From assembly GCA_005799495.1 (NCBI GenBank), contig SYGP01000046.1, positions 1 through 58,134 of the forward strand: a stretch of DNA of 58,134 nucleotides, in the 5' to 3' direction. Position 1 is the stretch's first letter; each line of letters starts with the position of its first letter. Position numbers and translations under genes: made by a program. Source of the DNA: Planctomycetia bacterium (GTDB lineage Bacteria; Planctomycetota; Phycisphaerae; Phycisphaerales; SM1A02). Positions 1 through 58,134 of the stretch are shown here, in pieces. The notes under the pieces were generated by a model. It worked only from the letters and a program-made list of their open reading frames with translations. It had not been told where the DNA came from and made no database searches.

Positions 1-2390
1 CGACGCACCGCACCGCGCACTTCAAGAGTGCCAGGATTGGTCGGGATGTTGATCTCATCGCCGTTCTTGAGCACGATGTCATCGCTGCCGCCAGGTTCGG
101 CCAACGCCGCCGCGAGGTCGATCGTGATTTCGTAGGTGTCCGTTGGCGCTGACGGATCGAGGGCAATCACATTGCGTCGGCGGCGCACGGCGGCTCCTTC
201 GGGCAACCCCTCCTTGCGAAGTCCGCCTGCCTTCTTGATGAGGCTTGAGATCGTCTCGTCCTTCGATGCGAGCGAGTAGTTGCCTGGGTACAGGACCTCA
301 CCAGTCACCGAGACGACATCCAACGGCTCCCAGCCCAGCACATTCCTCACCGTGATTCGATCGAATGGCCTGACGGGCAACCGCTGTGCGGGCGCCTTCG
401 CCAGAAAGTCAGACGGGACGGGTACCACGAATGTGGGCGCGGTGTGATTCGCTTCGTTGCTTGCGCCGCCATCAGCTTCCACCCGAGCCACGACTGCTTC
501 GACCTTGTACGCATCGGGACGCAGTCCGCCCGCAAGCACCAGCAGATCCTCCAAGGTCAACCCATCGACCATTGGATACGCACCGGGCTTCTTGACGAGT
601 CCATCAATCTGCACCGTTCGCTTCATCGAGAGGTCCTCGAATGAGTACAGGCGGATGACATCGCCGTCCTGCAATTGCATGTCAGCCGCCGCATCGGCGC
701 GCAGCACGGCGCCGAGATCGAAGGGAATGAGTTGCTCGCCGATCGATCCAGGCACCTTGCGGATGATGTGAGCGACATCCTTGTATGCGGCGCGTTCGAA
801 TGCGGGGTCCTGGAATCCGCCCCGCAGGAAGATCAGGTCGGCGAGCGTCATATTCGTCGCCAGCACGGTCGGTCCTGGCTGCTTGACATGGCCCGCAAGG
901 GTGACGAACTTGTCCTTTCCGACCAGACCGTATGAGGACTGCACGAAGACCTCATCCATCTCGCGCAGCGGGATGTTCTTGTCCGAGTTCCCAGTGAACA
1001 CAAACTGCCCTGATGCGTCCTTCTGGAAGAGCTCATTCAGTGCGAAGGTGGTCAGCGACTTGGAAAAGTCATCCTCGGTGCGGACGAGGTCCGCTCGCTC
1101 GGTGAACGCGTATTCGCGCAGTCCCTCAGCGCGGTCGATCAGGTCGCGCATGGTCATTCCAGGGCGCCACTCGTAAGTGCCAGGGCGGACAACGCCATCC
1201 CCACCAACCGTCACCACGCGGCGGCGCACCTGCACATTGGTCGGCACTCGTACGCGGTCACCATCCTGAAGAGCAATGTTGGTCGCGGAAGGATTCATGA
1301 GGGTCGAGATGTCAACGTCCATCACTGTCTCGCCTTTGCCAGGCTCGTTGCGGACGATTTGCGCTTGCTTTGGGTAAGCCTCCGGCGTGAAGCCCCCCGC
1401 GAAATCCAACAGTTCGCGCATCCCTTCGGATCCAGTCAACTCAAATCTGGCGGGCCGGCGTACTTCGCCTTCGATCGCCACCGAACGAGTCTTCAGCGGA
1501 ACGATGATGTAATCGTTCGGCTTCATGCGCACGGCATTCAGGTCGAGCGAGCCCTTGAGGAAGAACTGGTAGAGGTCGACCGTCTCGGTGTCGCCGTTGC
1601 TGCGGCGCACCTTGACTTCGCGCAGTGTGCCGCTCGGTCGAACGCCACCCGCATTGTTCAGCGCATTCAGCACATTGGCCATGCCCGCGCCGATCAAGTA
1701 TGCACCTGGGCTGCGCACCTCACCGAGCACATACACCAGCAACGGTCGAACCTTGCCGAGGCGGATGTCCACGAACGCAGTCGACTTGCTCGGATCGGCC
1801 GCATTGATGTAGCTGGCATAAATCTGCGAGAACGCCTGCATGAGCACCGGACGCAGTTCCCTGAGCGTGACGCCGCTCGTGGAGATGCGGCCGCCATCGT
1901 CGGGGAGGTCGATGAACCCTTCGTCGCTGACGACGAGATTCAGCTTCTGGACGAGTTCACCCCAGATCGAGACGATGACCTCGTCGCCTGGACTCAAGAC
2001 GAAGAGTTCATCGATTGGACCCTCAGTGATCTGCGCGGCATCGGGGCGGAAACTGTCGTAGCCAAAGCCTGCTGCAGAATCGGTGCTTCCTTGCGGCAAA
2101 CCAGGCGTTGTTGCGGACATCCCTTGTTCCACGGTGCTACGTGATGAGTCCGATTGCCCCGCTGCCGCTGCGGTGCCTTTTGCCGCGGCCGGCGCCGCGG
2201 ATGGTGCCGCGGTCGGCGCCGCGGATGGTGCCGCGGCCGGCGCCGCGGATGGTGCTGCGGCCGGCGCTGCGGCCGGTGGAGTCTGCGCCGACACCCACTT
2301 GGTTGGTGCGCTCAGCAGCACACACAGCATCGCACAGCGAACGAGCGTTGTCCCCAGCGCAGCAGCGCATCCGAAAGAGGTGTCCATCAT
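1..2390 (-). CDS. Multi-SLBB polysaccharide export outer-membrane protein (C-terminus outside window)
   Basis: Reverse-strand frame open from ATG at 2390 to the window edge, about 796 codons, no stop seen. Start MMDTSFGCAA is followed by a hydrophobic signal-like stretch, an Ala/Pro-rich linker (about residues 38-75), then a polysaccharide export (Wza/KpsD-type) domain beginning near 'LSPGDEVIVSIWGE'. Several soluble-ligand-binding beta-grasp (SLBB) repeats follow, recognisable by motifs such as 'YVLGEVRSPGAYLIG', 'LAGHVKQPGPT', 'IDGLVKKPGAYPM' and 'VTGEVLYPGNYSL'. Family members form or gate the outer-membrane channel for capsule or exopolysaccharide; the number of SLBB repeats here resembles the long KpsD-like forms more than Wza. 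A TATCCT element lies 8 nt before the ATG and there is no Shine-Dalgarno. Family certain; the exported polymer is unknown. Confidence 0.88.
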   Translation of the reverse strand, partial: MMDTSFGCAAALGTTLVRCAMLCVLLSAPTKWVSAQTPPAAAPAAAPSAAPAAAPSAAPTAAPSAAPAAAKGTAAAAGQSDSSRSTVEQGMSATTPGLPQGSTDSAAGFGYDSFRPDAAQITEGPIDELFVLSPGDEVIVSIWGELVQKLNLVVSDEGFIDLPDDGGRISTSGVTLRELRPVLMQAFSQIYASYINAADPSKSTAFVDIRLGKVRPLLVYVLGEVRSPGAYLIGAGMANVLNALNNAGGVRPSGTLREVKVRRSNGDTETVDLYQFFLKGSLDLNAVRMKPNDYIIVPLKTRSVAIEGEVRRPARFELTGSEGMRELLDFAGGFTPEAYPKQAQIVRNEPGKGETVMDVDISTLMNPSATNIALQDGDRVRVPTNVQVRRRVVTVGGDGVVRPGTYEWRPGMTMRDLIDRAEGLREYAFTERADLVRTEDDFSKSLTTFALNELFQKDASGQFVFTGNSDKNIPLREMDEVFVQSSYGLVGKDKFVTLAGHVKQPGPTVLATNMTLADLIFLRGGFQDPAFERAAYKDVAHIIRKVPGSIGEQLIPFDLGAVLRADAAADMQLQDGDVIRLYSFEDLSMKRTVQIDGLVKKPGAYPMVDGLTLEDLLVLAGGLRPDAYKVEAVVARVEADGGASNEANHTAPTFVVPVPSDFLAKAPAQRLPVRPFDRITVRNVLGWEPLDVVSVTGEVLYPGNYSLASKDETISSLIKKAGGLRKEGLPEGAAVRRRRNVIALDPSAPTDTYEITIDLAAALAEPGGSDDIVLKNGDEINIPTNPGTLEVRGAVR
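2191..2274. repeat. 24-nt in-frame tandem repeat (3.5 copies) in the exporter linker
   Basis: Unit GGCGCCGCGGATGGTGCCGC plus four bases starts at 2191, 2215 and 2239, with a half copy at 2263-2274. Copies differ by one or two bases. On the minus strand each unit encodes eight residues of Ala/Pro/Ser, giving a flexible linker between signal peptide and export domain. The 24-nt length keeps frame, so copy-number change would only alter linker length. Confidence 0.85.
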
Positions 2391-2423
2391 TGCGCTGGAG
2401 GATACTTGAAGGCGTCATGTTCG

Positions 2424-4832
2424 ATGGATGCGCGGCAGTTGTTCGCGCTTCTAGCATCGCGCACGATGTTGCCGACTTTGGCACTAACTGCGCTGGCCTT
2501 TCTGGCCTGCGCTCCCTCACCATCGGGCGGCGCGGACGAAGTGCCGCTGCCCGCCGCGCTCCATGCGTTCCTGAGTGAGCACTGCCTCGACTGTCACGCG
2601 GGCCCGCGCAGCAAGGCGAATCTGGATCTCGCTGGGTGCGTTCAAGCGGAGCGCGCATCGTCCTCGCTGCTCGCGTCGCTGCGTGCGCGGCTTGCACGCG
2701 AAGACATGCCGCCGGATTCTGTCGAAGATCGTCCGACGCCCGCCGACTATGCCGCGGCGATCGACGCGGTTGATTCGATCGTGCCACCTGCGCGCCGCGA
2801 AGTCCCGGTCGTGATGCGGCTCAACCGCTGGCAATACGCCAACAGTGTGCGCGATGCGCTCGGTTTACTCGGGGTCGATGGTGCAGGGGGAAATGGAGAC
2901 GCTGACGCGCGCGCGTTCGCCGATTCTCTCCGGAACATTGCTCTGTCGCTGCTGCCCCCCGACGATGTCGGCGAGGGCTTCGACACGACGGGCGACACGC
3001 TCGCACTTCCGCCGCTGCTCATGGACAAGTACCTCATTGCTGCCGAGGCAGTGGCGCTCGCGGCGCTCCCGCCAGCAGCGACTGACACGCGCCGCACGAT
3101 CGGCGGTCCAGAACTGGAGCGTGACGGCAAGGGACAAGTCATCGACAACACCGCCTGGCTCTTCACCGTCGGCGAAGTGGGCGCGCGATTCAAGCTGCCC
3201 CGCAGCGGCAGATACACCGTGCGCACGGTGATCGAGCAGATGAAGGCTGGCCCCGAAGATGCTCGCGCGGAGATCCGAGTGAACGGCAAGGCGGTCACTG
3301 CCGTGACGGTGGCGAACACGCGCGGCAATTCAGGCACCTTCGAGTGGAGCGGAAGTCTTGCAGCGGGCGAGCAGCGCATCACCGTTGCATTCCTGAACGA
3401 CTTCTACAACCCATCCGATCCCAATCAGTCGGCGCGCGACCGAAATCTCGGCTGCAGATCGATCGAGGTGCAGGGGCCCATCGGTAGCGTCACGCGAACG
3501 CCGTGTGAGGTGGCGCTTGATGCTGCTGCGGGGACGGTGGAGAGTGCGGACACGGCGCGGCTTCGGCGCGTGGCGGCGGCGCTCGCGCCTCGGCTCTTTC
3601 GGCGCGCGGTCGACGAGAAGGAGTGCGCGAAACTTGTGCAGACTGCACGCACAGCGGCGGGCGGCGCGAAGTCCTCATGGGACGAGCAGCTCCGCGCCCT
3701 CGTCACCGCGCTGCTCATTGATCCGCGGTTCCTGCTGCGCGTTGAACCGCCAGCGCGCACAACAGACCTCGCACAGCAGCCGGGTAGTCGCGCGCTGACG
3801 GGCAGCGAACTCGCATCGCGGCTTTCGTTCTTCCTCTGGGCAAGCGTGCCCGATGACACGCTTCGGCTCGCGGCCGATGCGGGTGAACTGAACTCGCAGG
3901 ACGGACTCGCTCGGCAGGTGAACCGAATGCTGGAGGACGAACGCGCATCTGCGCTCGCCGATCGCTTCTTTGCGCAGTGGCTCGGTATCGATGGGCTCGA
4001 GGCTCGCTCATTCGATCCGCGCGGATATCCAGCGCTCAGCGGCTCCACGCTGCGTGCGATGCAGGCGGAAACGCTCGCACTGTGCGGTCGTTTGGTGCGC
4101 GGCGAACTTCCGCTGCGTTCGCTCCTCACGACCCGAGAAACGATCTGCACCCCCGAACTGGCGCAGCACTATGGACTCATCAGCGCGCAGAGCGCCACCA
4201 CTGGGGGAGAACGGAGCGCTTACGAACTTCCACCGACCCGCCCGCCTGGCGTTCTCGGGCACGGCAGCGTGCTCGCCGCAACGAGCAACCCCAATCGCAC
4301 GAGTCCCGTGAAGCGGGGCAAGTGGGTTCTCGATGTCATCCTCGATCAGACGCCTCCGCCGCCGCCACCTGGAGTTCCGCAGCTGCCCGAGGGCGCCACG
4401 AACCAACAGCATCTCTCGATGCGTCAGCTGATGGAACAGCACCGAGCGAATCCCGACTGCGCATCGTGCCACACGCGGATGGACGCGATCGGGCTTGCGT
4501 TCGAGCGGCTCGATGCGGATGGTCGATTGCGCAGCGAAGCCGATGGTGTGCTGATCGACGATCGCAGCGAGTTGCCAGGAGGCACCCAGATCGATGGTCC
4601 GCAAGGGGTGGCGGAACTGTTGCTCGAGGGCAACGCGCTCGAGCGTTCGCTTGCGCGGCGATTGATGATCTACGCCCTCGGCCGCGGTACCGCAGCTGCC
4701 GATGATCGACTCATCCAACAACTGGCCCAGCATGCGCGCGCCGAAGGCACTTTCGAATCGCTCGTTCGTGGCATCGTGCTGAGTGACGCATTCCGCACGC
4801 GCCGTGAAGTCGGCACGCCAGCGGGCAACTGA
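2424..4832 (+). CDS. DUF1592-family planctomycete cytochrome c protein (DUF1587/1592/1588/1585)
   Basis: About 802 aa. The chosen ATG gives MDARQLFALL followed by a hydrophobic segment ending LAFLAC, a plausible lipobox, so probably a lipoprotein (an internal ATG at 2466 is the alternative). A CLDCH haem-type motif occurs near residue 52, then 'LNRWQYANSVRDALGL' (DUF1587), a carbohydrate-binding-like insert around residues 245-345, 'LTGSELASRLSFFLWASVPD' (DUF1592), 'GVLGHGSVLAATSNPNRTSP' and a second haem motif CASCH (DUF1588), and a C-terminal 'LARRLMIYALGRG' (DUF1585). Such proteins are expanded in Planctomycetes and almost always paired with DUF1552, as here 56 bp downstream. Biochemical function is not established; a role in envelope redox or polysaccharide handling is only inferred. 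Confidence 0.9.
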   Translation: MDARQLFALLASRTMLPTLALTALAFLACAPSPSGGADEVPLPAALHAFLSEHCLDCHAGPRSKANLDLAGCVQAERASSSLLASLRARLAREDMPPDSVEDRPTPADYAAAIDAVDSIVPPARREVPVVMRLNRWQYANSVRDALGLLGVDGAGGNGDADARAFADSLRNIALSLLPPDDVGEGFDTTGDTLALPPLLMDKYLIAAEAVALAALPPAATDTRRTIGGPELERDGKGQVIDNTAWLFTVGEVGARFKLPRSGRYTVRTVIEQMKAGPEDARAEIRVNGKAVTAVTVANTRGNSGTFEWSGSLAAGEQRITVAFLNDFYNPSDPNQSARDRNLGCRSIEVQGPIGSVTRTPCEVALDAAAGTVESADTARLRRVAAALAPRLFRRAVDEKECAKLVQTARTAAGGAKSSWDEQLRALVTALLIDPRFLLRVEPPARTTDLAQQPGSRALTGSELASRLSFFLWASVPDDTLRLAADAGELNSQDGLARQVNRMLEDERASALADRFFAQWLGIDGLEARSFDPRGYPALSGSTLRAMQAETLALCGRLVRGELPLRSLLTTRETICTPELAQHYGLISAQSATTGGERSAYELPPTRPPGVLGHGSVLAATSNPNRTSPVKRGKWVLDVILDQTPPPPPPGVPQLPEGATNQQHLSMRQLMEQHRANPDCASCHTRMDAIGLAFERLDADGRLRSEADGVLIDDRSELPGGTQIDGPQGVAELLLEGNALERSLARRLMIYALGRGTAAADDRLIQQLAQHARAEGTFESLVRGIVLSDAFRTRREVGTPAGN

Positions 4833-4876
4833 CGCAAATCATCCGCATCTTCCCTTGCCCCGCCAGAATGCGGCGT

Positions 4877-4882
4877 TACAGT
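4877..4882 (+). promoter_or_regulatory. -10 element (TACAGT) 6 nt before the DUF1552 start
   Basis: TACAGT, 6-nt spacer, then ATG at 4889. TTGCCC at 4855-4860 gives a 16-nt spacing to a weak -35. No Shine-Dalgarno lies between, so the transcript is probably leaderless. Confidence 0.6.
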
Positions 4883-4888
4883 GCGCTC

Positions 4889-6256
4889 ATGCGTGAGCCA
4901 CTCGTGCATCGCCGCACCGTGCTCCGCGGCATCGGCGCAACGATCGCGCTGCCGTGGTTGGAGGCGATGCTGCCGCGCGGCATCGGTCGGGCAGCGCTCG
5001 CCGCCACATCATCCGTCCTCGCACCCGATCGCACTGCGCGCAGTGTGTTCGTGTTTTTCCCAAACGGCATGAACCCCGCGACCTGGCGCCCGACCGCGGC
5101 GGCGAACGGCGCATGGGTCCCATCAACATCACTGCTGCCGCTCAGGGGATTCGAGCGGAACATCACGATCCACACGGGGCTGCGCCATCAGCGCGCGGAA
5201 GCGAACGGCGACGGTCCTGGCGACCACGCGCGCAGTGCCGCGTGCTTTCTCACTGGCATGCAGCCGCGCAAGACAGCGGGTGACGACATCCGCGCTGGGC
5301 AGTCCATCGATCAGGCGATGGCGGATGCGCTTGGCACTGCGGGCAGGTCCACGCGCCTGCGTTCGTTGGAACTTGGCACCGAACCAGCGATGACTGCCGG
5401 CAACTGCGACAGCGGCTACTCCTGCGCGTACAGCGCGAACATCTCTTGGCGATCGGAGAGCCTGCCCAACGGCAAGGAGACCGATCCGAAGGCAGCGTTC
5501 GAGCGCCTGTTCGGCAGGTCGGGCATGACACCCGAGGAGGCGGCTGCGCAGTCGCGCTCTCGGCGGTCGGTGCTCGATGGCGCGGCCGCGCAGGCGAAGC
5601 GAATCGCGGGGATCGTCGGTCGAAGTGATCGTGAACGGCTCGATGAATACCTCGATGCGGTGCGCGACCTTGAACGCCAGATCGACGGCGATGCACTCGC
5701 CGAGATCGACACGAAGGACCTGCCTGAGTTCGCAGGCGGTCCGCTGGATCTTGCGCGCCGAACGGATCTCCTTTCAGAAGTACTCGCGCTGGCACTGCAG
5801 ACGGACTCCACGCGAGTCGTCACCTTCATGCTCGCCAACGAGGGATCGAACAGGCCCTATCAGGAGATCGGCGTTTCACAGGGGCATCACGATGTCTCGC
5901 ATCACGGGAACGACGCAGCCAAGATGGATGCGTTCACCCGCATCAATACATTCCAGTCGGAGCGGCTCGCAGCACTGCTCACCGCGCTTTCGAGGACCCG
6001 CGAGGGCGGCCGTTCGCTGCTCGACACGACGCTGGTCCTCTACGGCAGCGCCATCACCGACGGCAACGCGCACAACCACGATGACCTGCCAATCTTGGTT
6101 GCTGGTGGCAGTGTGCGCGGTCACCGCGGCGGTCGCATCGTGCAGCATGCTCCCGGCACGCCGCTGTGCAACCTGCACCTTGGCATGGCTGCCGCTGCTG
6201 GCGCGCCGATGAAGTCGTTTGGCGACAGCACGGGCACGATCGCGATCACGGGTTGA
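4889..6256 (+). CDS. DUF1552 family exported protein
   Basis: About 455 aa. ATG 4889 gives MREPLVHRRTVLRG; the paired arginines and following hydrophobic GIGATIALPWLEAML are a Tat-type signal typical of DUF1552. Conserved family features include 'FFPNGMNPATW', 'TGLRHQRAEANGDGPGDHAR' and a C-terminal 'HRGGRI'. An in-frame ATG at 4868 would add seven residues, but the TACAGT element 6 nt upstream of 4889 favours the shorter form. DUF1552 proteins are secreted partners of DUF1592 cytochromes in planctomycetes; the reaction is unknown. The gene ends 7 bp from the convergent cyclophilin stop. Confidence 0.9.
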   Translation: MREPLVHRRTVLRGIGATIALPWLEAMLPRGIGRAALAATSSVLAPDRTARSVFVFFPNGMNPATWRPTAAANGAWVPSTSLLPLRGFERNITIHTGLRHQRAEANGDGPGDHARSAACFLTGMQPRKTAGDDIRAGQSIDQAMADALGTAGRSTRLRSLELGTEPAMTAGNCDSGYSCAYSANISWRSESLPNGKETDPKAAFERLFGRSGMTPEEAAAQSRSRRSVLDGAAAQAKRIAGIVGRSDRERLDEYLDAVRDLERQIDGDALAEIDTKDLPEFAGGPLDLARRTDLLSEVLALALQTDSTRVVTFMLANEGSNRPYQEIGVSQGHHDVSHHGNDAAKMDAFTRINTFQSERLAALLTALSRTREGGRSLLDTTLVLYGSAITDGNAHNHDDLPILVAGGSVRGHRGGRIVQHAPGTPLCNLHLGMAAAAGAPMKSFGDSTGTIAITG

Positions 6257-6263
6257 TCGTGAT

Positions 6264-6710
6264 TCAGTCGCCGTCGTCGGCGCCGAGTTCAATGTTGATG
6301 ATCTTGTCGCCCGCGACGATCTTGTCGATCACGGGAAGCCCCTTCGTCACGATGCCGAAGCAGGTGTGGCCTCCGTCGAGATGTGCTGTGTTGTCGCGAC
6401 TGTGGCAGATGAAGAACTGCGATCCGCCCGTGTCCTTCCCTGCATGCGCCATCGACAGGACGCCGCGGTCATGTCGTTGCTTGCCGCCCTTGGTTTCGCA
6501 CTTGATCTTGTAGCCAGGACCGCCCGTACCGGTTCCTGTCGGGCATCCCCCTTGGATCACGAAGTTCGGGATCACGCGGTGGAACGTGAGTCCCTTGTAG
6601 AAGCCCTGCTTGGCGAGTTTGCGAAAGTTCGCAACGGTGTTCGGCGCTTCGTCGTCATAGAAGTCGACATGCATGTCGCCCTTGTCGGTCTTGATGATTG
6701 CTGTGGACAT
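6264..6710 (-). CDS. Cyclophilin-type peptidyl-prolyl cis-trans isomerase
   Basis: 148 aa, no signal peptide, so cytoplasmic. It catalyses proline cis-trans isomerisation. The whole protein is one compact cyclophilin domain: '[20 protein letters not shown]' carries the catalytic Arg, '[19 protein letters not shown]' and 'GSQFFICHS' are signature segments, and '[17 protein letters not shown]' closes the barrel. Start [11 protein letters not shown] at 6710 is chosen because upstream in-frame sequence is unlike the family and TATACT lies 7 nt before the ATG. Last gene of a four-gene minus-strand run, 28 nt after dapL, probably with its own promoter as well. Confidence 0.95.
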
Positions 6711-6717
6711 GTTCGCG

Positions 6718-6723
6718 AGTATA
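6718..6723 (-). promoter_or_regulatory. -10 element (TATACT) 7 nt before the cyclophilin start
   Basis: On the minus strand TATACT is followed by 7 nt and the ATG at 6710, with no Shine-Dalgarno. Suggests a leaderless internal promoter between dapL and the isomerase gene. Confidence 0.6.
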
Positions 6724-6738
6724 GGCAGGCTTCGCGCG

Positions 6739-7986
6739 TCACACGGCCGCCGGCGCGAGCACACCGATCCGCCGCGCAACCTCTTCCACATTCGCTCGCG
6801 AGTTGAACGCACTGATGCGGATGAATCCCTCGCCACAGCGACCGAATCCCGCGCCTGGCGTCGTCACCACCTGCGCGTGCTGCAGCAGCAGGTCGAAGGT
6901 CTCCCACGATCCGAGTCCGCGCGGACAACTCACCCACACATATGGCGAGTTTGCCGCGCCGAACGCGCGCAGACCAAGGGCCGTGCACGCGCGCGCGAGG
7001 ATCGCAGCGTTCGCGAGATAGAAGTCCGTGAGCGCGCGCGTCTGTCCCCGACCCTCCGCTGAATAGAGCGCCGCGGCCGCGCACTGCACAGGCCAGGAAA
7101 CGCCGTTGGAGCATGTTGCCCATCGCCGCATCCACAGGTCATGCAGCGCAACGCGCGTTCCATCCGCTGCAGCGCCGACCAACTCCTTCGGGACCACCGT
7201 GTAGCCGCAGCGCACGCCAGTGAATCCGCCGACCTTGGAGAACGAACGGAACTCGATTGCGCAGCGGCGCGCGCCTTCGATCTCATAGATCGACTGTGGC
7301 AGCGATGGATCACGGATGAAGTCCGCATACGCCGCATCGAACAGGATCAGCGCATGGTGCGCGTGCGCCCATTCGACCCAGCGCGCCAAGGCCGCGCGGT
7401 CGAGCACCGATCCGGTCGGATTGTTCGGCGAGCAGAGATACACGACATCGGCGTGCTCCTTCGGCGGACATGGCGCGAATGCGTTGTCCTCGGTGCAGGG
7501 CAGGTACACAAAACCCTCGTACCCACCGCCGCGCAGCGCAGGGCCAGAGTTGCCTGCCATCACATTGGTGTCTGCATACACCGGGTACACGGGATCGCTG
7601 ATCGCGATGCGATTGCCAGGGCCGAGGATCTCGAGGATCGCACTTGCGTCCGGCTTCGAGCCATCGCTCAGGAATACCTCATCATCGGCCACAATGCACC
7701 CGCGAGAGCGGAAGTCGCCGTCGGCAATCGCACGGCGCACGAAGTCGTAGCCAGTCGCGGGCGGGTAGCCACGGAACGAGTCATGTTTGGAAAGGGCATC
7801 AACCGCCTCGTGCATCGCGGTGACGGCAGCGACTGGCAGAGGCTCCGTCACATCACCGATCCCGCAGCGGATGACGCGCGACGCAAGCGCGGGGTTCGCT
7901 TGCGTGAATGCGTGCACTCGCCGCGAAATCTCTGGGAAGAGATAGCCGGCAGTCAACTTCAGGTAGTTGTCGTTGATGCGGAACAT
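6739..7986 (-). CDS. dapL: LL-diaminopimelate aminotransferase
   Basis: 415 aa, class I/II PLP aminotransferase. It converts tetrahydrodipicolinate directly to LL-diaminopimelate with glutamate as donor, a lysine/peptidoglycan route known from plants, chlamydiae, cyanobacteria and planctomycetes. Evidence: '[15 protein letters not shown]' at residues 37-51, 'GYPPATGY', '[10 protein letters not shown]', '[12 protein letters not shown]', 'LCSPNNPTG' and the PLP-lysine region '[17 protein letters not shown]' with Lys about 251 (usual form SFSKTAGFTGTRC). Length is normal for DapL. GGAGG sits 4 nt before the ATG. Its first 28 nt overlap the 3' end of the methyltransferase gene in another frame, implying translational coupling. 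Confidence 0.95.
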
Positions 7987-8630
7987 CCTGCCTCCGTGCG
8001 TGAGTCTCCGCCTGACTTGGTGATATGGAATGCGCAGGCTGGCGGAATATTCACCATGATGATCTCGCGCCGGAAGGGGTGCGAGCGTGCCGTCTGCCGA
8101 TGGAATGATTCGAGCCCGTCGATCGCGAGGCGATGCTCCCGACCCACGAAGGGCCGCTTCAACTCGCGCGCGCCCAGATACTCAAAGAAAGTCAGCACGC
8201 CTCCTGTGCGGAGCAGGTCGAGCATCTGCCTGAAGATCGACTCCGTGAGGGGCAGCGGAAAGTTGTTGAACGGCAGCCCACAGACGATGAAGTCGTATCC
8301 ATGATCGAGTGCGGAGTCTTCGATCGCGGACTCATGCAGGCGCACCGGGATGGATGGATGTGCGGCACGGAACGGCTGCAGGTGCTTCTCCTCCAGATGC
8401 GCGCAGAAAGTCTGGTTCAGTTCGACGATGTCGAACACATCGCCAGTGCGCAGCGAGGGCAGCACCGCAACGGTGAATGGTCCCGTGCCTGGCCCCACTT
8501 CAAGGACACGCTTGGGCCCAACATGCGTTCGGATTGCGCGCGTCATCGCGCTTGCGAGCGCGGGCGATGACGGCATCACCGAACCAGTCGTTCGGATGTT
8601 GCGAATCGCTTCGTGGAGGAAACTCAGCAT
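7959..8630 (-). CDS. Phospholipid N-methyltransferase-like (RsmA-fold) methyltransferase
   Basis: 223 aa. Starts MLSFLHEAIRNIRTTGSVMP, the amphipathic N-terminus plus 'TGSVMPSSPALA' typical of PmtA-like phospholipid/rRNA-adenine-dimethylase-fold enzymes. SAM-binding motif I 'VLEVGPGTGPFT' lies at about residues 42-53, and 'FDIVELNQTF', 'DFIVCGLPFNNFP' are motifs II and IV. PmtA methylates phosphatidylethanolamine; whether this one acts on a lipid, a ladderane-like or another membrane substrate is not visible. It lies 46 nt downstream of the M42 peptidase gene and overlaps dapL by 28 nt. The low-complexity tail ending in four Thr is encoded by the overlap and may not be structured. Confidence 0.8.
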   Translation of the reverse strand: MLSFLHEAIRNIRTTGSVMPSSPALASAMTRAIRTHVGPKRVLEVGPGTGPFTVAVLPSLRTGDVFDIVELNQTFCAHLEEKHLQPFRAAHPSIPVRLHESAIEDSALDHGYDFIVCGLPFNNFPLPLTESIFRQMLDLLRTGGVLTFFEYLGARELKRPFVGREHRLAIDGLESFHRQTARSHPFRREIIMVNIPPACAFHITKSGGDSRTEAGCSASTTTT

Positions 8631-8676
8631 GACAGTGGCAAAGGGTACGGCCGAATCGTTCAGGGAATGCGGCGCA

Positions 8677-9798
8677 TCAGGCGCGCGAGCCGAACCGCTC
8701 GTCGCCTTGGAGCGCGAGGATCATTGCCGCAAAGACCTCGGAAATCTGCCTCAAATCGCGCAGGTTCGCCATCTCGACGGTCGTGTGCATGTAGCGGATC
8801 GGAAGGCTCAGAAGCGCGCTTGGAATGCCGCCCATCCGCGTGAAGATTGCATCCGTATCGGTGCCGCTGCGTCCTGGTGTTGCAGATCGCTGCAGCGGGA
8901 TCGACTGCGCTGCCGCCGAGGCAACGATCCGCGCCACCACATCAGGATGCATGGCGCCGCCCACCGCGAGCTTCGGTCCTGCGCCGAGCTTGAACTGACC
9001 GTGCTGCGCATGCGAGATGCCGGGGCTGTCGGTCGCATGGCCGACATCCGTCACGAGCGCGATGTCCGGACGAACACTCTCAGCGATCATGGATGCACCG
9101 TGCAAGCCCACCTCCTCCTGAACCGTGCTGACGGCAACCATGCGAACACGCAGGTCTGCACGCCGCTCAGCCACCAAGCGCAGCGTCTCTGCCGCGACAA
9201 ATGTGCCGATGCGATTGTCGAGCGCCCGCGCCACGATGATCTCCTCGCTCATCATCAGGCTCGCATCGAGGAACACCCCCGCGTCGCCGATGTTGAGCCG
9301 TGCCGCGGCGCTCGCCTGATCCTTCGCGCCGATGTCGATGAACAGTTCGTGCAGCTTCCGCACCTTTGCGCCCGCATCCTTGTCCTGCAGGTGGATGGCC
9401 GTTGCGCCAACAAGCCCGAGCACGGGACTCGTGACGCCTGCGACCGACGATTGAAATTGGATGCGCTTGCCGATGATCGCCGCAGGATCGATGCCACCGA
9501 TCGATCGGCAGTAGATGAAGCCCTGCGCATCGATGTGGTTCACCATCAATCCGATCTCATCCGCATGTCCGCACACCGCGACGGTTCGCTGGGCGGCCCC
9601 TGATGTCGGCAGCAGTTCCGCGAAGTGGTTGCCGTACGCATCGCTCGAGCATCGGGCGCCAAGTGCGCGCACATACCCACTCCAGACGCGCTGTCCGGCG
9701 GCCTCGAAACCGGATGGACTTGGCGTATCCAGCAGCTCACGCAAGAAAGCAAGTGATTCCGCTCGCATGGGGGATTCCGTCGATGGGACTTGAGTCAT
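8677..9798 (-). CDS. M42 family metallopeptidase (glutamyl aminopeptidase / tetrahedral aminopeptidase type)
   Basis: 373 aa, cytoplasmic by lack of signal. Dinuclear-metal aminopeptidase fold: 'VCGHADEIGLMVNHID' (metal His and general region), 'ARALDNRIGTFVAAE' (bridging Asp), 'VSTVQEEVGLHGA' (catalytic Glu pair), 'VTDVGHATDSPG' (metal Asp) and 'LPIRYMHTTVEM' (metal His). All expected ligands are present and the length is normal, so probably active on short peptides released by larger proteases. The start MTQVPSTESP at 9798 has no clear ribosome-binding site; an in-frame ATG gives MRAESLAFLRELLD ten residues later. First gene of the minus-strand run and divergent from the tricorn-type protease, which makes the predicted peptides. 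Confidence 0.93.
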   Translation of the reverse strand: MTQVPSTESPMRAESLAFLRELLDTPSPSGFEAAGQRVWSGYVRALGARCSSDAYGNHFAELLPTSGAAQRTVAVCGHADEIGLMVNHIDAQGFIYCRSIGGIDPAAIIGKRIQFQSSVAGVTSPVLGLVGATAIHLQDKDAGAKVRKLHELFIDIGAKDQASAAARLNIGDAGVFLDASLMMSEEIIVARALDNRIGTFVAAETLRLVAERRADLRVRMVAVSTVQEEVGLHGASMIAESVRPDIALVTDVGHATDSPGISHAQHGQFKLGAGPKLAVGGAMHPDVVARIVASAAAQSIPLQRSATPGRSGTDTDAIFTRMGGIPSALLSLPIRYMHTTVEMANLRDLRQISEVFAAMILALQGDERFGSRA

Positions 9799-9878
9799 GG
9801 TGGGTGTGGGTGGGGAGCGGCAGCGCGCCTTGTGGCAAGCGCCAAGAGATCCCGAAGCATAGCGGTCGTCGCAGGGTC

Positions 9879-9884
9879 TAGATT
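9879..9884 (+). promoter_or_regulatory. -10 element (TAGATT) 6 nt before the tricorn-type protease start
   Basis: TAGATT, then six bases GTCCCC, then ATG at 9891. No Shine-Dalgarno is possible in that gap, so a leaderless mRNA is likely. Confidence 0.6.
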
Positions 9885-9890
9885 GTCCCC

Positions 9891-12800
9891 ATGCATGTGA
9901 CTTGCCACTTTCGATGCGCCGCCGCGGTCCTTCTGGCGCCGCTGACCTTTCATTCTGTGACCTCGGCCGCAGATGTCACGATGCCTCGCCTGCCCGCAGC
10001 GAGCCCTGACGGCAGTGCCGTGACATTCACATGGCGCGGCGATCTCTGGCGCGTGTCCGCAGAGGGTGGCGTGGCGACCCGTTTGACGAGCCATCCTGCG
10101 GATGAGTCCGCAAGCGTCTGGAGCGATGATGGAACGGTCATCGCCTTCGAGAGCACGCGCGATGGTGGACGAAACATATTCACCATCGATCCATCGGGCG
10201 GTTCGCTGCGGCGCGCGACGAACACGGATGAGGTCCTCACGCTCAGTGGTCTCTCGCGCACGGCCGATGGGTCTCTGCAAATCGATTTCGCCGCAGCGCT
10301 CGAAGATGACCTCTACCGATCGCCGCGCCCGTACTTCATTCCATCGACAGGCGGCGAAGCAACGCGCCGACACGATGCGTTTGGACGAAGCGCACGGCAG
10401 AGTCCCGATGGTCGTCGCTGGTTGTTCGAGCGGGGCGGAAGCGACTGGTCGCGCCGCAACTACCGCGGCAGCGACCAGGTGGATGTTTGGCTCTTCGATC
10501 CATCGGCGCAGGGTGCAGACCGCTTCACGCAACTGACCGATCATGCGGGGAATGATGGGTGGGCGCATTGGCGTGGCGATGGAACAATGCTCTTCCTGTC
10601 GGACCGCGATCTGTCCACGGTGAATGTGTTCGCGCAGGATGTTTCCAAGGAAGCAAAGCCACGGCGTCTGACGGCGTTCGAGGGAAACGATGTGAAGGAT
10701 CTGACCGTGAGTCGAGATGGGCGGCGAGCGTTCTTTACAGCATGGGACACGCTGTACCGCCTCGATCTTGATCGAGCGGGTGCCCAGCCTGTTGCGCTTC
10801 GCATCACCGCGCCAGACGACACGCTCGATGCAGACGAAGCCAAGTCGCTTGCGGCAGCGACAACGGAAGTCGCTCTCAATCCAGATGGCAAGACTGTCGC
10901 GTTGATCGCCTTTGGTGATGTGTGGGTCAAGCCAGTCGAGGGGAAGTACCCCGCTCGCCGCGTGACGAGCGCGATGGCGCGCGAACAACAGATCGCCTGG
11001 AGCCCCGACGGTGAGCGTCTGTATTTCACGAGTGATGCGGATGGCGGCGAGTCGATCATGGTGGCGACCGTGGCTGGAACGCGCAGTGATGTGCTCGCGT
11101 CGGCACGCGTGCTCGAACCCGCACCAGCGCCCGCGCCCGCCGCGGAGCCAGCGCCCGCACCCGCGCCCGCCGCGGAGCCAGCGCCCGCACCATCATCCGA
11201 AACGCCCGCGCCGAAGGCGAAGGAGAAGCGCAAGCCAAAGGAGAAGCCCGCGAGCGAGCGCTGGAGCGAAGCGATGCGATTCGACATCGCTCCAATTGTG
11301 ACTTCCGATTCGCAGGACCGAATGCCAACACCATCTCCCGATGGCAAGCAGTTGGCGTTCCGCCGCGGGCGCGGCGACATCATGGTGATGGATCTCGCGA
11401 CGAACGACGTGAGGCGTGTGCACGAAGGGTGGCACCCGGAGACCGAGATCGTCTGGAGCCCCGACAGCCGATGGATCACATTCCTTGGAACCGACCGCGA
11501 CTACAACACAGACATCTTCGTCGCGCCCGCGGACGGCTCCGTGCCGCCAGTGAACATCACGCGGCATCCTGACATGGATTCATCGCCGCGTTGGTCTGCC
11601 GATGGCCGAATCCTCGCGTTCACTTCGACTCGCATCAATGATGAGTCCGATGTGTGGCTCGTATTCCTCGACCCGTCACTCGAGGGTCGGGCAAGGTTCG
11701 AGATGGAGCAGTACTTCAAGGACGCCGGCGAAGCGGCGAAGAAGCGGAAGCCGCTGCAGAAGCAGGCGCCGAAGTCCGACGACGACAAGTCCGACGAGAA
11801 GTCCGACGACAAGGCCGACAAGAAGGACTCCGCCGACGATGACGCAAAGGATGCGAACAAGCTGGGATTGAAGAACCCACCCGAACTCAGTCTTTCCGAT
11901 GCGTTCAAGCGGCTGAGACGCATCACCACGATGCCTGGTGGCGAGGGCAATCTTCAGATTTCACCCGCCGGCGACAAACTCTTCTTCACGGGCGGCGAGA
12001 ACGAAGGCGGGCTCTTCGTCATCAACTGGGATGGCACAGGTCAAAAGCGAATCGGAGCACGCTGCGAAGTGGTCGGCATCTCATTGACGGGCGACAAGCT
12101 GGTGACGATCACTGGCGGCAAGGGTCAACTGCAGTCGACTTCCGGCGGCGACGGCGAGAGTTCGCGCGGCGGGGGGCTCGAAGTGGATGCGACCATCGTG
12201 GTCGACCGTGCAGCCCTCGCGCAGCAGAAGTTCGCCGAAGCAGCGCGATTGATGGGCGAGTACTTCTATCACCCAACGATGAAGGGGCTCGATTGGGAGG
12301 CCCTCACCAAGCGCTACGCGGAACTCGCGAAGCACGCGCGGACTCCGGCAGAGTTCGATCATGTCGCGAATCGACTGCTTGGCGAACTCAACGCCAGCCA
12401 TCTTGGCGTGCGTTCACCTGCGGGATCGGCACGATCGGTGCTGCCGCAAGGGCGGATCGGCGTGCGTGTGCGGCCAGTGGATGGTGGACTGCGAATCGAT
12501 GAAGTCCTTGGGCAGTCGCCCGCGGCGCTCGCCCGCACACCGCTCGCGGTGGGAGATGTCATTCGCGCCATCGACTTCCAACCGATTGGAGTCGGCGACA
12601 CGCTCGAAGCGCGCATGGCGGGCACGATCGACCGCGATGTGGTCGTCGGCATCGACCGCAGGATGCCGGGTGGCACATCCGTATCGTTCGACACGGTGGT
12701 GCTGCCCGTTGCCCAGTCGCGCATCGCACGGCTCGCCTACGAAGCAACGCAGGCTCGCAACGCAAAGTTGGTGGAGGAGTGGTCGGGTGGTCGCATCGGC

Positions 12801-13391
12801 TACATCCACATTCAGGGGATGAGCCAGCCCGCGCTCGATGAGTTCGAACGCGACCTCTTCGCCGCGTGCGATGGCCGCGATGCACTGCTCATCGATGTGC
12901 GCAACAACGGTGGTGGCTGGACCGCAGACCGCCTGCTCGCATCCATCTGCGCACCCGTTCACGCCTATACGGTGCCGCGCGGCGGCGATGCGACTGAGAC
13001 GGATGGCTACCCCGCCGATCGCCTCTTCATTCAGCGTTTCACAGGACCGATCAACATGCTCTGCAACGAAAAGAGTTTCTCCAATGCAGAGATCACGGCG
13101 CATGCGTTCAAGACCCTGCGCCGCGGAACGCTCATCGGCATGCCGACCTATGGCGGCGTGATCTCGACAGGTTCCGCATCGCTGCTCGACGGCGCAACGG
13201 TCCGAATGCCGACGCGCGGTTGGTACTTGCCGGATGGCACCGACATGGAGCTCAACGGTGCGGTGCCCGACATTCTCGTCCCGCAGACACCGCAGGACGA
13301 AGAAGCGGAGAACGATCGTCAACTCCGCGCTGCCGTCGACAATCTGATGCAGCGCCTGCCCCGGCGCACGCCACAGAAGCAGGGCGGCTGA
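9891..13391 (+). CDS. Tricorn-type protease (S41 family, PDZ domain), exported
   Basis: 1166 aa. Signal peptide about residues 1-26 ending VTSA. Two WD40/PD40-like beta-propeller segments (motifs such as '[20 protein letters not shown]' and '[15 protein letters not shown]') are separated by an Ala/Pro/Glu linker (about 408-455); a Lys/Asp-rich linker is near 624-657. A tricorn C1 helical region contains 'ELNASHLGV', with S836-H837 matching the tricorn Ser-His pair. A PDZ-like domain follows, then the C2/TSPc domain with '[16 protein letters not shown]'; S1064 aligns with the nucleophile. The residue after it is Asn where archaeal tricorn has Asp, and '[11 protein letters not shown]' carries the catalytic-network Glu. 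Family members degrade peptides of 6-12 residues; here export implies periplasmic action. Confidence 0.9.
11119..11190. repeat. Short GC-rich tandem repeat encoding Ala/Pro/Glu linker
   Basis: A unit of about 30 nt containing GCGCCCGCCGCGGAGCCA occurs twice and encodes [10 protein letters not shown]-type linker sequence within the tricorn-type protease. The units are nearly identical. Boundaries are approximate. Confidence 0.7.
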
Positions 13392-13416
13392 TCGCGCACC
13401 CATTGCTGCTCTCACC

Positions 13417-14034
13417 ATGGATCCCATCCCATTTCAATCAAGCCGTCCCCACCCCTGGCATGGGCTCTCCGTCGGTCCGCAGCCTCCCGCGATCGTTCAT
13501 GCATTCATCGAGATCACTCCATACGACCTCGTGAAGTACGAAGTGGACAAGCTCTCGGGCTACCTGCGCGTCGACCGTCCGCAGCGCAGCAGTTCCACGC
13601 CACCCACGCTGTACGGGTTCATCCCCCGAACATTGTGCGCGGAACGAGTCGCCGCACTCTCTCCCAACGCGCACCGTGCGGACGGCGATCCGCTGGACAT
13701 CTGCGTCCTTTCCGAGCGACCGATCGACCGTGGCGACATCATGATCGATGCACGAGTCATCGGGGGACTCCAGATGCTCGATGGTGGCGAGGCAGACGAC
13801 AAGATCATCGCGGTGCTGGTGAACGATCCCGCGTGGGGAGACGCGCGTGACATCACAGAAGTGCCACCACTCTTGGTGGAACGCCTGCTGCACTACTTCA
13901 GCACCTACAAACTTCGCATCGGAGAAGCATCCACCACTGCCATCCGCGATGTGTACGGATTTGACCGAGCGGCACGAGTGGTGGAGGCTGCGTGTGCCGA
14001 CTACGCAAGCGTCTACCCGCGCTCTGCGGAGTGA
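13417..14034 (+). CDS. ppa: Inorganic pyrophosphatase (family I)
   Basis: 205 aa, cytoplasmic. It hydrolyses pyrophosphate with Mg2+, pulling biosynthetic reactions forward. The signature '[10 protein letters not shown]' (about residues 90-99) carries the three metal-binding aspartates; '[14 protein letters not shown]' and '[11 protein letters not shown]' correspond to the substrate-binding Lys/Arg/Tyr regions, and '[12 protein letters not shown]' is another conserved block. Length is slightly above the 175-residue bacterial norm owing to an N-terminal extension rich in Pro. It begins 26 nt after the tricorn-type gene, so co-transcription is likely. Convergent with the cytochrome gene; a GCCCGC-T-GCGGGC inverted repeat at 14042-14054 lies between. 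Confidence 0.93.
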
Positions 14035-14041
14035 GTCGTCC

Positions 14042-14054
14042 GCCCGCTGCGGGC
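14042..14054. other. Inverted repeat in a convergent intergenic gap
   Basis: GCCCGC, one base, GCGGGC, between the pyrophosphatase stop and the convergent cytochrome stop. Could contribute to bidirectional termination, but there is no T tract, so this is weak. Confidence 0.3.
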
Positions 14055-14062
14055 ATTGCGGA

Positions 14063-15994
14063 TCAGCCGCCCCAACTGCTCAACACTGCGGACAGGTCGG
14101 CGCCGTTGACGGAACCATTTCCATCCACATCGCCGATGCCCGATCCACCCCAGTTGCCCAGAAGCATCGTCAGATCAATTCCATTGACCACGCCGTCTCC
14201 ATTGATGTCCGCTGGGTTCGACGGCGTCAACTCGATCGTGGCGGAGTCCATCGCCACCGGGGCGCTCTTGCCATGCTGCACCCAGAGGTTGTAGGCCGTC
14301 AGCCCGCTGCCATCGAGCGCAGTGTCGCGAAGGAATTCCATGTACTCCTTGGTGGAAGTCTGGAAGTAGAAGGTGACTGCCGCAGTTGCCGCACCAGCCG
14401 GCACCGAGAAGATCGAGTCGTCCCAGTGCTGTCCATCGGCATAGGTGTATCCAACAGGAGCCGCCCCCGCATTCGCGAACGCGGCGTTCGTGAAGCCACG
14501 CGGCGGAATGCGGTTGTCGAACACCTTCACATTGTTCAGCGCGAGGTGGTTCTCCGTGCCAAGCGGCAAGTGGGTTGCCGCCGCGACCGCATCGCTGATG
14601 CCGTGCCGTGCCAGATAGACCTTGGTGTCGCTGACATCCAGCGTTGCTGTCGCGGGGTCATACGCACCGTGCTCGTCAATCAGTTCTCCCGACGCATCGA
14701 AGAACTTCACATTCAGCCATGCGCGGCGTCCTTCGGGGTAACCAGTCGGCAACTTGTGACCGCTTTCGTTGGTGATCCGCACCTTCAGCGATGAACCCTG
14801 CTGCGTCAGCGCCATGTCCGACGCATCACGCAGCATCTGCACATTGCGCGCCACCGAGGCGTCGACGCGGTCCGGCGTGAGCCCGTAGAACTCTGCATCT
14901 TCACCGAGCTGTGTCGCGACCGCGCGGATGACCCATGTGTTCGCGCCGGAGAACGAGTGTTGCGGCACATCGGGGCGCTCAAAATCTCCAAGCACCTTGT
15001 TGTTGCCATCGTCGTAGAACACGCAGCCGCCGCCAGCCTGGTCGGGCATGTGGCAGTCCTGACAGGACTTCATCACGCCGGTGGGATGGTTGCCGCCGAA
15101 TCGGCGATCTGCATAGAACACTCCGTCGGTCGCGAAAGTGCTGTTCAACCACTCCGAGTAGGTGCGCTGCTCGGGGAACATGTCATTCTTGTTCATGCTC
15201 GGATGTGGTTGCCCGAGCGCGTTCAGCACCAATTCGCCGTTGGGGCCTGGGCTGTACACCGGATTGCTCACATCGTGGCATGTTCCGCACTGCGAACTGG
15301 TGCGGTGGTAGGACGAGAAGATCAGTTCGTTGCCACCGTGGAAGTTCTGCGGGACATCCGCGAATGGTCCGCGCCGAACATCTGCGGGATCCACGACGAA
15401 GGTGGCGTTGCCATGATCCACGCTCGGCAGCAGGTTCGCGGCGATCAGAGGCGCGAGCACCTCTGGGTCGGGGGTGAGGTCCACATTCTCTGGGTAGCCC
15501 TGCGCGTCGCCTTCGAGCGATGGATTCGGATCAACCGTGCGGTGGCAGAAGTGACAGTTGATGCCATCGAAATCATCGGGCTCGAAGAGCGAAAGATCGC
15601 CCGTGGAACTTCTGCCGTTCAGCCATGCGCCAGGGGCGTGGCATCGGATGCAGAATTCGCCCGAAAGGTGCGCGTCCTGATTGGAGATCGCGAGCGCTGC
15701 CTTCCAGACTGGGTCGCGCGCCGACTGACCCATCATGCTCACCACCCACGCGTCGTACGGAGCGTGCGTGTTGCTGTAGCCGCCGTGGCAGTACGAGCAT
15801 GAACTGGATGACTGGATGAGTTCGAACCCCGAGCCATCGAGCGTCGGTTGCGTGCCGCGTTGAAAGAAGTCAGCACTGCTTGTCGGGATCTGGACTTGAT
15901 CACCAACGCCCGCGGTAAGTTTGGTGGACAGAATCATCGCCGCTGCTGTCGCTGCGGCGACGGAAAGGGCGATCTTCACACTGCGTGTCTTCAT
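14063..15994 (-). CDS. Exported five-haem cytochrome c with dockerin-like C-terminus
   Basis: 643 aa. Signal peptide about residues 1-29. Five CXXCH haem-c motifs: CSYCH 66-70, CIRCH 115-119, CHFCH 147-151, CGTCH 236-240, CQDCH 311-315; extra His residues between could be axial ligands. Residues about 380-590 form a beta-rich region without haem motifs. The last 48 residues hold two DxNxDG-type calcium loops, 'DINGDGVVNGIDL' and 'DVDGNGSVNGADL', each followed by a conserved 'NWGG/SWGG' ending. This doublet is common at the ends of planctomycete secreted proteins and resembles type I dockerin. Likely an extracytoplasmic electron carrier or multihaem oxidoreductase; no catalytic subfamily such as NrfA or HAO can be assigned. 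Confidence 0.88.
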   Translation of the reverse strand: MKTRSVKIALSVAAATAAAMILSTKLTAGVGDQVQIPTSSADFFQRGTQPTLDGSGFELIQSSSSCSYCHGGYSNTHAPYDAWVVSMMGQSARDPVWKAALAISNQDAHLSGEFCIRCHAPGAWLNGRSSTGDLSLFEPDDFDGINCHFCHRTVDPNPSLEGDAQGYPENVDLTPDPEVLAPLIAANLLPSVDHGNATFVVDPADVRRGPFADVPQNFHGGNELIFSSYHRTSSQCGTCHDVSNPVYSPGPNGELVLNALGQPHPSMNKNDMFPEQRTYSEWLNSTFATDGVFYADRRFGGNHPTGVMKSCQDCHMPDQAGGGCVFYDDGNNKVLGDFERPDVPQHSFSGANTWVIRAVATQLGEDAEFYGLTPDRVDASVARNVQMLRDASDMALTQQGSSLKVRITNESGHKLPTGYPEGRRAWLNVKFFDASGELIDEHGAYDPATATLDVSDTKVYLARHGISDAVAAATHLPLGTENHLALNNVKVFDNRIPPRGFTNAAFANAGAAPVGYTYADGQHWDDSIFSVPAGAATAAVTFYFQTSTKEYMEFLRDTALDGSGLTAYNLWVQHGKSAPVAMDSATIELTPSNPADINGDGVVNGIDLTMLLGNWGGSGIGDVDGNGSVNGADLSAVLSSWGG

Positions 15995-16051
15995 GCAGGG
16001 GTTGCTCCGATCCCAACTCTTACGGACAGATTCAAGGTGCGCTTCAACGAA

Positions 16052-16064
16052 CAGTTGTCAACTG
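16052..16064. promoter_or_regulatory. Palindrome CAGTTG-T-CAACTG upstream of the cytochrome gene
   Basis: A perfect 6-bp inverted repeat 58 bp upstream of the cytochrome ATG. On the minus strand it contains TTGACA at 16061-16056, but no good -10 follows at 16-18 nt. Possible operator or chance. Confidence 0.3.
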
Positions 16065-16095
16065 CACGACAATATTTGCGACATTTTTTCAATGA

Positions 16096-16881
16096 TTATT
16101 GGTCACTTGGTGCCAAATCCGTGCCGATCGGGCTCGGCCGACCCTTTGGCGGCATTGGAACTGCATCACCCGCCGACTCAAGCTTGGCCGCGCCGCCGCG
16201 TGCGCCGCGCGCGTCCGCTGTCACAACGACCTTCAACTGCTCGGCCACCTTGGCAGTCAGCGTCCGCTCGAACGCATCGTCCCGCCCCATCGGAGTCCAC
16301 CGCGGGTTGTCGCGGATCGAATCGTCTTGCGCGTCGGAAGGCTTCTGATTCATGCGATTGGTCCACACCGATGCGAAACCTCCCGTGTAAGGATCAGGCT
16401 TCGAACCCTCCACAAAGGACCGATCGATGTAGACCCACACGACCATCTCAATGGGAACTGTTGCAGTCTGGACATCGAAACGATCATCCGACCGTGTGCT
16501 GCCTGGGATCGCCGGACCCGCGAGCGTCGCATCCGCGCGCACCGATCCGATCGGCGCGCTTTCGGGCGTGAACTCCACGCGAACGCGCCGCCGCCTGCTC
16601 ATGAGCGTGTTGCCGGCCGCGTCCACGGGACCGCTGTTGTCGATCCGCCACGGTTCGAGTGCGCCGCCTGCGTGGCGCGGTTCACTCTCGATGATCCCAT
16701 TCGACCTGTCGACCAGCGCGATCTTGAATCCCATCGATCGGATCGCACTCGATGCTGCATCGAAAGCACTCTGGTATTGCGTGGGCTCCACCGTCAATCT
16801 CTCGGGACCCTCGCTGCTCAGTGCGCCCATGCATCCGCTGAGCACCACGGTCGGAAGCAGGATGAACGGCAAGCGGCGCAT
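16096..16881 (-). CDS. Predicted lipoprotein of unknown function
   Basis: 261 aa. N-terminus MRRLPFILLPTVVLSGC is a clean lipoprotein signal with lipobox LSGC. The first mature part contains 'YQSAFDAASSAIRSMGFKIA' and 'NGIIESEPRHAGG', a pattern reminiscent of small envelope lipoproteins with an alpha/beta DUF4136-like or curli-assembly-like fold, but not recognisable further. The C-terminal 50 residues are Ala/Gly/Pro-rich and probably disordered. It starts 24 nt downstream of oppB on the same strand but has its own TACGAT element 7 nt before the ATG. No function assigned. Confidence 0.75.
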   Translation of the reverse strand: MRRLPFILLPTVVLSGCMGALSSEGPERLTVEPTQYQSAFDAASSAIRSMGFKIALVDRSNGIIESEPRHAGGALEPWRIDNSGPVDAAGNTLMSRRRRVRVEFTPESAPIGSVRADATLAGPAIPGSTRSDDRFDVQTATVPIEMVVWVYIDRSFVEGSKPDPYTGGFASVWTNRMNQKPSDAQDDSIRDNPRWTPMGRDDAFERTLTAKVAEQLKVVVTADARGARGGAAKLESAGDAVPMPPKGRPSPIGTDLAPSDQ

Positions 16882-16888
16882 CGATCCA

Positions 16889-16894
16889 ATCGTA
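16889..16894 (-). promoter_or_regulatory. -10 element (TACGAT) 7 nt before the lipoprotein start
   Basis: On the minus strand TACGAT, 7 nt, ATG at 16881; no Shine-Dalgarno. The element lies in the 24-nt gap after oppB, pointing to an internal leaderless promoter. Confidence 0.55.
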
Positions 16895-16905
16895 CTTCGC
16901 GCAGA

Positions 16906-17886
16906 TCACTGCGGACGAGCGGCGATCTCGATGCGCGGATCGATCCACGCGTACAGGATGTCGACGAGCAGATTCAGCAGAACGAGCAGCGCGGCGTACA
17001 CAAGCACCACACCCATCACGAGTGTGATGTCCTTGCCGAGGACGCCATCCACGAAGTGGCGACCGAGCCCTGGTACGGCAAACACCTTTTCGACCACGAA
17101 GGACCCCGTCATCGCGATGGCGGTGGCGGGTCCGAGGTACGACAGCACTGGAAGGAACGCGTTCTTGAGTGCGTGCCGCACGGCTGCCTCGCGGCGCGAG
17201 AGCCCCTTCGCCATCGCGGTCCGCACATGATGCGTCTGCATCTGATCCGCGAGTCCGAAGCGCAGCAGTCGTGCGATGTATGCGGCGAACGGCAGCGACA
17301 GCGTCAGCATCGGAAGCAGTGCGTGCGCGGGCGTTCCCCATCCGCCCACGGGCACGAGCCGCAGTTTCGCGGCGAGCAACACCAGCAGCAGCGAACCCGT
17401 CACAAAGGATGGAACGCTGATGCCCACGAGTGCGAGCGCCTGCGTTGCGCCGTCACTCCAACTCCCTGGGCGAAGCCCTCCGATCACGCCCGCGGTCGAT
17501 CCGACGATCAGCGCAATCGCGATCGCGCCAAGACCGATCGTCGCAGACACGGGTAGTCCTGCGGCGATGATCTCGTTCACGCTCCAGTCGGGATGGCGCA
17601 TGCTCGGACCGAGGTCGAACGGCACGGGATGTGATCCAACGATCCATGCGACGCCCGATGCGCGCAGCGCGTACTGCGCGAAAAAGGCGCCAGGCTGATC
17701 GAGTTGGTACTGACGCCGCATGGCCTCAGCAACTTCCGCCGATGGACGCCGACCTTCGTTCTCCATCGGATTGCCGGGAATGATCCACAGCAGTGCGAAG
17801 GTGATCGCAAGGATCAGCCCAAGCACGATCGGCAACTGCAGCATCCGACGCACGATCAAGCCGCTCATGCCGCCCGAGGCACTCAT
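16906..17886 (-). CDS. oppB: Peptide ABC transporter permease (OppB/DppB type)
   Basis: 326 aa inner-membrane permease. N-terminal 'VRRMLQLPIVLGLILAITFALLW' is the usual first helix of OppB/DppB, and 'IPGNPM' follows. The EAA loop contacting the ATPase is 'ARLLRFGLADQMQTHHVRTAMAKGLSRREAAVRHALKNAFLPV' in short form (about residues 205-245), and 'FVVEKVFAVPGLGRHFVDG' is the family's conserved periplasmic segment. It overlaps the substrate-binding protein gene by 4 nt (ATGA), so the two are translationally coupled. The partners OppC, OppD and OppF are absent downstream; the next gene is a lipoprotein, so the transporter must recruit subunits encoded elsewhere. Confidence 0.93.
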   Translation of the reverse strand: MSASGGMSGLIVRRMLQLPIVLGLILAITFALLWIIPGNPMENEGRRPSAEVAEAMRRQYQLDQPGAFFAQYALRASGVAWIVGSHPVPFDLGPSMRHPDWSVNEIIAAGLPVSATIGLGAIAIALIVGSTAGVIGGLRPGSWSDGATQALALVGISVPSFVTGSLLLVLLAAKLRLVPVGGWGTPAHALLPMLTLSLPFAAYIARLLRFGLADQMQTHHVRTAMAKGLSRREAAVRHALKNAFLPVLSYLGPATAIAMTGSFVVEKVFAVPGLGRHFVDGVLGKDITLVMGVVLVYAALLVLLNLLVDILYAWIDPRIEIAARPQ

Positions 17887-19661
17887 GGCGTTTCTCCCTG
17901 CGCATCGCCGCCACCCATTCGCAAGCGCTGCAGCCGCTGGTCGAGCCGAGGTGTCCTGACGATCCCGCGTAACCGGTCGGGGTCATACATGTAGAGCGTC
18001 ACGTAGCGGCAGAGCGGCAAGATCGGCATCTCCTCTTCCATGATCAGCCGCTCCGCTTCGCTCAGCAAACGCAGTCGCTGCGCAGGGTCGAGCGCGCGCT
18101 CGGCATCCCTCAGCAGCGCATCGAAGCGCTCATCGGAAAATCCGCGGTCATTGTTGCCGTTGCCCGTTCGTGAGAGATCCAGGAAGGTGGTCGGGTCGAG
18201 ATAGTCGCCATACCAACCGCCGCGCGCGATCATGAAGTTCCCCGCCCGAAGATCTTCCTTCGCGAACTTCCCATCCTTGCCGCGCACATCACACTGCACA
18301 CCGAGGCCATCGCGCCACATCGCCGCGAGTGCAGATGCGATGCCGCGGACGCGCGGGTTCCCCGTCATGAACAGCATTTCGACGGGCGGAAAAACACTCC
18401 CTTCGGCGTTCTCGATGAGTCCGTCGCCGTTGCGATCCTTCCAGCCCGCGGCAGCGAGTTCCGCACGCGCCGCCGTGAGATCGTAGGGAAGCCCTGCGGG
18501 CGACTCATATCCCGCGATCGATCCCGGAGGGACAAGCGTGGTGGCAATCGGCTCATGCAAACGCGTGACCGACTGCACGAGCGCTCGCTTGTCGACCGCG
18601 CGGGCGAACGCGCGTCGCACGCGCGCGTCGGCGAACGGGTTGAATCGCCCATCGGGCATGGTCGGACGGCAGTTGAAACTCCAGAAGTCCGTCCCAAAGG
18701 CGGGAAGCACATGGACATCACGCCGACCTGCGTTCACCAACTCTGCGCGGAACTCGGCAGTGAGATCGCTCACCCAGTCGATGCTGCCCGACTCGTAGGC
18801 AAGCACGGCGGTGGATGCATCCTCGATCGGCACGATCTCGACCGAGAGTGCCTGGGCGGGATGAGCGCCGCGGTACATCGGGTTGGGCTCAAGCAGCATC
18901 GAGCGCTTGTACTTCCAGTCGGCGAGCTGCATCGCACCGTTGCAGACCAGAACGCCAGGCTTCGTCCACCCTGGCTCCGTGCGCAGCATCGCCGTCTCCG
19001 GATCGATGCGACTGAAGCGTTCCAGGGTCGGCCGGTGCACAGGCGAGAGCGATTGGAATCCGCAGATATCGAGCCAGTAGGGAACGGGCTGCTCCAATCG
19101 GACGACCAGCGTGTGCGCATCGGGCGCTTCGATGCCGACGGTGGAATCGAATCGCGCGATCGTCTGCCGCCACAAGTCCTGTGCGGCATCGGCAGAGTGT
19201 TTCTCCCCCTTCGCGTACGCCTCCAGTTGCGAAGCGCGCCACGCAAAGAACGCGCGGGCACCCACCACGGGGAAAAGCAGTTCCGCGTAATCCGCAGCCA
19301 AGTCGGGCAGCAGCAGACGTCGCCATGCTTGCTTGAAATCCTCTGCCGTGAGCGGATCACCATTGTTCCAGCGCGCATCCGGCCGAAGATGAAAGGTGTA
19401 GGAACGACCATCGGGCGAGACACTCCAGGACTTCGCGGCGCCCTCCACCACATCGCCCGTGTCAGGATCGCTGCAGCACAGTCCTTCGAACAGCGCGCGC
19501 GCCACACGAAGGTCCTGCATGTAGGTCATGCGCTGCGGGTCGAGTGTGAACACATCGGCACTCGCAACCCGCACATCAGCACGGCGTGCGCCACTCTCCC
19601 AGCTCCCAATGAACATCACAAGGAGTGTGAGCGCTCCAACGATCCCTGCGGTCCATCGCAT
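17883..19661 (-). CDS. oppA: Peptide ABC transporter substrate-binding protein (SBP family 5)
   Basis: 592 aa. ATG at 19661 gives MRWTAGIVGALTLLVMF, a signal or anchor without lipobox; TTG at 19664 is the alternative and a TAGCCT element lies 8 nt before the ATG. The SBP_bac_5 fold is shown by 'VFTLDPQRMTYMQDLRVARA', 'VEGAAKSWSVSPDGRSYTFH', 'WNNGDPLTAEDFKQAWRRLL', 'PYDLTAARAELAAAGW' and 'AERLIMEEEMPILPLCRYV'. These proteins capture oligopeptides in the periplasm for uptake, often for cell-wall peptide recycling. It overlaps oppB by 4 nt. Specificity cannot be read from sequence. Confidence 0.93.
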   Translation of the reverse strand: MRWTAGIVGALTLLVMFIGSWESGARRADVRVASADVFTLDPQRMTYMQDLRVARALFEGLCCSDPDTGDVVEGAAKSWSVSPDGRSYTFHLRPDARWNNGDPLTAEDFKQAWRRLLLPDLAADYAELLFPVVGARAFFAWRASQLEAYAKGEKHSADAAQDLWRQTIARFDSTVGIEAPDAHTLVVRLEQPVPYWLDICGFQSLSPVHRPTLERFSRIDPETAMLRTEPGWTKPGVLVCNGAMQLADWKYKRSMLLEPNPMYRGAHPAQALSVEIVPIEDASTAVLAYESGSIDWVSDLTAEFRAELVNAGRRDVHVLPAFGTDFWSFNCRPTMPDGRFNPFADARVRRAFARAVDKRALVQSVTRLHEPIATTLVPPGSIAGYESPAGLPYDLTAARAELAAAGWKDRNGDGLIENAEGSVFPPVEMLFMTGNPRVRGIASALAAMWRDGLGVQCDVRGKDGKFAKEDLRAGNFMIARGGWYGDYLDPTTFLDLSRTGNGNNDRGFSDERFDALLRDAERALDPAQRLRLLSEAERLIMEEEMPILPLCRYVTLYMYDPDRLRGIVRTPRLDQRLQRLRMGGGDAQGETP

Positions 19662-19731
19662 CAAAGATCAGGCTACGCGCCAAAGCTCCGAAACAGAGCC
19701 CAGCCGACGATCCACGGCGTCGAGAGATCGA

Positions 19732-20700
19732 TTACTTCGCTGGCGGCTTTGGCTGCGCTTTGCCTGCAGGCTTGGAACCGCCGAAGCTGCGCAGCATCAG
19801 ATCGGCGGTTTTCGCAGCCTGGGTGAAGGGGGTCGTGTCCGCCGCGCCTTCGGGCGGATTCTCGGCAAGGAGTTTGATTTCCTTCAGCGTCGGCTCGAGT
19901 CCCTTGACGTATGCCACAACATCAGCAGGAGCGGCCTGAGGAGCCTGATCACGCAGGTAGATCGCGAGACTTCGGTGGACGGCACGCATCAGGCTCGCAT
20001 CCGCTTCACCTTTGCGCACTCGGGTCACGATCGATCCGAGCGAACCGATGAGCAGGCTGCGCGCCGTGGCTTGGCTCTGCTTGGGAACCTGGGGAAGGAC
20101 GGAAAAGGTCTGGAGCGCTTGGAGGTCGTACGCGGTGACCATCCAGTCCGTCTCCTTTCCAAGGTTTGCACCGATGTCCTTGATGATGGAATCCGCCTGG
20201 CTCTGCTGAAGTTCGATCGGCGTGCGCAGCGATGCAAGCGCCGCCGCCGCCACGATGCGAGTCGACAGGTGGTCGTGTGATTCAGGTGATGAAAGATCGG
20301 CGAGTGCAGCGATCGAATCCGGACATTGGAGCGCTTCGATCACCTCGATGGCGTTCGTGGATGTGAACCCATTCTGAATCTCGACCACTTTCAGCAGCCG
20401 CGGCAACATGAGAGCGGCGAACGAGGTTCGGAAGGAGTTGCTGACCTTCTGGCGAGTGAGCATGACGACAGCCATTTCTCGTCCCGTCTTGACCACCTGT
20501 GGATCCTTGCTGCCGAGCGACTTGTCAATCGCCTCGATGAACTTGTCCACTTCCGGCTTCGCGGTCGCGTCGATCGCCGGTGCCTGCGTGATCTTCTCCG
20601 GAAGCTTCGCCAGTGGCTGCTGCGCCGCTGCACTCAAGCAGCAGACTCCGGCAAGTGTCATCGCAACTGTCGCGGGAAACATCGTGCGCAATCCGAACAT
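19732..20700 (-). CDS. Exported alpha-helical protein of unknown function (HEAT-repeat-like)
   Basis: 322 aa. Signal peptide: MFGLRTMFPATVAMTLAGVCC then SAAAQQ. The mature protein is mostly predicted helix with repeating Ala/Leu-rich segments ('AALMLPRLLKVVEIQNGF', 'STRIVAAAALASLRTPIEL'), resembling HEAT or ARM-type repeats, and ends in a Pro/Lys-rich tail (PAGKAQPKPPAK). No enzyme motif. It is divergent from the TPR-like exported protein gene with only 39 bp between starts; the two are probably controlled from one short promoter region and may work together in the periplasm, which is inference. Confidence 0.7.
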   Translation of the reverse strand: MFGLRTMFPATVAMTLAGVCCLSAAAQQPLAKLPEKITQAPAIDATAKPEVDKFIEAIDKSLGSKDPQVVKTGREMAVVMLTRQKVSNSFRTSFAALMLPRLLKVVEIQNGFTSTNAIEVIEALQCPDSIAALADLSSPESHDHLSTRIVAAAALASLRTPIELQQSQADSIIKDIGANLGKETDWMVTAYDLQALQTFSVLPQVPKQSQATARSLLIGSLGSIVTRVRKGEADASLMRAVHRSLAIYLRDQAPQAAPADVVAYVKGLEPTLKEIKLLAENPPEGAADTTPFTQAAKTADLMLRSFGGSKPAGKAQPKPPAK

Positions 20701-20727
20701 GAAGCGGGGGAGTGTAACCAGACCAGT

Positions 20728-20733
20728 TAGAAT
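20728..20733 (+). promoter_or_regulatory. -10 element (TAGAAT) 6 nt before the TPR-like protein start
   Basis: TAGAAT, six bases CCAACC, ATG at 20740, with no Shine-Dalgarno. On the opposite strand TACACT lies 10 nt before the divergent start at 20700. Confidence 0.6.
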
Positions 20734-20739
20734 CCAACC

Positions 20740-23328
20740 ATGATGGTCGGCGTGCTCCTCGTGTGCCTGTCGTTGGTTGGGACCATCCCCTTGCAGGAAT
20801 CGCGCTCGATCGAGGAGGGGGCGAAGTCGAGATACGGCGAGGCGCTGCTGCGTGAGGCGTACCTCATCCTGAACCCAGCGGATATCTCGGTGAGCGAGCT
20901 CGAGGGTGCGATCCTGCTCTGTCGGAAGTCGGCATTGCTCGAACCCGAGAATGCGGAGCGGTGGTACCTGCTTTTGGCGTTGGCGGGATACGCAGGGGAT
21001 GTGTTGCCGGCGGCAAACGCAGCCGCGGCCGAGGCGCTCGTGCGTCTCTCCAAGCTCTGCCCCGCGGATGAACAGATTCGATTGCGACGGCTGCTGCTGG
21101 AACTGGACCGGCGCGAAACAGCGGAGTCGCGCATCGCCGCCTTCGGCAAACTGCTCAGCCCTGAATCCGTGAAGGTGATCGGACCAGCCGTCGGGTCGCG
21201 TTTGGCCTACGACCTCGCGCTGCTCCAGTCGCGCACCGACGATGTCGAGGGATTCGCCAAGTCGATGAATCTTGCGCTCAGCCTGAGTCCATCATTCCCT
21301 GCGGCGGCGGATACGGCGGCCGGCTTCATCAGTGAGCGTGTCGAGGATCCGATCGACGAGTGCGAGTTGCTCGTGAACGCTGCGATGGCAAACCCGACCG
21401 AACTGCGCGGGTGGACGCGGCTCGCGGCGCTGCTGATGCAGGAGGGAGCCTATGGATCGGCCGCGCGTGTGATTCGCCTTTCCATGTCGTGCTTCCCGAA
21501 CCGTGAGGATCAGGAGACCGGAAGGAACATCGCGGCGGCTGATCTTGCACTCGCGTTGTGGGGATCGAATCGGGCCGCAGACGCGCTGCAGTCGCTACGT
21601 CAGCACGAGAGCAATGCGGTGCAGCGGCAGGTCACGCTCATCCAGACGTACAACCCGCAACTGACGCGTGCCGAGTGCGAGGCCATTCCATTCCCGGCGT
21701 CGCAGTTGATCGTCACCGTCGCCGCCGCGATTGAAGTGGATTTCAAGTCGCCCAAGGCAGGGGAAGCACTCGCGCGTCTGGCAAAGGTGGCGCAGGACGC
21801 GGCGGATCGCGAAGCTCCCTTACAGCCGGCGCAGCCACCGAAGACCAAAGAGGAAACGGCGAATCGTGAAGCGGCATCGCGCGAGGCTGCCGCGCAACTT
21901 CTCGACGCTGCCGTGTCTGCGGCCCTTCTCGGCGCGGAGAGTGCGCTCGTGGAGAGTCTCCTCACTGCATCCGACAAGCGCGTTCCTCTGACGGACGATG
22001 TTCGCCAACGCTTTGACGCATGGAAGCGCATGCAGTCGGGGGATGCGGCTGGCGCGCTCAGTTTGTTGGGGGATGAGACGCGCGATCAGCCGCCCGTCCA
22101 CTTTCTCCGTGCGTCATGTCTCGAAGCGACAGGCAACCGAAAGGGGGCAGCTCGCGCTTTCCTCGACATCGCGCAGGACATGCGTGGCACGATGATCGGC
22201 ATTCTCGCGGCCAGTCGGTTGAAGGCAGTGCTTGGTTCGCCGCTGCCCGAGAAGCCCGAAGTGAAGCAGCTCGATGGGATAGTCGCATCGATTCCATCCA
22301 AGATGGAGCGCTATCTCAGCGGGCTTGATCTGCCGATTCGGTTCGAGGTCCGACCGCTCAAGACGGCGGTGGAACCATTCGATCCGATCCGCGTCGAGTT
22401 GGAGATGACCAACCAGACGACGCTTACGCTGGCGGTCACGCCGACCGGGCCCGTCGAAAACCTCTTTCTCATTCAGCCTCGGATTTCCTCGACCACGCAG
22501 GATGGTGTCTCACGGCTGCAGCCGCAGATCGTGCCGTTCGACCGTGCGATTCAGCTGACACCCGGGCAGTCGATGTCGATGACATGGGACTTTGCCTGGT
22601 CGGAGTGCGGACTGCGCATCAGCCAGCAGCCGCTCGAGGGCGGCATGATTGATACGCGGATTGTCAGCAACTTCCAGATCATTGCGGGCGCGTATTCGGC
22701 TGGACCTTTCGGCTCGAGCCCGACGATGCAGTCGATTCTCGTGCAAGGGGTTCGCATGAACGATGCTTGGTGGGAGTCCGCGCTGCGTGCTGCGAGCGAA
22801 CCGAAGAGCGACCAGGATCTCGTGCAGGTCGCTCTGTTGGCTTTTGCGGCGGACGGCAAGTCGGTCACTGCCGAACGCAAGGCCGCCGCGGCCGAAGCAG
22901 TCAAGACTGCATTTGAACAACTGCCTCCATTGGCTCAGGCGTGGCTGCTGTTGGTCGGACCGCGTGTGTCACCTGCGTTTGATCGCGTCTTGGCAGTGGC
23001 TCGGGCAACGACGGATCCGGATGTCCGCCTGGGATATTTGCTTGGCCACTGCACCACCAAGGATGATCCGCAGATCGCGGCGGCGGAGCGTGCGGGGACG
23101 GAGGATGGTCAGTTGCTGGCGCAGGTGATGCGCGCGCGATTCGAGCGGGAAGTGGTCCGGGCGGATGAACGCATGCGCGGGCAGGCTTCGAGTGCGCGCA
23201 CGGGTGCGACCGACCGATTGAAAGACATGAAGAAGTTGCGCCTCGAGGACCTTGGTGCTCCACGCGATGAAGCGGACGGCGGCACGACACAGTCTGCTCC
23301 GAGCGGCGGACAGGCACCCACGCCATGA
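20740..23328 (+). CDS. Large exported TPR-like protein of unknown function
   Basis: 862 aa. Short signal peptide MMVGVLLVCLSLVGTIPLQ. Residues about 25-480 are helical with TPR-like periodicity, for example 'ALLEPENAERWYLLLALAGY' and 'AAMANPTELRGWTRLAALLM'. A stretch near 365-385 is charged and Lys/Glu/Ala-rich. Around residues 530-650 there is a beta-rich segment ('PIRFEVRPLKTAVEPFDPIR', 'LTPGQSMSMTWDFAWSECGL') that looks like an immunoglobulin-like domain, then more helices. No catalytic motif. It overlaps the flippase-like gene by 4 nt, implying coupled translation and a shared role, perhaps as periplasmic scaffold for envelope glycan work. Confidence 0.7.
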   Translation: MMVGVLLVCLSLVGTIPLQESRSIEEGAKSRYGEALLREAYLILNPADISVSELEGAILLCRKSALLEPENAERWYLLLALAGYAGDVLPAANAAAAEALVRLSKLCPADEQIRLRRLLLELDRRETAESRIAAFGKLLSPESVKVIGPAVGSRLAYDLALLQSRTDDVEGFAKSMNLALSLSPSFPAAADTAAGFISERVEDPIDECELLVNAAMANPTELRGWTRLAALLMQEGAYGSAARVIRLSMSCFPNREDQETGRNIAAADLALALWGSNRAADALQSLRQHESNAVQRQVTLIQTYNPQLTRAECEAIPFPASQLIVTVAAAIEVDFKSPKAGEALARLAKVAQDAADREAPLQPAQPPKTKEETANREAASREAAAQLLDAAVSAALLGAESALVESLLTASDKRVPLTDDVRQRFDAWKRMQSGDAAGALSLLGDETRDQPPVHFLRASCLEATGNRKGAARAFLDIAQDMRGTMIGILAASRLKAVLGSPLPEKPEVKQLDGIVASIPSKMERYLSGLDLPIRFEVRPLKTAVEPFDPIRVELEMTNQTTLTLAVTPTGPVENLFLIQPRISSTTQDGVSRLQPQIVPFDRAIQLTPGQSMSMTWDFAWSECGLRISQQPLEGGMIDTRIVSNFQIIAGAYSAGPFGSSPTMQSILVQGVRMNDAWWESALRAASEPKSDQDLVQVALLAFAADGKSVTAERKAAAAEAVKTAFEQLPPLAQAWLLLVGPRVSPAFDRVLAVARATTDPDVRLGYLLGHCTTKDDPQIAAAERAGTEDGQLLAQVMRARFEREVVRADERMRGQASSARTGATDRLKDMKKLRLEDLGAPRDEADGGTTQSAPSGGQAPTP

Positions 23329-24245
23329 CGCCGCCGCGGCGCCGCATCGTGCGGGTCGTCGCATTCGTCATGGCACTTGCGCTCCTCGTGACTGCCGTCG
23401 TCGCGATTCTGCGCAGTGCACCAACGGTCGAACAGGTCCGCACCGCCGTGGTCCATCCCGATCCGACTCGGGTGCTCGTGTGCATCGTGGCGTTGTTCGT
23501 CAACATTGTCTCGTGTGGCGGCATCTTTCATGCGCTGCTCGCACCCTTCGGTCGCATCGGACGGTTCGAGATGGTTCAGCTCATCGCCACATCAAGCGTC
23601 CTCAACTACCTGCCGCTTCGGCCGGGTCTCGTGGGGCGCATCGCGCATCAGGATGTGGTGAATGGAATCCCTCTCTCACGATCAGCCATTTCCGTCGTGG
23701 AAGCTGGGGTCGTGTGCGCGTTCTCGATCGGGTGGCTCGCAGGAGCCGTCGCGCTCGCGCAGTGGAGCGGAATGCCCATGCTCGGTTGGACCATCGCCGC
23801 GCTGCCATCGCTCGGTTGGTGTGCAAGGCGCACGACCAATCCGACGACGGCGCAGCGCCTCCTCAACGCGCTCGCATGGCGACAGGTCGATCTGCTTGCG
23901 TGGGGGGCGCGCTACTGGGCGGTGTTTGCACTTCTCGGCGTCGCTCTGTCGCCGGTCGACTGTGCGCGCGCCGTGTGCATTGGGGGCGTGGCGAATCTCA
24001 TCCCATTCATCGGGAATGGTCTGGGCATCCGTGAGTGGGCGATGGGGCTCGCTGGCGAACGCATGGCCCTGTGGAGCACGGATGTTGGTCTCGCGGCAGA
24101 GTTGTTGAACCGCGCAGTGGACATCGCCGTGGCAGTGCCCATCGGGCTCCTGTGTGCGGTGCCGATTGCGCGCCGCTTGCGCGCCGCGATGGCTGATCGC
24201 GGGAAGGCACCCACCGCCGATGCACTACATTCGAGGAGTGACTGA
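23325..24245 (+). CDS. Lysylphosphatidylglycerol synthase-like integral membrane protein (UPF0104 flippase type)
   Basis: 306 aa with about seven to eight hydrophobic segments. Family clues are 'SSVLNYLPLRPGLVGRIAHQ' (the N-Y-x-P-x-R-x-G motif of the LPG synthase transmembrane region), 'VEAGVVCAFSIGWLAG' and 'IGGVANLIPFIGNGLGIREW', equivalent to the conserved P-x-x-x-G-x-G-x-x-E loop. The C-terminal aminoacyltransferase domain of MprF is absent, so this is the stand-alone flippase-like form. It probably moves a lipid-linked substrate across the inner membrane; the adjacent GT2 enzyme, whose start lies inside this gene, supports a glycolipid substrate by inference. Confidence 0.8.
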   Translation: MTPPRRRIVRVVAFVMALALLVTAVVAILRSAPTVEQVRTAVVHPDPTRVLVCIVALFVNIVSCGGIFHALLAPFGRIGRFEMVQLIATSSVLNYLPLRPGLVGRIAHQDVVNGIPLSRSAISVVEAGVVCAFSIGWLAGAVALAQWSGMPMLGWTIAALPSLGWCARRTTNPTTAQRLLNALAWRQVDLLAWGARYWAVFALLGVALSPVDCARAVCIGGVANLIPFIGNGLGIREWAMGLAGERMALWSTDVGLAAELLNRAVDIAVAVPIGLLCAVPIARRLRAAMADRGKAPTADALHSRSD

Positions 24246-25026
24246 TTCGCGATCAGGAGCCGCGGGAATCGATTTAGCGGTGGTGGTCACTGCATGCAAC
24301 AGCATGCGAACGATCGAGCGGTGCATCGCGAGCGTGCGCCCGATCGCGACCGCTGTGATCGTGGTGGATAGCGGCAGTACGGATGGAACGATCGAGACAT
24401 GCCAGCGGCTTGGCGCGCATGTGGTGCGTCATGCGTGGGAGGGATTCGCGCGGCAGAAGACCTTTGCGCTCTCGCTCGCGGCCAAGCATCAGTGGGTGTT
24501 GCTTCTCGACAGTGATGAGAGCCTCGAACCTGCTCTGCAGACTGGACTGATCGAAGCGATCCGCACGGCGCGCAGCGATACGAGGGCGATCGCGATCAAT
24601 CGGCGGCTCTGGTTCCAGGGCGGATGGTTGCGGCGTGTTGCGTTCCCGGACTGGGTTGTCCGCTGCGGGCGTCAGGGTGCGCTGCGCATTCTTGATCGTC
24701 CTGTGCATGAGTCGGTCGAGGCGGATGGACCCGTCATCCGCGCCGATGGCATCTGTCGCCATGAGTCGTGGGCCGATGCGACCGATGCGATCGAACGCGG
24801 CGTTCGTTACGCGCGGCTCGCTGCGCCCTTCCGCCGAGCGACTTCATTTCCGCTCCTATCGTTCGTCGGCAGTGCGCTCGCCATCGCGGTCAAGCAGGGG
24901 ATCGTTCGCGGCGGTGTCCTCGATGGAAGGCGCGGCATCATCGCCATCGGTCTGTTCATCGTGGGCTCGTACTGCACTCACATGGCCGCACTCGACCACC
25001 AGCGACGATCAAGATCCGCCGAGTGA
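24220..25026 (+). CDS. Glycosyltransferase family 2 (WaaE/KdtX-like)
   Basis: 268 aa from ATG 24220; GTG at 24238 is the main alternative. GT-A fold: 'VVVTACNSMRTIERCIASV', 'VIVVDSGSTDGTIETCQRLG' (nucleotide-binding), 'WEGFARQKTFAL' and the metal motif 'VLLLDSDES' (D-x-D). The segment 'FPDWVVRCGRQGALRILDRPVHESV' plus the length match WaaE/KdtX-like beta-1,4-glucosyltransferases that add sugar to lipopolysaccharide core or related glycolipids. A C-terminal hydrophobic stretch near residues 200-260 suggests membrane association. The start lies 26 nt inside the flippase-like gene. Confidence 0.85.
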   Translation: MHYIRGVTDSRSGAAGIDLAVVVTACNSMRTIERCIASVRPIATAVIVVDSGSTDGTIETCQRLGAHVVRHAWEGFARQKTFALSLAAKHQWVLLLDSDESLEPALQTGLIEAIRTARSDTRAIAINRRLWFQGGWLRRVAFPDWVVRCGRQGALRILDRPVHESVEADGPVIRADGICRHESWADATDAIERGVRYARLAAPFRRATSFPLLSFVGSALAIAVKQGIVRGGVLDGRRGIIAIGLFIVGSYCTHMAALDHQRRSRSAE

Positions 25027-25069
25027 TGGTTCGTCTTGGCGGCGCAAGCAGTCGCCGCGCGCCGACGGA

Positions 25070-26281
25070 TCAGTTGGTGACCCGTGTCCGCACACTGTCG
25101 AGCACATTCATGAAGTTGATGTACGCGTCGTAGGGACTCTCGTAAGGGCTGAAGTACTTGTGGACATCGCCATCGGCCCAGTACTTCGTGCACATGTAGT
25201 ACAGATGATCGCTTGTGGTCAGCTTCCGCCAATCCTCCAGGATGAAGGGATCGCCCGCCGCGTGTCGGCGCTTGACCGCCTCCTCGAGTCGGTAGAGCTC
25301 CGCTGCGGCATTGTCCTGCAGCGGATTGCCAAGCCACGCGCTCAAGTCACGCTCGGTGTCCGCCCAGGAGATGGGACGCTCCGCGTCGTACTCGCCGACG
25401 GCCTGATGCAGATCGGCAACCTGCGACGGAGTGAGGAATGAATTGTGGCCGGGGTTCACATCGAAGATCTTCTCGGGCAGCGCGTCGAGGAACTGGAAGA
25501 TGCCGGTCTCAGCCCACTGATGCTCGCCGAGCGTTTCGTAGTCCATGAACAGGTTGCACAGGAACCCGTTGCCGTTGATCTGGTTGACCCAACGCGCGAA
25601 CTTCTCCGCGGACAGCGGCCAATCCGCCCAGTTTCGATCGGAGAAGCGGAATGCAATGTCATCCGACAGGCGGTAGTTCTTCAGCAGCACCTTCACGGGC
25701 GCGCAGCCAGGCGGCACGGAACGCATGGGCGGCGCATAAACGAAGTTCGGCGAGCGCGCACCAAGCAGCCGATCGACTCCCTCGCACAGGATCGCCTTGT
25801 GCCGACCGAGCCATGAAATGTGTCCGGCAAGTTCGTTGGTGTAAATGAGCTCCGTGTTGCGGAATGTGACGGGCTTCACACCAAAGAGCCGCTGCAGCGT
25901 GGCCTCCTGAGCAGCGATCTGTTCGTTGAACTCTTCCTTGGAAAAGAGGAACGAGAGCGAGTGATGGCTGGTCTCGCCGATCAGTTCGCAGGCGCCCGTT
26001 GCGTGCAGTTCTCGCACGAGGTCGAGCACATCGGGCGCCCAGAGTTCGAACTGCTCGAGCGCGGTTCCCGAGAACGAATAAGACACGCGGAAACGCCCTT
26101 CATGACGGCGAACCAGATCGAGGATCTGCGTGGTGGCGGGCCGGTAGCACTTGTCCGCCACCTTCCGCATGATCGCAGCGTTCGCCTCGTTGTCGAAGTA
26201 AAACGGATCCGCATCGAAGACCGAGTACTTGCGCAGCCGAAACGGCTGGTGCACCTGAAAGTAGAAGCAGACGGCTGCCAT
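25070..26281 (-). CDS. Glycoside hydrolase family 57 (alpha-amylase type)
   Basis: 403 aa, no signal, cytoplasmic. Family 57 retaining alpha-glucanase or glucanotransferase: it opens 'VCFYFQVHQPFRL' (conserved HQP), then 'LELIGETSHHSL'-type region ('CELIGETSHHSLS'), nucleophile region 'VTFRNTELIYT' with E144, and the acid/base region 'NLFMDYETLGEHQ' with D247. The C-terminal helical bundle is present, so the length is normal for the short alpha-amylase subgroup. Likely acts on glycogen-type polymer or an intracellular precursor. It is divergent from a DegT aminotransferase gene, beside envelope polysaccharide genes. Confidence 0.92.
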   Translation of the reverse strand: MAAVCFYFQVHQPFRLRKYSVFDADPFYFDNEANAAIMRKVADKCYRPATTQILDLVRRHEGRFRVSYSFSGTALEQFELWAPDVLDLVRELHATGACELIGETSHHSLSFLFSKEEFNEQIAAQEATLQRLFGVKPVTFRNTELIYTNELAGHISWLGRHKAILCEGVDRLLGARSPNFVYAPPMRSVPPGCAPVKVLLKNYRLSDDIAFRFSDRNWADWPLSAEKFARWVNQINGNGFLCNLFMDYETLGEHQWAETGIFQFLDALPEKIFDVNPGHNSFLTPSQVADLHQAVGEYDAERPISWADTERDLSAWLGNPLQDNAAAELYRLEEAVKRRHAAGDPFILEDWRKLTTSDHLYYMCTKYWADGDVHKYFSPYESPYDAYINFMNVLDSVRTRVTN

Positions 26282-26341
26282 GGCGGGCGTCGGAGTCTAC
26301 GGGCTGCGCTGCTATCCTCCTGCAAAAGAAAGGAACTCCGG

Positions 26342-27544
26342 ATGTCCAGCGCCATTTCCGTTCCACTGCTCGACCTCAAGCCCCAGTACCAAGCGATCAA
26401 GGCGGAGATTGACGAGGTCATCGCCCGCGTCGTCACCTCGCAGGTGTTCGTGCTCGGGCCGGAAGTGGAGGCGTTCGAGCAGGAGATCGCTGCGTACTGC
26501 GGCGTTCGACATGCGATCGGCTGCTCCAATGGATCCGATGCGATCGTGCTCGCGCTGCAAGCCGTCGGCGCGAAGCCGGGCGAGGAAGTGGTGTGCCCGT
26601 CCTACACATTCTTCGCCACGGGTGGAGCTGTTGCGCGCGCGGGGCTGAAGCCGGTCTGGGCGGACATCGATCCCGTCACCTACAACCTGTCGCCGCGTCA
26701 CGCCGCGGAAGTCGCGCAGCAGTGTCGTCGGCTGCGCGCGATCATTCCCGTGCACCTGTACGGACAGGCAGCGGACATGGAGGCCTTTCATGCGCTCGGT
26801 TCACGGCTTGGCGCAGCGGTGATCGAGGATTCCGCGCAGGCCATCGGCTGCAAGGACGCGCAGGGTGCCATGGTTGGAACGCGCGGAGCGGTGGCCACAT
26901 GGAGTTTCTTCCCGTCCAAGAACCTCGGCGGATTCGGCGATGGTGGGATGTGCACGACCAACTGCCCGAACCTTGCCGACATGCTGCGCATGCTTCGTGT
27001 GCACGGATCGCGCGTGAAGTACATGCACAAGCATGTGGGCATGAACGGTCGCCTCGATGCGATGCAGGCCGCCGTGCTTCGAGTCAAACTGCGCCATCTC
27101 GAGTCGTGGCATGAGGGACGCCGCAGGAACGCAGCCTTCTACGACCACGCATTCACCACGGCAGGTGCGATGGATTCGCGGACACCGCTCGGGCAGGGGA
27201 GCGAACTGCCGCTGCGATTTCCCTTCCAGTTGCCCGCCCCGGCGCGGCACATCTTCAACCAGTATGTGATTCGCGTTCCGCGGGGGATGCGCGACGACTT
27301 GCGCGGCCACTTGAGTGAGCAAAAGATCGGAACGGAGATCTACTACCCCGTCCCCCTGCACTTGCAAGAGTGCTTCGAGCATCTCGGAGGCCGAGAAGGA
27401 CAACTGCCTCACAGCGAGGCGGCCGCGGTCGAAACCATCGCGCTGCCGATCTTCCCCGAACTCACCGAAGCGCAGCGTGCGCATGTCGCGGCGCAAGTCG
27501 TGCATTTCGTCCGCACGCATGCAAAGACCGCCGTCGCGGTCTAG
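26342..27544 (+). CDS. DegT/DnrJ/EryC1 family sugar aminotransferase
   Basis: 400 aa, PLP enzyme transferring an amino group to a nucleotide 3- or 4-keto sugar. ATG at 26342 is preceded by AAAGGAA at a good distance; the long open frame upstream lies over the GH57 gene on the other strand and is not coding. Motifs: 'VPLLDLKPQYQAI', 'FVLGPEVEAFE', 'AIGCSNGSDAI', 'VIEDSAQAIGC' and 'WSFFPSKNLGGFGDGGM', with the PLP lysine at about K193. The sequence resembles WbpE/ArnB-type enzymes. Neighbouring O-antigen ligase, epimerase and WecA-like genes place it in polysaccharide precursor synthesis. Confidence 0.92.
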   Translation: MSSAISVPLLDLKPQYQAIKAEIDEVIARVVTSQVFVLGPEVEAFEQEIAAYCGVRHAIGCSNGSDAIVLALQAVGAKPGEEVVCPSYTFFATGGAVARAGLKPVWADIDPVTYNLSPRHAAEVAQQCRRLRAIIPVHLYGQAADMEAFHALGSRLGAAVIEDSAQAIGCKDAQGAMVGTRGAVATWSFFPSKNLGGFGDGGMCTTNCPNLADMLRMLRVHGSRVKYMHKHVGMNGRLDAMQAAVLRVKLRHLESWHEGRRRNAAFYDHAFTTAGAMDSRTPLGQGSELPLRFPFQLPAPARHIFNQYVIRVPRGMRDDLRGHLSEQKIGTEIYYPVPLHLQECFEHLGGREGQLPHSEAAAVETIALPIFPELTEAQRAHVAAQVVHFVRTHAKTAVAV

Positions 27545-27563
27545 CCGTCCACGGCAGCGTCGT

Positions 27564-28901
27564 ATGCATCCCTTCGGCGGAACGGGCGGATGGAGCGGCG
27601 ACAGAGCCGTTCACGCATGGGAGCGCGAACACGACTGGCGTGATGCCAACTTGGCCACTCGGGATCTCGTGGGTGAACCGGCGCATCTGATCGTGGCGAT
27701 CTTTGCCATGGTGATGGAAACGCTCGGCACCGCACCTGCCAGCATCGGCTTCACGACGCTCTGCGCTGTCGGGATTCTCCGTGCACCAGTGTTGTGGCCA
27801 ACATGGCAGCGCATGTGGCGACAGGGCTGGATCAAGGTGCTGGTTGTGTGGCTGCTCTGGAGCGCGCTCACGATCCTCTGGTCCCCCGACCGCCTCAAGG
27901 GTGTGGATCGCCTCTGGAACCTGAAGTACTTCGCGTGGCTTCCGCTGTTGTGGCCGCTCTATCGTCACTGGAAGTGGCTGCTGGGAGGATTCCTCCTCGC
28001 GACGGCGGTGATCCAGGGGATCCAGTTCGCGGGCGTCGTCTTCGGCGTACCTGGACGAAAGGGACCACTGACGCAAGGGCTCCGACATCCCACGATGGCA
28101 GGCATGTGGAACGCCATGGCACTCAGTGCATGGCTATTCATCTCAGTGGCGGGCAGTTGGCGAATCATGCTCCTCTCGGTGCCGATGGCGATCCTCAGCA
28201 CCTTCGGCTTCTTCTGGGCAAGCCAGCGTGCCGCACTGGTAGCGATCATCGTGGAGATCGTGATCGCGAACGCCGTGCTCGCGGCCGTCAGCCGCGAGTG
28301 GATCCGCAACGCAGCGATTCGTGCGGTCGTGGCTGTGATCCTGATCGCAACGGTCTACTCGTTTGCAGGGCGAACCATGGAAGCCAGAATGAAGAAAGCT
28401 GTCGCCGAAGCAACGGCCACAGTGCAAGGATCATCCGTGGCTTCGATGGAGGTGCGCTACGGCATGTGGCGTTTGGCGACGGAAGCATGGACTGCACATC
28501 CAACTGTCGGCAGCGGTCTTGGCAGTTATCAGTTGGCAACGAAGGATTGTCTGAAGGGTGTCACCGCAAACGGAGTCGACATCCACACCTTCGACACCTG
28601 CCACAGCACCTACTTCATGCTGCTGCTCGAGACGGGAGTCGTTGGGCTTGCGCTGTTTGTCTGGTGGATCGCACTCTTCGCCTGGCGTTCGCTGCAGTAT
28701 GTCCGCCGTGATCCGCTGCGAATCGCAGCCTTCGGCGGAGCGATCATCTGGCTCTCAGCCGCAGCATTCGACTCCTACAACACGCGGGGCGTGTTCCTCA
28801 CCGCGGGTGTGATCATGATGGCGCTCAGCGCGATGCCGCTGCATCCATCGACCGCGTCCCCGCCGCTCATCGAGTGGTCATCGAACCGCCCGCCGAAGTG
28901 A
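27564..28901 (+). CDS. O-antigen ligase (WaaL)/Wzy-type membrane protein
   Basis: 445 aa from ATG 27564, with roughly ten hydrophobic segments. The Wzy_C/O-antigen ligase domain is indicated by 'WLLWSALTILWSPDRLKG', 'GLRHPTMAGMWNAMALSAWL', 'FGFFWASQRAALVAI' and the large periplasmic loop with 'RYGMWRLATEAWTAHPTVGS' then 'GLGSYQ', followed by 'HSTYFMLLLETGVVGLALFV'. The last contains the catalytic-region His. Enzymes of this fold attach or polymerise lipid-linked glycans on the periplasmic side. It begins 19 nt after the DegT stop and ends with a 35-bp convergent overlap with the epimerase gene. Confidence 0.87.
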   Translation: MHPFGGTGGWSGDRAVHAWEREHDWRDANLATRDLVGEPAHLIVAIFAMVMETLGTAPASIGFTTLCAVGILRAPVLWPTWQRMWRQGWIKVLVVWLLWSALTILWSPDRLKGVDRLWNLKYFAWLPLLWPLYRHWKWLLGGFLLATAVIQGIQFAGVVFGVPGRKGPLTQGLRHPTMAGMWNAMALSAWLFISVAGSWRIMLLSVPMAILSTFGFFWASQRAALVAIIVEIVIANAVLAAVSREWIRNAAIRAVVAVILIATVYSFAGRTMEARMKKAVAEATATVQGSSVASMEVRYGMWRLATEAWTAHPTVGSGLGSYQLATKDCLKGVTANGVDIHTFDTCHSTYFMLLLETGVVGLALFVWWIALFAWRSLQYVRRDPLRIAAFGGAIIWLSAAAFDSYNTRGVFLTAGVIMMALSAMPLHPSTASPPLIEWSSNRPPK

Positions 28902-29862
28902 TCATCTCGGCGATGATCTCCTCGATCGGTCGCACGCGCACAGTGCCGATCAGGCCACGCAACTTTGCCAGCGATGGAGTGCGCCGCGCCATGTCCTCGA
29001 AGCCGCCGCCATACACCTCGGAGTACGGCTGCAGCTGAATGGTCGAGCTGCTCCTGCACGCGCGGATCACCAACGCCGCGAGGTCGCCGATGGAAACGGC
29101 GCGGTCGCTCCCCACATTCACGACCTCGCCCGTTGCCTCGGCGCAGTTCATCAGCCGCACAAGCGCATCGACGGCATCGTGCACGGAGTTGAAGCAGCGC
29201 GTCTGCGTTCCATCGCCGTGCACGATCAGTTCGCGGCCCGATCGGGCGGCATCGATGAACGCTGGAATCACCATGCCATAGTGGGGTGATTGCCGCGGTC
29301 CGACGGTGTTGAAGAGCCGCACAACAACGACACAAAGCCCTGACTCCTTGGCGTGTGCGAACGCCAGAAACTCATCGAGCGCCTTCGTGCACGCGTAGGA
29401 CCAACGGCGGATCGTTGTCGCGCCAAGCCGCCAATCATCGCTCTCGCCGAGCGGCGCATCCTGCATTGAACCCATCTTGCCATAGACCTCGGAACTGCTG
29501 GCAAGCAGGACGCGCCGTCCGTGACGAGTGCACGCATCAAGGACATGCTCCGTCCCGCGCGTGTTCGTGATGATCGTCGATACCGGGCGCTCCATGACAA
29601 GCCGAACACCGACGGCGGCGGCCAAATGAAAGACGCGGTCCGCATCGGCGACCGCGCGGTCCACCGCGGCTGCGTCGAGGATGTCCCCCTGCACAAGCCG
29701 AAAGCGCTTGCCCGAACGCTCCGTCAGCAACGCAACATTCTCGCGGCTGCCCGTGGAAAGATTGTCGAGCGCGACAACCTCATCGCCCGCTGCAACGAGC
29801 GCTTCGCAGAGATGACTTCCGATGAAGCCCGCCCCACCAGTCACGAGTGTCCGCAGAGGCAT
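28867..29862 (-). CDS. NAD-dependent nucleotide-sugar epimerase/dehydratase (extended SDR)
   Basis: 331 aa from ATG 29862 (MPLRTLVTGGAGFIGSHL). The Rossmann motif GGAGFIG and 'LDNLSTGSRENV' bind NAD; 'LLASSSEVYG' plus 'YACTKALDEF' supply the Ser and Tyr-x-x-x-Lys catalytic residues; 'VVVRLFNTVGPRQ' and 'HGDGTQTRCF' are the nucleotide-sugar loops typical of UDP-glucuronate decarboxylase and UDP-glucose 4-epimerase relatives. Substrate cannot be fixed from sequence. It is 34 nt downstream of the WecA-like gene on the same strand and overlaps the O-antigen ligase gene tail-to-tail. Confidence 0.9.
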   Translation of the reverse strand: MPLRTLVTGGAGFIGSHLCEALVAAGDEVVALDNLSTGSRENVALLTERSGKRFRLVQGDILDAAAVDRAVADADRVFHLAAAVGVRLVMERPVSTIITNTRGTEHVLDACTRHGRRVLLASSSEVYGKMGSMQDAPLGESDDWRLGATTIRRWSYACTKALDEFLAFAHAKESGLCVVVVRLFNTVGPRQSPHYGMVIPAFIDAARSGRELIVHGDGTQTRCFNSVHDAVDALVRLMNCAEATGEVVNVGSDRAVSIGDLAALVIRACRSSSTIQLQPYSEVYGGGFEDMARRTPSLAKLRGLIGTVRVRPIEEIIAEMITSAGGSMTTR

Positions 29863-29896
29863 GGTGCTTGGCAAGACTATCCGCAGCGAATCGCGG

Positions 29897-31387
29897 TCAG
29901 CGTCGTACGCCCGCCAATGCCAGCACGCCTGCGCGCACGAGCACCGTTGCCCCGATGTACGCGGCGGCAAAGATCGCCATCGACCAGCGCGAGTACAGGC
30001 GATCCGGTGTCCAGGCTGCCGCCACCGCGATCATCGCGCCAGCGCCGCCCAAGAGAGCGGAGATCGCTGCGTGTCGCAGGGAATGGAGTCCGCCGACGCG
30101 CCATGCAGACCAGTACTCGCCGCGCAGCGCATTGGCGGCCACGCACGATGCAACAACGAGCGGCAGGCTCCATCCAATCGACCCGCGAAGTTCGGGCGGG
30201 ATCGTGAAGTCCCAGCGCAGCAGATAGCCCAGCTGCAGCGCACCAGACATCAACGCCACATCGAACAGCAGCCGTGCGAGCGGCCACAGCGGATGAACCT
30301 GCGGCATCGAAGCAGGCCTTTCCGACGCGCGGCGCAGCCAACGCCAGGCGACGCCCACGAGCGCAGCAATGCCGATCAAGACGGTCGTGCCCGCTGCACG
30401 ATCCAAAGTCGGATCCGATCCCATCACTCCAGCGGCCGCGAAAGCGAACGCAAGCGTGCCAGCCAGGATGAACACGGCGGACGATCGTCCGCCGAGTCGT
30501 GCAGCAAGCAGATGCGTGGAGTGATCGCGTCCACCTTGCAGCGGGCTGACGCCGCGCGCAAGCCTCGACAGCGACACGAAGATCATGTCGGCAAGCGGCA
30601 CGGCACAGCAGCCCAGCGCGAGAGCCGCTGAGCTCCACGCGCTTGCCGAACAGCAGGAGGGCGTTCCCATGCGACTGTCGAATGCAAGCAGCGGCAGGGC
30701 GGCAAGGAGGAAGCCCAGCATCAGCGAGCCGCAGTCGCCCATGAAAATCCGTGCAGGCGGCGCATTGTGGAAGAGGAACCCAAGCGATGCACCCGAAGCG
30801 AGCAATGCCACGCCGCCGAGCGCCGCGCCAAGCGTTCCACTCGGTAGACCAAGGGAAATCCCGCCGAGTCCGATCAGCGCGACGGTCGCGGCAACACCAT
30901 CCATGTTGTCGATCATGTTGACCGCGTTCATCACCGTCAGAATCCAGAGGAATGCAACCGCCGTATCGATGATGTCGATTCCCGTGATGTGCGCACCGCC
31001 GATCGACCAGAGGAAGGCACTCGCCGCAACTCCCTGCAGCGCCAACTTCCAGCGAGGCGCGAGGTGCAGCATGTCATCGATCAATCCCACCAGGGCAGCA
31101 GCGACCGTACTCAGAACAAGTGCAAGCAGCGCGTTCGCATGCAAACTCGTTGCATCCCGGAAGTCACCGCTGACCCCACGCGCGAGCGCAAGTGACGCAA
31201 GGAAACCGATGCAGATCCCCACACCGCCAAAGAGGGCTGTCGGCGCGGAATGCCAACGATCGGGCCGAACGGGTGCGTTCCATCCCCGAGTTTTCGCAAC
31301 GCGCCGCACGACTCCGACCGCGGCAGACGCGCAGGCCGTGCCCAGCGCCAGCATGACCACCATCAGTACGAGCGGATCACTGCTCAC
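29897..31387 (-). CDS. WecA/MraY-like polyprenyl-phosphate glycosyl-1-phosphate transferase fused to CapD-type membrane domain
   Basis: 496 aa from GTG 31387. Residues about 1-340 form the MraY/WecA (GT4) fold: 'LVGLIDDMLHL' with the Asp pair, 'TVMNAVNMIDNMDGVAA' with the catalytic Asp, 'ARIFMGDCGSLMLGF' and the cytoplasmic 'GRDHSTHLL'. This family loads the first sugar phosphate on undecaprenyl phosphate. Residues about 370-496 add four membrane segments with 'LGYLLRWDFTIPPELRGSIG' and 'ALRGEYWSAWRVGGL', which look like the N-terminal membrane region of CapD/WbpM nucleotide-sugar dehydratases without the dehydratase. A fusion of the two is unusual. TACGAT lies 7 nt before the GTG. Confidence 0.85.
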   Translation of the reverse strand: MSSDPLVLMVVMLALGTACASAAVGVVRRVAKTRGWNAPVRPDRWHSAPTALFGGVGICIGFLASLALARGVSGDFRDATSLHANALLALVLSTVAAALVGLIDDMLHLAPRWKLALQGVAASAFLWSIGGAHITGIDIIDTAVAFLWILTVMNAVNMIDNMDGVAATVALIGLGGISLGLPSGTLGAALGGVALLASGASLGFLFHNAPPARIFMGDCGSLMLGFLLAALPLLAFDSRMGTPSCCSASAWSSAALALGCCAVPLADMIFVSLSRLARGVSPLQGGRDHSTHLLAARLGGRSSAVFILAGTLAFAFAAAGVMGSDPTLDRAAGTTVLIGIAALVGVAWRWLRRASERPASMPQVHPLWPLARLLFDVALMSGALQLGYLLRWDFTIPPELRGSIGWSLPLVVASCVAANALRGEYWSAWRVGGLHSLRHAAISALLGGAGAMIAVAAAWTPDRLYSRWSMAIFAAAYIGATVLVRAGVLALAGVRR

Positions 31388-31394
31388 TCAGGGC

Positions 31395-31400
31395 ATCGTA
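31395..31400 (-). promoter_or_regulatory. -10 element (TACGAT) 7 nt before the WecA-like start
   Basis: On the minus strand TACGAT, 7 nt, GTG at 31387, with no Shine-Dalgarno. It supports the GTG as the start. Confidence 0.55.
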
Positions 31401-31435
31401 GGTGCCGCCAGCGCAGCCAGCGCGGCAGTCGCACA

Positions 31436-34120
31436 TCAAGACGCCGGCTCGCGAGCTGGTCCGAGGATCTCGAAGCCACTCTCAATCCCCTGAAGAATGC
31501 GCGAGTACGGGCAGCGGATGTATCCGCGACCGGCAGGGGGATCGGTGATCGCTTCGAAGCGAACGGTCACGACGAGAATCTCATTGCCCTTGGAGAACAT
31601 CACGCCGCGCCCGCCAGCGACAACGAAGTTGGCACCAGGATTGATCGTCCAGTCATTGATGTTCGAATCCCACGGCTGCTCGAAGCGGACCGAACCGTTG
31701 GTGTTTCGGAACTGGAATGTCAGCTTCTTGGAAGAGGGGTCTGACCAAAGGAAGTCGATGGTTCCATCCGCGTCATAATCCTCCGCATCGGCGAGGATGA
31801 ACCCCTTCGACGGACCCGTCGACTCCGTCACCACGACCGTGTTGCTGGAGTTGACCGATGCAGACAGCACAACGTTCTCGTCAGGATCCACAGCGATCAC
31901 CTCGCGCCGACCGTCGTCGTTCACATCCACAACCCTGAATCGCCAATCTCCCGCACCAAGATCGCCCTCCACCTTGTTCGTAACGGCGCCACCCTGCACA
32001 ACCCAGAACTTGATCGTCTCGCCATCCGCTGCCAGGAACGCAGGAGCATCCGCACCGCTGTTCGTCCAGTCTCCCATGCCTACATAGGTGTCGCCCACGC
32101 TGATCGTGCCGACGGTGATGGTTTCCGTGATGCGCTTGCCCACGCGCAGCCACGCCTTCACCTTCCGCGTGGCAGGCACCAGGAACACAACATCCGACGA
32201 ACGGTCGCCATTGACATCGCCAACACCAAGCGGAATCCAAGTGGGATCGTAGAAACCCAGATAGGCGATCGACTCGCTTTCAGTTTCCAGTGCACCGTTT
32301 CCGTCGGTCAACATGATCGCAATCCGCTGCTGTGCCCGATGGATCGCGATCACCGATGCACGCGCAACGCCCCACGACTCCACTGTCGGGGTCGCTGGAA
32401 CCACTGTGCCCGAACCAATCCCACCCGTGGATGGCGCAGATCCTCCCGTGCCAGATCCAGTGGTTGCAATGCCGTCCGCATACCCCGAGGCACCAGGCGC
32501 TTCGGGGGTGGTCGCTCGCACGGCGGCGACAACATCAACACCGGCGATGGCGTTCTCCCCAAAGGTCCAGCCAAAGAGCGAGGTCACGACCGGCACTCCA
32601 AGCGCATTGACATTGTGTCGGCTTCCGAGCACCGCGCGTGAACCGTTCGCGCTGACGGCCAGCACTTCGCCAATGCCCTGTGCCTTTCGCGCACTCGGCG
32701 TCCAAAGGTCGGAGGAATCGATCGTCCAATCGCCGCCGCCACCTCGGTTGAACACAAAGCCAACGCCCGCATTCACGCCATCGGGCGCTGCGGTCTCGTA
32801 GCCGGGGCAGCCCACGACGAGCATGTCTCCATTCAGCGCAAGGCGCGCGGAATAGCCAAACGCATTGTTCGCATTCGCTTCGCGCGCAAAGACAGCGCCA
32901 TCTTGAACCCAGCTTCCCGCCTCGCGACGAAACAGGAACACAGCGCCCTCTCCATTCGATGCATCGCCATCGATGTCCTCATCGAAGCCCGGCGCCCCGA
33001 TGGCGATCGAGTCGCCCTGCACGGACACAGACGCGCCAAAGGCATCGTTCGAAGCGGCATCCGCGTAGGCGAGCGTTGCTTCCGGCTCCGTTCCCCATGT
33101 GCCTGCATCACCCTTGCTGCGGCGATACACGAACGCCGCACCTGTGTTGACCTCATCATCGCTGTCGGCATTCTGCGCGCCAACGACCAGGACATCCCCA
33201 TCGATGGCGAGTTGCGATCCGAACTGATCCTGTGAAACTGCATCCTCGAGCGTCAGCTTGCGGACCTGGGTGAAGGTGCTGTCAGTCCCCTCGAACACAT
33301 ACACCGCCCCTTGATTTGCAGCGCCCTGATAGGGCGATCCAACCGCAATGCGTGTATCGCTGCGCAGCCCAGGCTCGACGCCAACGGCGACCGATCCTCC
33401 GAAGTAACCGATCTGTTCTTGATCGGCGGCGCGAAGGACGCGGTTGGCAACTCGATACTCGACGGTTCCGCCGCCCTCTTCATCCTCGAATGTTGCGGTG
33501 GTCCCCCACAGGTTGTCCTCCACACTGCGCTGGAAGACGAAGGCACGCCCCGCAAACACCGGTGCGCCTGTCACGGATGCAATCGGTGCGCCCACCACAA
33601 TCGTTTCGCCGCTGATGGCAACCGACCATCCAAAGAGCGCGATGGTTGGGGTTGCGACAATCGCGCCTGCATTGTTCTGGGGCGGTGGCGCAGGAATCTT
33701 CTGCACGTGAACGAACGCAGCTGATGCGTCGTCATACTCGAAGATGTGCACCGCACCCGCTGCGGCCACAGAGTTCACTGTCTCGTCGGACGCACCCACC
33801 ACAAGAATCGTTCCATCTTCATTCATCGCACACGCGCTGCCGAATGCGTCGCCGAGCACCTGCGGGTCGGCTGTGATCGCCTGCGGGATCACCTGCCAGT
33901 CCGCGCCCAAACCCACGACGCGGTCGTTCCCGCCGCCGCCGAGCCGCCCACCATCTCGCGCGGGCGATTTGCCACGCGGCGCCTCAGCCTTCCCGGCGCG
34001 AGCATTCTGTGCCGAGGCGGACATCACCGCAGTGCACGCGAGCGATGCTGCAACAGCCACCGACAGCAGTGGCGCGGTGCGAGCGGAAATCCACGATCGT
34101 CTCAAGTGCTTCATGTGCAT
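31436..34120 (-). CDS. Exported FG-GAP/VCBS beta-propeller protein
   Basis: About 894 aa from ATG 34120 (34114 also possible). Signal peptide MHMKHLRRSWISARTAPLLS through SASAQ. The first ~430 mature residues are FG-GAP blades with repeating 'FGSAVAI..I.VGAP' logic, for example 'FGWSVAISGETIVVGAP', 'FGSQLAIDGDVLVVGAQ' and 'FGASVSVQGDSIAIGAPGFD'. A Gly/Ser/Thr linker is near residues 555-580. The C-terminal part has calcium-loop VCBS repeats: 'DVNGDRSSDVVFLVP', 'DVNDDGRREVIAVDP' and 'DYDADGTIDFLWSD'. Secreted integrin-like propellers of this type mediate surface binding or adhesion in planctomycetes; partner unknown. Confidence 0.85.
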   Translation of the reverse strand: MHMKHLRRSWISARTAPLLSVAVAASLACTAVMSASAQNARAGKAEAPRGKSPARDGGRLGGGGNDRVVGLGADWQVIPQAITADPQVLGDAFGSACAMNEDGTILVVGASDETVNSVAAAGAVHIFEYDDASAAFVHVQKIPAPPPQNNAGAIVATPTIALFGWSVAISGETIVVGAPIASVTGAPVFAGRAFVFQRSVEDNLWGTTATFEDEEGGGTVEYRVANRVLRAADQEQIGYFGGSVAVGVEPGLRSDTRIAVGSPYQGAANQGAVYVFEGTDSTFTQVRKLTLEDAVSQDQFGSQLAIDGDVLVVGAQNADSDDEVNTGAAFVYRRSKGDAGTWGTEPEATLAYADAASNDAFGASVSVQGDSIAIGAPGFDEDIDGDASNGEGAVFLFRREAGSWVQDGAVFAREANANNAFGYSARLALNGDMLVVGCPGYETAAPDGVNAGVGFVFNRGGGGDWTIDSSDLWTPSARKAQGIGEVLAVSANGSRAVLGSRHNVNALGVPVVTSLFGWTFGENAIAGVDVVAAVRATTPEAPGASGYADGIATTGSGTGGSAPSTGGIGSGTVVPATPTVESWGVARASVIAIHRAQQRIAIMLTDGNGALETESESIAYLGFYDPTWIPLGVGDVNGDRSSDVVFLVPATRKVKAWLRVGKRITETITVGTISVGDTYVGMGDWTNSGADAPAFLAADGETIKFWVVQGGAVTNKVEGDLGAGDWRFRVVDVNDDGRREVIAVDPDENVVLSASVNSSNTVVVTESTGPSKGFILADAEDYDADGTIDFLWSDPSSKKLTFQFRNTNGSVRFEQPWDSNINDWTINPGANFVVAGGRGVMFSKGNEILVVTVRFEAITDPPAGRGYIRCPYSRILQGIESGFEILGPAREPAS

Positions 34121-34158
34121 GCTTTCATCTACGAACGCGCGCGTTCCATCGTTCTCAT

Positions 34159-34806
34159 TCACGCAGCGTTTCCCGAGGAAGTTGCCGCGCGGGCAAGTGG
34201 TACTTCGGCAGAGACAATCGTCTCTTCGCCGAAGGGCACAGAGCCGACGAAAATCGTACCGCCGAGCGACTGCACGGTCGCCGCAGCGAGCCCGAACGCG
34301 GCGTCGGCCGCTGGTACGTGGCGGCAACCAGACTCGTCGAGCGAGTGAATGCGCAGCAGGCTGCCGTCCACCCGCACCACCAAGGTGATATTGCAGCGAT
34401 CGGCGTCAAGTTTTCTCGCTGTGCCGTGCGTGGTGGCCCACGCGCAGGCTTCGATCGCCCGCCGCAGAACGCCAAAAACGATGATTCCTACGGGACCAGC
34501 CGCGTGCTCGCAGGCTCGCGGATCGATCTCCACGCGGATTCGCGCGCCAGCCTCGTCGGCACGCGCCATGAGCGCGCGAACCGTGTCGAGCACATCAGCT
34601 GCGATCGTCCTGCTGCCGCTGGGCGTTTGCGCGTTCCAACCGAATCGCTCCGCAGCGGTGGCGGACGAATCAAGATCGGCACAGATTCCGTCATCGGCGT
34701 TGGGAGTCGACCCCTCGCTTGGCAGGCGCGCAGCCCATCCAGTTGCGCGGATCGTCGGCCCGCCTTGCCATGTCGTGTGCCATGCACTGCTGTCGGTTTC
34801 CTTCAT
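34159..34806 (-). CDS. Degenerate histidine-kinase-like ATPase domain protein
   Basis: 215 aa from ATG 34806, chosen because GGAGG stands 5 nt upstream (one of the strongest Shine-Dalgarno sites in the window). Residues about 80-210 follow the layout of a GHKL ATPase: a helix 'IIVFGVLRRAIEACAW' at the N-box position, a strand pair 'NITLVVRVDGSLLRIHSLD' and 'AAFGLAAATVQSLGGTIFVGS' like the G2 box plus last helix. The Asn that binds Mg-ATP in the N box is replaced (RRAIEA), the DxGxG motif is absent, and no HisKA domain precedes. Probably a non-catalytic relative. It lies between moxR and the FG-GAP gene, same strand. Confidence 0.55.
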   Translation of the reverse strand: MKETDSSAWHTTWQGGPTIRATGWAARLPSEGSTPNADDGICADLDSSATAAERFGWNAQTPSGSRTIAADVLDTVRALMARADEAGARIRVEIDPRACEHAAGPVGIIVFGVLRRAIEACAWATTHGTARKLDADRCNITLVVRVDGSLLRIHSLDESGCRHVPAADAAFGLAAATVQSLGGTIFVGSVPFGEETIVSAEVPLARAATSSGNAA

Positions 34807-34956
34807 CGATCCTCCTTCCCAGACAATGTCCGATACCCGCTCACGCAGGCAAATGGCAGCCATCAGATTGGCAGTGTTTGAACGATCCGGCGAGCAGAAA
34901 ATGGCAGCGGCAGGGCTCCGGCCCAAAAAGAAAGGGTCGAGCCGCCCGCAGCGGCG

Positions 34957-35970
34957 TCAGGCGGGCACCCGCGCGTCCGCGGGCAGCGTCTCGAGTGCGT
35001 TCGAGATGATCGAATCTGGGTGAATGCCCTCGGCCTCCCCCTCGAAGTTGATCAGCACACGGTGCCGCAGCGCGGGCAGCGCGCACTTGCGGATGTCATC
35101 GGTCGTGACCTGCGCGCGGCCGCCAAGGAGTGCGATGACCTTCGCGCCCAACACCAAAGTCTGCGCGGCACGCGGACTCGCGCCGAAGCGCAGGTACTTG
35201 TTGGTCATCGGCGTGGCAAACGGTCCCTGCGGATGGGTCGCCAACACGAGCCGCACCGCATAGTCCTGCACATGCGGGGCGATCATCACATGTCGCACGA
35301 GTTTCTGGTGGGACAGGATCGACTTCGCATCCAGAACCCGCTCGATCGTCGCACCTTCGCCCGCCGTGGTGCGGTTGAGAATCTCCCCGAGTTCCTCGCG
35401 AGAGCTGTAACCCACCTCCAACTTGAAGAAGAATCGGTCGAGCTGCGCCTCGGGAAGTGGATAGGTTCCTTCCTGCTCAATGGGGTTCTGCGTCGCCATC
35501 ACCAGGAACGGCTTGTCGAGGACGTGTGTCACGCCACCGACCGTCACGCTTCGCTCCTGCATCGCCTCGAGCAGCGACGACTGTGTCTTCGGTGTTGCAC
35601 GATTGATTTCGTCCGCCAAGAGGATCTGCGTGAACACAGGCCCCTTTCGGAACTGGAAGTCGCGGCCGCCGTCGCGCTCCACGACGATCGTCGTGCCCGT
35701 GACATCGGCGGGCATCAGGTCGGGCGTGAACTGGATGCGGCTGAAGTCCAACGACAGCGCTTGCGAAAGTGAACGCACCAAGAGCGTCTTGCCAAGCCCA
35801 GGAACGCCTTCCAGCAGGGCATGCCCGTTGGCGAAGAGCGCAATCAACACGCCATCCACCACCGCGTGGTGACCGACGACGGCCTTTTGAACCTCACGCC
35901 GAACGCGCTGGAAATCCTGTTGAAAGCGCGCCGCGTGCTGTTCGACCGCCGCTTGATGCTGTTCGCTCAT
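34957..35970 (-). CDS. MoxR family AAA+ ATPase
   Basis: 337 aa from ATG 35970 (MSEQHQAAVEQ). An upstream ATG at 35979 overlaps the predicted TACGAT -10 element, so the shorter start is preferred. AAA+ motifs: Walker A GVPGLGKT (about 55-62), Walker B ILLADEIN (116-123), 'TQNPIEQEGTYPLPEAQLDR' with sensor 1 and arginine finger, and 'LRFGASPRAAQTL' as sensor 2. MoxR ATPases act as chaperones maturing metalloproteins or envelope complexes, usually with DUF58 and von Willebrand A proteins; those partners are not next door. A GC stem spans the stop codon and a T-rich run follows at 34933-34925, a weak terminator candidate. Confidence 0.92.
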   Translation of the reverse strand: MSEQHQAAVEQHAARFQQDFQRVRREVQKAVVGHHAVVDGVLIALFANGHALLEGVPGLGKTLLVRSLSQALSLDFSRIQFTPDLMPADVTGTTIVVERDGGRDFQFRKGPVFTQILLADEINRATPKTQSSLLEAMQERSVTVGGVTHVLDKPFLVMATQNPIEQEGTYPLPEAQLDRFFFKLEVGYSSREELGEILNRTTAGEGATIERVLDAKSILSHQKLVRHVMIAPHVQDYAVRLVLATHPQGPFATPMTNKYLRFGASPRAAQTLVLGAKVIALLGGRAQVTTDDIRKCALPALRHRVLINFEGEAEGIHPDSIISNALETLPADARVPA

Positions 35971-35977
35971 GCGGTGC

Positions 35978-35983
35978 ATCGTA
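35978..35983 (-). promoter_or_regulatory. -10 element (TACGAT) 7 nt before the MoxR start
   Basis: On the minus strand TACGAT, 7 nt, ATG at 35970, with no Shine-Dalgarno. It helps choose between two nearby ATGs. Confidence 0.55.
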
Positions 35984-36059
35984 AACCCAATTCATCGACG
36001 GAGAGCGCGATTCTCGCGACGCGAGCCACCGGATTGACCGTCGCGCCGCCAGTCGTTAC

Positions 36060-36195
36060 CGTCCTCGCCGCTGCGACTGTTGTCGCAGCACGCTCCTGCT
36101 TGAAGGAATGCGGTGCAAGTCCGCAGCGATCGCGTCACCGTGAGCAGTTGGATTCACGAATCCAGCCGCAAGTCGGGTCGATCAAGCAGGTGCGT
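36060..36195 (+). ncRNA. Cobalamin (B12) riboswitch
   Basis: The conserved core reads GGAA (36105-36108), then a hairpin TGCGG/CCGCA (36109-36113 with 36121-36125) presenting the loop TGCAAGT, that is the GGTGxAAxTCC signature; then GCGATCGCGTCACCGTGA (36126-36143), matching the B12-box GCxGxCCCGCxACTGTxA with a few changes; a side hairpin GGATT/AATCC (36150-36163); and AAGTC (36170-36174). CCTGCTT (36095-36101) pairs perfectly with AAGCAGG (36184-36190), closing the core. A hairpin further 3' could be the expression platform. It lies directly upstream of a secreted PEP-CTERM-like protein gene on the same strand. Outer boundaries are approximate. Confidence 0.85.
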
Positions 36196-36212
36196 GGTCA
36201 TGCCCGTCCCTT

Positions 36213-36235
36213 GGATCCTGCGCTGAACAGGGTCC
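36213..36235 (+). promoter_or_regulatory. Stem-loop after the cobalamin riboswitch (possible expression platform)
   Basis: GGATCCTG (36213-36220) pairs with CAGGGTCC (36228-36235, one G-T pair) around a 7-nt loop, ending 24 nt before the ATG. It could be alternative pairing or kissing-loop partner controlling ribosome access to the AAAGAAAG region at 36242-36249. No T tract, so translational control is more likely than termination. Confidence 0.5.
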
Positions 36236-36259
36236 GCATGCAAAGAAAGATCCGTTTTC

Positions 36260-36811
36260 ATGCTGTCCATTTCACTTCGCCGTGGCGCTCGTTCGCCTGC
36301 GCTGTCCATCGCATTCGCCGCACTCGCTTCACTCCCCGCTTCGGCGGGCGTTGTATCGACAATCGAAGTCGGTGCTGGAGCCCGTCAGTCCACCGTCCAG
36401 ATCGATCAGGACGATGGCGACTCGTATCTCTTCCTTGTGCGGTTCGGGTCGGACTCCTTCACCAGTTGGGACGCGCTGCTCACGATCGATGCCGAACTCG
36501 ATTCATTTGCGCTCGAGTATCAGACCTACTCATTCGGCGTCTTTCTCACGGGCATCACCATTGACGGGGACCGTGACTTCGGCACGGGCGACCTGTGGCC
36601 CATCCCCAACTACTGGCAGTTCTGGATCGACAACGGCTCCGAGTGGGAGGCGTCGATGGTTGGCGCACAGGCGCGCGTGCTTGCATCTGGTGACGCGGAT
36701 GCATGGGTGTTCGGTTCAAACGCGCCGCCGCAGCCGATCCCCGCGCCCGCCGCGGGCATCGGCGCACTTCTCATGATGGGTGTCTCGCGACGCCGCAGGT
36801 GCGTGGGCTGA
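36260..36811 (+). CDS. Secreted PEP-CTERM-like protein under B12 riboswitch control, function unknown
   Basis: 183 aa. Signal peptide about 1-30 (MLSISLRRGARSPALSIAF then LASLPASAG). The mature domain (about 31-155) is acidic and aromatic: 'SYLFLVRFGSDSFTSWDALL', 'SFALEYQTYSFGVFLTGI', 'NYWQFWIDNGSEWEASM'. C-terminus 'PIPAPAAGIGALLMMG' followed by SRRRR is a PEP-CTERM-like tripartite tail (motif, hydrophobic helix, basic end) for exosortase sorting. I do not recognise the domain; the WDALL and Tyr/Trp pattern is loosely like the transcobalamin-type DUF4430 ligand domain. The riboswitch suggests corrinoid binding or uptake at the cell surface. Ends 10 bp from the convergent clpP gene. Confidence 0.75.
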   Translation: MLSISLRRGARSPALSIAFAALASLPASAGVVSTIEVGAGARQSTVQIDQDDGDSYLFLVRFGSDSFTSWDALLTIDAELDSFALEYQTYSFGVFLTGITIDGDRDFGTGDLWPIPNYWQFWIDNGSEWEASMVGAQARVLASGDADAWVFGSNAPPQPIPAPAAGIGALLMMGVSRRRRCVG

Positions 36812-36821
36812 CGAACTCGCG

Positions 36822-37421
36822 TCAGCCCTTGACCTGCAACTTGTCGAGCACGCTGTCGACGAGTCCGTACTCGAGCATCTCAGGGGCACTCAGCCACTTG
36901 TTTCGCTCGCAGTCATCGGCGATGCGTTCCTTGGTCTGCCCAGTCTGCGATGCATAGATGCGATAGATCTGCTCGCGCAGGCGGAGGATGTGCCGTGCCT
37001 CGATCTCGAGATCGGTTGCCTGTCCCTCAAGAACGCCGCCGAGCAGTGGTTGATGCATCAGGTTTTCCGCGTTGGGCAGCGCAAAGCGCCGACCCTTGGT
37101 GCCGCAGCATGCGATCACACTTCCCATGCTTGCGGCCTGGCCGACGATGTAGGTCGCCACGGGGCAGGGCACAAACCGCATCGTGTCCACGATGCCGAGA
37201 CCCGCGGTCACACTGCCGCCGGGGCTGTTCACATACAGCGAGATCTCCGCCTTGGGGTTGTCGTTGGCAAGGAACAGCAACTGCGCGACGATGAGGTTCG
37301 CCATGGCATCGCTCACTTGTCCGCCGACGAACACGATGCGGTCGTTCAAGAGGCGGGAATAGATGTCGTATGCGCGCTCGCCGCGACCGGTCTTTTCAAT
37401 GACGATGGGAATGATGCTCAT
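36822..37421 (-). CDS. clpP: ATP-dependent Clp protease proteolytic subunit (third in the array)
   Basis: 199 aa from ATG 37421. ClpP fold with intact catalytic triad: Ser98 in GQAASMG, His123 in LMHQP, Asp170 preceding [19 protein letters not shown]. The substrate-groove motif NSPGGS is canonical (residues 65-70). Forms tetradecameric chambers fed by ClpX/ClpA-type unfoldases, none of which is encoded nearby. The start overlaps the end of the preceding clpP by 4 nt (ATGA), so the two are translationally coupled and may co-assemble. Convergent with the B12-controlled gene. Confidence 0.95.
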
Positions 37422-38056
37422 GTTTCGGTCCTTGGTGTGGGGGAAGTCGGGAGGCTGTCGATGATGCGGTCGACCAGTCCGTAGGCGAGCATCTCGCTCG
37501 CATCGAGCCAAAGGTCGCGGTCGCAGTCTCGTGCGATCTGTTCGACGCTCTTTCCGGTCGCCGCTGAATACAGACGATTGCACTGCTCCTCGAGGCGCAG
37601 CATGCGGCGCGCCTCAATCTCGAGGTCGGTCGCTTGACCCTCGATCGCTCCGTGGTAGCGCCCTTGATGCATCAGGTTCCACCCGTGCGGAAGTGCGAAG
37701 CGTTGACCCTTGCTGCCGCAGCACGCGATCACGCTCATCATGCTCGGCGCAGAGCCGACGATGTAGGTCGCCACGGGGCACCCCACCGCTTGCATGGTGT
37801 CGATGATCGCAAGCCCGTCGCTCACGCTGCCGCCCTGCCCATTGATGTACATATGGATCGGGGCACCCGGGCGGTCGTTCGCCAAGAACAGCAGCTGCGC
37901 GACGATCGCGTTGGCCATGTCCTGCTCGACCTCGCCGGAGCACAAAACCACGCGGTCCACCAACAGGCGTGACACGATGTCCAGTTCACGCTCCACCCGA
38001 CCTGCGCCATGCAGGACATAAGGGACCAGAAGCGGATCGTCTTCCATCAACAGCAT
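37418..38056 (-). CDS. clpP: ATP-dependent Clp protease proteolytic subunit paralog (second in the array)
   Basis: 212 aa from ATG 38056 ([17 protein letters not shown]). Catalytic residues present: Ser105 in GSAPSMM, His130 in LMHQG, Asp177 before [19 protein letters not shown]. The canonical NSPGGS groove motif is changed to NGQGGS, and the oxyanion-strand is GSAPSMMSV, so substrate binding or activation may differ from the downstream copy. It has about 45% identity by eye to the downstream copy over the core. 25 nt separate it from the upstream copy. Confidence 0.93.
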
Positions 38057-38081
38057 GGCGTCACTCCGTTGGCGCGCGCGT

Positions 38082-38759
38082 TCACTTCTTCGCGGTCTTG
38101 TCCGGGAACGACGCGACTTCGTCGACCAATCCGTACGACTTCGCCTCTTGCGCGTCGAAGTACTTGTCGCGTTCGCCGTCCTTCGCCACTTGCTCCACGG
38201 GCTGCTTGCAGTGGCGCGCGATGATCTCATTCAGCAGACGCTTCGCCTTGATGATCTGGTCCGCCTGAATCTGGATGTCGGTGGTCTGCCCGGTGACGCC
38301 GCCGTACGGCTGATGAATCATCACCTTGGCGTGCGGCAGGATCGTGCGCTTGCCCGCATGCCCCGCGCACAACAACACGGCACCGCCCGAGTACGCGCGC
38401 CCGATGCAAGTCGTCGCCACTTCGCTGCTGATGAACTGCATCGTGTCGTAGATGGCGAGCGTGTCATCCACCGCGCCACCCGGACTGTTGATGTAGAAGT
38501 TGATGTCCTGTCCTCGCTTCTGGTTCTCGAGATACAGCATCTGCATCATCACGCGCGCAGCGGACGCGTGATTGATCTCGCCGACGAGGAACACGACGCG
38601 GTTCTCCAGCAGCAGTTCGTCGATCGTCATCTCGCGCGTTCGCTGGTAGTTCGTGGCGATGCGAGGCATCGGTGGAACGCCTGCGGCAGCGAGATGGGCG
38701 TGGCTTGCGGGAAGTTCGCCGAGCGCGCCAAGACCGTACGGATCGGAGGTGATCTGCAT
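38082..38759 (-). CDS. clpP: ATP-dependent Clp protease proteolytic subunit paralog (first in the array)
   Basis: 225 aa from ATG 38759. A 40-residue N-terminal extension (rich in Pro/Ala, ending MPRIATNYQRTREMTID) precedes the ClpP core; this may include a processed propeptide. Triad: Ser114 in GRAYSGGAV, His139 in MIHQP, Asp184 before GERDKYFDAQEAKSYGLVDEV. The groove motif is NSPGGA. It is more diverged from the other two than they are from each other. TATCCT lies 10 nt before the ATG, and the divergent holA-like start is 45 bp away. Confidence 0.93.
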   Translation of the reverse strand: MQITSDPYGLGALGELPASHAHLAAAGVPPMPRIATNYQRTREMTIDELLLENRVVFLVGEINHASAARVMMQMLYLENQKRGQDINFYINSPGGAVDDTLAIYDTMQFISSEVATTCIGRAYSGGAVLLCAGHAGKRTILPHAKVMIHQPYGGVTGQTTDIQIQADQIIKAKRLLNEIIARHCKQPVEQVAKDGERDKYFDAQEAKSYGLVDEVASFPDKTAKK

Positions 38760-38790
38760 AAGGGGCGCAAGGATAGGGCAATTGCGCGGG

Positions 38791-38796
38791 TACGCT
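38791..38796 (+). promoter_or_regulatory. -10 element (TACGCT) 8 nt before the polymerase III delta start
   Basis: TACGCT, 8 nt including CGGGGGCG, ATG at 38805. The GGGG could also serve as a short Shine-Dalgarno. Confidence 0.4.
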
Positions 38797-38804
38797 CGGG
38801 GGCG

Positions 38805-39806
38805 ATGGCGCTGCGCGGCCCCGATGCATCCCACCGAATCGTCGTGCTGCACGGCAAGGACTCATTCCTGCGTGTGGAGTGGTCTCAGCGTTTGCGCACG
38901 GCGCTCGAGCGGGCTCACGGGAGGGTCGAAGAGTTTCAGTTCGACGGCACAACGACGCCACTGGCCGCCGTGCTGGACGAACTTCGCTCCTACGGACTGA
39001 TGGCGACCCACAAGCTGGTGATTGTCGACAACGCCGATGCCTTCTTCGCAGCCGAGGAAAGGCGCCGCGCGATGGAGCGATATGCGGCGGATCCGATGCG
39101 CGAGGCGACCCTGTTGCTCCGCGCCCATGCCTGGCGCCCCGGAAACTTCGACAAGTTGGTGGGGCAGGTCGGGCTCGTGCTGAAGTGCGAACCCCCTGGC
39201 GATGCCGATGCCATTCGGTGGTGCATGGGTCGCAGTCCGAAGCAGCATGGCATGCAGATTGACAGTGACGGCGCCGAGTTATTGGTCGAGCGGGTCGGTA
39301 GCGATCTGGCGCGCCTCGACTCGGAACTTGGAAAGCTGGCAGTTGCCGCTCTGGCGGCGAAGTCGGACACCGTAGGGCGTCCGCTTGTGAAAGAAATGGT
39401 TGGCGCAAGCCGCGAAGAGCAGGCATGGGAGGTGCAGGGGGCGCTGCTCGGCGGCGATCTCGGCGCCGTGTCGCAGAAAGTGTGCGATCTGATTCGTGTT
39501 TCGAAGGCACCGGAGGTCATGCTGTCGTGGGCCGTCATTGATCTTGTCCGCAAGGTGCACGCGGGTGCCGTGCTGGCTGCCGATGGGCATGCGGATGGGC
39601 AGATTGCGCGGGAAATCAAGCTCTGGGGAGAATCGACTGCCCCCGTGCTGCGTGCCGCACGGCGCCTCGGGGTGGTGCGTTCGGCTGCGCTGCTGCACGA
39701 GGCAATCCGGGCGGACTGGACGATGAAGTCGGGCGGGGCCCCTGATCCCGAGCGAGCTCTTCTTGGCATCTGTGCTCTGGTGGCAACCGAGTTTCGGGCG
39801 CCTTGA
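38805..39806 (+). CDS. holA: DNA polymerase III subunit delta
   Basis: 333 aa from ATG 38805; the longer open frame upstream overlaps clpP and is not coding. HolA-type clamp-loader subunit that opens the beta sliding clamp. The N-terminal part has 'RIVVLHGKDSFLRVEWSQRL' (the family's GxDxFL), 'YGLMATHKLVIVDNADAFFA' and 'LLLRAHAWRPGNFDKLVG'; the middle has 'DGAELLVERVGSDLARLDSE' and 'LGKLA', the conserved LD-x-E-x-x-KL helix; the C-terminal helices complete a normal length. Delta lacks Walker motifs by design. Divergent from the clpP array. Confidence 0.9.
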   Translation: MALRGPDASHRIVVLHGKDSFLRVEWSQRLRTALERAHGRVEEFQFDGTTTPLAAVLDELRSYGLMATHKLVIVDNADAFFAAEERRRAMERYAADPMREATLLLRAHAWRPGNFDKLVGQVGLVLKCEPPGDADAIRWCMGRSPKQHGMQIDSDGAELLVERVGSDLARLDSELGKLAVAALAAKSDTVGRPLVKEMVGASREEQAWEVQGALLGGDLGAVSQKVCDLIRVSKAPEVMLSWAVIDLVRKVHAGAVLAADGHADGQIAREIKLWGESTAPVLRAARRLGVVRSAALLHEAIRADWTMKSGGAPDPERALLGICALVATEFRAP

Positions 39807-40146
39807 GGCGGCGCCTGGAGGCCGGGTGGCGAGGGCTACCTTTCACCTTCTGCCGAGGCCTCAGCCAGGATTTTTTGCGACCTATAACTCGTTTTTTATT
39901 TTGAGAACCCGTTTTCGCGCAGAAAAATGGGCAAACTTTCGTGGTCCTGCTTGACAGGTGGACAGACTGCACGTGCGCATCTATAGTCCCGCCTTCAGAT
40001 TTCGTCCCCAAACGGTCGATACCTGAAAACCCGAATCGGTCCCCGTCACTGTGGCGGGGGCTTCCGACCTCGGGTGTCACACACAGGCTTCACCAATCGC
40101 GTCTCGTATCAAGAACGGTGAATCCAAATAAGGAGCACAAGGAATC
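39807..40146 (+). promoter_or_regulatory. Porin promoter and 5' leader region (340 bp)
   Basis: No gene. An AT-rich stretch with T runs (39870-39910) precedes TGGACA (39959-39964), 17 nt, TATAGT (39982-39987), a good sigma-70-type promoter; TTGACA at 39951 is too far away to use the same -10. The ~150-nt leader holds a stable hairpin at 40041-40059 (CCCCGTCA paired with TGTGGCGGGG region) and ends in GGAGCACAAGGA before the porin ATG. The long leader contrasts with the leaderless starts elsewhere in the window. Confidence 0.7.
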
Positions 40147-41676
40147 ATGACTCTTACCAAGTTTGTTGGAATCCTCGCCTCGGGTCTCGCCTTCACCGGC
40201 GCAGCCTCGGCGCAGGGCACTGACGCGCTGAGCGAAATCGCTCAGCTCAAGGCTGAGGTCGCTCAGCTCAAGGCACAGAACGGCGACAAGTGGCTCACCG
40301 AAGAGCGCGCCGCCGAAATCAAGTCACTCGTGAAGGATGTCCTCGCGGACTCCGAGACCCGCAGCAGCCTCCAGGGCACGGGCGCAACGGCTGGCTACAA
40401 CAACGGGTTCTTCATCAGCAGCGCCGATGGCAACTACAAGTTGAACGTCAGCGTGCTCGCGCAGGCCCGCTTCACATGGAATTATCAGCAGGGCAAGAAC
40501 ATCGGAACGGTGCCAGCGGGCTCCGTCACCGGTGCGGCAACTGCCTCTGGCACTGGCGACGGAGTGTCGACTTGGGCGTTCGAGAACCGCCGGACATCCT
40601 TCGGCTTCTCGGGCAATGTGGTTGACCCAAGCTTCACCTACGCGGTGCGGTTGGCTTACAACAGCGCAATCGATCCTTACACCCCGACGGCTGACGCCAT
40701 GGTTCTCCAGGAAGCCTGGATCAACAAGGACCTCGGCAACGGCGTCGGTTTGAAGATCGGTCAGTTCAAGTCGCCCTTCATGGCGGAATCGCTGCGCGCC
40801 GATGGTGCACAGCTCACCTCCGAGCGCTCCGTGGTTGATTACTACTTCTCGGGTGGCTTCACTCAGGGCATCATGCTCAGCTACTCGCAGGACATGTTCC
40901 GTGCAATGGGCAGCTACAACAACGGCCCCCGCGCACAGAACGGAAACTGGGCGACTGGATCGAACAACAGCATCTCGCTGTCTGGGCGCTTTGAGTACAA
41001 GGTCATGGGCAGCTGGTCTCAGTTCGACACCGAGTCGTCGTCCAAGAGCGATGAATCGGGTCTGGTGGTCGGCGCCGCGATCCAGTACTACAACAACCGT
41101 GGAGGTTCTGCGGGTACTGCCAGCGGCGGATACCTGCCAGTCGTGAGCTCGCCGATTTACGGTGGATCAGTGTTTACCGGTGCTGGTGTCATTGATGTGA
41201 TCTCGACTGGTGCAATCAACTGGACGGCTGATGCTTCGTTCAAGTCTGGTGGAATGTCAGCCAACGTAGCTTTCGTTGGCGCAAACTACGGGACGGCCAA
41301 TAACGCTGCCGGCGGCTCCGCGTTTGCCGCACCTGTCACGAACGAAAGTTCGTACGGCATGGTCGTGCAGGGCGGCTATCGGTTCACCGATAGCTTGGAA
41401 GCCTTCGGTCGCTGGGAGTGGTACAACGTTGCTGGTGGGGCCAACAATGTTGGCAGCCTGACTGGCGGCGATGCGATTGATGTCAACAACATCATCACCG
41501 TCGGCGTGAATGTGTATGCGGGAAGCAACATCAAGTGGTCGACTCAGTACGGCATCTCGCTGTCCGATGTCGGCAACCAGTTGGTGAATCTCAATGGCGC
41601 TGGCTATCAGGCCGATGCCAACACTCAGTCTGCGAACCAGATGAACATCATCACCCAGCTCCAGATCATGTTCTGA
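40147..41676 (+). CDS. Phosphate-selective porin O/P-type outer-membrane porin
   Basis: 509 aa. Signal peptide MTLTKFVGILASGLAFTGAA then SAQ. An N-terminal helical coiled-coil (about 25-75: 'EIAQLKAEVAQLKAQNGDKW') is followed by the stalk motif 'LTEERAAEIKSLVKDVLADS', then a beta-barrel of alternating aromatic strands ('LNVSVLAQARFTWNYQQG', 'FAVRLAYNSAIDPYTP'-like, 'LKIGQFKSPFMAESL') ending in 'LQIMF', a terminal Phe typical of outer-membrane proteins. The coiled-coil suggests anchoring to peptidoglycan or other envelope layers. High ribosome-site quality and an elaborate promoter imply high expression. Followed by a strong terminator. Confidence 0.88.
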   Translation: MTLTKFVGILASGLAFTGAASAQGTDALSEIAQLKAEVAQLKAQNGDKWLTEERAAEIKSLVKDVLADSETRSSLQGTGATAGYNNGFFISSADGNYKLNVSVLAQARFTWNYQQGKNIGTVPAGSVTGAATASGTGDGVSTWAFENRRTSFGFSGNVVDPSFTYAVRLAYNSAIDPYTPTADAMVLQEAWINKDLGNGVGLKIGQFKSPFMAESLRADGAQLTSERSVVDYYFSGGFTQGIMLSYSQDMFRAMGSYNNGPRAQNGNWATGSNNSISLSGRFEYKVMGSWSQFDTESSSKSDESGLVVGAAIQYYNNRGGSAGTASGGYLPVVSSPIYGGSVFTGAGVIDVISTGAINWTADASFKSGGMSANVAFVGANYGTANNAAGGSAFAAPVTNESSYGMVVQGGYRFTDSLEAFGRWEWYNVAGGANNVGSLTGGDAIDVNNIITVGVNVYAGSNIKWSTQYGISLSDVGNQLVNLNGAGYQADANTQSANQMNIITQLQIMF

Positions 41677-41757
41677 GTTGGCGGTTCACAAGACCGAGTG
41701 TTTCAAGGTTTGAAAGTTGGTCGAGGCGACCCTCGGCCAACATGATCGAGACGCAAG

Positions 41758-41786
41758 GGGCCAGTCCGAAAGGACTGGCCCTTTTT
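41758..41786 (+). terminator. Rho-independent terminator after the first porin
   Basis: GGGCCAGTCC (41758-41767), loop GAAA, GGACTGGCCC (41772-41781), then TTTTT (41782-41786). A 10-bp perfect GC-rich stem with a GNRA tetraloop, the clearest terminator in the window. It ends 84 bp before the second porin's start, so the two porins are separately transcribed. Confidence 0.95.
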
Positions 41787-41869
41787 CGTGACTGAGCCTT
41801 TTTGGCCCAACCCCACCTCCTTCCTTCTGCCAAGGCTGAAGCGTTCGGATAGTCTTGCCGATACCCGTG

Positions 41870-43483
41870 ATGATGTCAGTACGGACAGCCATCTTGCTGC
41901 CTCTCGTGACGGCGACTGCTTTCGGTCAGGACGCCTCAACTGTCGACCAGTCGAGCCGCCAGATGGATGACATGGCTCGGCGGCTCGAAGCCCTCGAGCG
42001 ACGGAATGCCGAGCTGCAGAGTCAGGTCACGGAACTGCGTGCACAAACGGGTGAGCAGTGGTTGACGGAGGAGCGTGCCGCAGAGGTTCGGTCGCTCGTT
42101 CAGGACATCCTGGCCGACAGTGCAACCCGCACCTCGCTCCAGTCCACTTCCGCAACGGCGGGCTGGGACAACGGGTTCTTCATCGCCAGCGCTGACAATC
42201 GCTTTCGGCTGAATGTTGGCGGTCTGATTCAGGCGCGATTCGTATGGAGTGCGCTTGGCAGCACCTATGTTGCGCCGTCTCGACTGACCAATCCAGTCCG
42301 CTTCGACACTGTCCAGAACCAATATGGATTCGATGTGCAGAATGTCGAGCTTTGGGGCAGTGGCCACATTCTGTCGCCTGACATTCAATACATGGTCAAG
42401 GCGCTCGTATCGCAGAACCAGGATGTGGGGGTTCAAATGGTGGGCAACGGCGCGAATCAGACTTCGCCACAGCCATCGCTTGTTTCGGGATCCAACTCCG
42501 GCAACTTCCAACTGCTCGATGCGTGGGTTCGACTGAACCTGACCGACGAGTGGTCCTTTCGCATGGGACAGTTCCGTGCGCCGTATGGCCGCGAGTTCCT
42601 GGTGCTCGAGCAGTATCAGATGGCGGTCGATCGATCGCTGGTGTCGCTGCACTACGGGATGGGCTACACGCAGGGCATCGAACTCGAGTACCTCAGCAAC
42701 GAGGCGCGCTGGCGCATCTCATTGAACGATGGCGGCACCGACAACATTGTTGCGCCCGCGCAGGTGGTAGGGTCGCAGCCGCTGAACTCGCCGTGGGACG
42801 CGCAGACGGTCAGCTTCGGCGTCACCACCCGATTCGACTGGAAGGGCGAGGGCAGCTGGTCGCAGTTCGATCAGTTCACGAGTCCTGAAGGCACGGAACA
42901 GGGATGGCTCGTCGGCATCGCGATGAATGCGCAGTCCACGAAGCCTGAGACTGGCAGCCCCATTCCACCTGGGGCAACTGGAGAGATATCCCACTCGAAC
43001 ACATGGCTCGGTGTCACGGCCGATGCGACTCTCCAGTTTGGAGGTGCGTCGCTGTTCGCAAGCGTCTACTACAACTATGTGACCTCGAACGCCGCGTACT
43101 TCGTGCAGAATGTGTCGGGAACCACTTCGTCGAATGCCGGCAATGTGAACGCCCTCGGCTTTGTGGTGCAGCCATCGGTATACCTGGCGCCGAAGTGGGA
43201 GGCGTTCAGTCGCTACGAGTACATGCACACCACGGCGTCGCAGTCGGGCAACGCGCCCATCATCGACAGCTTGCTTGGCAACTATCTCTTTCAGCAGCGT
43301 CACATGTCCTTGCTGACCACAGGTTTCAACTACTACATCGATGGGCAGGACCTGAAGTTCACCACGGACTTCGGCGTTGCGTTCAACCCCGTGTACCCGT
43401 CCTATGCGGCTCCGGAAACGGGTTGGCGCGCATCCGGCGGCGACGAGTTCGTTCTCCGCGCGCAGCTGCAATTGATGTTCTAA
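41870..43483 (+). CDS. Second OprP/OprO-type porin, paralog of the first
   Basis: 537 aa from ATG 41870 (41873 also possible); signal peptide MMSVRTAILLPLVTATAFG. It shares with the first porin the coiled-coil stalk ('MARRLEALERRNAELQSQVT'), 'WLTEERAAEVRSLVQDILAD' and 'DNGFFIASADNRFRLNVGGL', then an independent beta-barrel ('WSFRMGQFRAPYGREFLVLE', 'GYTQGIELEYLSN') and the ending LQLMF. The conserved RMGQFRAPYGRE resembles porin O/P constriction segments. Paralogous duplication with strong divergence in surface loops, suggesting a different solute. Its own TAGTCT element stands 14 nt before the start; no Shine-Dalgarno. Confidence 0.87.
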   Translation: MMSVRTAILLPLVTATAFGQDASTVDQSSRQMDDMARRLEALERRNAELQSQVTELRAQTGEQWLTEERAAEVRSLVQDILADSATRTSLQSTSATAGWDNGFFIASADNRFRLNVGGLIQARFVWSALGSTYVAPSRLTNPVRFDTVQNQYGFDVQNVELWGSGHILSPDIQYMVKALVSQNQDVGVQMVGNGANQTSPQPSLVSGSNSGNFQLLDAWVRLNLTDEWSFRMGQFRAPYGREFLVLEQYQMAVDRSLVSLHYGMGYTQGIELEYLSNEARWRISLNDGGTDNIVAPAQVVGSQPLNSPWDAQTVSFGVTTRFDWKGEGSWSQFDQFTSPEGTEQGWLVGIAMNAQSTKPETGSPIPPGATGEISHSNTWLGVTADATLQFGGASLFASVYYNYVTSNAAYFVQNVSGTTSSNAGNVNALGFVVQPSVYLAPKWEAFSRYEYMHTTASQSGNAPIIDSLLGNYLFQQRHMSLLTTGFNYYIDGQDLKFTTDFGVAFNPVYPSYAAPETGWRASGGDEFVLRAQLQLMF

Positions 43484-43497
43484 GGGTCGCGGTTCGT

Positions 43498-43503
43498 TAG
43501 TAT
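43498..43503 (+). promoter_or_regulatory. -10 element (TAGTAT) 6 nt before the PurSL start
   Basis: TAGTAT, six bases TCGGTG, ATG at 43510; no Shine-Dalgarno. Supports that ATG over the GTG at 43507 and the ATG at 43531. Confidence 0.6.
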
Positions 43504-43509
43504 TCGGTG

Positions 43510-46500
43510 ATGCACGCGGGCGGTGGAGATATGGTGCGCTTTGAGGTGTGGCCTGCGCCAGGATCAGATGATCCGCGTGTCGCATCGCTCGCACGCGCGG
43601 CGGAACTTGGCAGCGGAGCGGAGATGGAGCGCGCGTTGGTCTATCTCGTGTGTGGACCGCTGACAGACGGCGCGTGCGACCGATTGGCAGAACAACTGCT
43701 GAGCCACCCAACCACGCAGCAATGGTGCTGGACTCGCTTCGGTGGCGTGCCTCGCGGACCTGCGGCGCATCGCACGGAAGGCGTGAAGGGCGGGGTCACG
43801 ATCGAGGTTCATCCGCTGCCCGGGGTGATGGATCCAGCCGCAGCAAGCGTTCGAATGGCGGCGCATGCGCTCGTGGGAGAGGTGGTGGATGTACAGACCG
43901 CAGTGCGCTACGACTTTCGCGGAGTTGGCGTGGATGTGGCGCGCGCCGCCATCGAGCGAACCGCAGCAAATCCTGTCGTCCATGCTGTAGTGGAAGGTCG
44001 CCATCATCCGAGGTCGTTTCCGCGAGGGAGGACGCAGCCCGTCCAGATGCGGGAGATTTCTGTGCGGCAACTCGATGACGCGGCACTCGAGAAACTCTCG
44101 CGGGATGCGCATCTGTTTCTGTCGCTCGATGAGATGCGGGCGATCCAGGTGGAGTTTCGCAAGCAGGGGCGCGATCCGCGGGAAATCGAGTTGGAGACGA
44201 TCGCGCAGACCTGGAGCGAGCACTGCGTTCACAAGACGCTCAAGTCGACCATTCGCTACCGCGGAGCAGCGTGCGGGGGGCATGCGCGCCCGGGTCACGA
44301 GGGTTCTCCGGGCGAGATGGTGCTGATTCACAATCTCCTGAAGTCCACGGTCGCTGCAGCGACGAACGAACTGATTGGTCGTCAGCCGTTGCTTCCAGGT
44401 CCAGGCGTGCGCGAGGATGCGGCGCCAATCGACTGGTGTCTCTCGGTGTTCGTGGACAACTCAGGTGTGATTGCGTTCGACGATGTGCACGCCGTGTGCT
44501 TCAAGGTGGAGACGCACAATCATCCAAGCGCGATCGAACCCTACGGTGGCGCAGCAACGGGGATCGGCGGCTGCATTCGCGATGTGATCGGGACGGGGCA
44601 GGGCGCGAAGCCGATCGCAGCAACGGATGTGTTCTGTGTGGCGCATCCGGATCTGGACGCTGTGCCGCGCGGCTGCATTCCACCGAGCAGGGTGCTGACT
44701 CAGGTGGTTGCCGGCATTCGTGACTACGGCAATCGCATGGGCATCCCCACGCTGAACGGAGCCGTCTGGTTTGATGATCGGCATGTCGGCAATCCGTTGG
44801 TCTTTGCTGGGTGCGTTGGGCTGATGCCACGCGATCGGACGCACGGTGGCGCGCAGGCGGGCGATGCCATCGTGGTCATCGGTGGTCGGACGGGTCGCGA
44901 TGGCATTCATGGCGCGACCTTCTCGAGTGCGGAACTGACCGACACGCATGCGGATGAGTTCAGCCACGCAGTGCAGATTGGCAATGCCATCACGGAGAAG
45001 TGCGCGCTCGATGCGATTCTTGCCGCACGCGATCATGCAGGCGGTCCGCTGTTTCACGGACTGACGGACTGCGGTGCGGGTGGATTCTCCAGTGCAGTTG
45101 GCGAAATGGGTGGAACGATCGGCGCGGAGGTGCATCTCGATCGCGCGCCGCTGAAGTACGAGGGGCTGTCGCCGACCGAAGTGTGGATCAGCGAGGCGCA
45201 AGAGCGGATGGTGCTGGCAGTACCCGAGGCGAATCTGCCGGCGCTGCAGGCGATCTGCGTCCTGCACGATGCGGAGATGTGCTGCTTGGGGACATTCGGC
45301 ACGGCGGATCGTTCCATCCACCTGCTGTGGAATGGATCGGAAGTGGGACGACTCGATACGGCCTTCCTGCATGGCGGCATTCCGATGCCCGAACGAGATG
45401 CCGTGTGGGACGCAGCCTGGTGTGCCGCGGAATCCGGGCTGAGTTCGTCGCGCAGTGATCGGGGAGCGCCGGTCGCATCGATGGCGGATGGTTTGCAAGC
45501 GTTGCTGCAGCATCCGAACATCGCCAGCAAGTCGTGGATCATTCGGCAGTACGACCATGAGGTGCAGGGCACGTCCGTGGTGAAGCCGCTGCACGGGATT
45601 GGTGGTGGCGGTCCTGGCGATGGAGCGGTGATCGCGCCCGTCTCTGGATCGATGCGCGGCCTTGCGATGGGTAGTGGACTCGCGACGGGGCTTGCGCGCG
45701 ATCCGTATGTGATGGGGCTTGCGGCGATCGATGAGTGCGTGCGAAATCTGGTGTGTGTCGGCGCGGATCCGCAGCGGATTGCGATCCTGGACAACTTTTG
45801 TTGGCCATCGTGCAAGGACGCGCGCAATCTCGGTGCACTCGTGCGTGCTGCGTGGGCGTGCTACGACGGCGCGAAGGCGTTTCGAACACCATTCATTTCA
45901 GGGAAGGACAGCCTGAACAATCAGTTCGTCACGGATGACGGACGGACGATCCAGATTCCTCCCACGCTGCTGATCAGCGGATTCGGCATCGTGCCCGATG
46001 TGCGGCGCTGCTGCACGATGGATCTCAAGCGCGCGGGCAGGGTGATCGTGCTGGTTGGTTCCACGAGCGGGCTGCTCGGCGGATCGCATTGGTCGCTGGT
46101 GGCTGGGCTGGATGCATCGAACCGATTGCCACTGCCGCAGGTTGATCTGGTGCGTGCTCCCCTTGTGGCGGCAACGGTGGCCCGTGCCATTGCTGGAGGA
46201 ACGGTGCACAGTGCCCATGACTGCAGCGAAGGTGGGATGCTCGTTGCTGCAAGCGAGATGGCCTTTGCGGGCGGGTTGGGCGTGGATCTCGACCTTGGCG
46301 CAGTGCCGCTCGGAAACGATTCGCAGGTGGCGGATACCGCGCTTGCGTTCGGGGAGGATCCCTCGCGGTATCTGCTGGAGATGGATGAACGCGATGCGCA
46401 GGCGCTGTGTGTGGAGTGCGTATCGGTCGGCATCGCTGCAGCCATCGTTGGGCGCGTCACGGATGCTGCGCTGGTCGTGGTTCGTCGCGGCTCGCAGCGT

Positions 46501-46605
46501 GTGATGGAGGCGGATGTGGATGCGCTTCGTGCCGCTTGGGAGCGCGGCGCACTGGAGAAGCCTCAGTTGCATGGCGATGTGCTGACGCAGGGGGGTGCTG
46601 CGTGA
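43510..46605 (+). CDS. purL: Phosphoribosylformylglycinamidine synthase, PurS-PurL fusion
   Basis: About 1031 aa. Converts FGAR to FGAM with glutamine-derived ammonia and ATP, purine step four. Residues about 1-160 contain a PurS-like region ('VTIEVHPLPGVMDPAAASVR', 'ALVGEVVDVQTAVRYDF'). The PurL part starts near 210: 'ELETIAQTWSEHCVHKTLKS', the ATP site 'CFKVETHNHPSAIEPYGGAA', 'TDCGAGGFSSAVGEMGG', 'NFCWPSCKDARNLGALVRAA' and 'HDCSEGGMLVAASEMA'. Stand-alone PurL is about 730 aa and the single-chain enzyme about 1290; this one fuses PurS but leaves the glutaminase separate. It overlaps purQ by 4 nt (GTGA). Confidence 0.93.
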   Translation: MHAGGGDMVRFEVWPAPGSDDPRVASLARAAELGSGAEMERALVYLVCGPLTDGACDRLAEQLLSHPTTQQWCWTRFGGVPRGPAAHRTEGVKGGVTIEVHPLPGVMDPAAASVRMAAHALVGEVVDVQTAVRYDFRGVGVDVARAAIERTAANPVVHAVVEGRHHPRSFPRGRTQPVQMREISVRQLDDAALEKLSRDAHLFLSLDEMRAIQVEFRKQGRDPREIELETIAQTWSEHCVHKTLKSTIRYRGAACGGHARPGHEGSPGEMVLIHNLLKSTVAAATNELIGRQPLLPGPGVREDAAPIDWCLSVFVDNSGVIAFDDVHAVCFKVETHNHPSAIEPYGGAATGIGGCIRDVIGTGQGAKPIAATDVFCVAHPDLDAVPRGCIPPSRVLTQVVAGIRDYGNRMGIPTLNGAVWFDDRHVGNPLVFAGCVGLMPRDRTHGGAQAGDAIVVIGGRTGRDGIHGATFSSAELTDTHADEFSHAVQIGNAITEKCALDAILAARDHAGGPLFHGLTDCGAGGFSSAVGEMGGTIGAEVHLDRAPLKYEGLSPTEVWISEAQERMVLAVPEANLPALQAICVLHDAEMCCLGTFGTADRSIHLLWNGSEVGRLDTAFLHGGIPMPERDAVWDAAWCAAESGLSSSRSDRGAPVASMADGLQALLQHPNIASKSWIIRQYDHEVQGTSVVKPLHGIGGGGPGDGAVIAPVSGSMRGLAMGSGLATGLARDPYVMGLAAIDECVRNLVCVGADPQRIAILDNFCWPSCKDARNLGALVRAAWACYDGAKAFRTPFISGKDSLNNQFVTDDGRTIQIPPTLLISGFGIVPDVRRCCTMDLKRAGRVIVLVGSTSGLLGGSHWSLVAGLDASNRLPLPQVDLVRAPLVAATVARAIAGGTVHSAHDCSEGGMLVAASEMAFAGGLGVDLDLGAVPLGNDSQVADTALAFGEDPSRYLLEMDERDAQALCVECVSVGIAAAIVGRVTDAALVVVRRGSQRVMEADVDALRAAWERGALEKPQLHGDVLTQGGAA

Positions 46606-47447
46606 GGCAGACTGTTCCGAAGGCCCTGGTGATCACGGCGCCTGGCATCAACTGCGATCTGGAGTTATGCGAGGCATTCCGCGCGGCTGGAGCCGAACCT
46701 GTTGCCTCCACGCTTTCCACATTGATGCGTGAGCCTTCGCTCATCGCACAGTACGACCTCATTGGCCTGCCGGGCGGGTTCAGTTTCGGTGATGATGTTG
46801 CCGCGGGGCGCATCATGGGAGCTCTGATGGCGCGCTCGATCTATCCGGCGCTTCGCGATGCGGTGCAGGATGGCGTTCCAATCATCTGTCCCTGCAACGG
46901 ATTCCAGATTGCCGTTCAGGCGGGTCTCTTGCCTGGACCCGAAGTGGTGGATCAGCCCTGGCCGATCGAAGCGGCGGCGGCGACGGTGGCGCTGGCGGAC
47001 AATCGGAGCGCGCGCTTCACGGATGTGTGGACACGCGTGGAGATTCCGCGCGATACGGTCTGCATCTGGACGGGTGGACTTCGGAGTGAAGGGGACACGG
47101 CTGTGCTTCCGAGTGCACATGGAGAGGGCCGATTCGTTGCACCACACTCGCTTCTCGAGAGGCTCGAGGCTTCGGGGCAGATTGCCGTGCGCTACGGAGC
47201 AGGCGAGAACTTCAACGGATCAGTCGGCGCTGTCGCAGGCATCTGCGATGCGTCCGGGCTGGTGCTGGGATTGATGCCGCACCCGGAGCGATTCACGCGT
47301 TGGACGCAGCATCCGCGTTGGACGCGGCTTGATCCGCGCGAAGTCAAGGGCGAGCCACTGGGTCTGCAGATGTTCCGCCGCGCGGTGGCGTTCGTGCGCG
47401 AGGGCGCGCGCGACGGTTCCTTCGAACTCGGTCCTTCGCTGGCTTAG
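46602..47447 (+). CDS. purQ: Phosphoribosylformylglycinamidine synthase glutaminase subunit
   Basis: 281 aa from GTG 46602, which overlaps the purL stop (GTGA) and has GGGGG upstream; a longer frame starting inside purL is not coding. Class I glutamine amidotransferase: 'VITAPGINCDLELCEAFRAA', 'LIGLPGGFSFGDDVAAGRIM', nucleophile Cys98 in 'PCNGFQIAVQAGLLPG' and 'LGLMPHPERFTRW' with the catalytic His/Glu. It feeds ammonia to PurL. Length is above the ~230 aa short form. Convergent with rsmA; the 52-bp gap has no clear terminator. Confidence 0.93.
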   Translation: MRQTVPKALVITAPGINCDLELCEAFRAAGAEPVASTLSTLMREPSLIAQYDLIGLPGGFSFGDDVAAGRIMGALMARSIYPALRDAVQDGVPIICPCNGFQIAVQAGLLPGPEVVDQPWPIEAAAATVALADNRSARFTDVWTRVEIPRDTVCIWTGGLRSEGDTAVLPSAHGEGRFVAPHSLLERLEASGQIAVRYGAGENFNGSVGAVAGICDASGLVLGLMPHPERFTRWTQHPRWTRLDPREVKGEPLGLQMFRRAVAFVREGARDGSFELGPSLA

Positions 47448-47499
47448 GAATCGCGACGGTGTCAGGTGGTGCGCAAAGAAGGGAAAAACGGCTGCGCGC

Positions 47500-48342
47500 T
47501 CACTCGGCGGGGGTCGGGAAGAGGGCAGCCAGGGTGAGCAGTTGGTGTGGAGTCAGTTGTTCGGGTCGCATCGTTGGATCGATGTCAGGCGGCCAGCTTC
47601 CAACACGACCGAGCACGCTTCCCAACTGTTTGCGCCGCTTGCTGAAGACCCGCTGAAGGAAGCGACCGAGTTCGATGGGATCGTGCGTGGGTGGTGGATC
47701 GATTCGTTCGATGGCAACGAATGCGCTGTGCACTTCAGGCGCTGGCCAGAAGCACGACGGTGGAAGGACGGCGAACGGATCAACATGCGCGAGCAGCTGC
47801 GCCTGAACGGAGATCGGACCGTACGCCTTGCTGCCAGGCGAAGCAGAAAGGCGATCCGCGACTTCACGCTGGATCGTCACGAAGAGACCGCTGCAGTGCG
47901 GGACGGACGTCAGCAGGTTCAGCATGAGCGGAGTCGCCGCCTGGTACGGCAGGTTGGCCACAAGAAGGAATGGCGCGCCCGCGAAGCGCGTATCGATCGC
48001 GGCCCGCAGCGCGGCCGAGAGATGGTGCTTTCCGTCCAGGCAATCCCCTTCCACGATGTCGAGCCTGCCATCGGCAACCGGAAGAACGCGGTCGCGCACG
48101 ATGGCGGTCATGACCGGATCGATCTCGCAGGCGATGACGGTGGCACCTGCTTCGAGGAGGGTTTCGGTGAGCGTTCCTGTGCCTGGCCCCACTTCCAGGA
48201 CGCGTGTGCCCCGCATGACTCGTGCGCGCGCGACGAGGCGGCGCAGCTGGTTGTGATCGTGGAGGAAGTTCTGCCCGAAGCGATGGCGTGGCGTAGCGCC
48301 GCGTGCATCGAGCAGTGCGCGAATCTCCGTCAGTGTCTGCAC
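47500..48342 (-). CDS. rsmA: 16S rRNA (adenine1518/1519-N6,N6)-dimethyltransferase
   Basis: 280 aa from GTG 48342 (VQTLTEIRALLDARGATPRH); the 33-codon extension upstream is atypical and overlaps TM2-gene sequence. KsgA motifs: 'RHRFGQNFLHD' near the N-terminus, SAM motif 'VLEVGPGTGTLTETLLEAGA', 'CEIDPVMTAIV', the catalytic 'LLVANLPYQAATPLMLNLL' (N-L-P-Y), 'FVTIQREVADRLSASPGSKA' and 'CFWPAPEVHSAFVAIERI'. It dimethylates two adenines in helix 45 of 16S rRNA during ribosome assembly. It starts 20 nt downstream of the TM2 gene, same strand. Confidence 0.93.
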   Translation of the reverse strand: MQTLTEIRALLDARGATPRHRFGQNFLHDHNQLRRLVARARVMRGTRVLEVGPGTGTLTETLLEAGATVIACEIDPVMTAIVRDRVLPVADGRLDIVEGDCLDGKHHLSAALRAAIDTRFAGAPFLLVANLPYQAATPLMLNLLTSVPHCSGLFVTIQREVADRLSASPGSKAYGPISVQAQLLAHVDPFAVLPPSCFWPAPEVHSAFVAIERIDPPPTHDPIELGRFLQRVFSKRRKQLGSVLGRVGSWPPDIDPTMRPEQLTPHQLLTLAALFPTPAE

Positions 48343-48361
48343 GCGTGGACGAAGCGGCAGA

Positions 48362-48712
48362 TCAGAACCATGTCCGTCTCTGCAGGATGTAGGTTCGCAG
48401 GAACTCTTCGTCGCTCTTGGTGAGGTAGAGGATGCCCTCAATCAGACCGATGATTCCCATCACGCTCGGCGCGATGGCGGGAACGCAGAGGCACCAACCA
48501 AGTACCAGCCCAGCGAGCGAGGAGAGCAGCATCACGAGCGCGGCCGCGGTGTAGCCGAGGATGAACTTGTGGATGCCGAATGCCCCGAGCAGGATGCCGA
48601 GGACTCCAGCCGCAACGCGCTTCGACTTCGCCGCTTCCATCTGCTGCGGCGAGAACGAGCCGTCGAGCCCGAAAGGCTGTGTCGTGTAGGGTGAAAAGGG
48701 CTGGTCGTCCAC
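48362..48712 (-). CDS. TM2 domain membrane protein
   Basis: 116 aa from GTG 48712. The N-terminal ~30 residues are polar; two transmembrane segments follow ('VAAGVLGILLGAFGIHKFIL' and 'ALVMLLSSLAGLVLGWCLCV', plus 'SVMGIIGLIEGILYLT'). 'GAFGIHKFILGY' is the TM2 signature with the D/H-x-F-Y-like turn, and 'GLIEGILYLTKSDEEF' its conserved end. Function of TM2 proteins is unknown. The start lies 10 nt from the rny stop, and TAGCAT stands 6 nt before the GTG. Between rny and rsmA, in the same direction. Confidence 0.85.
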   Translation of the reverse strand: MDDQPFSPYTTQPFGLDGSFSPQQMEAAKSKRVAAGVLGILLGAFGIHKFILGYTAAALVMLLSSLAGLVLGWCLCVPAIAPSVMGIIGLIEGILYLTKSDEEFLRTYILQRRTWF

Positions 48713-48718
48713 GATGGG

Positions 48719-48724
48719 ATGCTA
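48719..48724 (-). promoter_or_regulatory. -10 element (TAGCAT) 6 nt before the TM2 protein start
   Basis: On the minus strand TAGCAT, 6 nt, GTG at 48712. The TAG is also the stop codon of the upstream RNase Y gene, so promoter and stop overlap. Confidence 0.5.
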
Positions 48725-50314
48725 ACGGGCGACGGCATCGGCGCGTACTTCGCGAAGGACCGAAACCTTGATTTCTCCTGGGAAGGTCATTTCCTGTTCG
48801 ACACGCTTGGCGATGGCCGACGCGATGCGGTGTGTCGCCGCGTCATCGGCTGCGCGAGCATCCACGATCACGCGAACCTCTCGTCCCGCCTGGACTGCGT
48901 ACGCCTCGGTGACGCCACTCTGCTCGCGTGCGATGGCTTCGAGCTGGTTGAGCCGTTTGATGTAGAGCTCCATTGACTCGCGGCGTGCTCCTGGGCGCGC
49001 ACCGGAGAGCGCATCCGCCGCCATCACGATTGGGGTGTACGGCGTCGTGGATGGAATGTCGCCGTGGTGTCCGCCGATGGCGTTCAAGACTGCTTCGTTC
49101 CGCTCGCCATGCCGCGTGGCGAACTCCATGCCGATGGCTGGGTGGCCGCCCTCGATCTCATGATCGAGCGCCTTGCCAATGTCGTGCAGGAATCCTGCGC
49201 GTCGCGCGATCGCACCATTGAGTCCGAGTTGATCGGCGATCATCTGGGAGAGGAACGCGACCTCGAGCGAGTGGCGCAGCACATTCTGCCCGTAGCTGCT
49301 GCGGAAGTGCAGCTTGCCCATCGCTTCGATCACCTTCGGGTGGAGCCCTTGGATGTCCGCTTCGAGGGCAGCCTCCGTGCCATGTTGGAGAACGCGCTGC
49401 TGGACATCGCGGCGCACCTGTTCGACGACTTCCTCAATGCGCGTGGGATGGACGCGACCATCGGCGATCAGCCTCTGCAGGACTTCCGCTGCGATCGCCT
49501 GACGAACCTTGTCGAAACAGGAAACCGCGATCACGCCAGGGGTGTCGTCAATGAGGATGTCGACGCCCGTCATCTTCTCGATCGTGCGAATGTTGCGCCC
49601 CTCTCGTCCGATGATGCGGCCCTTGATGTCGTCGCTCGGAATCTTCACGGCGCGGACCGTGGCATCGGCGACCGTTTCGGCCGCGTAGCGTTGGATCGCC
49701 ATGAGCGTGATCTCCCGTGCGCGTTCAGCCGCCTTCTGATTCGCCTCGTCGAGAATGCGGTGCTCCAGTTTCATCGCCTCGCGCTCGCTTGCGGCACGGA
49801 TCTCATCGAGGAAGATCGCCCGCGCCTGGTCCTCGGTGAGGCGCGCGATTTCACCGAGGCGCGCCCGCACCGTGGCGCGTTGCTCCTCCAGCGCGGTCGC
49901 TTCGCGCGCGATGTCCTGCTCGCGGGCCAGTGATGCGCGGTCGCGGGCATCCACCTGCTCCTCGCGCTGTTGCATGTGGGCGAGTTTGCGCTCCAGCGTT
50001 TCCTGAATCCGCTCGCTGCGCGCCTGCGTGTCTTGGATGCCCTGCAGCGCTGCTTTCACCTCACGGTCGACTTCGCTGCGGCGATCCGCCGCCGTGCGCT
50101 CCGCAGCAAGTTGGATGTCCGCAGCGCGCGCCGACGCCGTGGCCTCAGCCGCCTTCGTGATTTGCACGGCCTGCTCGCGCGCCTGCTTCAGGCTCCGTGC
50201 GCTGAGACGCGACTGAAGCCACCATGCGCCCAACACGCCCAGTGCGATCGAACCGAGGGACAGCAGGAGTGTTGCAGTCGTGAACTCAAGCGAGGCAAGG
50301 AGAGTCGCAGCCAT
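48722..50314 (-). CDS. rny: Ribonuclease Y
   Basis: 530 aa. Membrane-anchored endoribonuclease that initiates mRNA decay. N-terminal transmembrane helix ('LLLSLGSIALGVLGAWWLQS', about residues 14-33), a long coiled coil of Ala/Arg/Glu-rich sequence (about 40-200), a KH domain ('IKGRIIGREGRNIRTIEKMT' near 225-250), then an HD domain with 'RAGFLHDIGKALDHEIEGGH' (catalytic His-Asp) and 'IVMAADALSGARPGARRESM'. Length and order match RNase Y closely. GGAAAGG lies about 8 nt before the ATG. The region upstream holds hairpins rather than a gene. Confidence 0.95.
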   Translation of the reverse strand: MAATLLASLEFTTATLLLSLGSIALGVLGAWWLQSRLSARSLKQAREQAVQITKAAEATASARAADIQLAAERTAADRRSEVDREVKAALQGIQDTQARSERIQETLERKLAHMQQREEQVDARDRASLAREQDIAREATALEEQRATVRARLGEIARLTEDQARAIFLDEIRAASEREAMKLEHRILDEANQKAAERAREITLMAIQRYAAETVADATVRAVKIPSDDIKGRIIGREGRNIRTIEKMTGVDILIDDTPGVIAVSCFDKVRQAIAAEVLQRLIADGRVHPTRIEEVVEQVRRDVQQRVLQHGTEAALEADIQGLHPKVIEAMGKLHFRSSYGQNVLRHSLEVAFLSQMIADQLGLNGAIARRAGFLHDIGKALDHEIEGGHPAIGMEFATRHGERNEAVLNAIGGHHGDIPSTTPYTPIVMAADALSGARPGARRESMELYIKRLNQLEAIAREQSGVTEAYAVQAGREVRVIVDARAADDAATHRIASAIAKRVEQEMTFPGEIKVSVLREVRADAVAR

Positions 50315-50628
50315 CGGTCAGCCTTTCCAAAGAAGGATCAGCGGCTCGACCGGTCGGCGAGGCAGGAGTGGATCAGGCGCGTGGCGTTCGGTCAGTCATG
50401 CGTGGCATGCAGTCGGTGAAGCGTGTGCGGGAGGTCGTCTGTGAAGCAATGAAAGAGTTCGCGTCAGATCTATGGCAGCCCATCCTGGGCTGTCGGGCAC
50501 GGAGCCCGAAGTGCTGCCTCGTCGGCCGATTCGCCGCAGAGGAGATGTCAAGAAGTCCGCGTGAAAGCGGTTGCGTGAAGGGTAAGTGGCGCAGGTTGGG
50601 CGCGTCAACGGAGTTCTATGATGTCGGG
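50315..50628 (+). other. 314-bp gap with adjacent GC stem-loops
   Basis: No convincing protein gene; small frames here lack motifs. It holds two back-to-back perfect stems, CAGCCC/GGGCTG (50476-50492) and TCGGGC/GCCCGA (50493-50509), each with a 5-nt loop, then CCGC/GCGG at 50557-50570. Separately, TATGAT (50617-50622) stands 6 nt before the ABC permease ATG at 50629. The paired stems could be part of a small structured RNA or a bidirectional transcription barrier; they lack a following T tract. Confidence 0.5.
50617..50622 (+). promoter_or_regulatory. -10 element (TATGAT) 6 nt before the ABC permease start
   Basis: TATGAT, six bases GTCGGG, ATG at 50629. TTGGGC at 50596-50601 gives a 15-nt spacing, shorter than ideal. 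Confidence 0.6.
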
Positions 50629-52437
50629 ATGGCCGCCGTGGGCGCGAGAATCCTTCGGATGTTGCCGCTGAATCCGATTGTGGTTCGGCTCGTGCAGAGC
50701 GGATCGGTTCGAACGCGCCACTTGCTGATCCGCGCTGGGTACCTCGGCATCCTGATCGTGGTCCTGCTCGCGGCGATGCTCGGATCGGTGGGCACCATGC
50801 GCGAACTTGCCCAGCAGGGTGCGTTCGCCTTCTCGCTCGTCAGCTATGGGCAGGTGCTGTTGATTTGCCTGCTTGCGCCCGTGTTCATGGCGGGAGCGAT
50901 CGCGCAGGAGTCGAATCCGCAGACATGGGATGTGCTGTTGACATCGCCGCTCACCTCGCTGCAGATCGTGCTGGGCAATCTCTTCGGACGACTGTTCTTC
51001 GTTCTCGCGTTGCTGCTTGGATCGCTCCCGCTCTTTGCGGTCACGCGGCTGTTCGGCGGAGTCCCAGGGTCCGCCATCGTGCAGAGTTATGCGATCGCTG
51101 CCGCCACCGCGCTTGTCGTGGGCGCGATCGCGATCACACTGAGCGTGACCCGTTCGGCAGGGCGCCGCGCAGTCTTCATTTTCTATTCGTGTGTGGTGCT
51201 GTACCTCTTTGCGACCTTCGCTGCGGATCTCGCACTCCTGAAGCCCATCGCCCCAGGGAGCGACACCGTCTTCTCGACTGTGATGACGCCACTGAATCCG
51301 CTGCTGACGCTGCGTGTGCTGCTCGATTCCGGTTCGTATGTGCCGCAGGACTTCGCCGGCACGGGGCACTGGTGGTTGGTTCGCGTGTGGCTCGGCTCGC
51401 CTGTGGCGACGCAGTTGTGGCTGTTCACGCTGATTTCCGCACTCTTGGTGGTGTATTCAACGCTGCGAGTGCGGCTGCTCGGTCGTGCGCTCGTGGGAGC
51501 CGCTGGCTCGGTGCGCGCTCTTTCGGGACGCGAGCCGCGGCGCGTCTGGGTGAATCCGATCGCGTGGCGCGAGATGCATCTGCGCGGCAGTTCGCTCGGC
51601 GTGCAGGCGCTCCGCTGGGGTTTCGTGGCAGCTGCGCTTGCGGTGGGGCTTGTGATCCTGCTGCTGACTCGCTCAGGAACGCTCACCTTGGAAGAGTCGC
51701 GCCTCACGCTGGCAGCAGTGCTTGGCGCGGAAGTGTTGATTGTGGTGCTGACGGCACTGAATCTGAGCGCGACGGCGGTCAGTCGCGAGCGAGAGGAGCG
51801 ATCCCTCGACATCCTGCTGACGACGCCGATCCAGCCAGGGCAGTACATCGCCGGCAAGTTGCGCGGGCTCATTCAGTACCTGCTGCCGTTGATGCTCGTG
51901 CCGTGCGTGACGCTTGGCCTGGCCGCGTTGTTCGTGACCACGCGCGGCTTCGGCAAGGCAATGACGGTCACCGTGCAGGAATCGGTCGGGACATCGATGG
52001 TCGATGTACCGATGGTGCTGCCCGAGAGCGCAATCGCGCTGCCGCTGGTCCTGCTGTCGTTCACGGCGCTGAGCGTGATGGTGGGTCTGCAGTGGTCTGT
52101 GCGGAGCAAGGGGACGATCGGATCGGTGGTGGCGGCTGCGGGGATCGTGATCGCCATCGGTGGGACGGTGGGTTTGTGCGGTCTGGGACTCGGTCGCTCG
52201 GTGCCGTTCCTTGGTGCTGGGCTGAACGCCGCGTGCCCGATGAATCTGGTGCTTGCCGCTGTGCATCCTGCGCCGCTGATAGAAGGGTCCCTTGCCGATC
52301 CGCTTTCGCGCGTCGTTTCGCTGCTCGGTGGCGCCGGACTTGCCACCATCATCTACATCGCCGTGGTGTATGGACTGCACTCGTCCATCAAGGCGAACTT
52401 CATGGCAACGGTTCGGCGGCTATCTGGGACAGCCTAG
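50629..52437 (+). CDS. ABC-2 type transporter permease, two-halved
   Basis: 602 aa from ATG 50629. About twelve hydrophobic segments arranged as two ABC-2-like halves; each half has the characteristic post-helix phrase, 'QESNPQTWDVLLTSPLTSLQ' in the first and 'SREREERSLDILLTTPIQPG' with 'QYIAGKL' in the second (the R-E-x-x-x-T-L-x-x-L-L-x-T-P logic). No ATPase gene is adjacent. The gene is 2 nt upstream of the GIDE-LemA fusion gene, implying a two-gene operon for an envelope function. Confidence 0.85.
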   Translation: MAAVGARILRMLPLNPIVVRLVQSGSVRTRHLLIRAGYLGILIVVLLAAMLGSVGTMRELAQQGAFAFSLVSYGQVLLICLLAPVFMAGAIAQESNPQTWDVLLTSPLTSLQIVLGNLFGRLFFVLALLLGSLPLFAVTRLFGGVPGSAIVQSYAIAAATALVVGAIAITLSVTRSAGRRAVFIFYSCVVLYLFATFAADLALLKPIAPGSDTVFSTVMTPLNPLLTLRVLLDSGSYVPQDFAGTGHWWLVRVWLGSPVATQLWLFTLISALLVVYSTLRVRLLGRALVGAAGSVRALSGREPRRVWVNPIAWREMHLRGSSLGVQALRWGFVAAALAVGLVILLLTRSGTLTLEESRLTLAAVLGAEVLIVVLTALNLSATAVSREREERSLDILLTTPIQPGQYIAGKLRGLIQYLLPLMLVPCVTLGLAALFVTTRGFGKAMTVTVQESVGTSMVDVPMVLPESAIALPLVLLSFTALSVMVGLQWSVRSKGTIGSVVAAAGIVIAIGGTVGLCGLGLGRSVPFLGAGLNAACPMNLVLAAVHPAPLIEGSLADPLSRVVSLLGGAGLATIIYIAVVYGLHSSIKANFMATVRRLSGTA

Positions 52438-52439
52438 GC

Positions 52440-53813
52440 ATGCCTTCTCCGCAGATCATCTGGAGCGACCCGAGTCAGTGGATCGGATGCGGTGTGGCGT
52501 TTGCGCTGGCATTTCCCATGCTGCTTCTTTCGCTGCGGAGTTTTCGCCGGCGTGCCGCGCTCAGAGCGATGCCGACGACGCCGATTGCCGGCGTGTTCGT
52601 GGGCGAAGTGGAATTGAAGGGGCGTGCCAAGACGCCGAATCCATTGACGGCGCGACTCAGCGGTGCAACAGTGGTGCTTTACAACTGGACCGCGGAAGAA
52701 CACTGGACGCGCACGCGTCAAGAGTCCTACACCGACAGCAAGGGGAGGAGGCAGACGCGCACCGTCACCTACTCGGGAACCGAGACGGTGGCGCAAGGTG
52801 GTGAGTCATCGCTGCTGCTCCTGGACGATGCAACGGGGATTGTCCAGGTACTGCCCGAGGGGGCAAAGTTGGAGGCGAAGCGGATGCTTTGCAAGACGGT
52901 TGGACGCGGCGACCGCATGTACTACGAGCATGGGCCGCAGCGCGCGGTGTCTGGTTCGAATGGCCTTCGTACTTTCACGGAGCATGCGATCGAAGTGGAT
53001 GCGCCGCTCTTTGTGGTGGGCTACGCGCGCGAACGCGAGGACATCGTGGATGTCGAGATTGCCTCGGGCGGGCGAAAGGGAACAGCCACTGCGGATGCTC
53101 GCCCGCGGATGTTCCTGATCTCGACGAAGGATGAAGACGCCGTGACCTGGCGGTTTGGGGCCGCCGCATGGGGTTGGTTGGTGGTTGCAGCACTCGCACC
53201 GATCGTGCTTCTGCTGGTCGATGTCAACAGGTATCAGGAGGAGCGGTTGGCGCCCTGGACCGCCGCAGCCGCCGGCCTTGCACTGGTCGTGGTGTGGACC
53301 GTGGCGTGGTCGATCTGGACGCACAATGACTTGGTCGATCTTCGCAATCGAGTCCTGCGTGGGCGGTCGAACATCGATGTTCAACTGCGGCGACGGCACG
53401 ATCTCATCGAGCAGTTCATGGGAGCAGTACGCGGGCTGCGCGACTACGAAGCGTCGTTGCAGCGCGTGATCACGGAGATCCGTTCGCAGGGAGAGTTGGT
53501 GGACATGGCCAGTGCGAATGCGCGAGCGGTTCCCGTGGTACCGCAACTCCAGATCCTGGCGGAGGCGATCCCGAACCTGAAGTCGTCGGGCTCCTTCCTG
53601 GCACTGCAGCAGGCGCTCAGCGACTGCGAGCGTCGCATCGCCCTCGCGCGCGACGAGTTCAACGGTACGACGGCCGGGTTCAACACGCGGGTCACGACGG
53701 TGCCGACGTCGATCATCGCGTCGCTCTTTGGCATGCGGAAGGGGGAGTTCTTCGCTGCCGAAAAGTTTGAACGCACTGCGCCTTTGGTTTCGCCGCCCGC
53801 GCCTGCTCGCTAG
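52440..53813 (+). CDS. GIDE (MULAN-like) domain fused to LemA family domain
   Basis: 457 aa. One transmembrane helix near residues 13-32 ('WIGCGVAFALAFPMLLLSLR'), then a GIDE/E3-ligase-like beta domain (about 45-225: 'IAGVFVGEVELKGRAKTPNP', 'SGATVVLYNWTAEEHW', 'VGYAREREDIVDVEIASGGR') with neither RING nor Cys/His pairs. Two transmembrane segments (about 238-290) lead to a LemA helical domain (about 300-450: 'NDLVDLRNRVLRGRSNIDVQ', 'RDYEASLQRVITEIR', 'SLFGMRKGEFFAAEKFER'). LemA proteins work with MoxR or envelope stress machinery. The combination on one chain is uncommon to my knowledge. Confidence 0.82.
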   Translation: MPSPQIIWSDPSQWIGCGVAFALAFPMLLLSLRSFRRRAALRAMPTTPIAGVFVGEVELKGRAKTPNPLTARLSGATVVLYNWTAEEHWTRTRQESYTDSKGRRQTRTVTYSGTETVAQGGESSLLLLDDATGIVQVLPEGAKLEAKRMLCKTVGRGDRMYYEHGPQRAVSGSNGLRTFTEHAIEVDAPLFVVGYAREREDIVDVEIASGGRKGTATADARPRMFLISTKDEDAVTWRFGAAAWGWLVVAALAPIVLLLVDVNRYQEERLAPWTAAAAGLALVVVWTVAWSIWTHNDLVDLRNRVLRGRSNIDVQLRRRHDLIEQFMGAVRGLRDYEASLQRVITEIRSQGELVDMASANARAVPVVPQLQILAEAIPNLKSSGSFLALQQALSDCERRIALARDEFNGTTAGFNTRVTTVPTSIIASLFGMRKGEFFAAEKFERTAPLVSPPAPAR

Positions 53814-53833
53814 ACTCGGTGTCCTGCGCTGCG

Positions 53834-53849
53834 GCGCGCATGAGCGCGC
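53834..53849 (+). other. GC stem-loop upstream of acnA
   Basis: GCGCGC, loop ATGA, GCGCGC, 40 bp before the aconitase ATG and 20 bp after the GIDE-LemA stop. Could be a weak terminator or a leader structure; no T tract follows. Confidence 0.4.
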
Positions 53850-53888
53850 ATGTCAGCGGGTGAACGAACCGCCTGACGAGGAGAAACC

Positions 53889-56615
53889 ATGCCGCTGACC
53901 GATCCGTTCCACGCCGCCGCCACGCTCGAGACACCGCTGGGGAAGCGCACCTACCACAAGCTCGAAGCGCTGCGGCATCTCGGAGCGGTCGGCACCCTGC
54001 CGTACTCGATTCGCGTGCTGCTCGAGAGCGTGCTGCGGAACCTCGATGGGCGCGTGTACACCGAGGAACATGTGCGCGCCATCGCTGCGTACGACCCGCG
54101 CCGCCCTGGACAGGACGAGATTCCCTTCATGCCCGGGCGCGTGGTGCTGCAGGACTTCACGGGTGTGCCGTGCGTGGTGGACCTTGCCGCCATGCGCGAT
54201 GCAATGCGCCGGCTCGGTGGCGATCCCAAGCGGGTGAATCCCCTCGTGCCATGCGATCTGGTGATCGACCATTCCGTGCAGGTCGATGCCTTTGCGTCGG
54301 GCGCAGCGTTGACGATCAACGGCGACTTGGAGTTTGAACGCAACCGCGAGCGTTACCAGTTCCTCAAGTGGGGGCAGGGGGCGTTCACCAATTTCCGCGT
54401 GGTGCCGCCTGCAACAGGCATCGTGCATCAGGTGAACCTCGAGTACTTGGCGAAGGTGGTGTGGGAGCGCGACGGCACGCTGTTCCCGGACAGCCTCGTT
54501 GGAACGGACAGTCATACGACGATGATCAACGGCCTCGGCGTCGTGGGATGGGGTGTGGGCGGCATCGAGGCAGAAGCCGTGATGCTTGGGCAGCCCGTGT
54601 CGATGCTGATTCCAGAGGTTGTCGGTGTACGCCTGTCCGGTCGGCTGCCGCAGGGAACGACCGCGACGGATCTTGTACTGACGGTGACGCAGATGCTGCG
54701 AAAGTTCGGCGTTGTGAACAAGTTCGTGGAGTTCTTCGGACCGGGACTCGATGAGATGACCCTTGCCAATCGCGCGACCATTGCGAACATGGCGCCCGAG
54801 TACGGTGCCACGATCGGGTTCTTCCCCGTGGATCGTCACACGCTCGATTACATGCGATTGTCCGGGCGTGACGAGTCGCTGATTCGCACCGTCGAGCAGT
54901 ATTGCAAGGCCAACTTGTTGTGGCGCGATGAGTCTGCGGACATTGCCTACACCGCTGTCATTGATCTGGACCTGGCATCCATCGAGCCGAGCCTTGCGGG
55001 GCCAGCGCGTCCGCAGGATCGCGTGGCGCTGTCCGCCATGCGCTCCTCGTGGCGCACTGAATTGCCGCGCATGCTCGAGCGTGCCGCGGCCGGCGGGAAG
55101 TCCGTGGGCGCAGCGGGTGGCGGAACCGCGGTGGCGCAGGCGCCCGCGGAGGTGGCCGTGCGCGATGACGATGGTCATGAGTTCGCGCTGACACACGGCA
55201 GCGTCGTGATCGCCGCCATCACGAGTTGCACGAACACGAGCAACCCAAGCGTGATGATCGGCGCAGGATTGGTGGCGCGCCGTGCCGCGGAGCGTGGGTT
55301 GAATCGAAAACCGTGGGTGAAGACGAGCCTCGCGCCCGGCAGCAAGGTGGTCACGGAGTACCTGCAGAAGGCGGGGCTGCTCCGGTCGCTCGAGCAGATC
55401 GGGTTCCATGTGGTTGGCTACGGATGCACCACCTGCATCGGCAACAGCGGACCGCTTCCCGATCACATCGGCAGTGCCATCAAGGAAGGCGACCTTGTGG
55501 TGGCAAGCGTGCTGTCGGGGAATCGCAACTTCGAGGCGCGCGTTCATCAGGATGTGAAGGCGAACTACCTCGCGAGCCCGCCGCTTGTCGTGGCGTATGC
55601 GCTTGCGGGCACCGTGGACATCGACCTCGCGACCGAACCGCTCGGTACGGGGAGTGATGGAAAGCCCGTGTTTCTTCGGGATATCTGGCCGTCGCAGCAG
55701 GAGGTGGACGCCGCCGTGGCAGCGCATGTCACGCGCGAGCAATTCACGCGCGAGTATGCGCAGGTCTTCGCGGGCAGCAGCGCGTGGCAGTCGATCGAAA
55801 GTGCTGCAGGTGAGATGTACCGATGGGATGAACGCAGCACCTACATCCAGAATCCCCCGTACTTCGATGGGATGACGATGGAAGTGCGACCCATCGAGTC
55901 GGTGCGCGGCGCTCGATGCCTCGCATCGCTCGGTGACAGTGTGACCACCGATCACATTTCGCCCGCGGGCAACATCAAGACGGACTCACCGGCGGGCAAG
56001 TATCTCGTGGAGCATGGCGTGTCACCGGCGATGTTCAACAGCTACGGCAGCCGCCGCGGAAACGACCGGGTGATGACACGCGGCACCTTCGCGAATACGC
56101 GGATCCGCAACAAGATGACGCCAACCCGCACGGGCGGGTGGACTCGCGACTTCACCGCGGATGGTGCGGAGAAGCCGATCTACGACGCGGCGATGTCGTA
56201 CCGCGCGGTGGGAACACCGCTCGTGCTGCTCGCGGGGCGCGACTACGGCATGGGGTCGAGCCGCGATTGGGCAGCGAAGGGCACTTCGCTGCTCGGCGTT
56301 CGCGCGGTGATCGCAGTCAGCTATGAACGCATCCACCGTTCCAACCTCGTTGGGATGGGCGTGCTGCCGCTGGAGTTCATGGCTGGGCAGAGTGCCGAGT
56401 CGATTGGACTCGATGGGACGGAGACCTTCGATGTCGCCATCGATGACCGCATCGAGCCGCGCCAGAAGGTGGAAGTCGTGGCAACGCGCACCGACGGCAC
56501 GAAGGTGCCCTTCGAGACGCTGTGCCGTATCGACACGCCCGTCGAAGTGGATTACTTCCGCAACGGGGGCATCCTGCAGACGGTGCTTCGTCGCATGGCG
56601 GCAGGGCGCGACTGA
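53889..56615 (+). CDS. acnA: Aconitate hydratase A
   Basis: 908 aa, cytoplasmic [4Fe-4S] enzyme interconverting citrate and isocitrate in the TCA cycle. Ligand cysteines: C447 in '[17 protein letters not shown]', C513 and C516 in '[17 protein letters not shown]'. Other blocks: '[20 protein letters not shown]'-like '[20 protein letters not shown]', '[20 protein letters not shown]', '[16 protein letters not shown]' and '[20 protein letters not shown]' of the swivelling domain. Length and order are the AcnA/IRP1 type. GAGGAGAAACC precedes the ATG, a strong Shine-Dalgarno. Nothing shows iron regulation at sequence level. Confidence 0.96.
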
Positions 56616-56678
56616 TCGCGGCGGAATTCGCGGCGGAAAACCGTCGATGCCTGCGCAGCGCGATAGGGTGTGCAGCGC

Positions 56679-57428
56679 ATGGATCTTGCACGCCGTTGGT
56701 TGCATCTTGGCACGCTGCTCGAGCGCGAACTGTTCGCGTCCGTGCGTCCCATGCGCATTCCCGCGGCGGATTCGCCGGGATCGTGGTGTCTTCGGTGCGG
56801 AGCAACGCTGCACGGCATGAACGCACCGCTGCATTGGCCGCCCTTCGCATGCGCGAAGTGCGCGGGATCGTCGTGGCCGTTGTCGGCAGTCGTTCGGCTT
56901 GGCGCGCATGGAGGCGGCTGGCGTGACGCGGTTCTTGCAGTGAAGTATGGGCGGGATCGCCGCTGTGGCGAGCAACTCGGAGAACGCCTCGCGCAGCAGT
57001 GGGGACGCGTGCTCGATGCGCTGCCGTCGATGAGGCGTGAATGCGGCATCGAGTGGTGCGTGGTGCCTGTGCCCATGCCTTGGGCGCGGCGGGTGGAGCG
57101 CGGCATCGATCATGCGCACGTGATCGCGCGGGCGTTTGCGCGAGCGACTTCGATGCAGATGATGCGCGTGTTGTCGCAGCAGTCCGGCGTGAATCAAGCG
57201 AAACTCGATCGCTCCGCTCGCGTGGCGCGCGGCGGGCGAATGAAGTGGCGAACATCCTTGCGTGGCATGCGCCGCTCCGTCGATGCGCTGCGCGCAGCAT
57301 CTGTGCAGCAGTGGATCATTGTGGATGATGTGAGAACGACGGGCGCAACTCTGCGGGAAGTCGCTGAAGTCCTTCGCGCGCACACCCCGCATGCGCGCAT
57401 CGCTGCGGCGGTGGTCGCCGTCGCATGA
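56679..57428 (+). CDS. ComF family phosphoribosyltransferase-like protein
   Basis: 249 aa from ATG 56679 (GTG 56670 alternative; TAGGGT lies 9 nt before the ATG). N-terminal double zinc motif CLRCG (about 40) and CAKCAG; then 'GGWRDAVLAVKYGRDRR' (ComF conserved block), 'VVPVPMPWARRVERGIDHAH' with 'A' and the PRPP loop 'QWIIVDDVRTTGATLREVAE' (D-D-V-x-T-T-G). ComF members are linked to DNA uptake and, more widely, to unknown ribose-5-phosphate chemistry; no other competence gene is nearby, so do not infer competence. Confidence 0.88.
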   Translation: MDLARRWLHLGTLLERELFASVRPMRIPAADSPGSWCLRCGATLHGMNAPLHWPPFACAKCAGSSWPLSAVVRLGAHGGGWRDAVLAVKYGRDRRCGEQLGERLAQQWGRVLDALPSMRRECGIEWCVVPVPMPWARRVERGIDHAHVIARAFARATSMQMMRVLSQQSGVNQAKLDRSARVARGGRMKWRTSLRGMRRSVDALRAASVQQWIIVDDVRTTGATLREVAEVLRAHTPHARIAAAVVAVA

Positions 57429-57574
57429 GGGCCGTGTTCAGAAATGCATGTTTCACAGGTGTTTATGAACTCATGGAGGTCCGAGAACCGCACGGGGATC
57501 GTGCCGCGCCACCGTCTGTACCGCTCGCGATTTCGGTTTCGCCGCACCAGTGTTCTCCACACGAATGCATGCAG

Positions 57575-57603
57575 TTGACACGCGCCTTCGGTCCTGCTAC
57601 ATT
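57575..57603 (+). promoter_or_regulatory. rRNA operon promoter (TTGACA-17-TACATT)
   Basis: TTGACA at 57575-57580, exactly 17 nt, TACATT at 57598-57603. The best consensus promoter in the window, about 380 bp upstream of 16S, as expected for an rRNA operon. Confidence 0.8.
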
Positions 57604-57983
57604 CATCGGCCCGACTCATTTGAGCTCGGGACCTGCGGTGTTTCGGCACCAACGGATCATCTTTGACAATTGAGTTGTTGGATCGCCGCGAGGATGTGGC
57701 TTCGTTCGCCGACTCTCACAGGGTCTGCGCGCGAAGAAACCCTCTCCCGCCACAGCGGGAGAGACTGAACATCCTCTGTGATGTCCAAGTGAATGGTCAT
57801 TTCCGAAGACCTTTCCCTGCGTCTGGGCCGCAAGGCAACAGACAACGGGCAAGGATGTTTGGTCAAACCCAGCAATCGCCAAATGCTGGCATCGGCTCGG
57901 ACCGATGAAGACGACCGACCCATCCTCGTGATGGGTCGCCAGGCAACCTTCTTTCGAAGAATCAGGCGCAAGCCTGTAAAATC
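57604..57983 (+). other. rRNA operon leader with boxA-like element and processing stems
   Basis: About 380 nt with no gene. Features: CATCTTTGACAATTG at 57658-57672 resembles the boxA antitermination element (TGCTCTTTGACAAT type); a perfect 9-bp hairpin CTCTCCCGC/GCGGGAGAG at 57742-57763 with loop CACA; a 9-bp hairpin CGACCCATC/GATGGGTCG at 57916-57938. These are typical of transcribed leaders whose stems guide RNase III-type processing. Confidence 0.65.
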
Positions 57984-58018
57984 AATTGAAGAGTTTGATC
58001 CGGGCTCAGATTGAACGC
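57984..58018 (+). rRNA. 16S rRNA, first ~35 nt only
   Basis: AATTGAAGAGTTTGATC followed by CGGGCTCAGATTGAACGC matches the universal 5' end of 16S rRNA (E. coli positions about 3-36, with CATGG read here as CCGGG). Immediately after AACGC the expected TGGCGGC is absent and the sequence has no 16S character. See the finding on this junction. Confidence 0.8.
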
Positions 58019-58134
58019 ACTACCTGCTCGGGGCCACGAGCCGGATGGGTCATTGGTTCAAGGTGCGGCCGCAACTGTGGCAGGCTGCGCTCGTGCATGC
58101 TCTGATCTACAAGCCGAGCATCAAATATTCGAAG
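58019..58134 (+). other. Non-16S sequence to the window end
   Basis: 116 bp that do not continue the 16S gene. One forward frame is open without stop from 58015 to the end (about 40 codons) with protein-like, aromatic-rich content (segments such as 'RMGHWFKVRPQLWQAALVHA'). I do not recognise it. It may be a foreign coding fragment joined at the conserved 16S start by assembly, or a real insertion. Confidence 0.45.

Follow-up and report, generated by a model that had tools for sequence, protein, structure and literature searches.

A cobalamin riboswitch linked to the gene of a putatively surface-anchored planctomycete protein with a predicted transcobalamin beta-domain fold

What a cobalamin riboswitch might control when the only gene behind it encodes a small, apparently exported protein of no evident family is the question raised by a locus of a Planctomycetia bacterium (assembly GCA_005799495.1, contig SYGP01000046.1), analyzed here in a window of 58,134 nucleotides, the whole stretch of DNA under study, from a genome of 2.36 Mb in 50 contigs. 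A preliminary description had read the riboswitch from leader motifs and had suggested a new corrinoid-binding domain displayed at the surface. The gene (Table 1) is flanked by genes for a MoxR-type AAA ATPase (34957-35979, minus strand) and a ClpP protein (36822-37583, minus strand), and it has no close neighbor on its own strand, in keeping with the earlier statement that it is the one gene this riboswitch can control. No btuB or other transport gene was seen beside it. Elsewhere in the window, three ClpP genes, each with a PF00574 match (Pfam), lie in a row at 36822-38852 (minus strand), and a protein resembling phosphate-selective porin O/P (E 7.4e-8) is encoded at 40147-41676 (plus strand).

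Table 1. Coordinates of the riboswitch, gene and protein features of the window, and of the second riboswitch unit of the source genome
Feature	Position	Strand	Basis
AdoCbl-class cobalamin riboswitch and 3' P13-type hairpin region	36078..36243	+	RF01482, 48.4 bits, E 5.7e-8
Closing helix, 5' strand CCTGCTT	36095..36101	+	
Hairpin-presented core GGTGCAAGTCC	36112..36122	+	
B12-box-like GCGATCGCGTCACCGTGA	36126..36143	+	Little or no variation in most columns across 20 leaders
Closing helix, 3' strand AAGCAGG	36184..36190	+	
Hairpin GGATCCTG-CGCTGAA-CAGGGTCC, probable expression-platform hairpin (role inferred)	36213..36235	+	Predicted fold
Gene for exported 183-aa transcobalamin-beta-like protein	36260..36811	+	ORF; 23 full-length matches in 61 genomes (source genome included)
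Signal peptide (residues 1-29)	36260..36346	+	Read from sequence; low-confidence N-terminus in model
Transcobalamin-beta-like domain (about residues 37-155)	36368..36724	+	AlphaFold2 model, Foldseek, VIA-align Z 11.4-13.4
PEP-CTERM-like tail (Pro-rich motif, hydrophobic stretch, Arg cluster)	36728..36808	+	Sequence
Second cobalamin riboswitch, followed by VPG and pseudopilin-like gene	G000:C34:24924-25124; L191:3150-5044	minus (G000 coordinates)	RF00174; arrangement recurs in relatives

Scanned with Rfam at gathering thresholds, the whole window yields no match. In a permissive scan of positions 35960-36400, the RF01482 match covers model positions 1-149 of 149 and falls 1.6 bits below the gathering cut-off of 50 bits, the second-best match to this model in the whole source genome scoring 19.9 bits. 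The preliminary description had proposed RF00174 as the model to run, and a covariance match is indeed present, but at 24.8 bits it remains below the cut-off of 31.5; RF00174 alone would have left the riboswitch call ambiguous. The motifs that had been picked out earlier, GGTGCAAGTCC, GCGATCGCGTCACCGTGA, CCTGCTT and AAGCAGG, are all in place (Table 1), and the first two occur only once each on this strand of the window. A covariance model that we built from orthologous leaders, designated R1, scores 104.3 bits at 36086-36196, the window leader being among its training rows, and the predicted fold of the 175-nt leader is more stable than those of its dinucleotide-shuffled versions (z -3.09; 1 of 200 as good).

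Support for the structure comes from an alignment of 20 orthologous leaders, from the source genome and its relatives, out of the 23 available; G013, with a shortened aptamer, and G028 and G044, with a different, longer form, were left out. Compensatory changes, on both sides and in at least one sequence, were found in 15 of the 24 consensus pairs. The closing helix shows them at 7 of 8 pairs across the 20 sequences, and the core hairpin GGTGCAAGTCC, paired in all 20, at 3 of 5. Of all cells, 92.7% are paired; with shuffled partners the figure is 73.9%, and after sliding the 3' partners by one to three columns it is 26-44%. For the covariation score the observed value is 0.511, whereas shuffles give 0.164 and the slid versions stay at or below 0.092. 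None of 500 shuffles equals the observed value in either measure. Shuffling does not remove the relatedness of the sequences, and the structure was derived from the same 20-leader alignment; the gap is still wide. The riboswitch RNA is thus a real, conserved structure, its identification settled by covariation over 20 leaders, with controls, and by the R1 model. That the leader might be decayed or orphaned, with the gene under some other control, could be argued from the RF01482 score just below threshold and from the shortened aptamer of relative G013, but this is hardly tenable in view of the strong covariation, the core conserved over the 20 leaders and a riboswitch at each of the 45 testable loci described below.

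A hairpin similar to that at 36213-36235 is also present in the consensus of 10 same-genus leaders, and in the window it ends 24 bases 5' of the start codon. Neither a terminator-like site nor a sigma-70-like promoter was found near the leader, and no consistent kissing-loop complementarity could be made out by eye. Since no terminator-like site lies 3' of the aptamer and the hairpin stands 24 bases before the start codon, we infer that control at translation is the likelier mode. Binding of AdoCbl by the leader, and repression through it, are inferred from the riboswitch class, without binding data, and the direction of regulation is inferred likewise: when AdoCbl is plentiful the leader RNA would bind it and turn expression off, probably at translation, and when B12 is scarce the 183-aa protein would be produced and exported, with its PEP-CTERM-like tail keeping it at the cell surface.

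Gene and riboswitch occur together across genomes. Searches with the protein in 61 genomes (60 relatives and the source genome) returned matches in 26, of which 23 are full-length and three cover only the C-terminal part (that of G003 lying at a contig edge). Directly upstream of 22 of the 23 full-length homologues there is an Rfam cobalamin riboswitch match (E <=1), most of these being below gathering scores, as in G020 (21.3 bits), G034 (30.0), G033 (30.1) and G007 (30.4); no RF01482 match above the cut-off was obtained in any of 39 genomes. The remaining homologue, in G013, is preceded by a shortened aptamer that R1 recovers in L138, whose contig equals that of G013 in length (51.3 bits), and a riboswitch consequently stands directly upstream of all 23 full-length homologues of the relatives set (22 by Rfam, 1 by R1). 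At L138:4903-4988 itself, the aptamer is shortened and the gene kept, through either a deletion or an assembly error. Seven genomes of the same genus lack a protein match (G001, G002, G006, G010, G012, G015 and G017), and each has a single RF00174 match, which in 7 of 7 cases precedes another gene; incompleteness of these seven assemblies is not excluded.

The same association holds in a second collection, made up of 47 loci of homologues. R1 matches upstream of the gene in 43 of them, at E 6.2e-14 or better (30 not on contigs used for training, 13 on contigs equal to training contigs in length), and RF00174 matches of 47 and 103 bits were obtained for L153 and L155. With L146 and L154 excluded because they start inside the gene, a riboswitch lies upstream at 45 of 45 testable loci (43 by R1, two by RF00174); 14 of the 45 contigs are also among the 23 of the relatives set, and the 45 include a few loci that are nearly identical. 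A search of the phylum, scoring up to 11 candidates per genome, gave matches in at least 13 of 294 genomes, the source genome included. Ten additional loci match the domain, one of them (L095) from the same family, and 8 of the ten have a riboswitch. RF00174 matches of 70-113 bits are found at seven. For L095, RF01482 matches weakly (30.1 bits, E 0.09) but R1 clearly (57.7 bits, E 8.2e-17). At L103 nothing beyond a marginal, correctly placed R1 match was obtained (13.5 bits, E 0.035), and L104 has no riboswitch match with either Rfam or R1. Homologues that never co-occur with cobalamin riboswitches, which by the preliminary description would have refuted its reading, are thus not what these counts (23/23, 45/45 and 8/10) reveal. 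One relative has two cobalamin riboswitches about 2 kb apart (G026:C2:19844-22280).

The N-terminus of the protein reads as a Sec signal peptide and its tail, which ends PIPAPAAGIGALLMMGVSRRRRCVG, as a PEP-CTERM-like motif, both assignments being made from the sequence alone. PEP-CTERM models match some of the 23 homologues (6 with Pfam, 4 with NCBIfam TIGR02595), several more distant homologues carry a literal PEP motif, and neither the Pfam nor the NCBIfam models match the window protein itself. Exosortase (PF09721) was detected in 21 of the 21 genomes searched, at E 4.3e-47 in the source genome. Anchoring of the window protein at the surface is an inference.

Between these two ends, residues 30-156 contain 20 D/E against 4 R/K, together with 6 W, 4 Y and 9 F, and so fit the acidic, Trp/Tyr-rich domain that had been described. 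Pfam has no family for the protein. An AlphaFold2 model computed from 45 aligned sequences (alignment A3) has a mean pLDDT of 80.7, with ten-residue blocks over residues 31-160 at 82-98. The best 15 rows of a VIA-align comparison are all intrinsic factor, haptocorrin, transcobalamin or the DUF4430 structure 3u7z, with rmsd of 1.9-2.4 over 96-107 residues. Intrinsic factor reaches Z 13.4, haptocorrin 13.2, bovine transcobalamin 12.7 and 3u7z 11.4; the next row below this group is ubiquitin-like, with Z 6.6. In Foldseek the best 19 rows are again these four proteins, at probability 1.00 and with E ranging from 1.9e-4 to 3.6e-3 (8 chains at E <=0.001), and the 20th is unrelated (E 0.049). The protein, as a predicted model, has the fold of the transcobalamin beta domain, and the link is strong in fold and weak in sequence. 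Searches of PDB sequences with profiles A1 and A5, and with a planctomycete DUF4430 profile, found no transcobalamin.

The likeness to the beta domain of the animal carriers, in predicted fold over 100-107 residues with Z up to 13.4 and rmsd of about 2, is accompanied by marked differences: the window protein is bacterial, has a PEP-CTERM-like tail, shares only 12-18% identity with its structural matches and, at 183 aa with a single predicted domain, lacks a transcobalamin-type alpha domain. The comparison with transcobalamin and DUF4430 that had been advised at the outset thus led to the beta-domain fold, and by the same token the domain cannot be called new in its fold, which is already known; the novelty lies in how far the family has diverged, in its anchoring and in the genes that accompany it. 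Five aromatic residues (Y118, W119, W122, W129 and W149) vary little or not at all in alignments A1 and A3, and in the wider alignment A5 only W119, W129 and W149 stay at 90% or above.

We consider it likely that the gene serves B12 acquisition, encoding a riboswitch-repressed surface B12 trap with a transcobalamin-beta fold, corrinoid binding being inferred in the absence of binding data. The single domain would most likely bind corrinoids outside the cell. The isolated beta domain of human transcobalamin has been crystallized with cyanocobalamin (PMC5599065), so that no second domain is needed for a protein of this fold to hold the vitamin. The surface display of a corrinoid-binding domain that had been suggested earlier is supported by linkage and fold, the corrinoid function itself still being inferred. 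The protein might instead be a B12-regulated surface component that binds no corrinoid, acting as a structural or protein-protein adaptor for VPG (a neighbor in related loci, see below) or for an uptake complex, its fold resembling that of ubiquitin-like proteins. Many ubiquitin-like domains follow below the transcobalamin group at VIA Z 5-6.6, and BtuL and, unlike BtuK1, BtuK2, proteins of Bacteroides B12 operons, do not bind B12 (PMC12751083). We nevertheless hold an adaptor to be unlikely, given Z of at least 11.4 for the transcobalamin/DUF4430 group against 6.6 for ubiquitin-like domains, and given the aromatic residues, W119, W129 and W149 being conserved throughout and Y118 and W122 in the closer homologues.

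Relation to DUF4430 was examined further by sequence. The Pfam model (PF14478, cut-off 23.8 bits) matches neither the window protein nor 22 aligned homologues, and no DUF4430 match above the Pfam cut-off exists in the source genome or in 27 genomes searched. Profile-profile comparison of A5 (38 homologues) with 11 planctomycete DUF4430 domains gave a collinear match of 92 columns (score 24.8, probability 21%), the best of 300 column shuffles of A5 reaching 20.0 over 13 columns. Reversing the template gave 10.7, and none of seven slices taken from an unrelated profile exceeded 9.9; A3, which is narrower, scored only 19.5, about the level of the best A5 shuffle. The two families accordingly share a predicted fold (Z 11.4) and a collinear profile match above shuffles, and differ in that the Pfam model misses the window protein and in their control. 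DUF4430 occurs above the Pfam cut-off in 13 of 246 genomes of the phylum, and of the 16 loci scanned for riboswitches (20 were returned, the rest being neighbors at the same places) only one has a cobalamin riboswitch, on which gathering, permissive and R1 searches agree. DUF4430 proteins had been listed beforehand among B12-riboswitch targets; in this phylum that is rare. Because 15 of 16 DUF4430 loci have no riboswitch match, B12 control is not implied by the fold alone. At L170:1914-2050 (minus strand), a cobalamin riboswitch (56.6 bits; R1 23.1 bits) lies upstream of a DUF4430 match below the Pfam cut-off.

A survey of B12 requirement covered 20 of the 23 gene-carrying genomes, the source genome included. 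The corrin-ring gene CbiC was detected in none of the 20 and in 7 of 14 control genomes, and a single marker gene is no proof that B12 synthesis is absent. B12-binding enzyme domains are present in 20 of 20 genomes, each of which has such a domain in an open frame of 1,180-1,333 residues, inferred to be methionine synthase MetH, whose expected size this is. FecCD permeases, a family that also includes siderophore permeases, were found in 19 of 20 genomes; to the only one of the source genome, BtuC and FhuB models match alike, all below their cut-offs. A TonB-dependent receptor was found in 8 of 20 genomes, among them the source genome (L192), and none was detected in the other 12, so that any argument from a missing receptor covers 12 relatives and not the source genome. 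The only receptor match of the source genome (L192:786-8215, minus strand) is followed by a DUF4142 gene and by a gene for a 912-aa lactonase/YncE-like propeller protein, with no cobalamin riboswitch match (Rfam) at the locus; to us, receptor and propeller faintly recall a BtuB-BtuG arrangement.

These data bear on the ligand. The protein could capture cobalt, another metal or a siderophore-like compound, with B12 merely signaling the need: 3u7z was deposited as a putative metal-binding protein, the DUF4430 genes of the phylum are mostly not under B12 riboswitches, and B12 riboswitches precede some cobalt/nickel transporter operons (PMC2667541). With CbiC in none of the 20 gene-carrying genomes, however, free cobalt should not help to make a corrin ring, and the remaining top structural matches are cobalamin carriers, which leaves a different ligand improbable in our view. 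For a corrinoid trap, the bound corrinoid would feed an uptake route ending at a FecCD/BtuC-type transporter, a hand-over that is inferred.

At E <=1, RF00174 has two matches in the source genome, that of the window and a stronger one of 65.3 bits elsewhere (Table 1), which precedes the gene of a secreted protein with a dockerin-like tail, here termed VPG after its YVPG motif, and a pseudopilin-like gene. The latter name rests on an FTLVE N-terminus and on similarity to VPG neighbors elsewhere, the source-genome protein having no Pfam or NCBIfam match; pseudopilin-like neighbors in L155 and L107 do match a prepilin N-methylation motif. Among the best 30 RF00174 places (L059-L088), 28 precede VPG and two precede window-gene homologues. 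A pseudopilin-like sequence is present in 27 of these best 30, including L070, which has a window-gene homologue, and at the remaining three the sequence stops shortly after VPG or the window-gene homologue. In three distant loci (L097, L098 and L155), a window-gene homologue, VPG and a pseudopilin-like gene are found behind one riboswitch. Within the sequence examined, no VPG was found beside the homologue in L101, L103, L104 or L107; in L103 and L107 a pseudopilin-like gene is near the window-gene homologue. Because the three genes stand together behind one riboswitch elsewhere, we infer an ancestral operon, which would have been split in this family, each half keeping a switch.

VPG has no family match beyond its dockerin part (8 of 10) and a weak match to a LIC_13355 lipoprotein (4 of 4, best 4.3e-4), and in PDB searches its best matches cover only the dockerin/EF-hand part (best 60 of 205 in one search). 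A structure predicted for VPG from a single sequence was uninformative (mean pLDDT 38.6). The window gene, VPG and the pseudopilin-like protein, all under cobalamin riboswitches, may conceivably be components of a so far undescribed system of B12 acquisition in planctomycetes, in which, without a TonB-dependent receptor, B12 would be captured outside the cell and cross the outer membrane by a non-BtuB route; this wider proposal is tentative, and we regard it as doubtful.

Separate studies on BtuH and on BtuG have reportedly been published, and Mucisphaera calidilacus, mentioned below, is a planctomycete. In Bacteroides, B12 is captured at the surface by the riboswitch-controlled, B12-repressed lipoproteins BtuG, BtuH, BtuJ and BtuK, as stated in three reports (PMC10404256, PMC12751083, PMC13398666). 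The last of these describes the BtuJ/DUF4465 fold as an augmented beta-jellyroll and reports that DUF4465 proteins, including one of M. calidilacus, were taken to binding tests and that binding is common in DUF4465 (PMC13398666). By analogy the window protein, an apparently exported protein under a B12 riboswitch whose capture function is inferred, would work like these Bacteroides proteins, which differ in being lipoproteins whose genes accompany btuB and other genes of transport. By family model it is not one of them: DUF4465 is not among the Pfam families of the window protein or of the 23 homologues. BtuH and BtuJ are also absent from the VIA list, which does not exclude a relation.

The nearest named family is SCO2322 (NCBIfam NF040672), which matches weakly and locally in 36 of 45 homologues (window residues 118-156, best E 1.1e-4) and in 18 of the 23 of an overlapping set; the window protein matches no other NCBIfam model and reaches only 12.8 bits against a cut-off of 85. 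The name SCO2322 appears in no paper among the matches listed, and no paper describing the protein family or the gene set was among the matches listed for openly licensed PMC articles, judged by title and the start of the abstract.

The published surface B12-capture proteins that we found come mainly from gut Bacteroides, together with their relatives in DUF4465. To these, the locus adds a planctomycete lineage, represented mostly by metagenome assemblies, with a different capture domain, inferred as such, whose predicted fold is that of animal intrinsic factor and transcobalamin, and it suggests what proteins missed by every family model might do. The riboswitch-linked genes are short, expressible targets, and they raise testable questions on where the B12 carriers of animals came from and on how B12 is imported in bacteria without a detectable TonB-dependent receptor.
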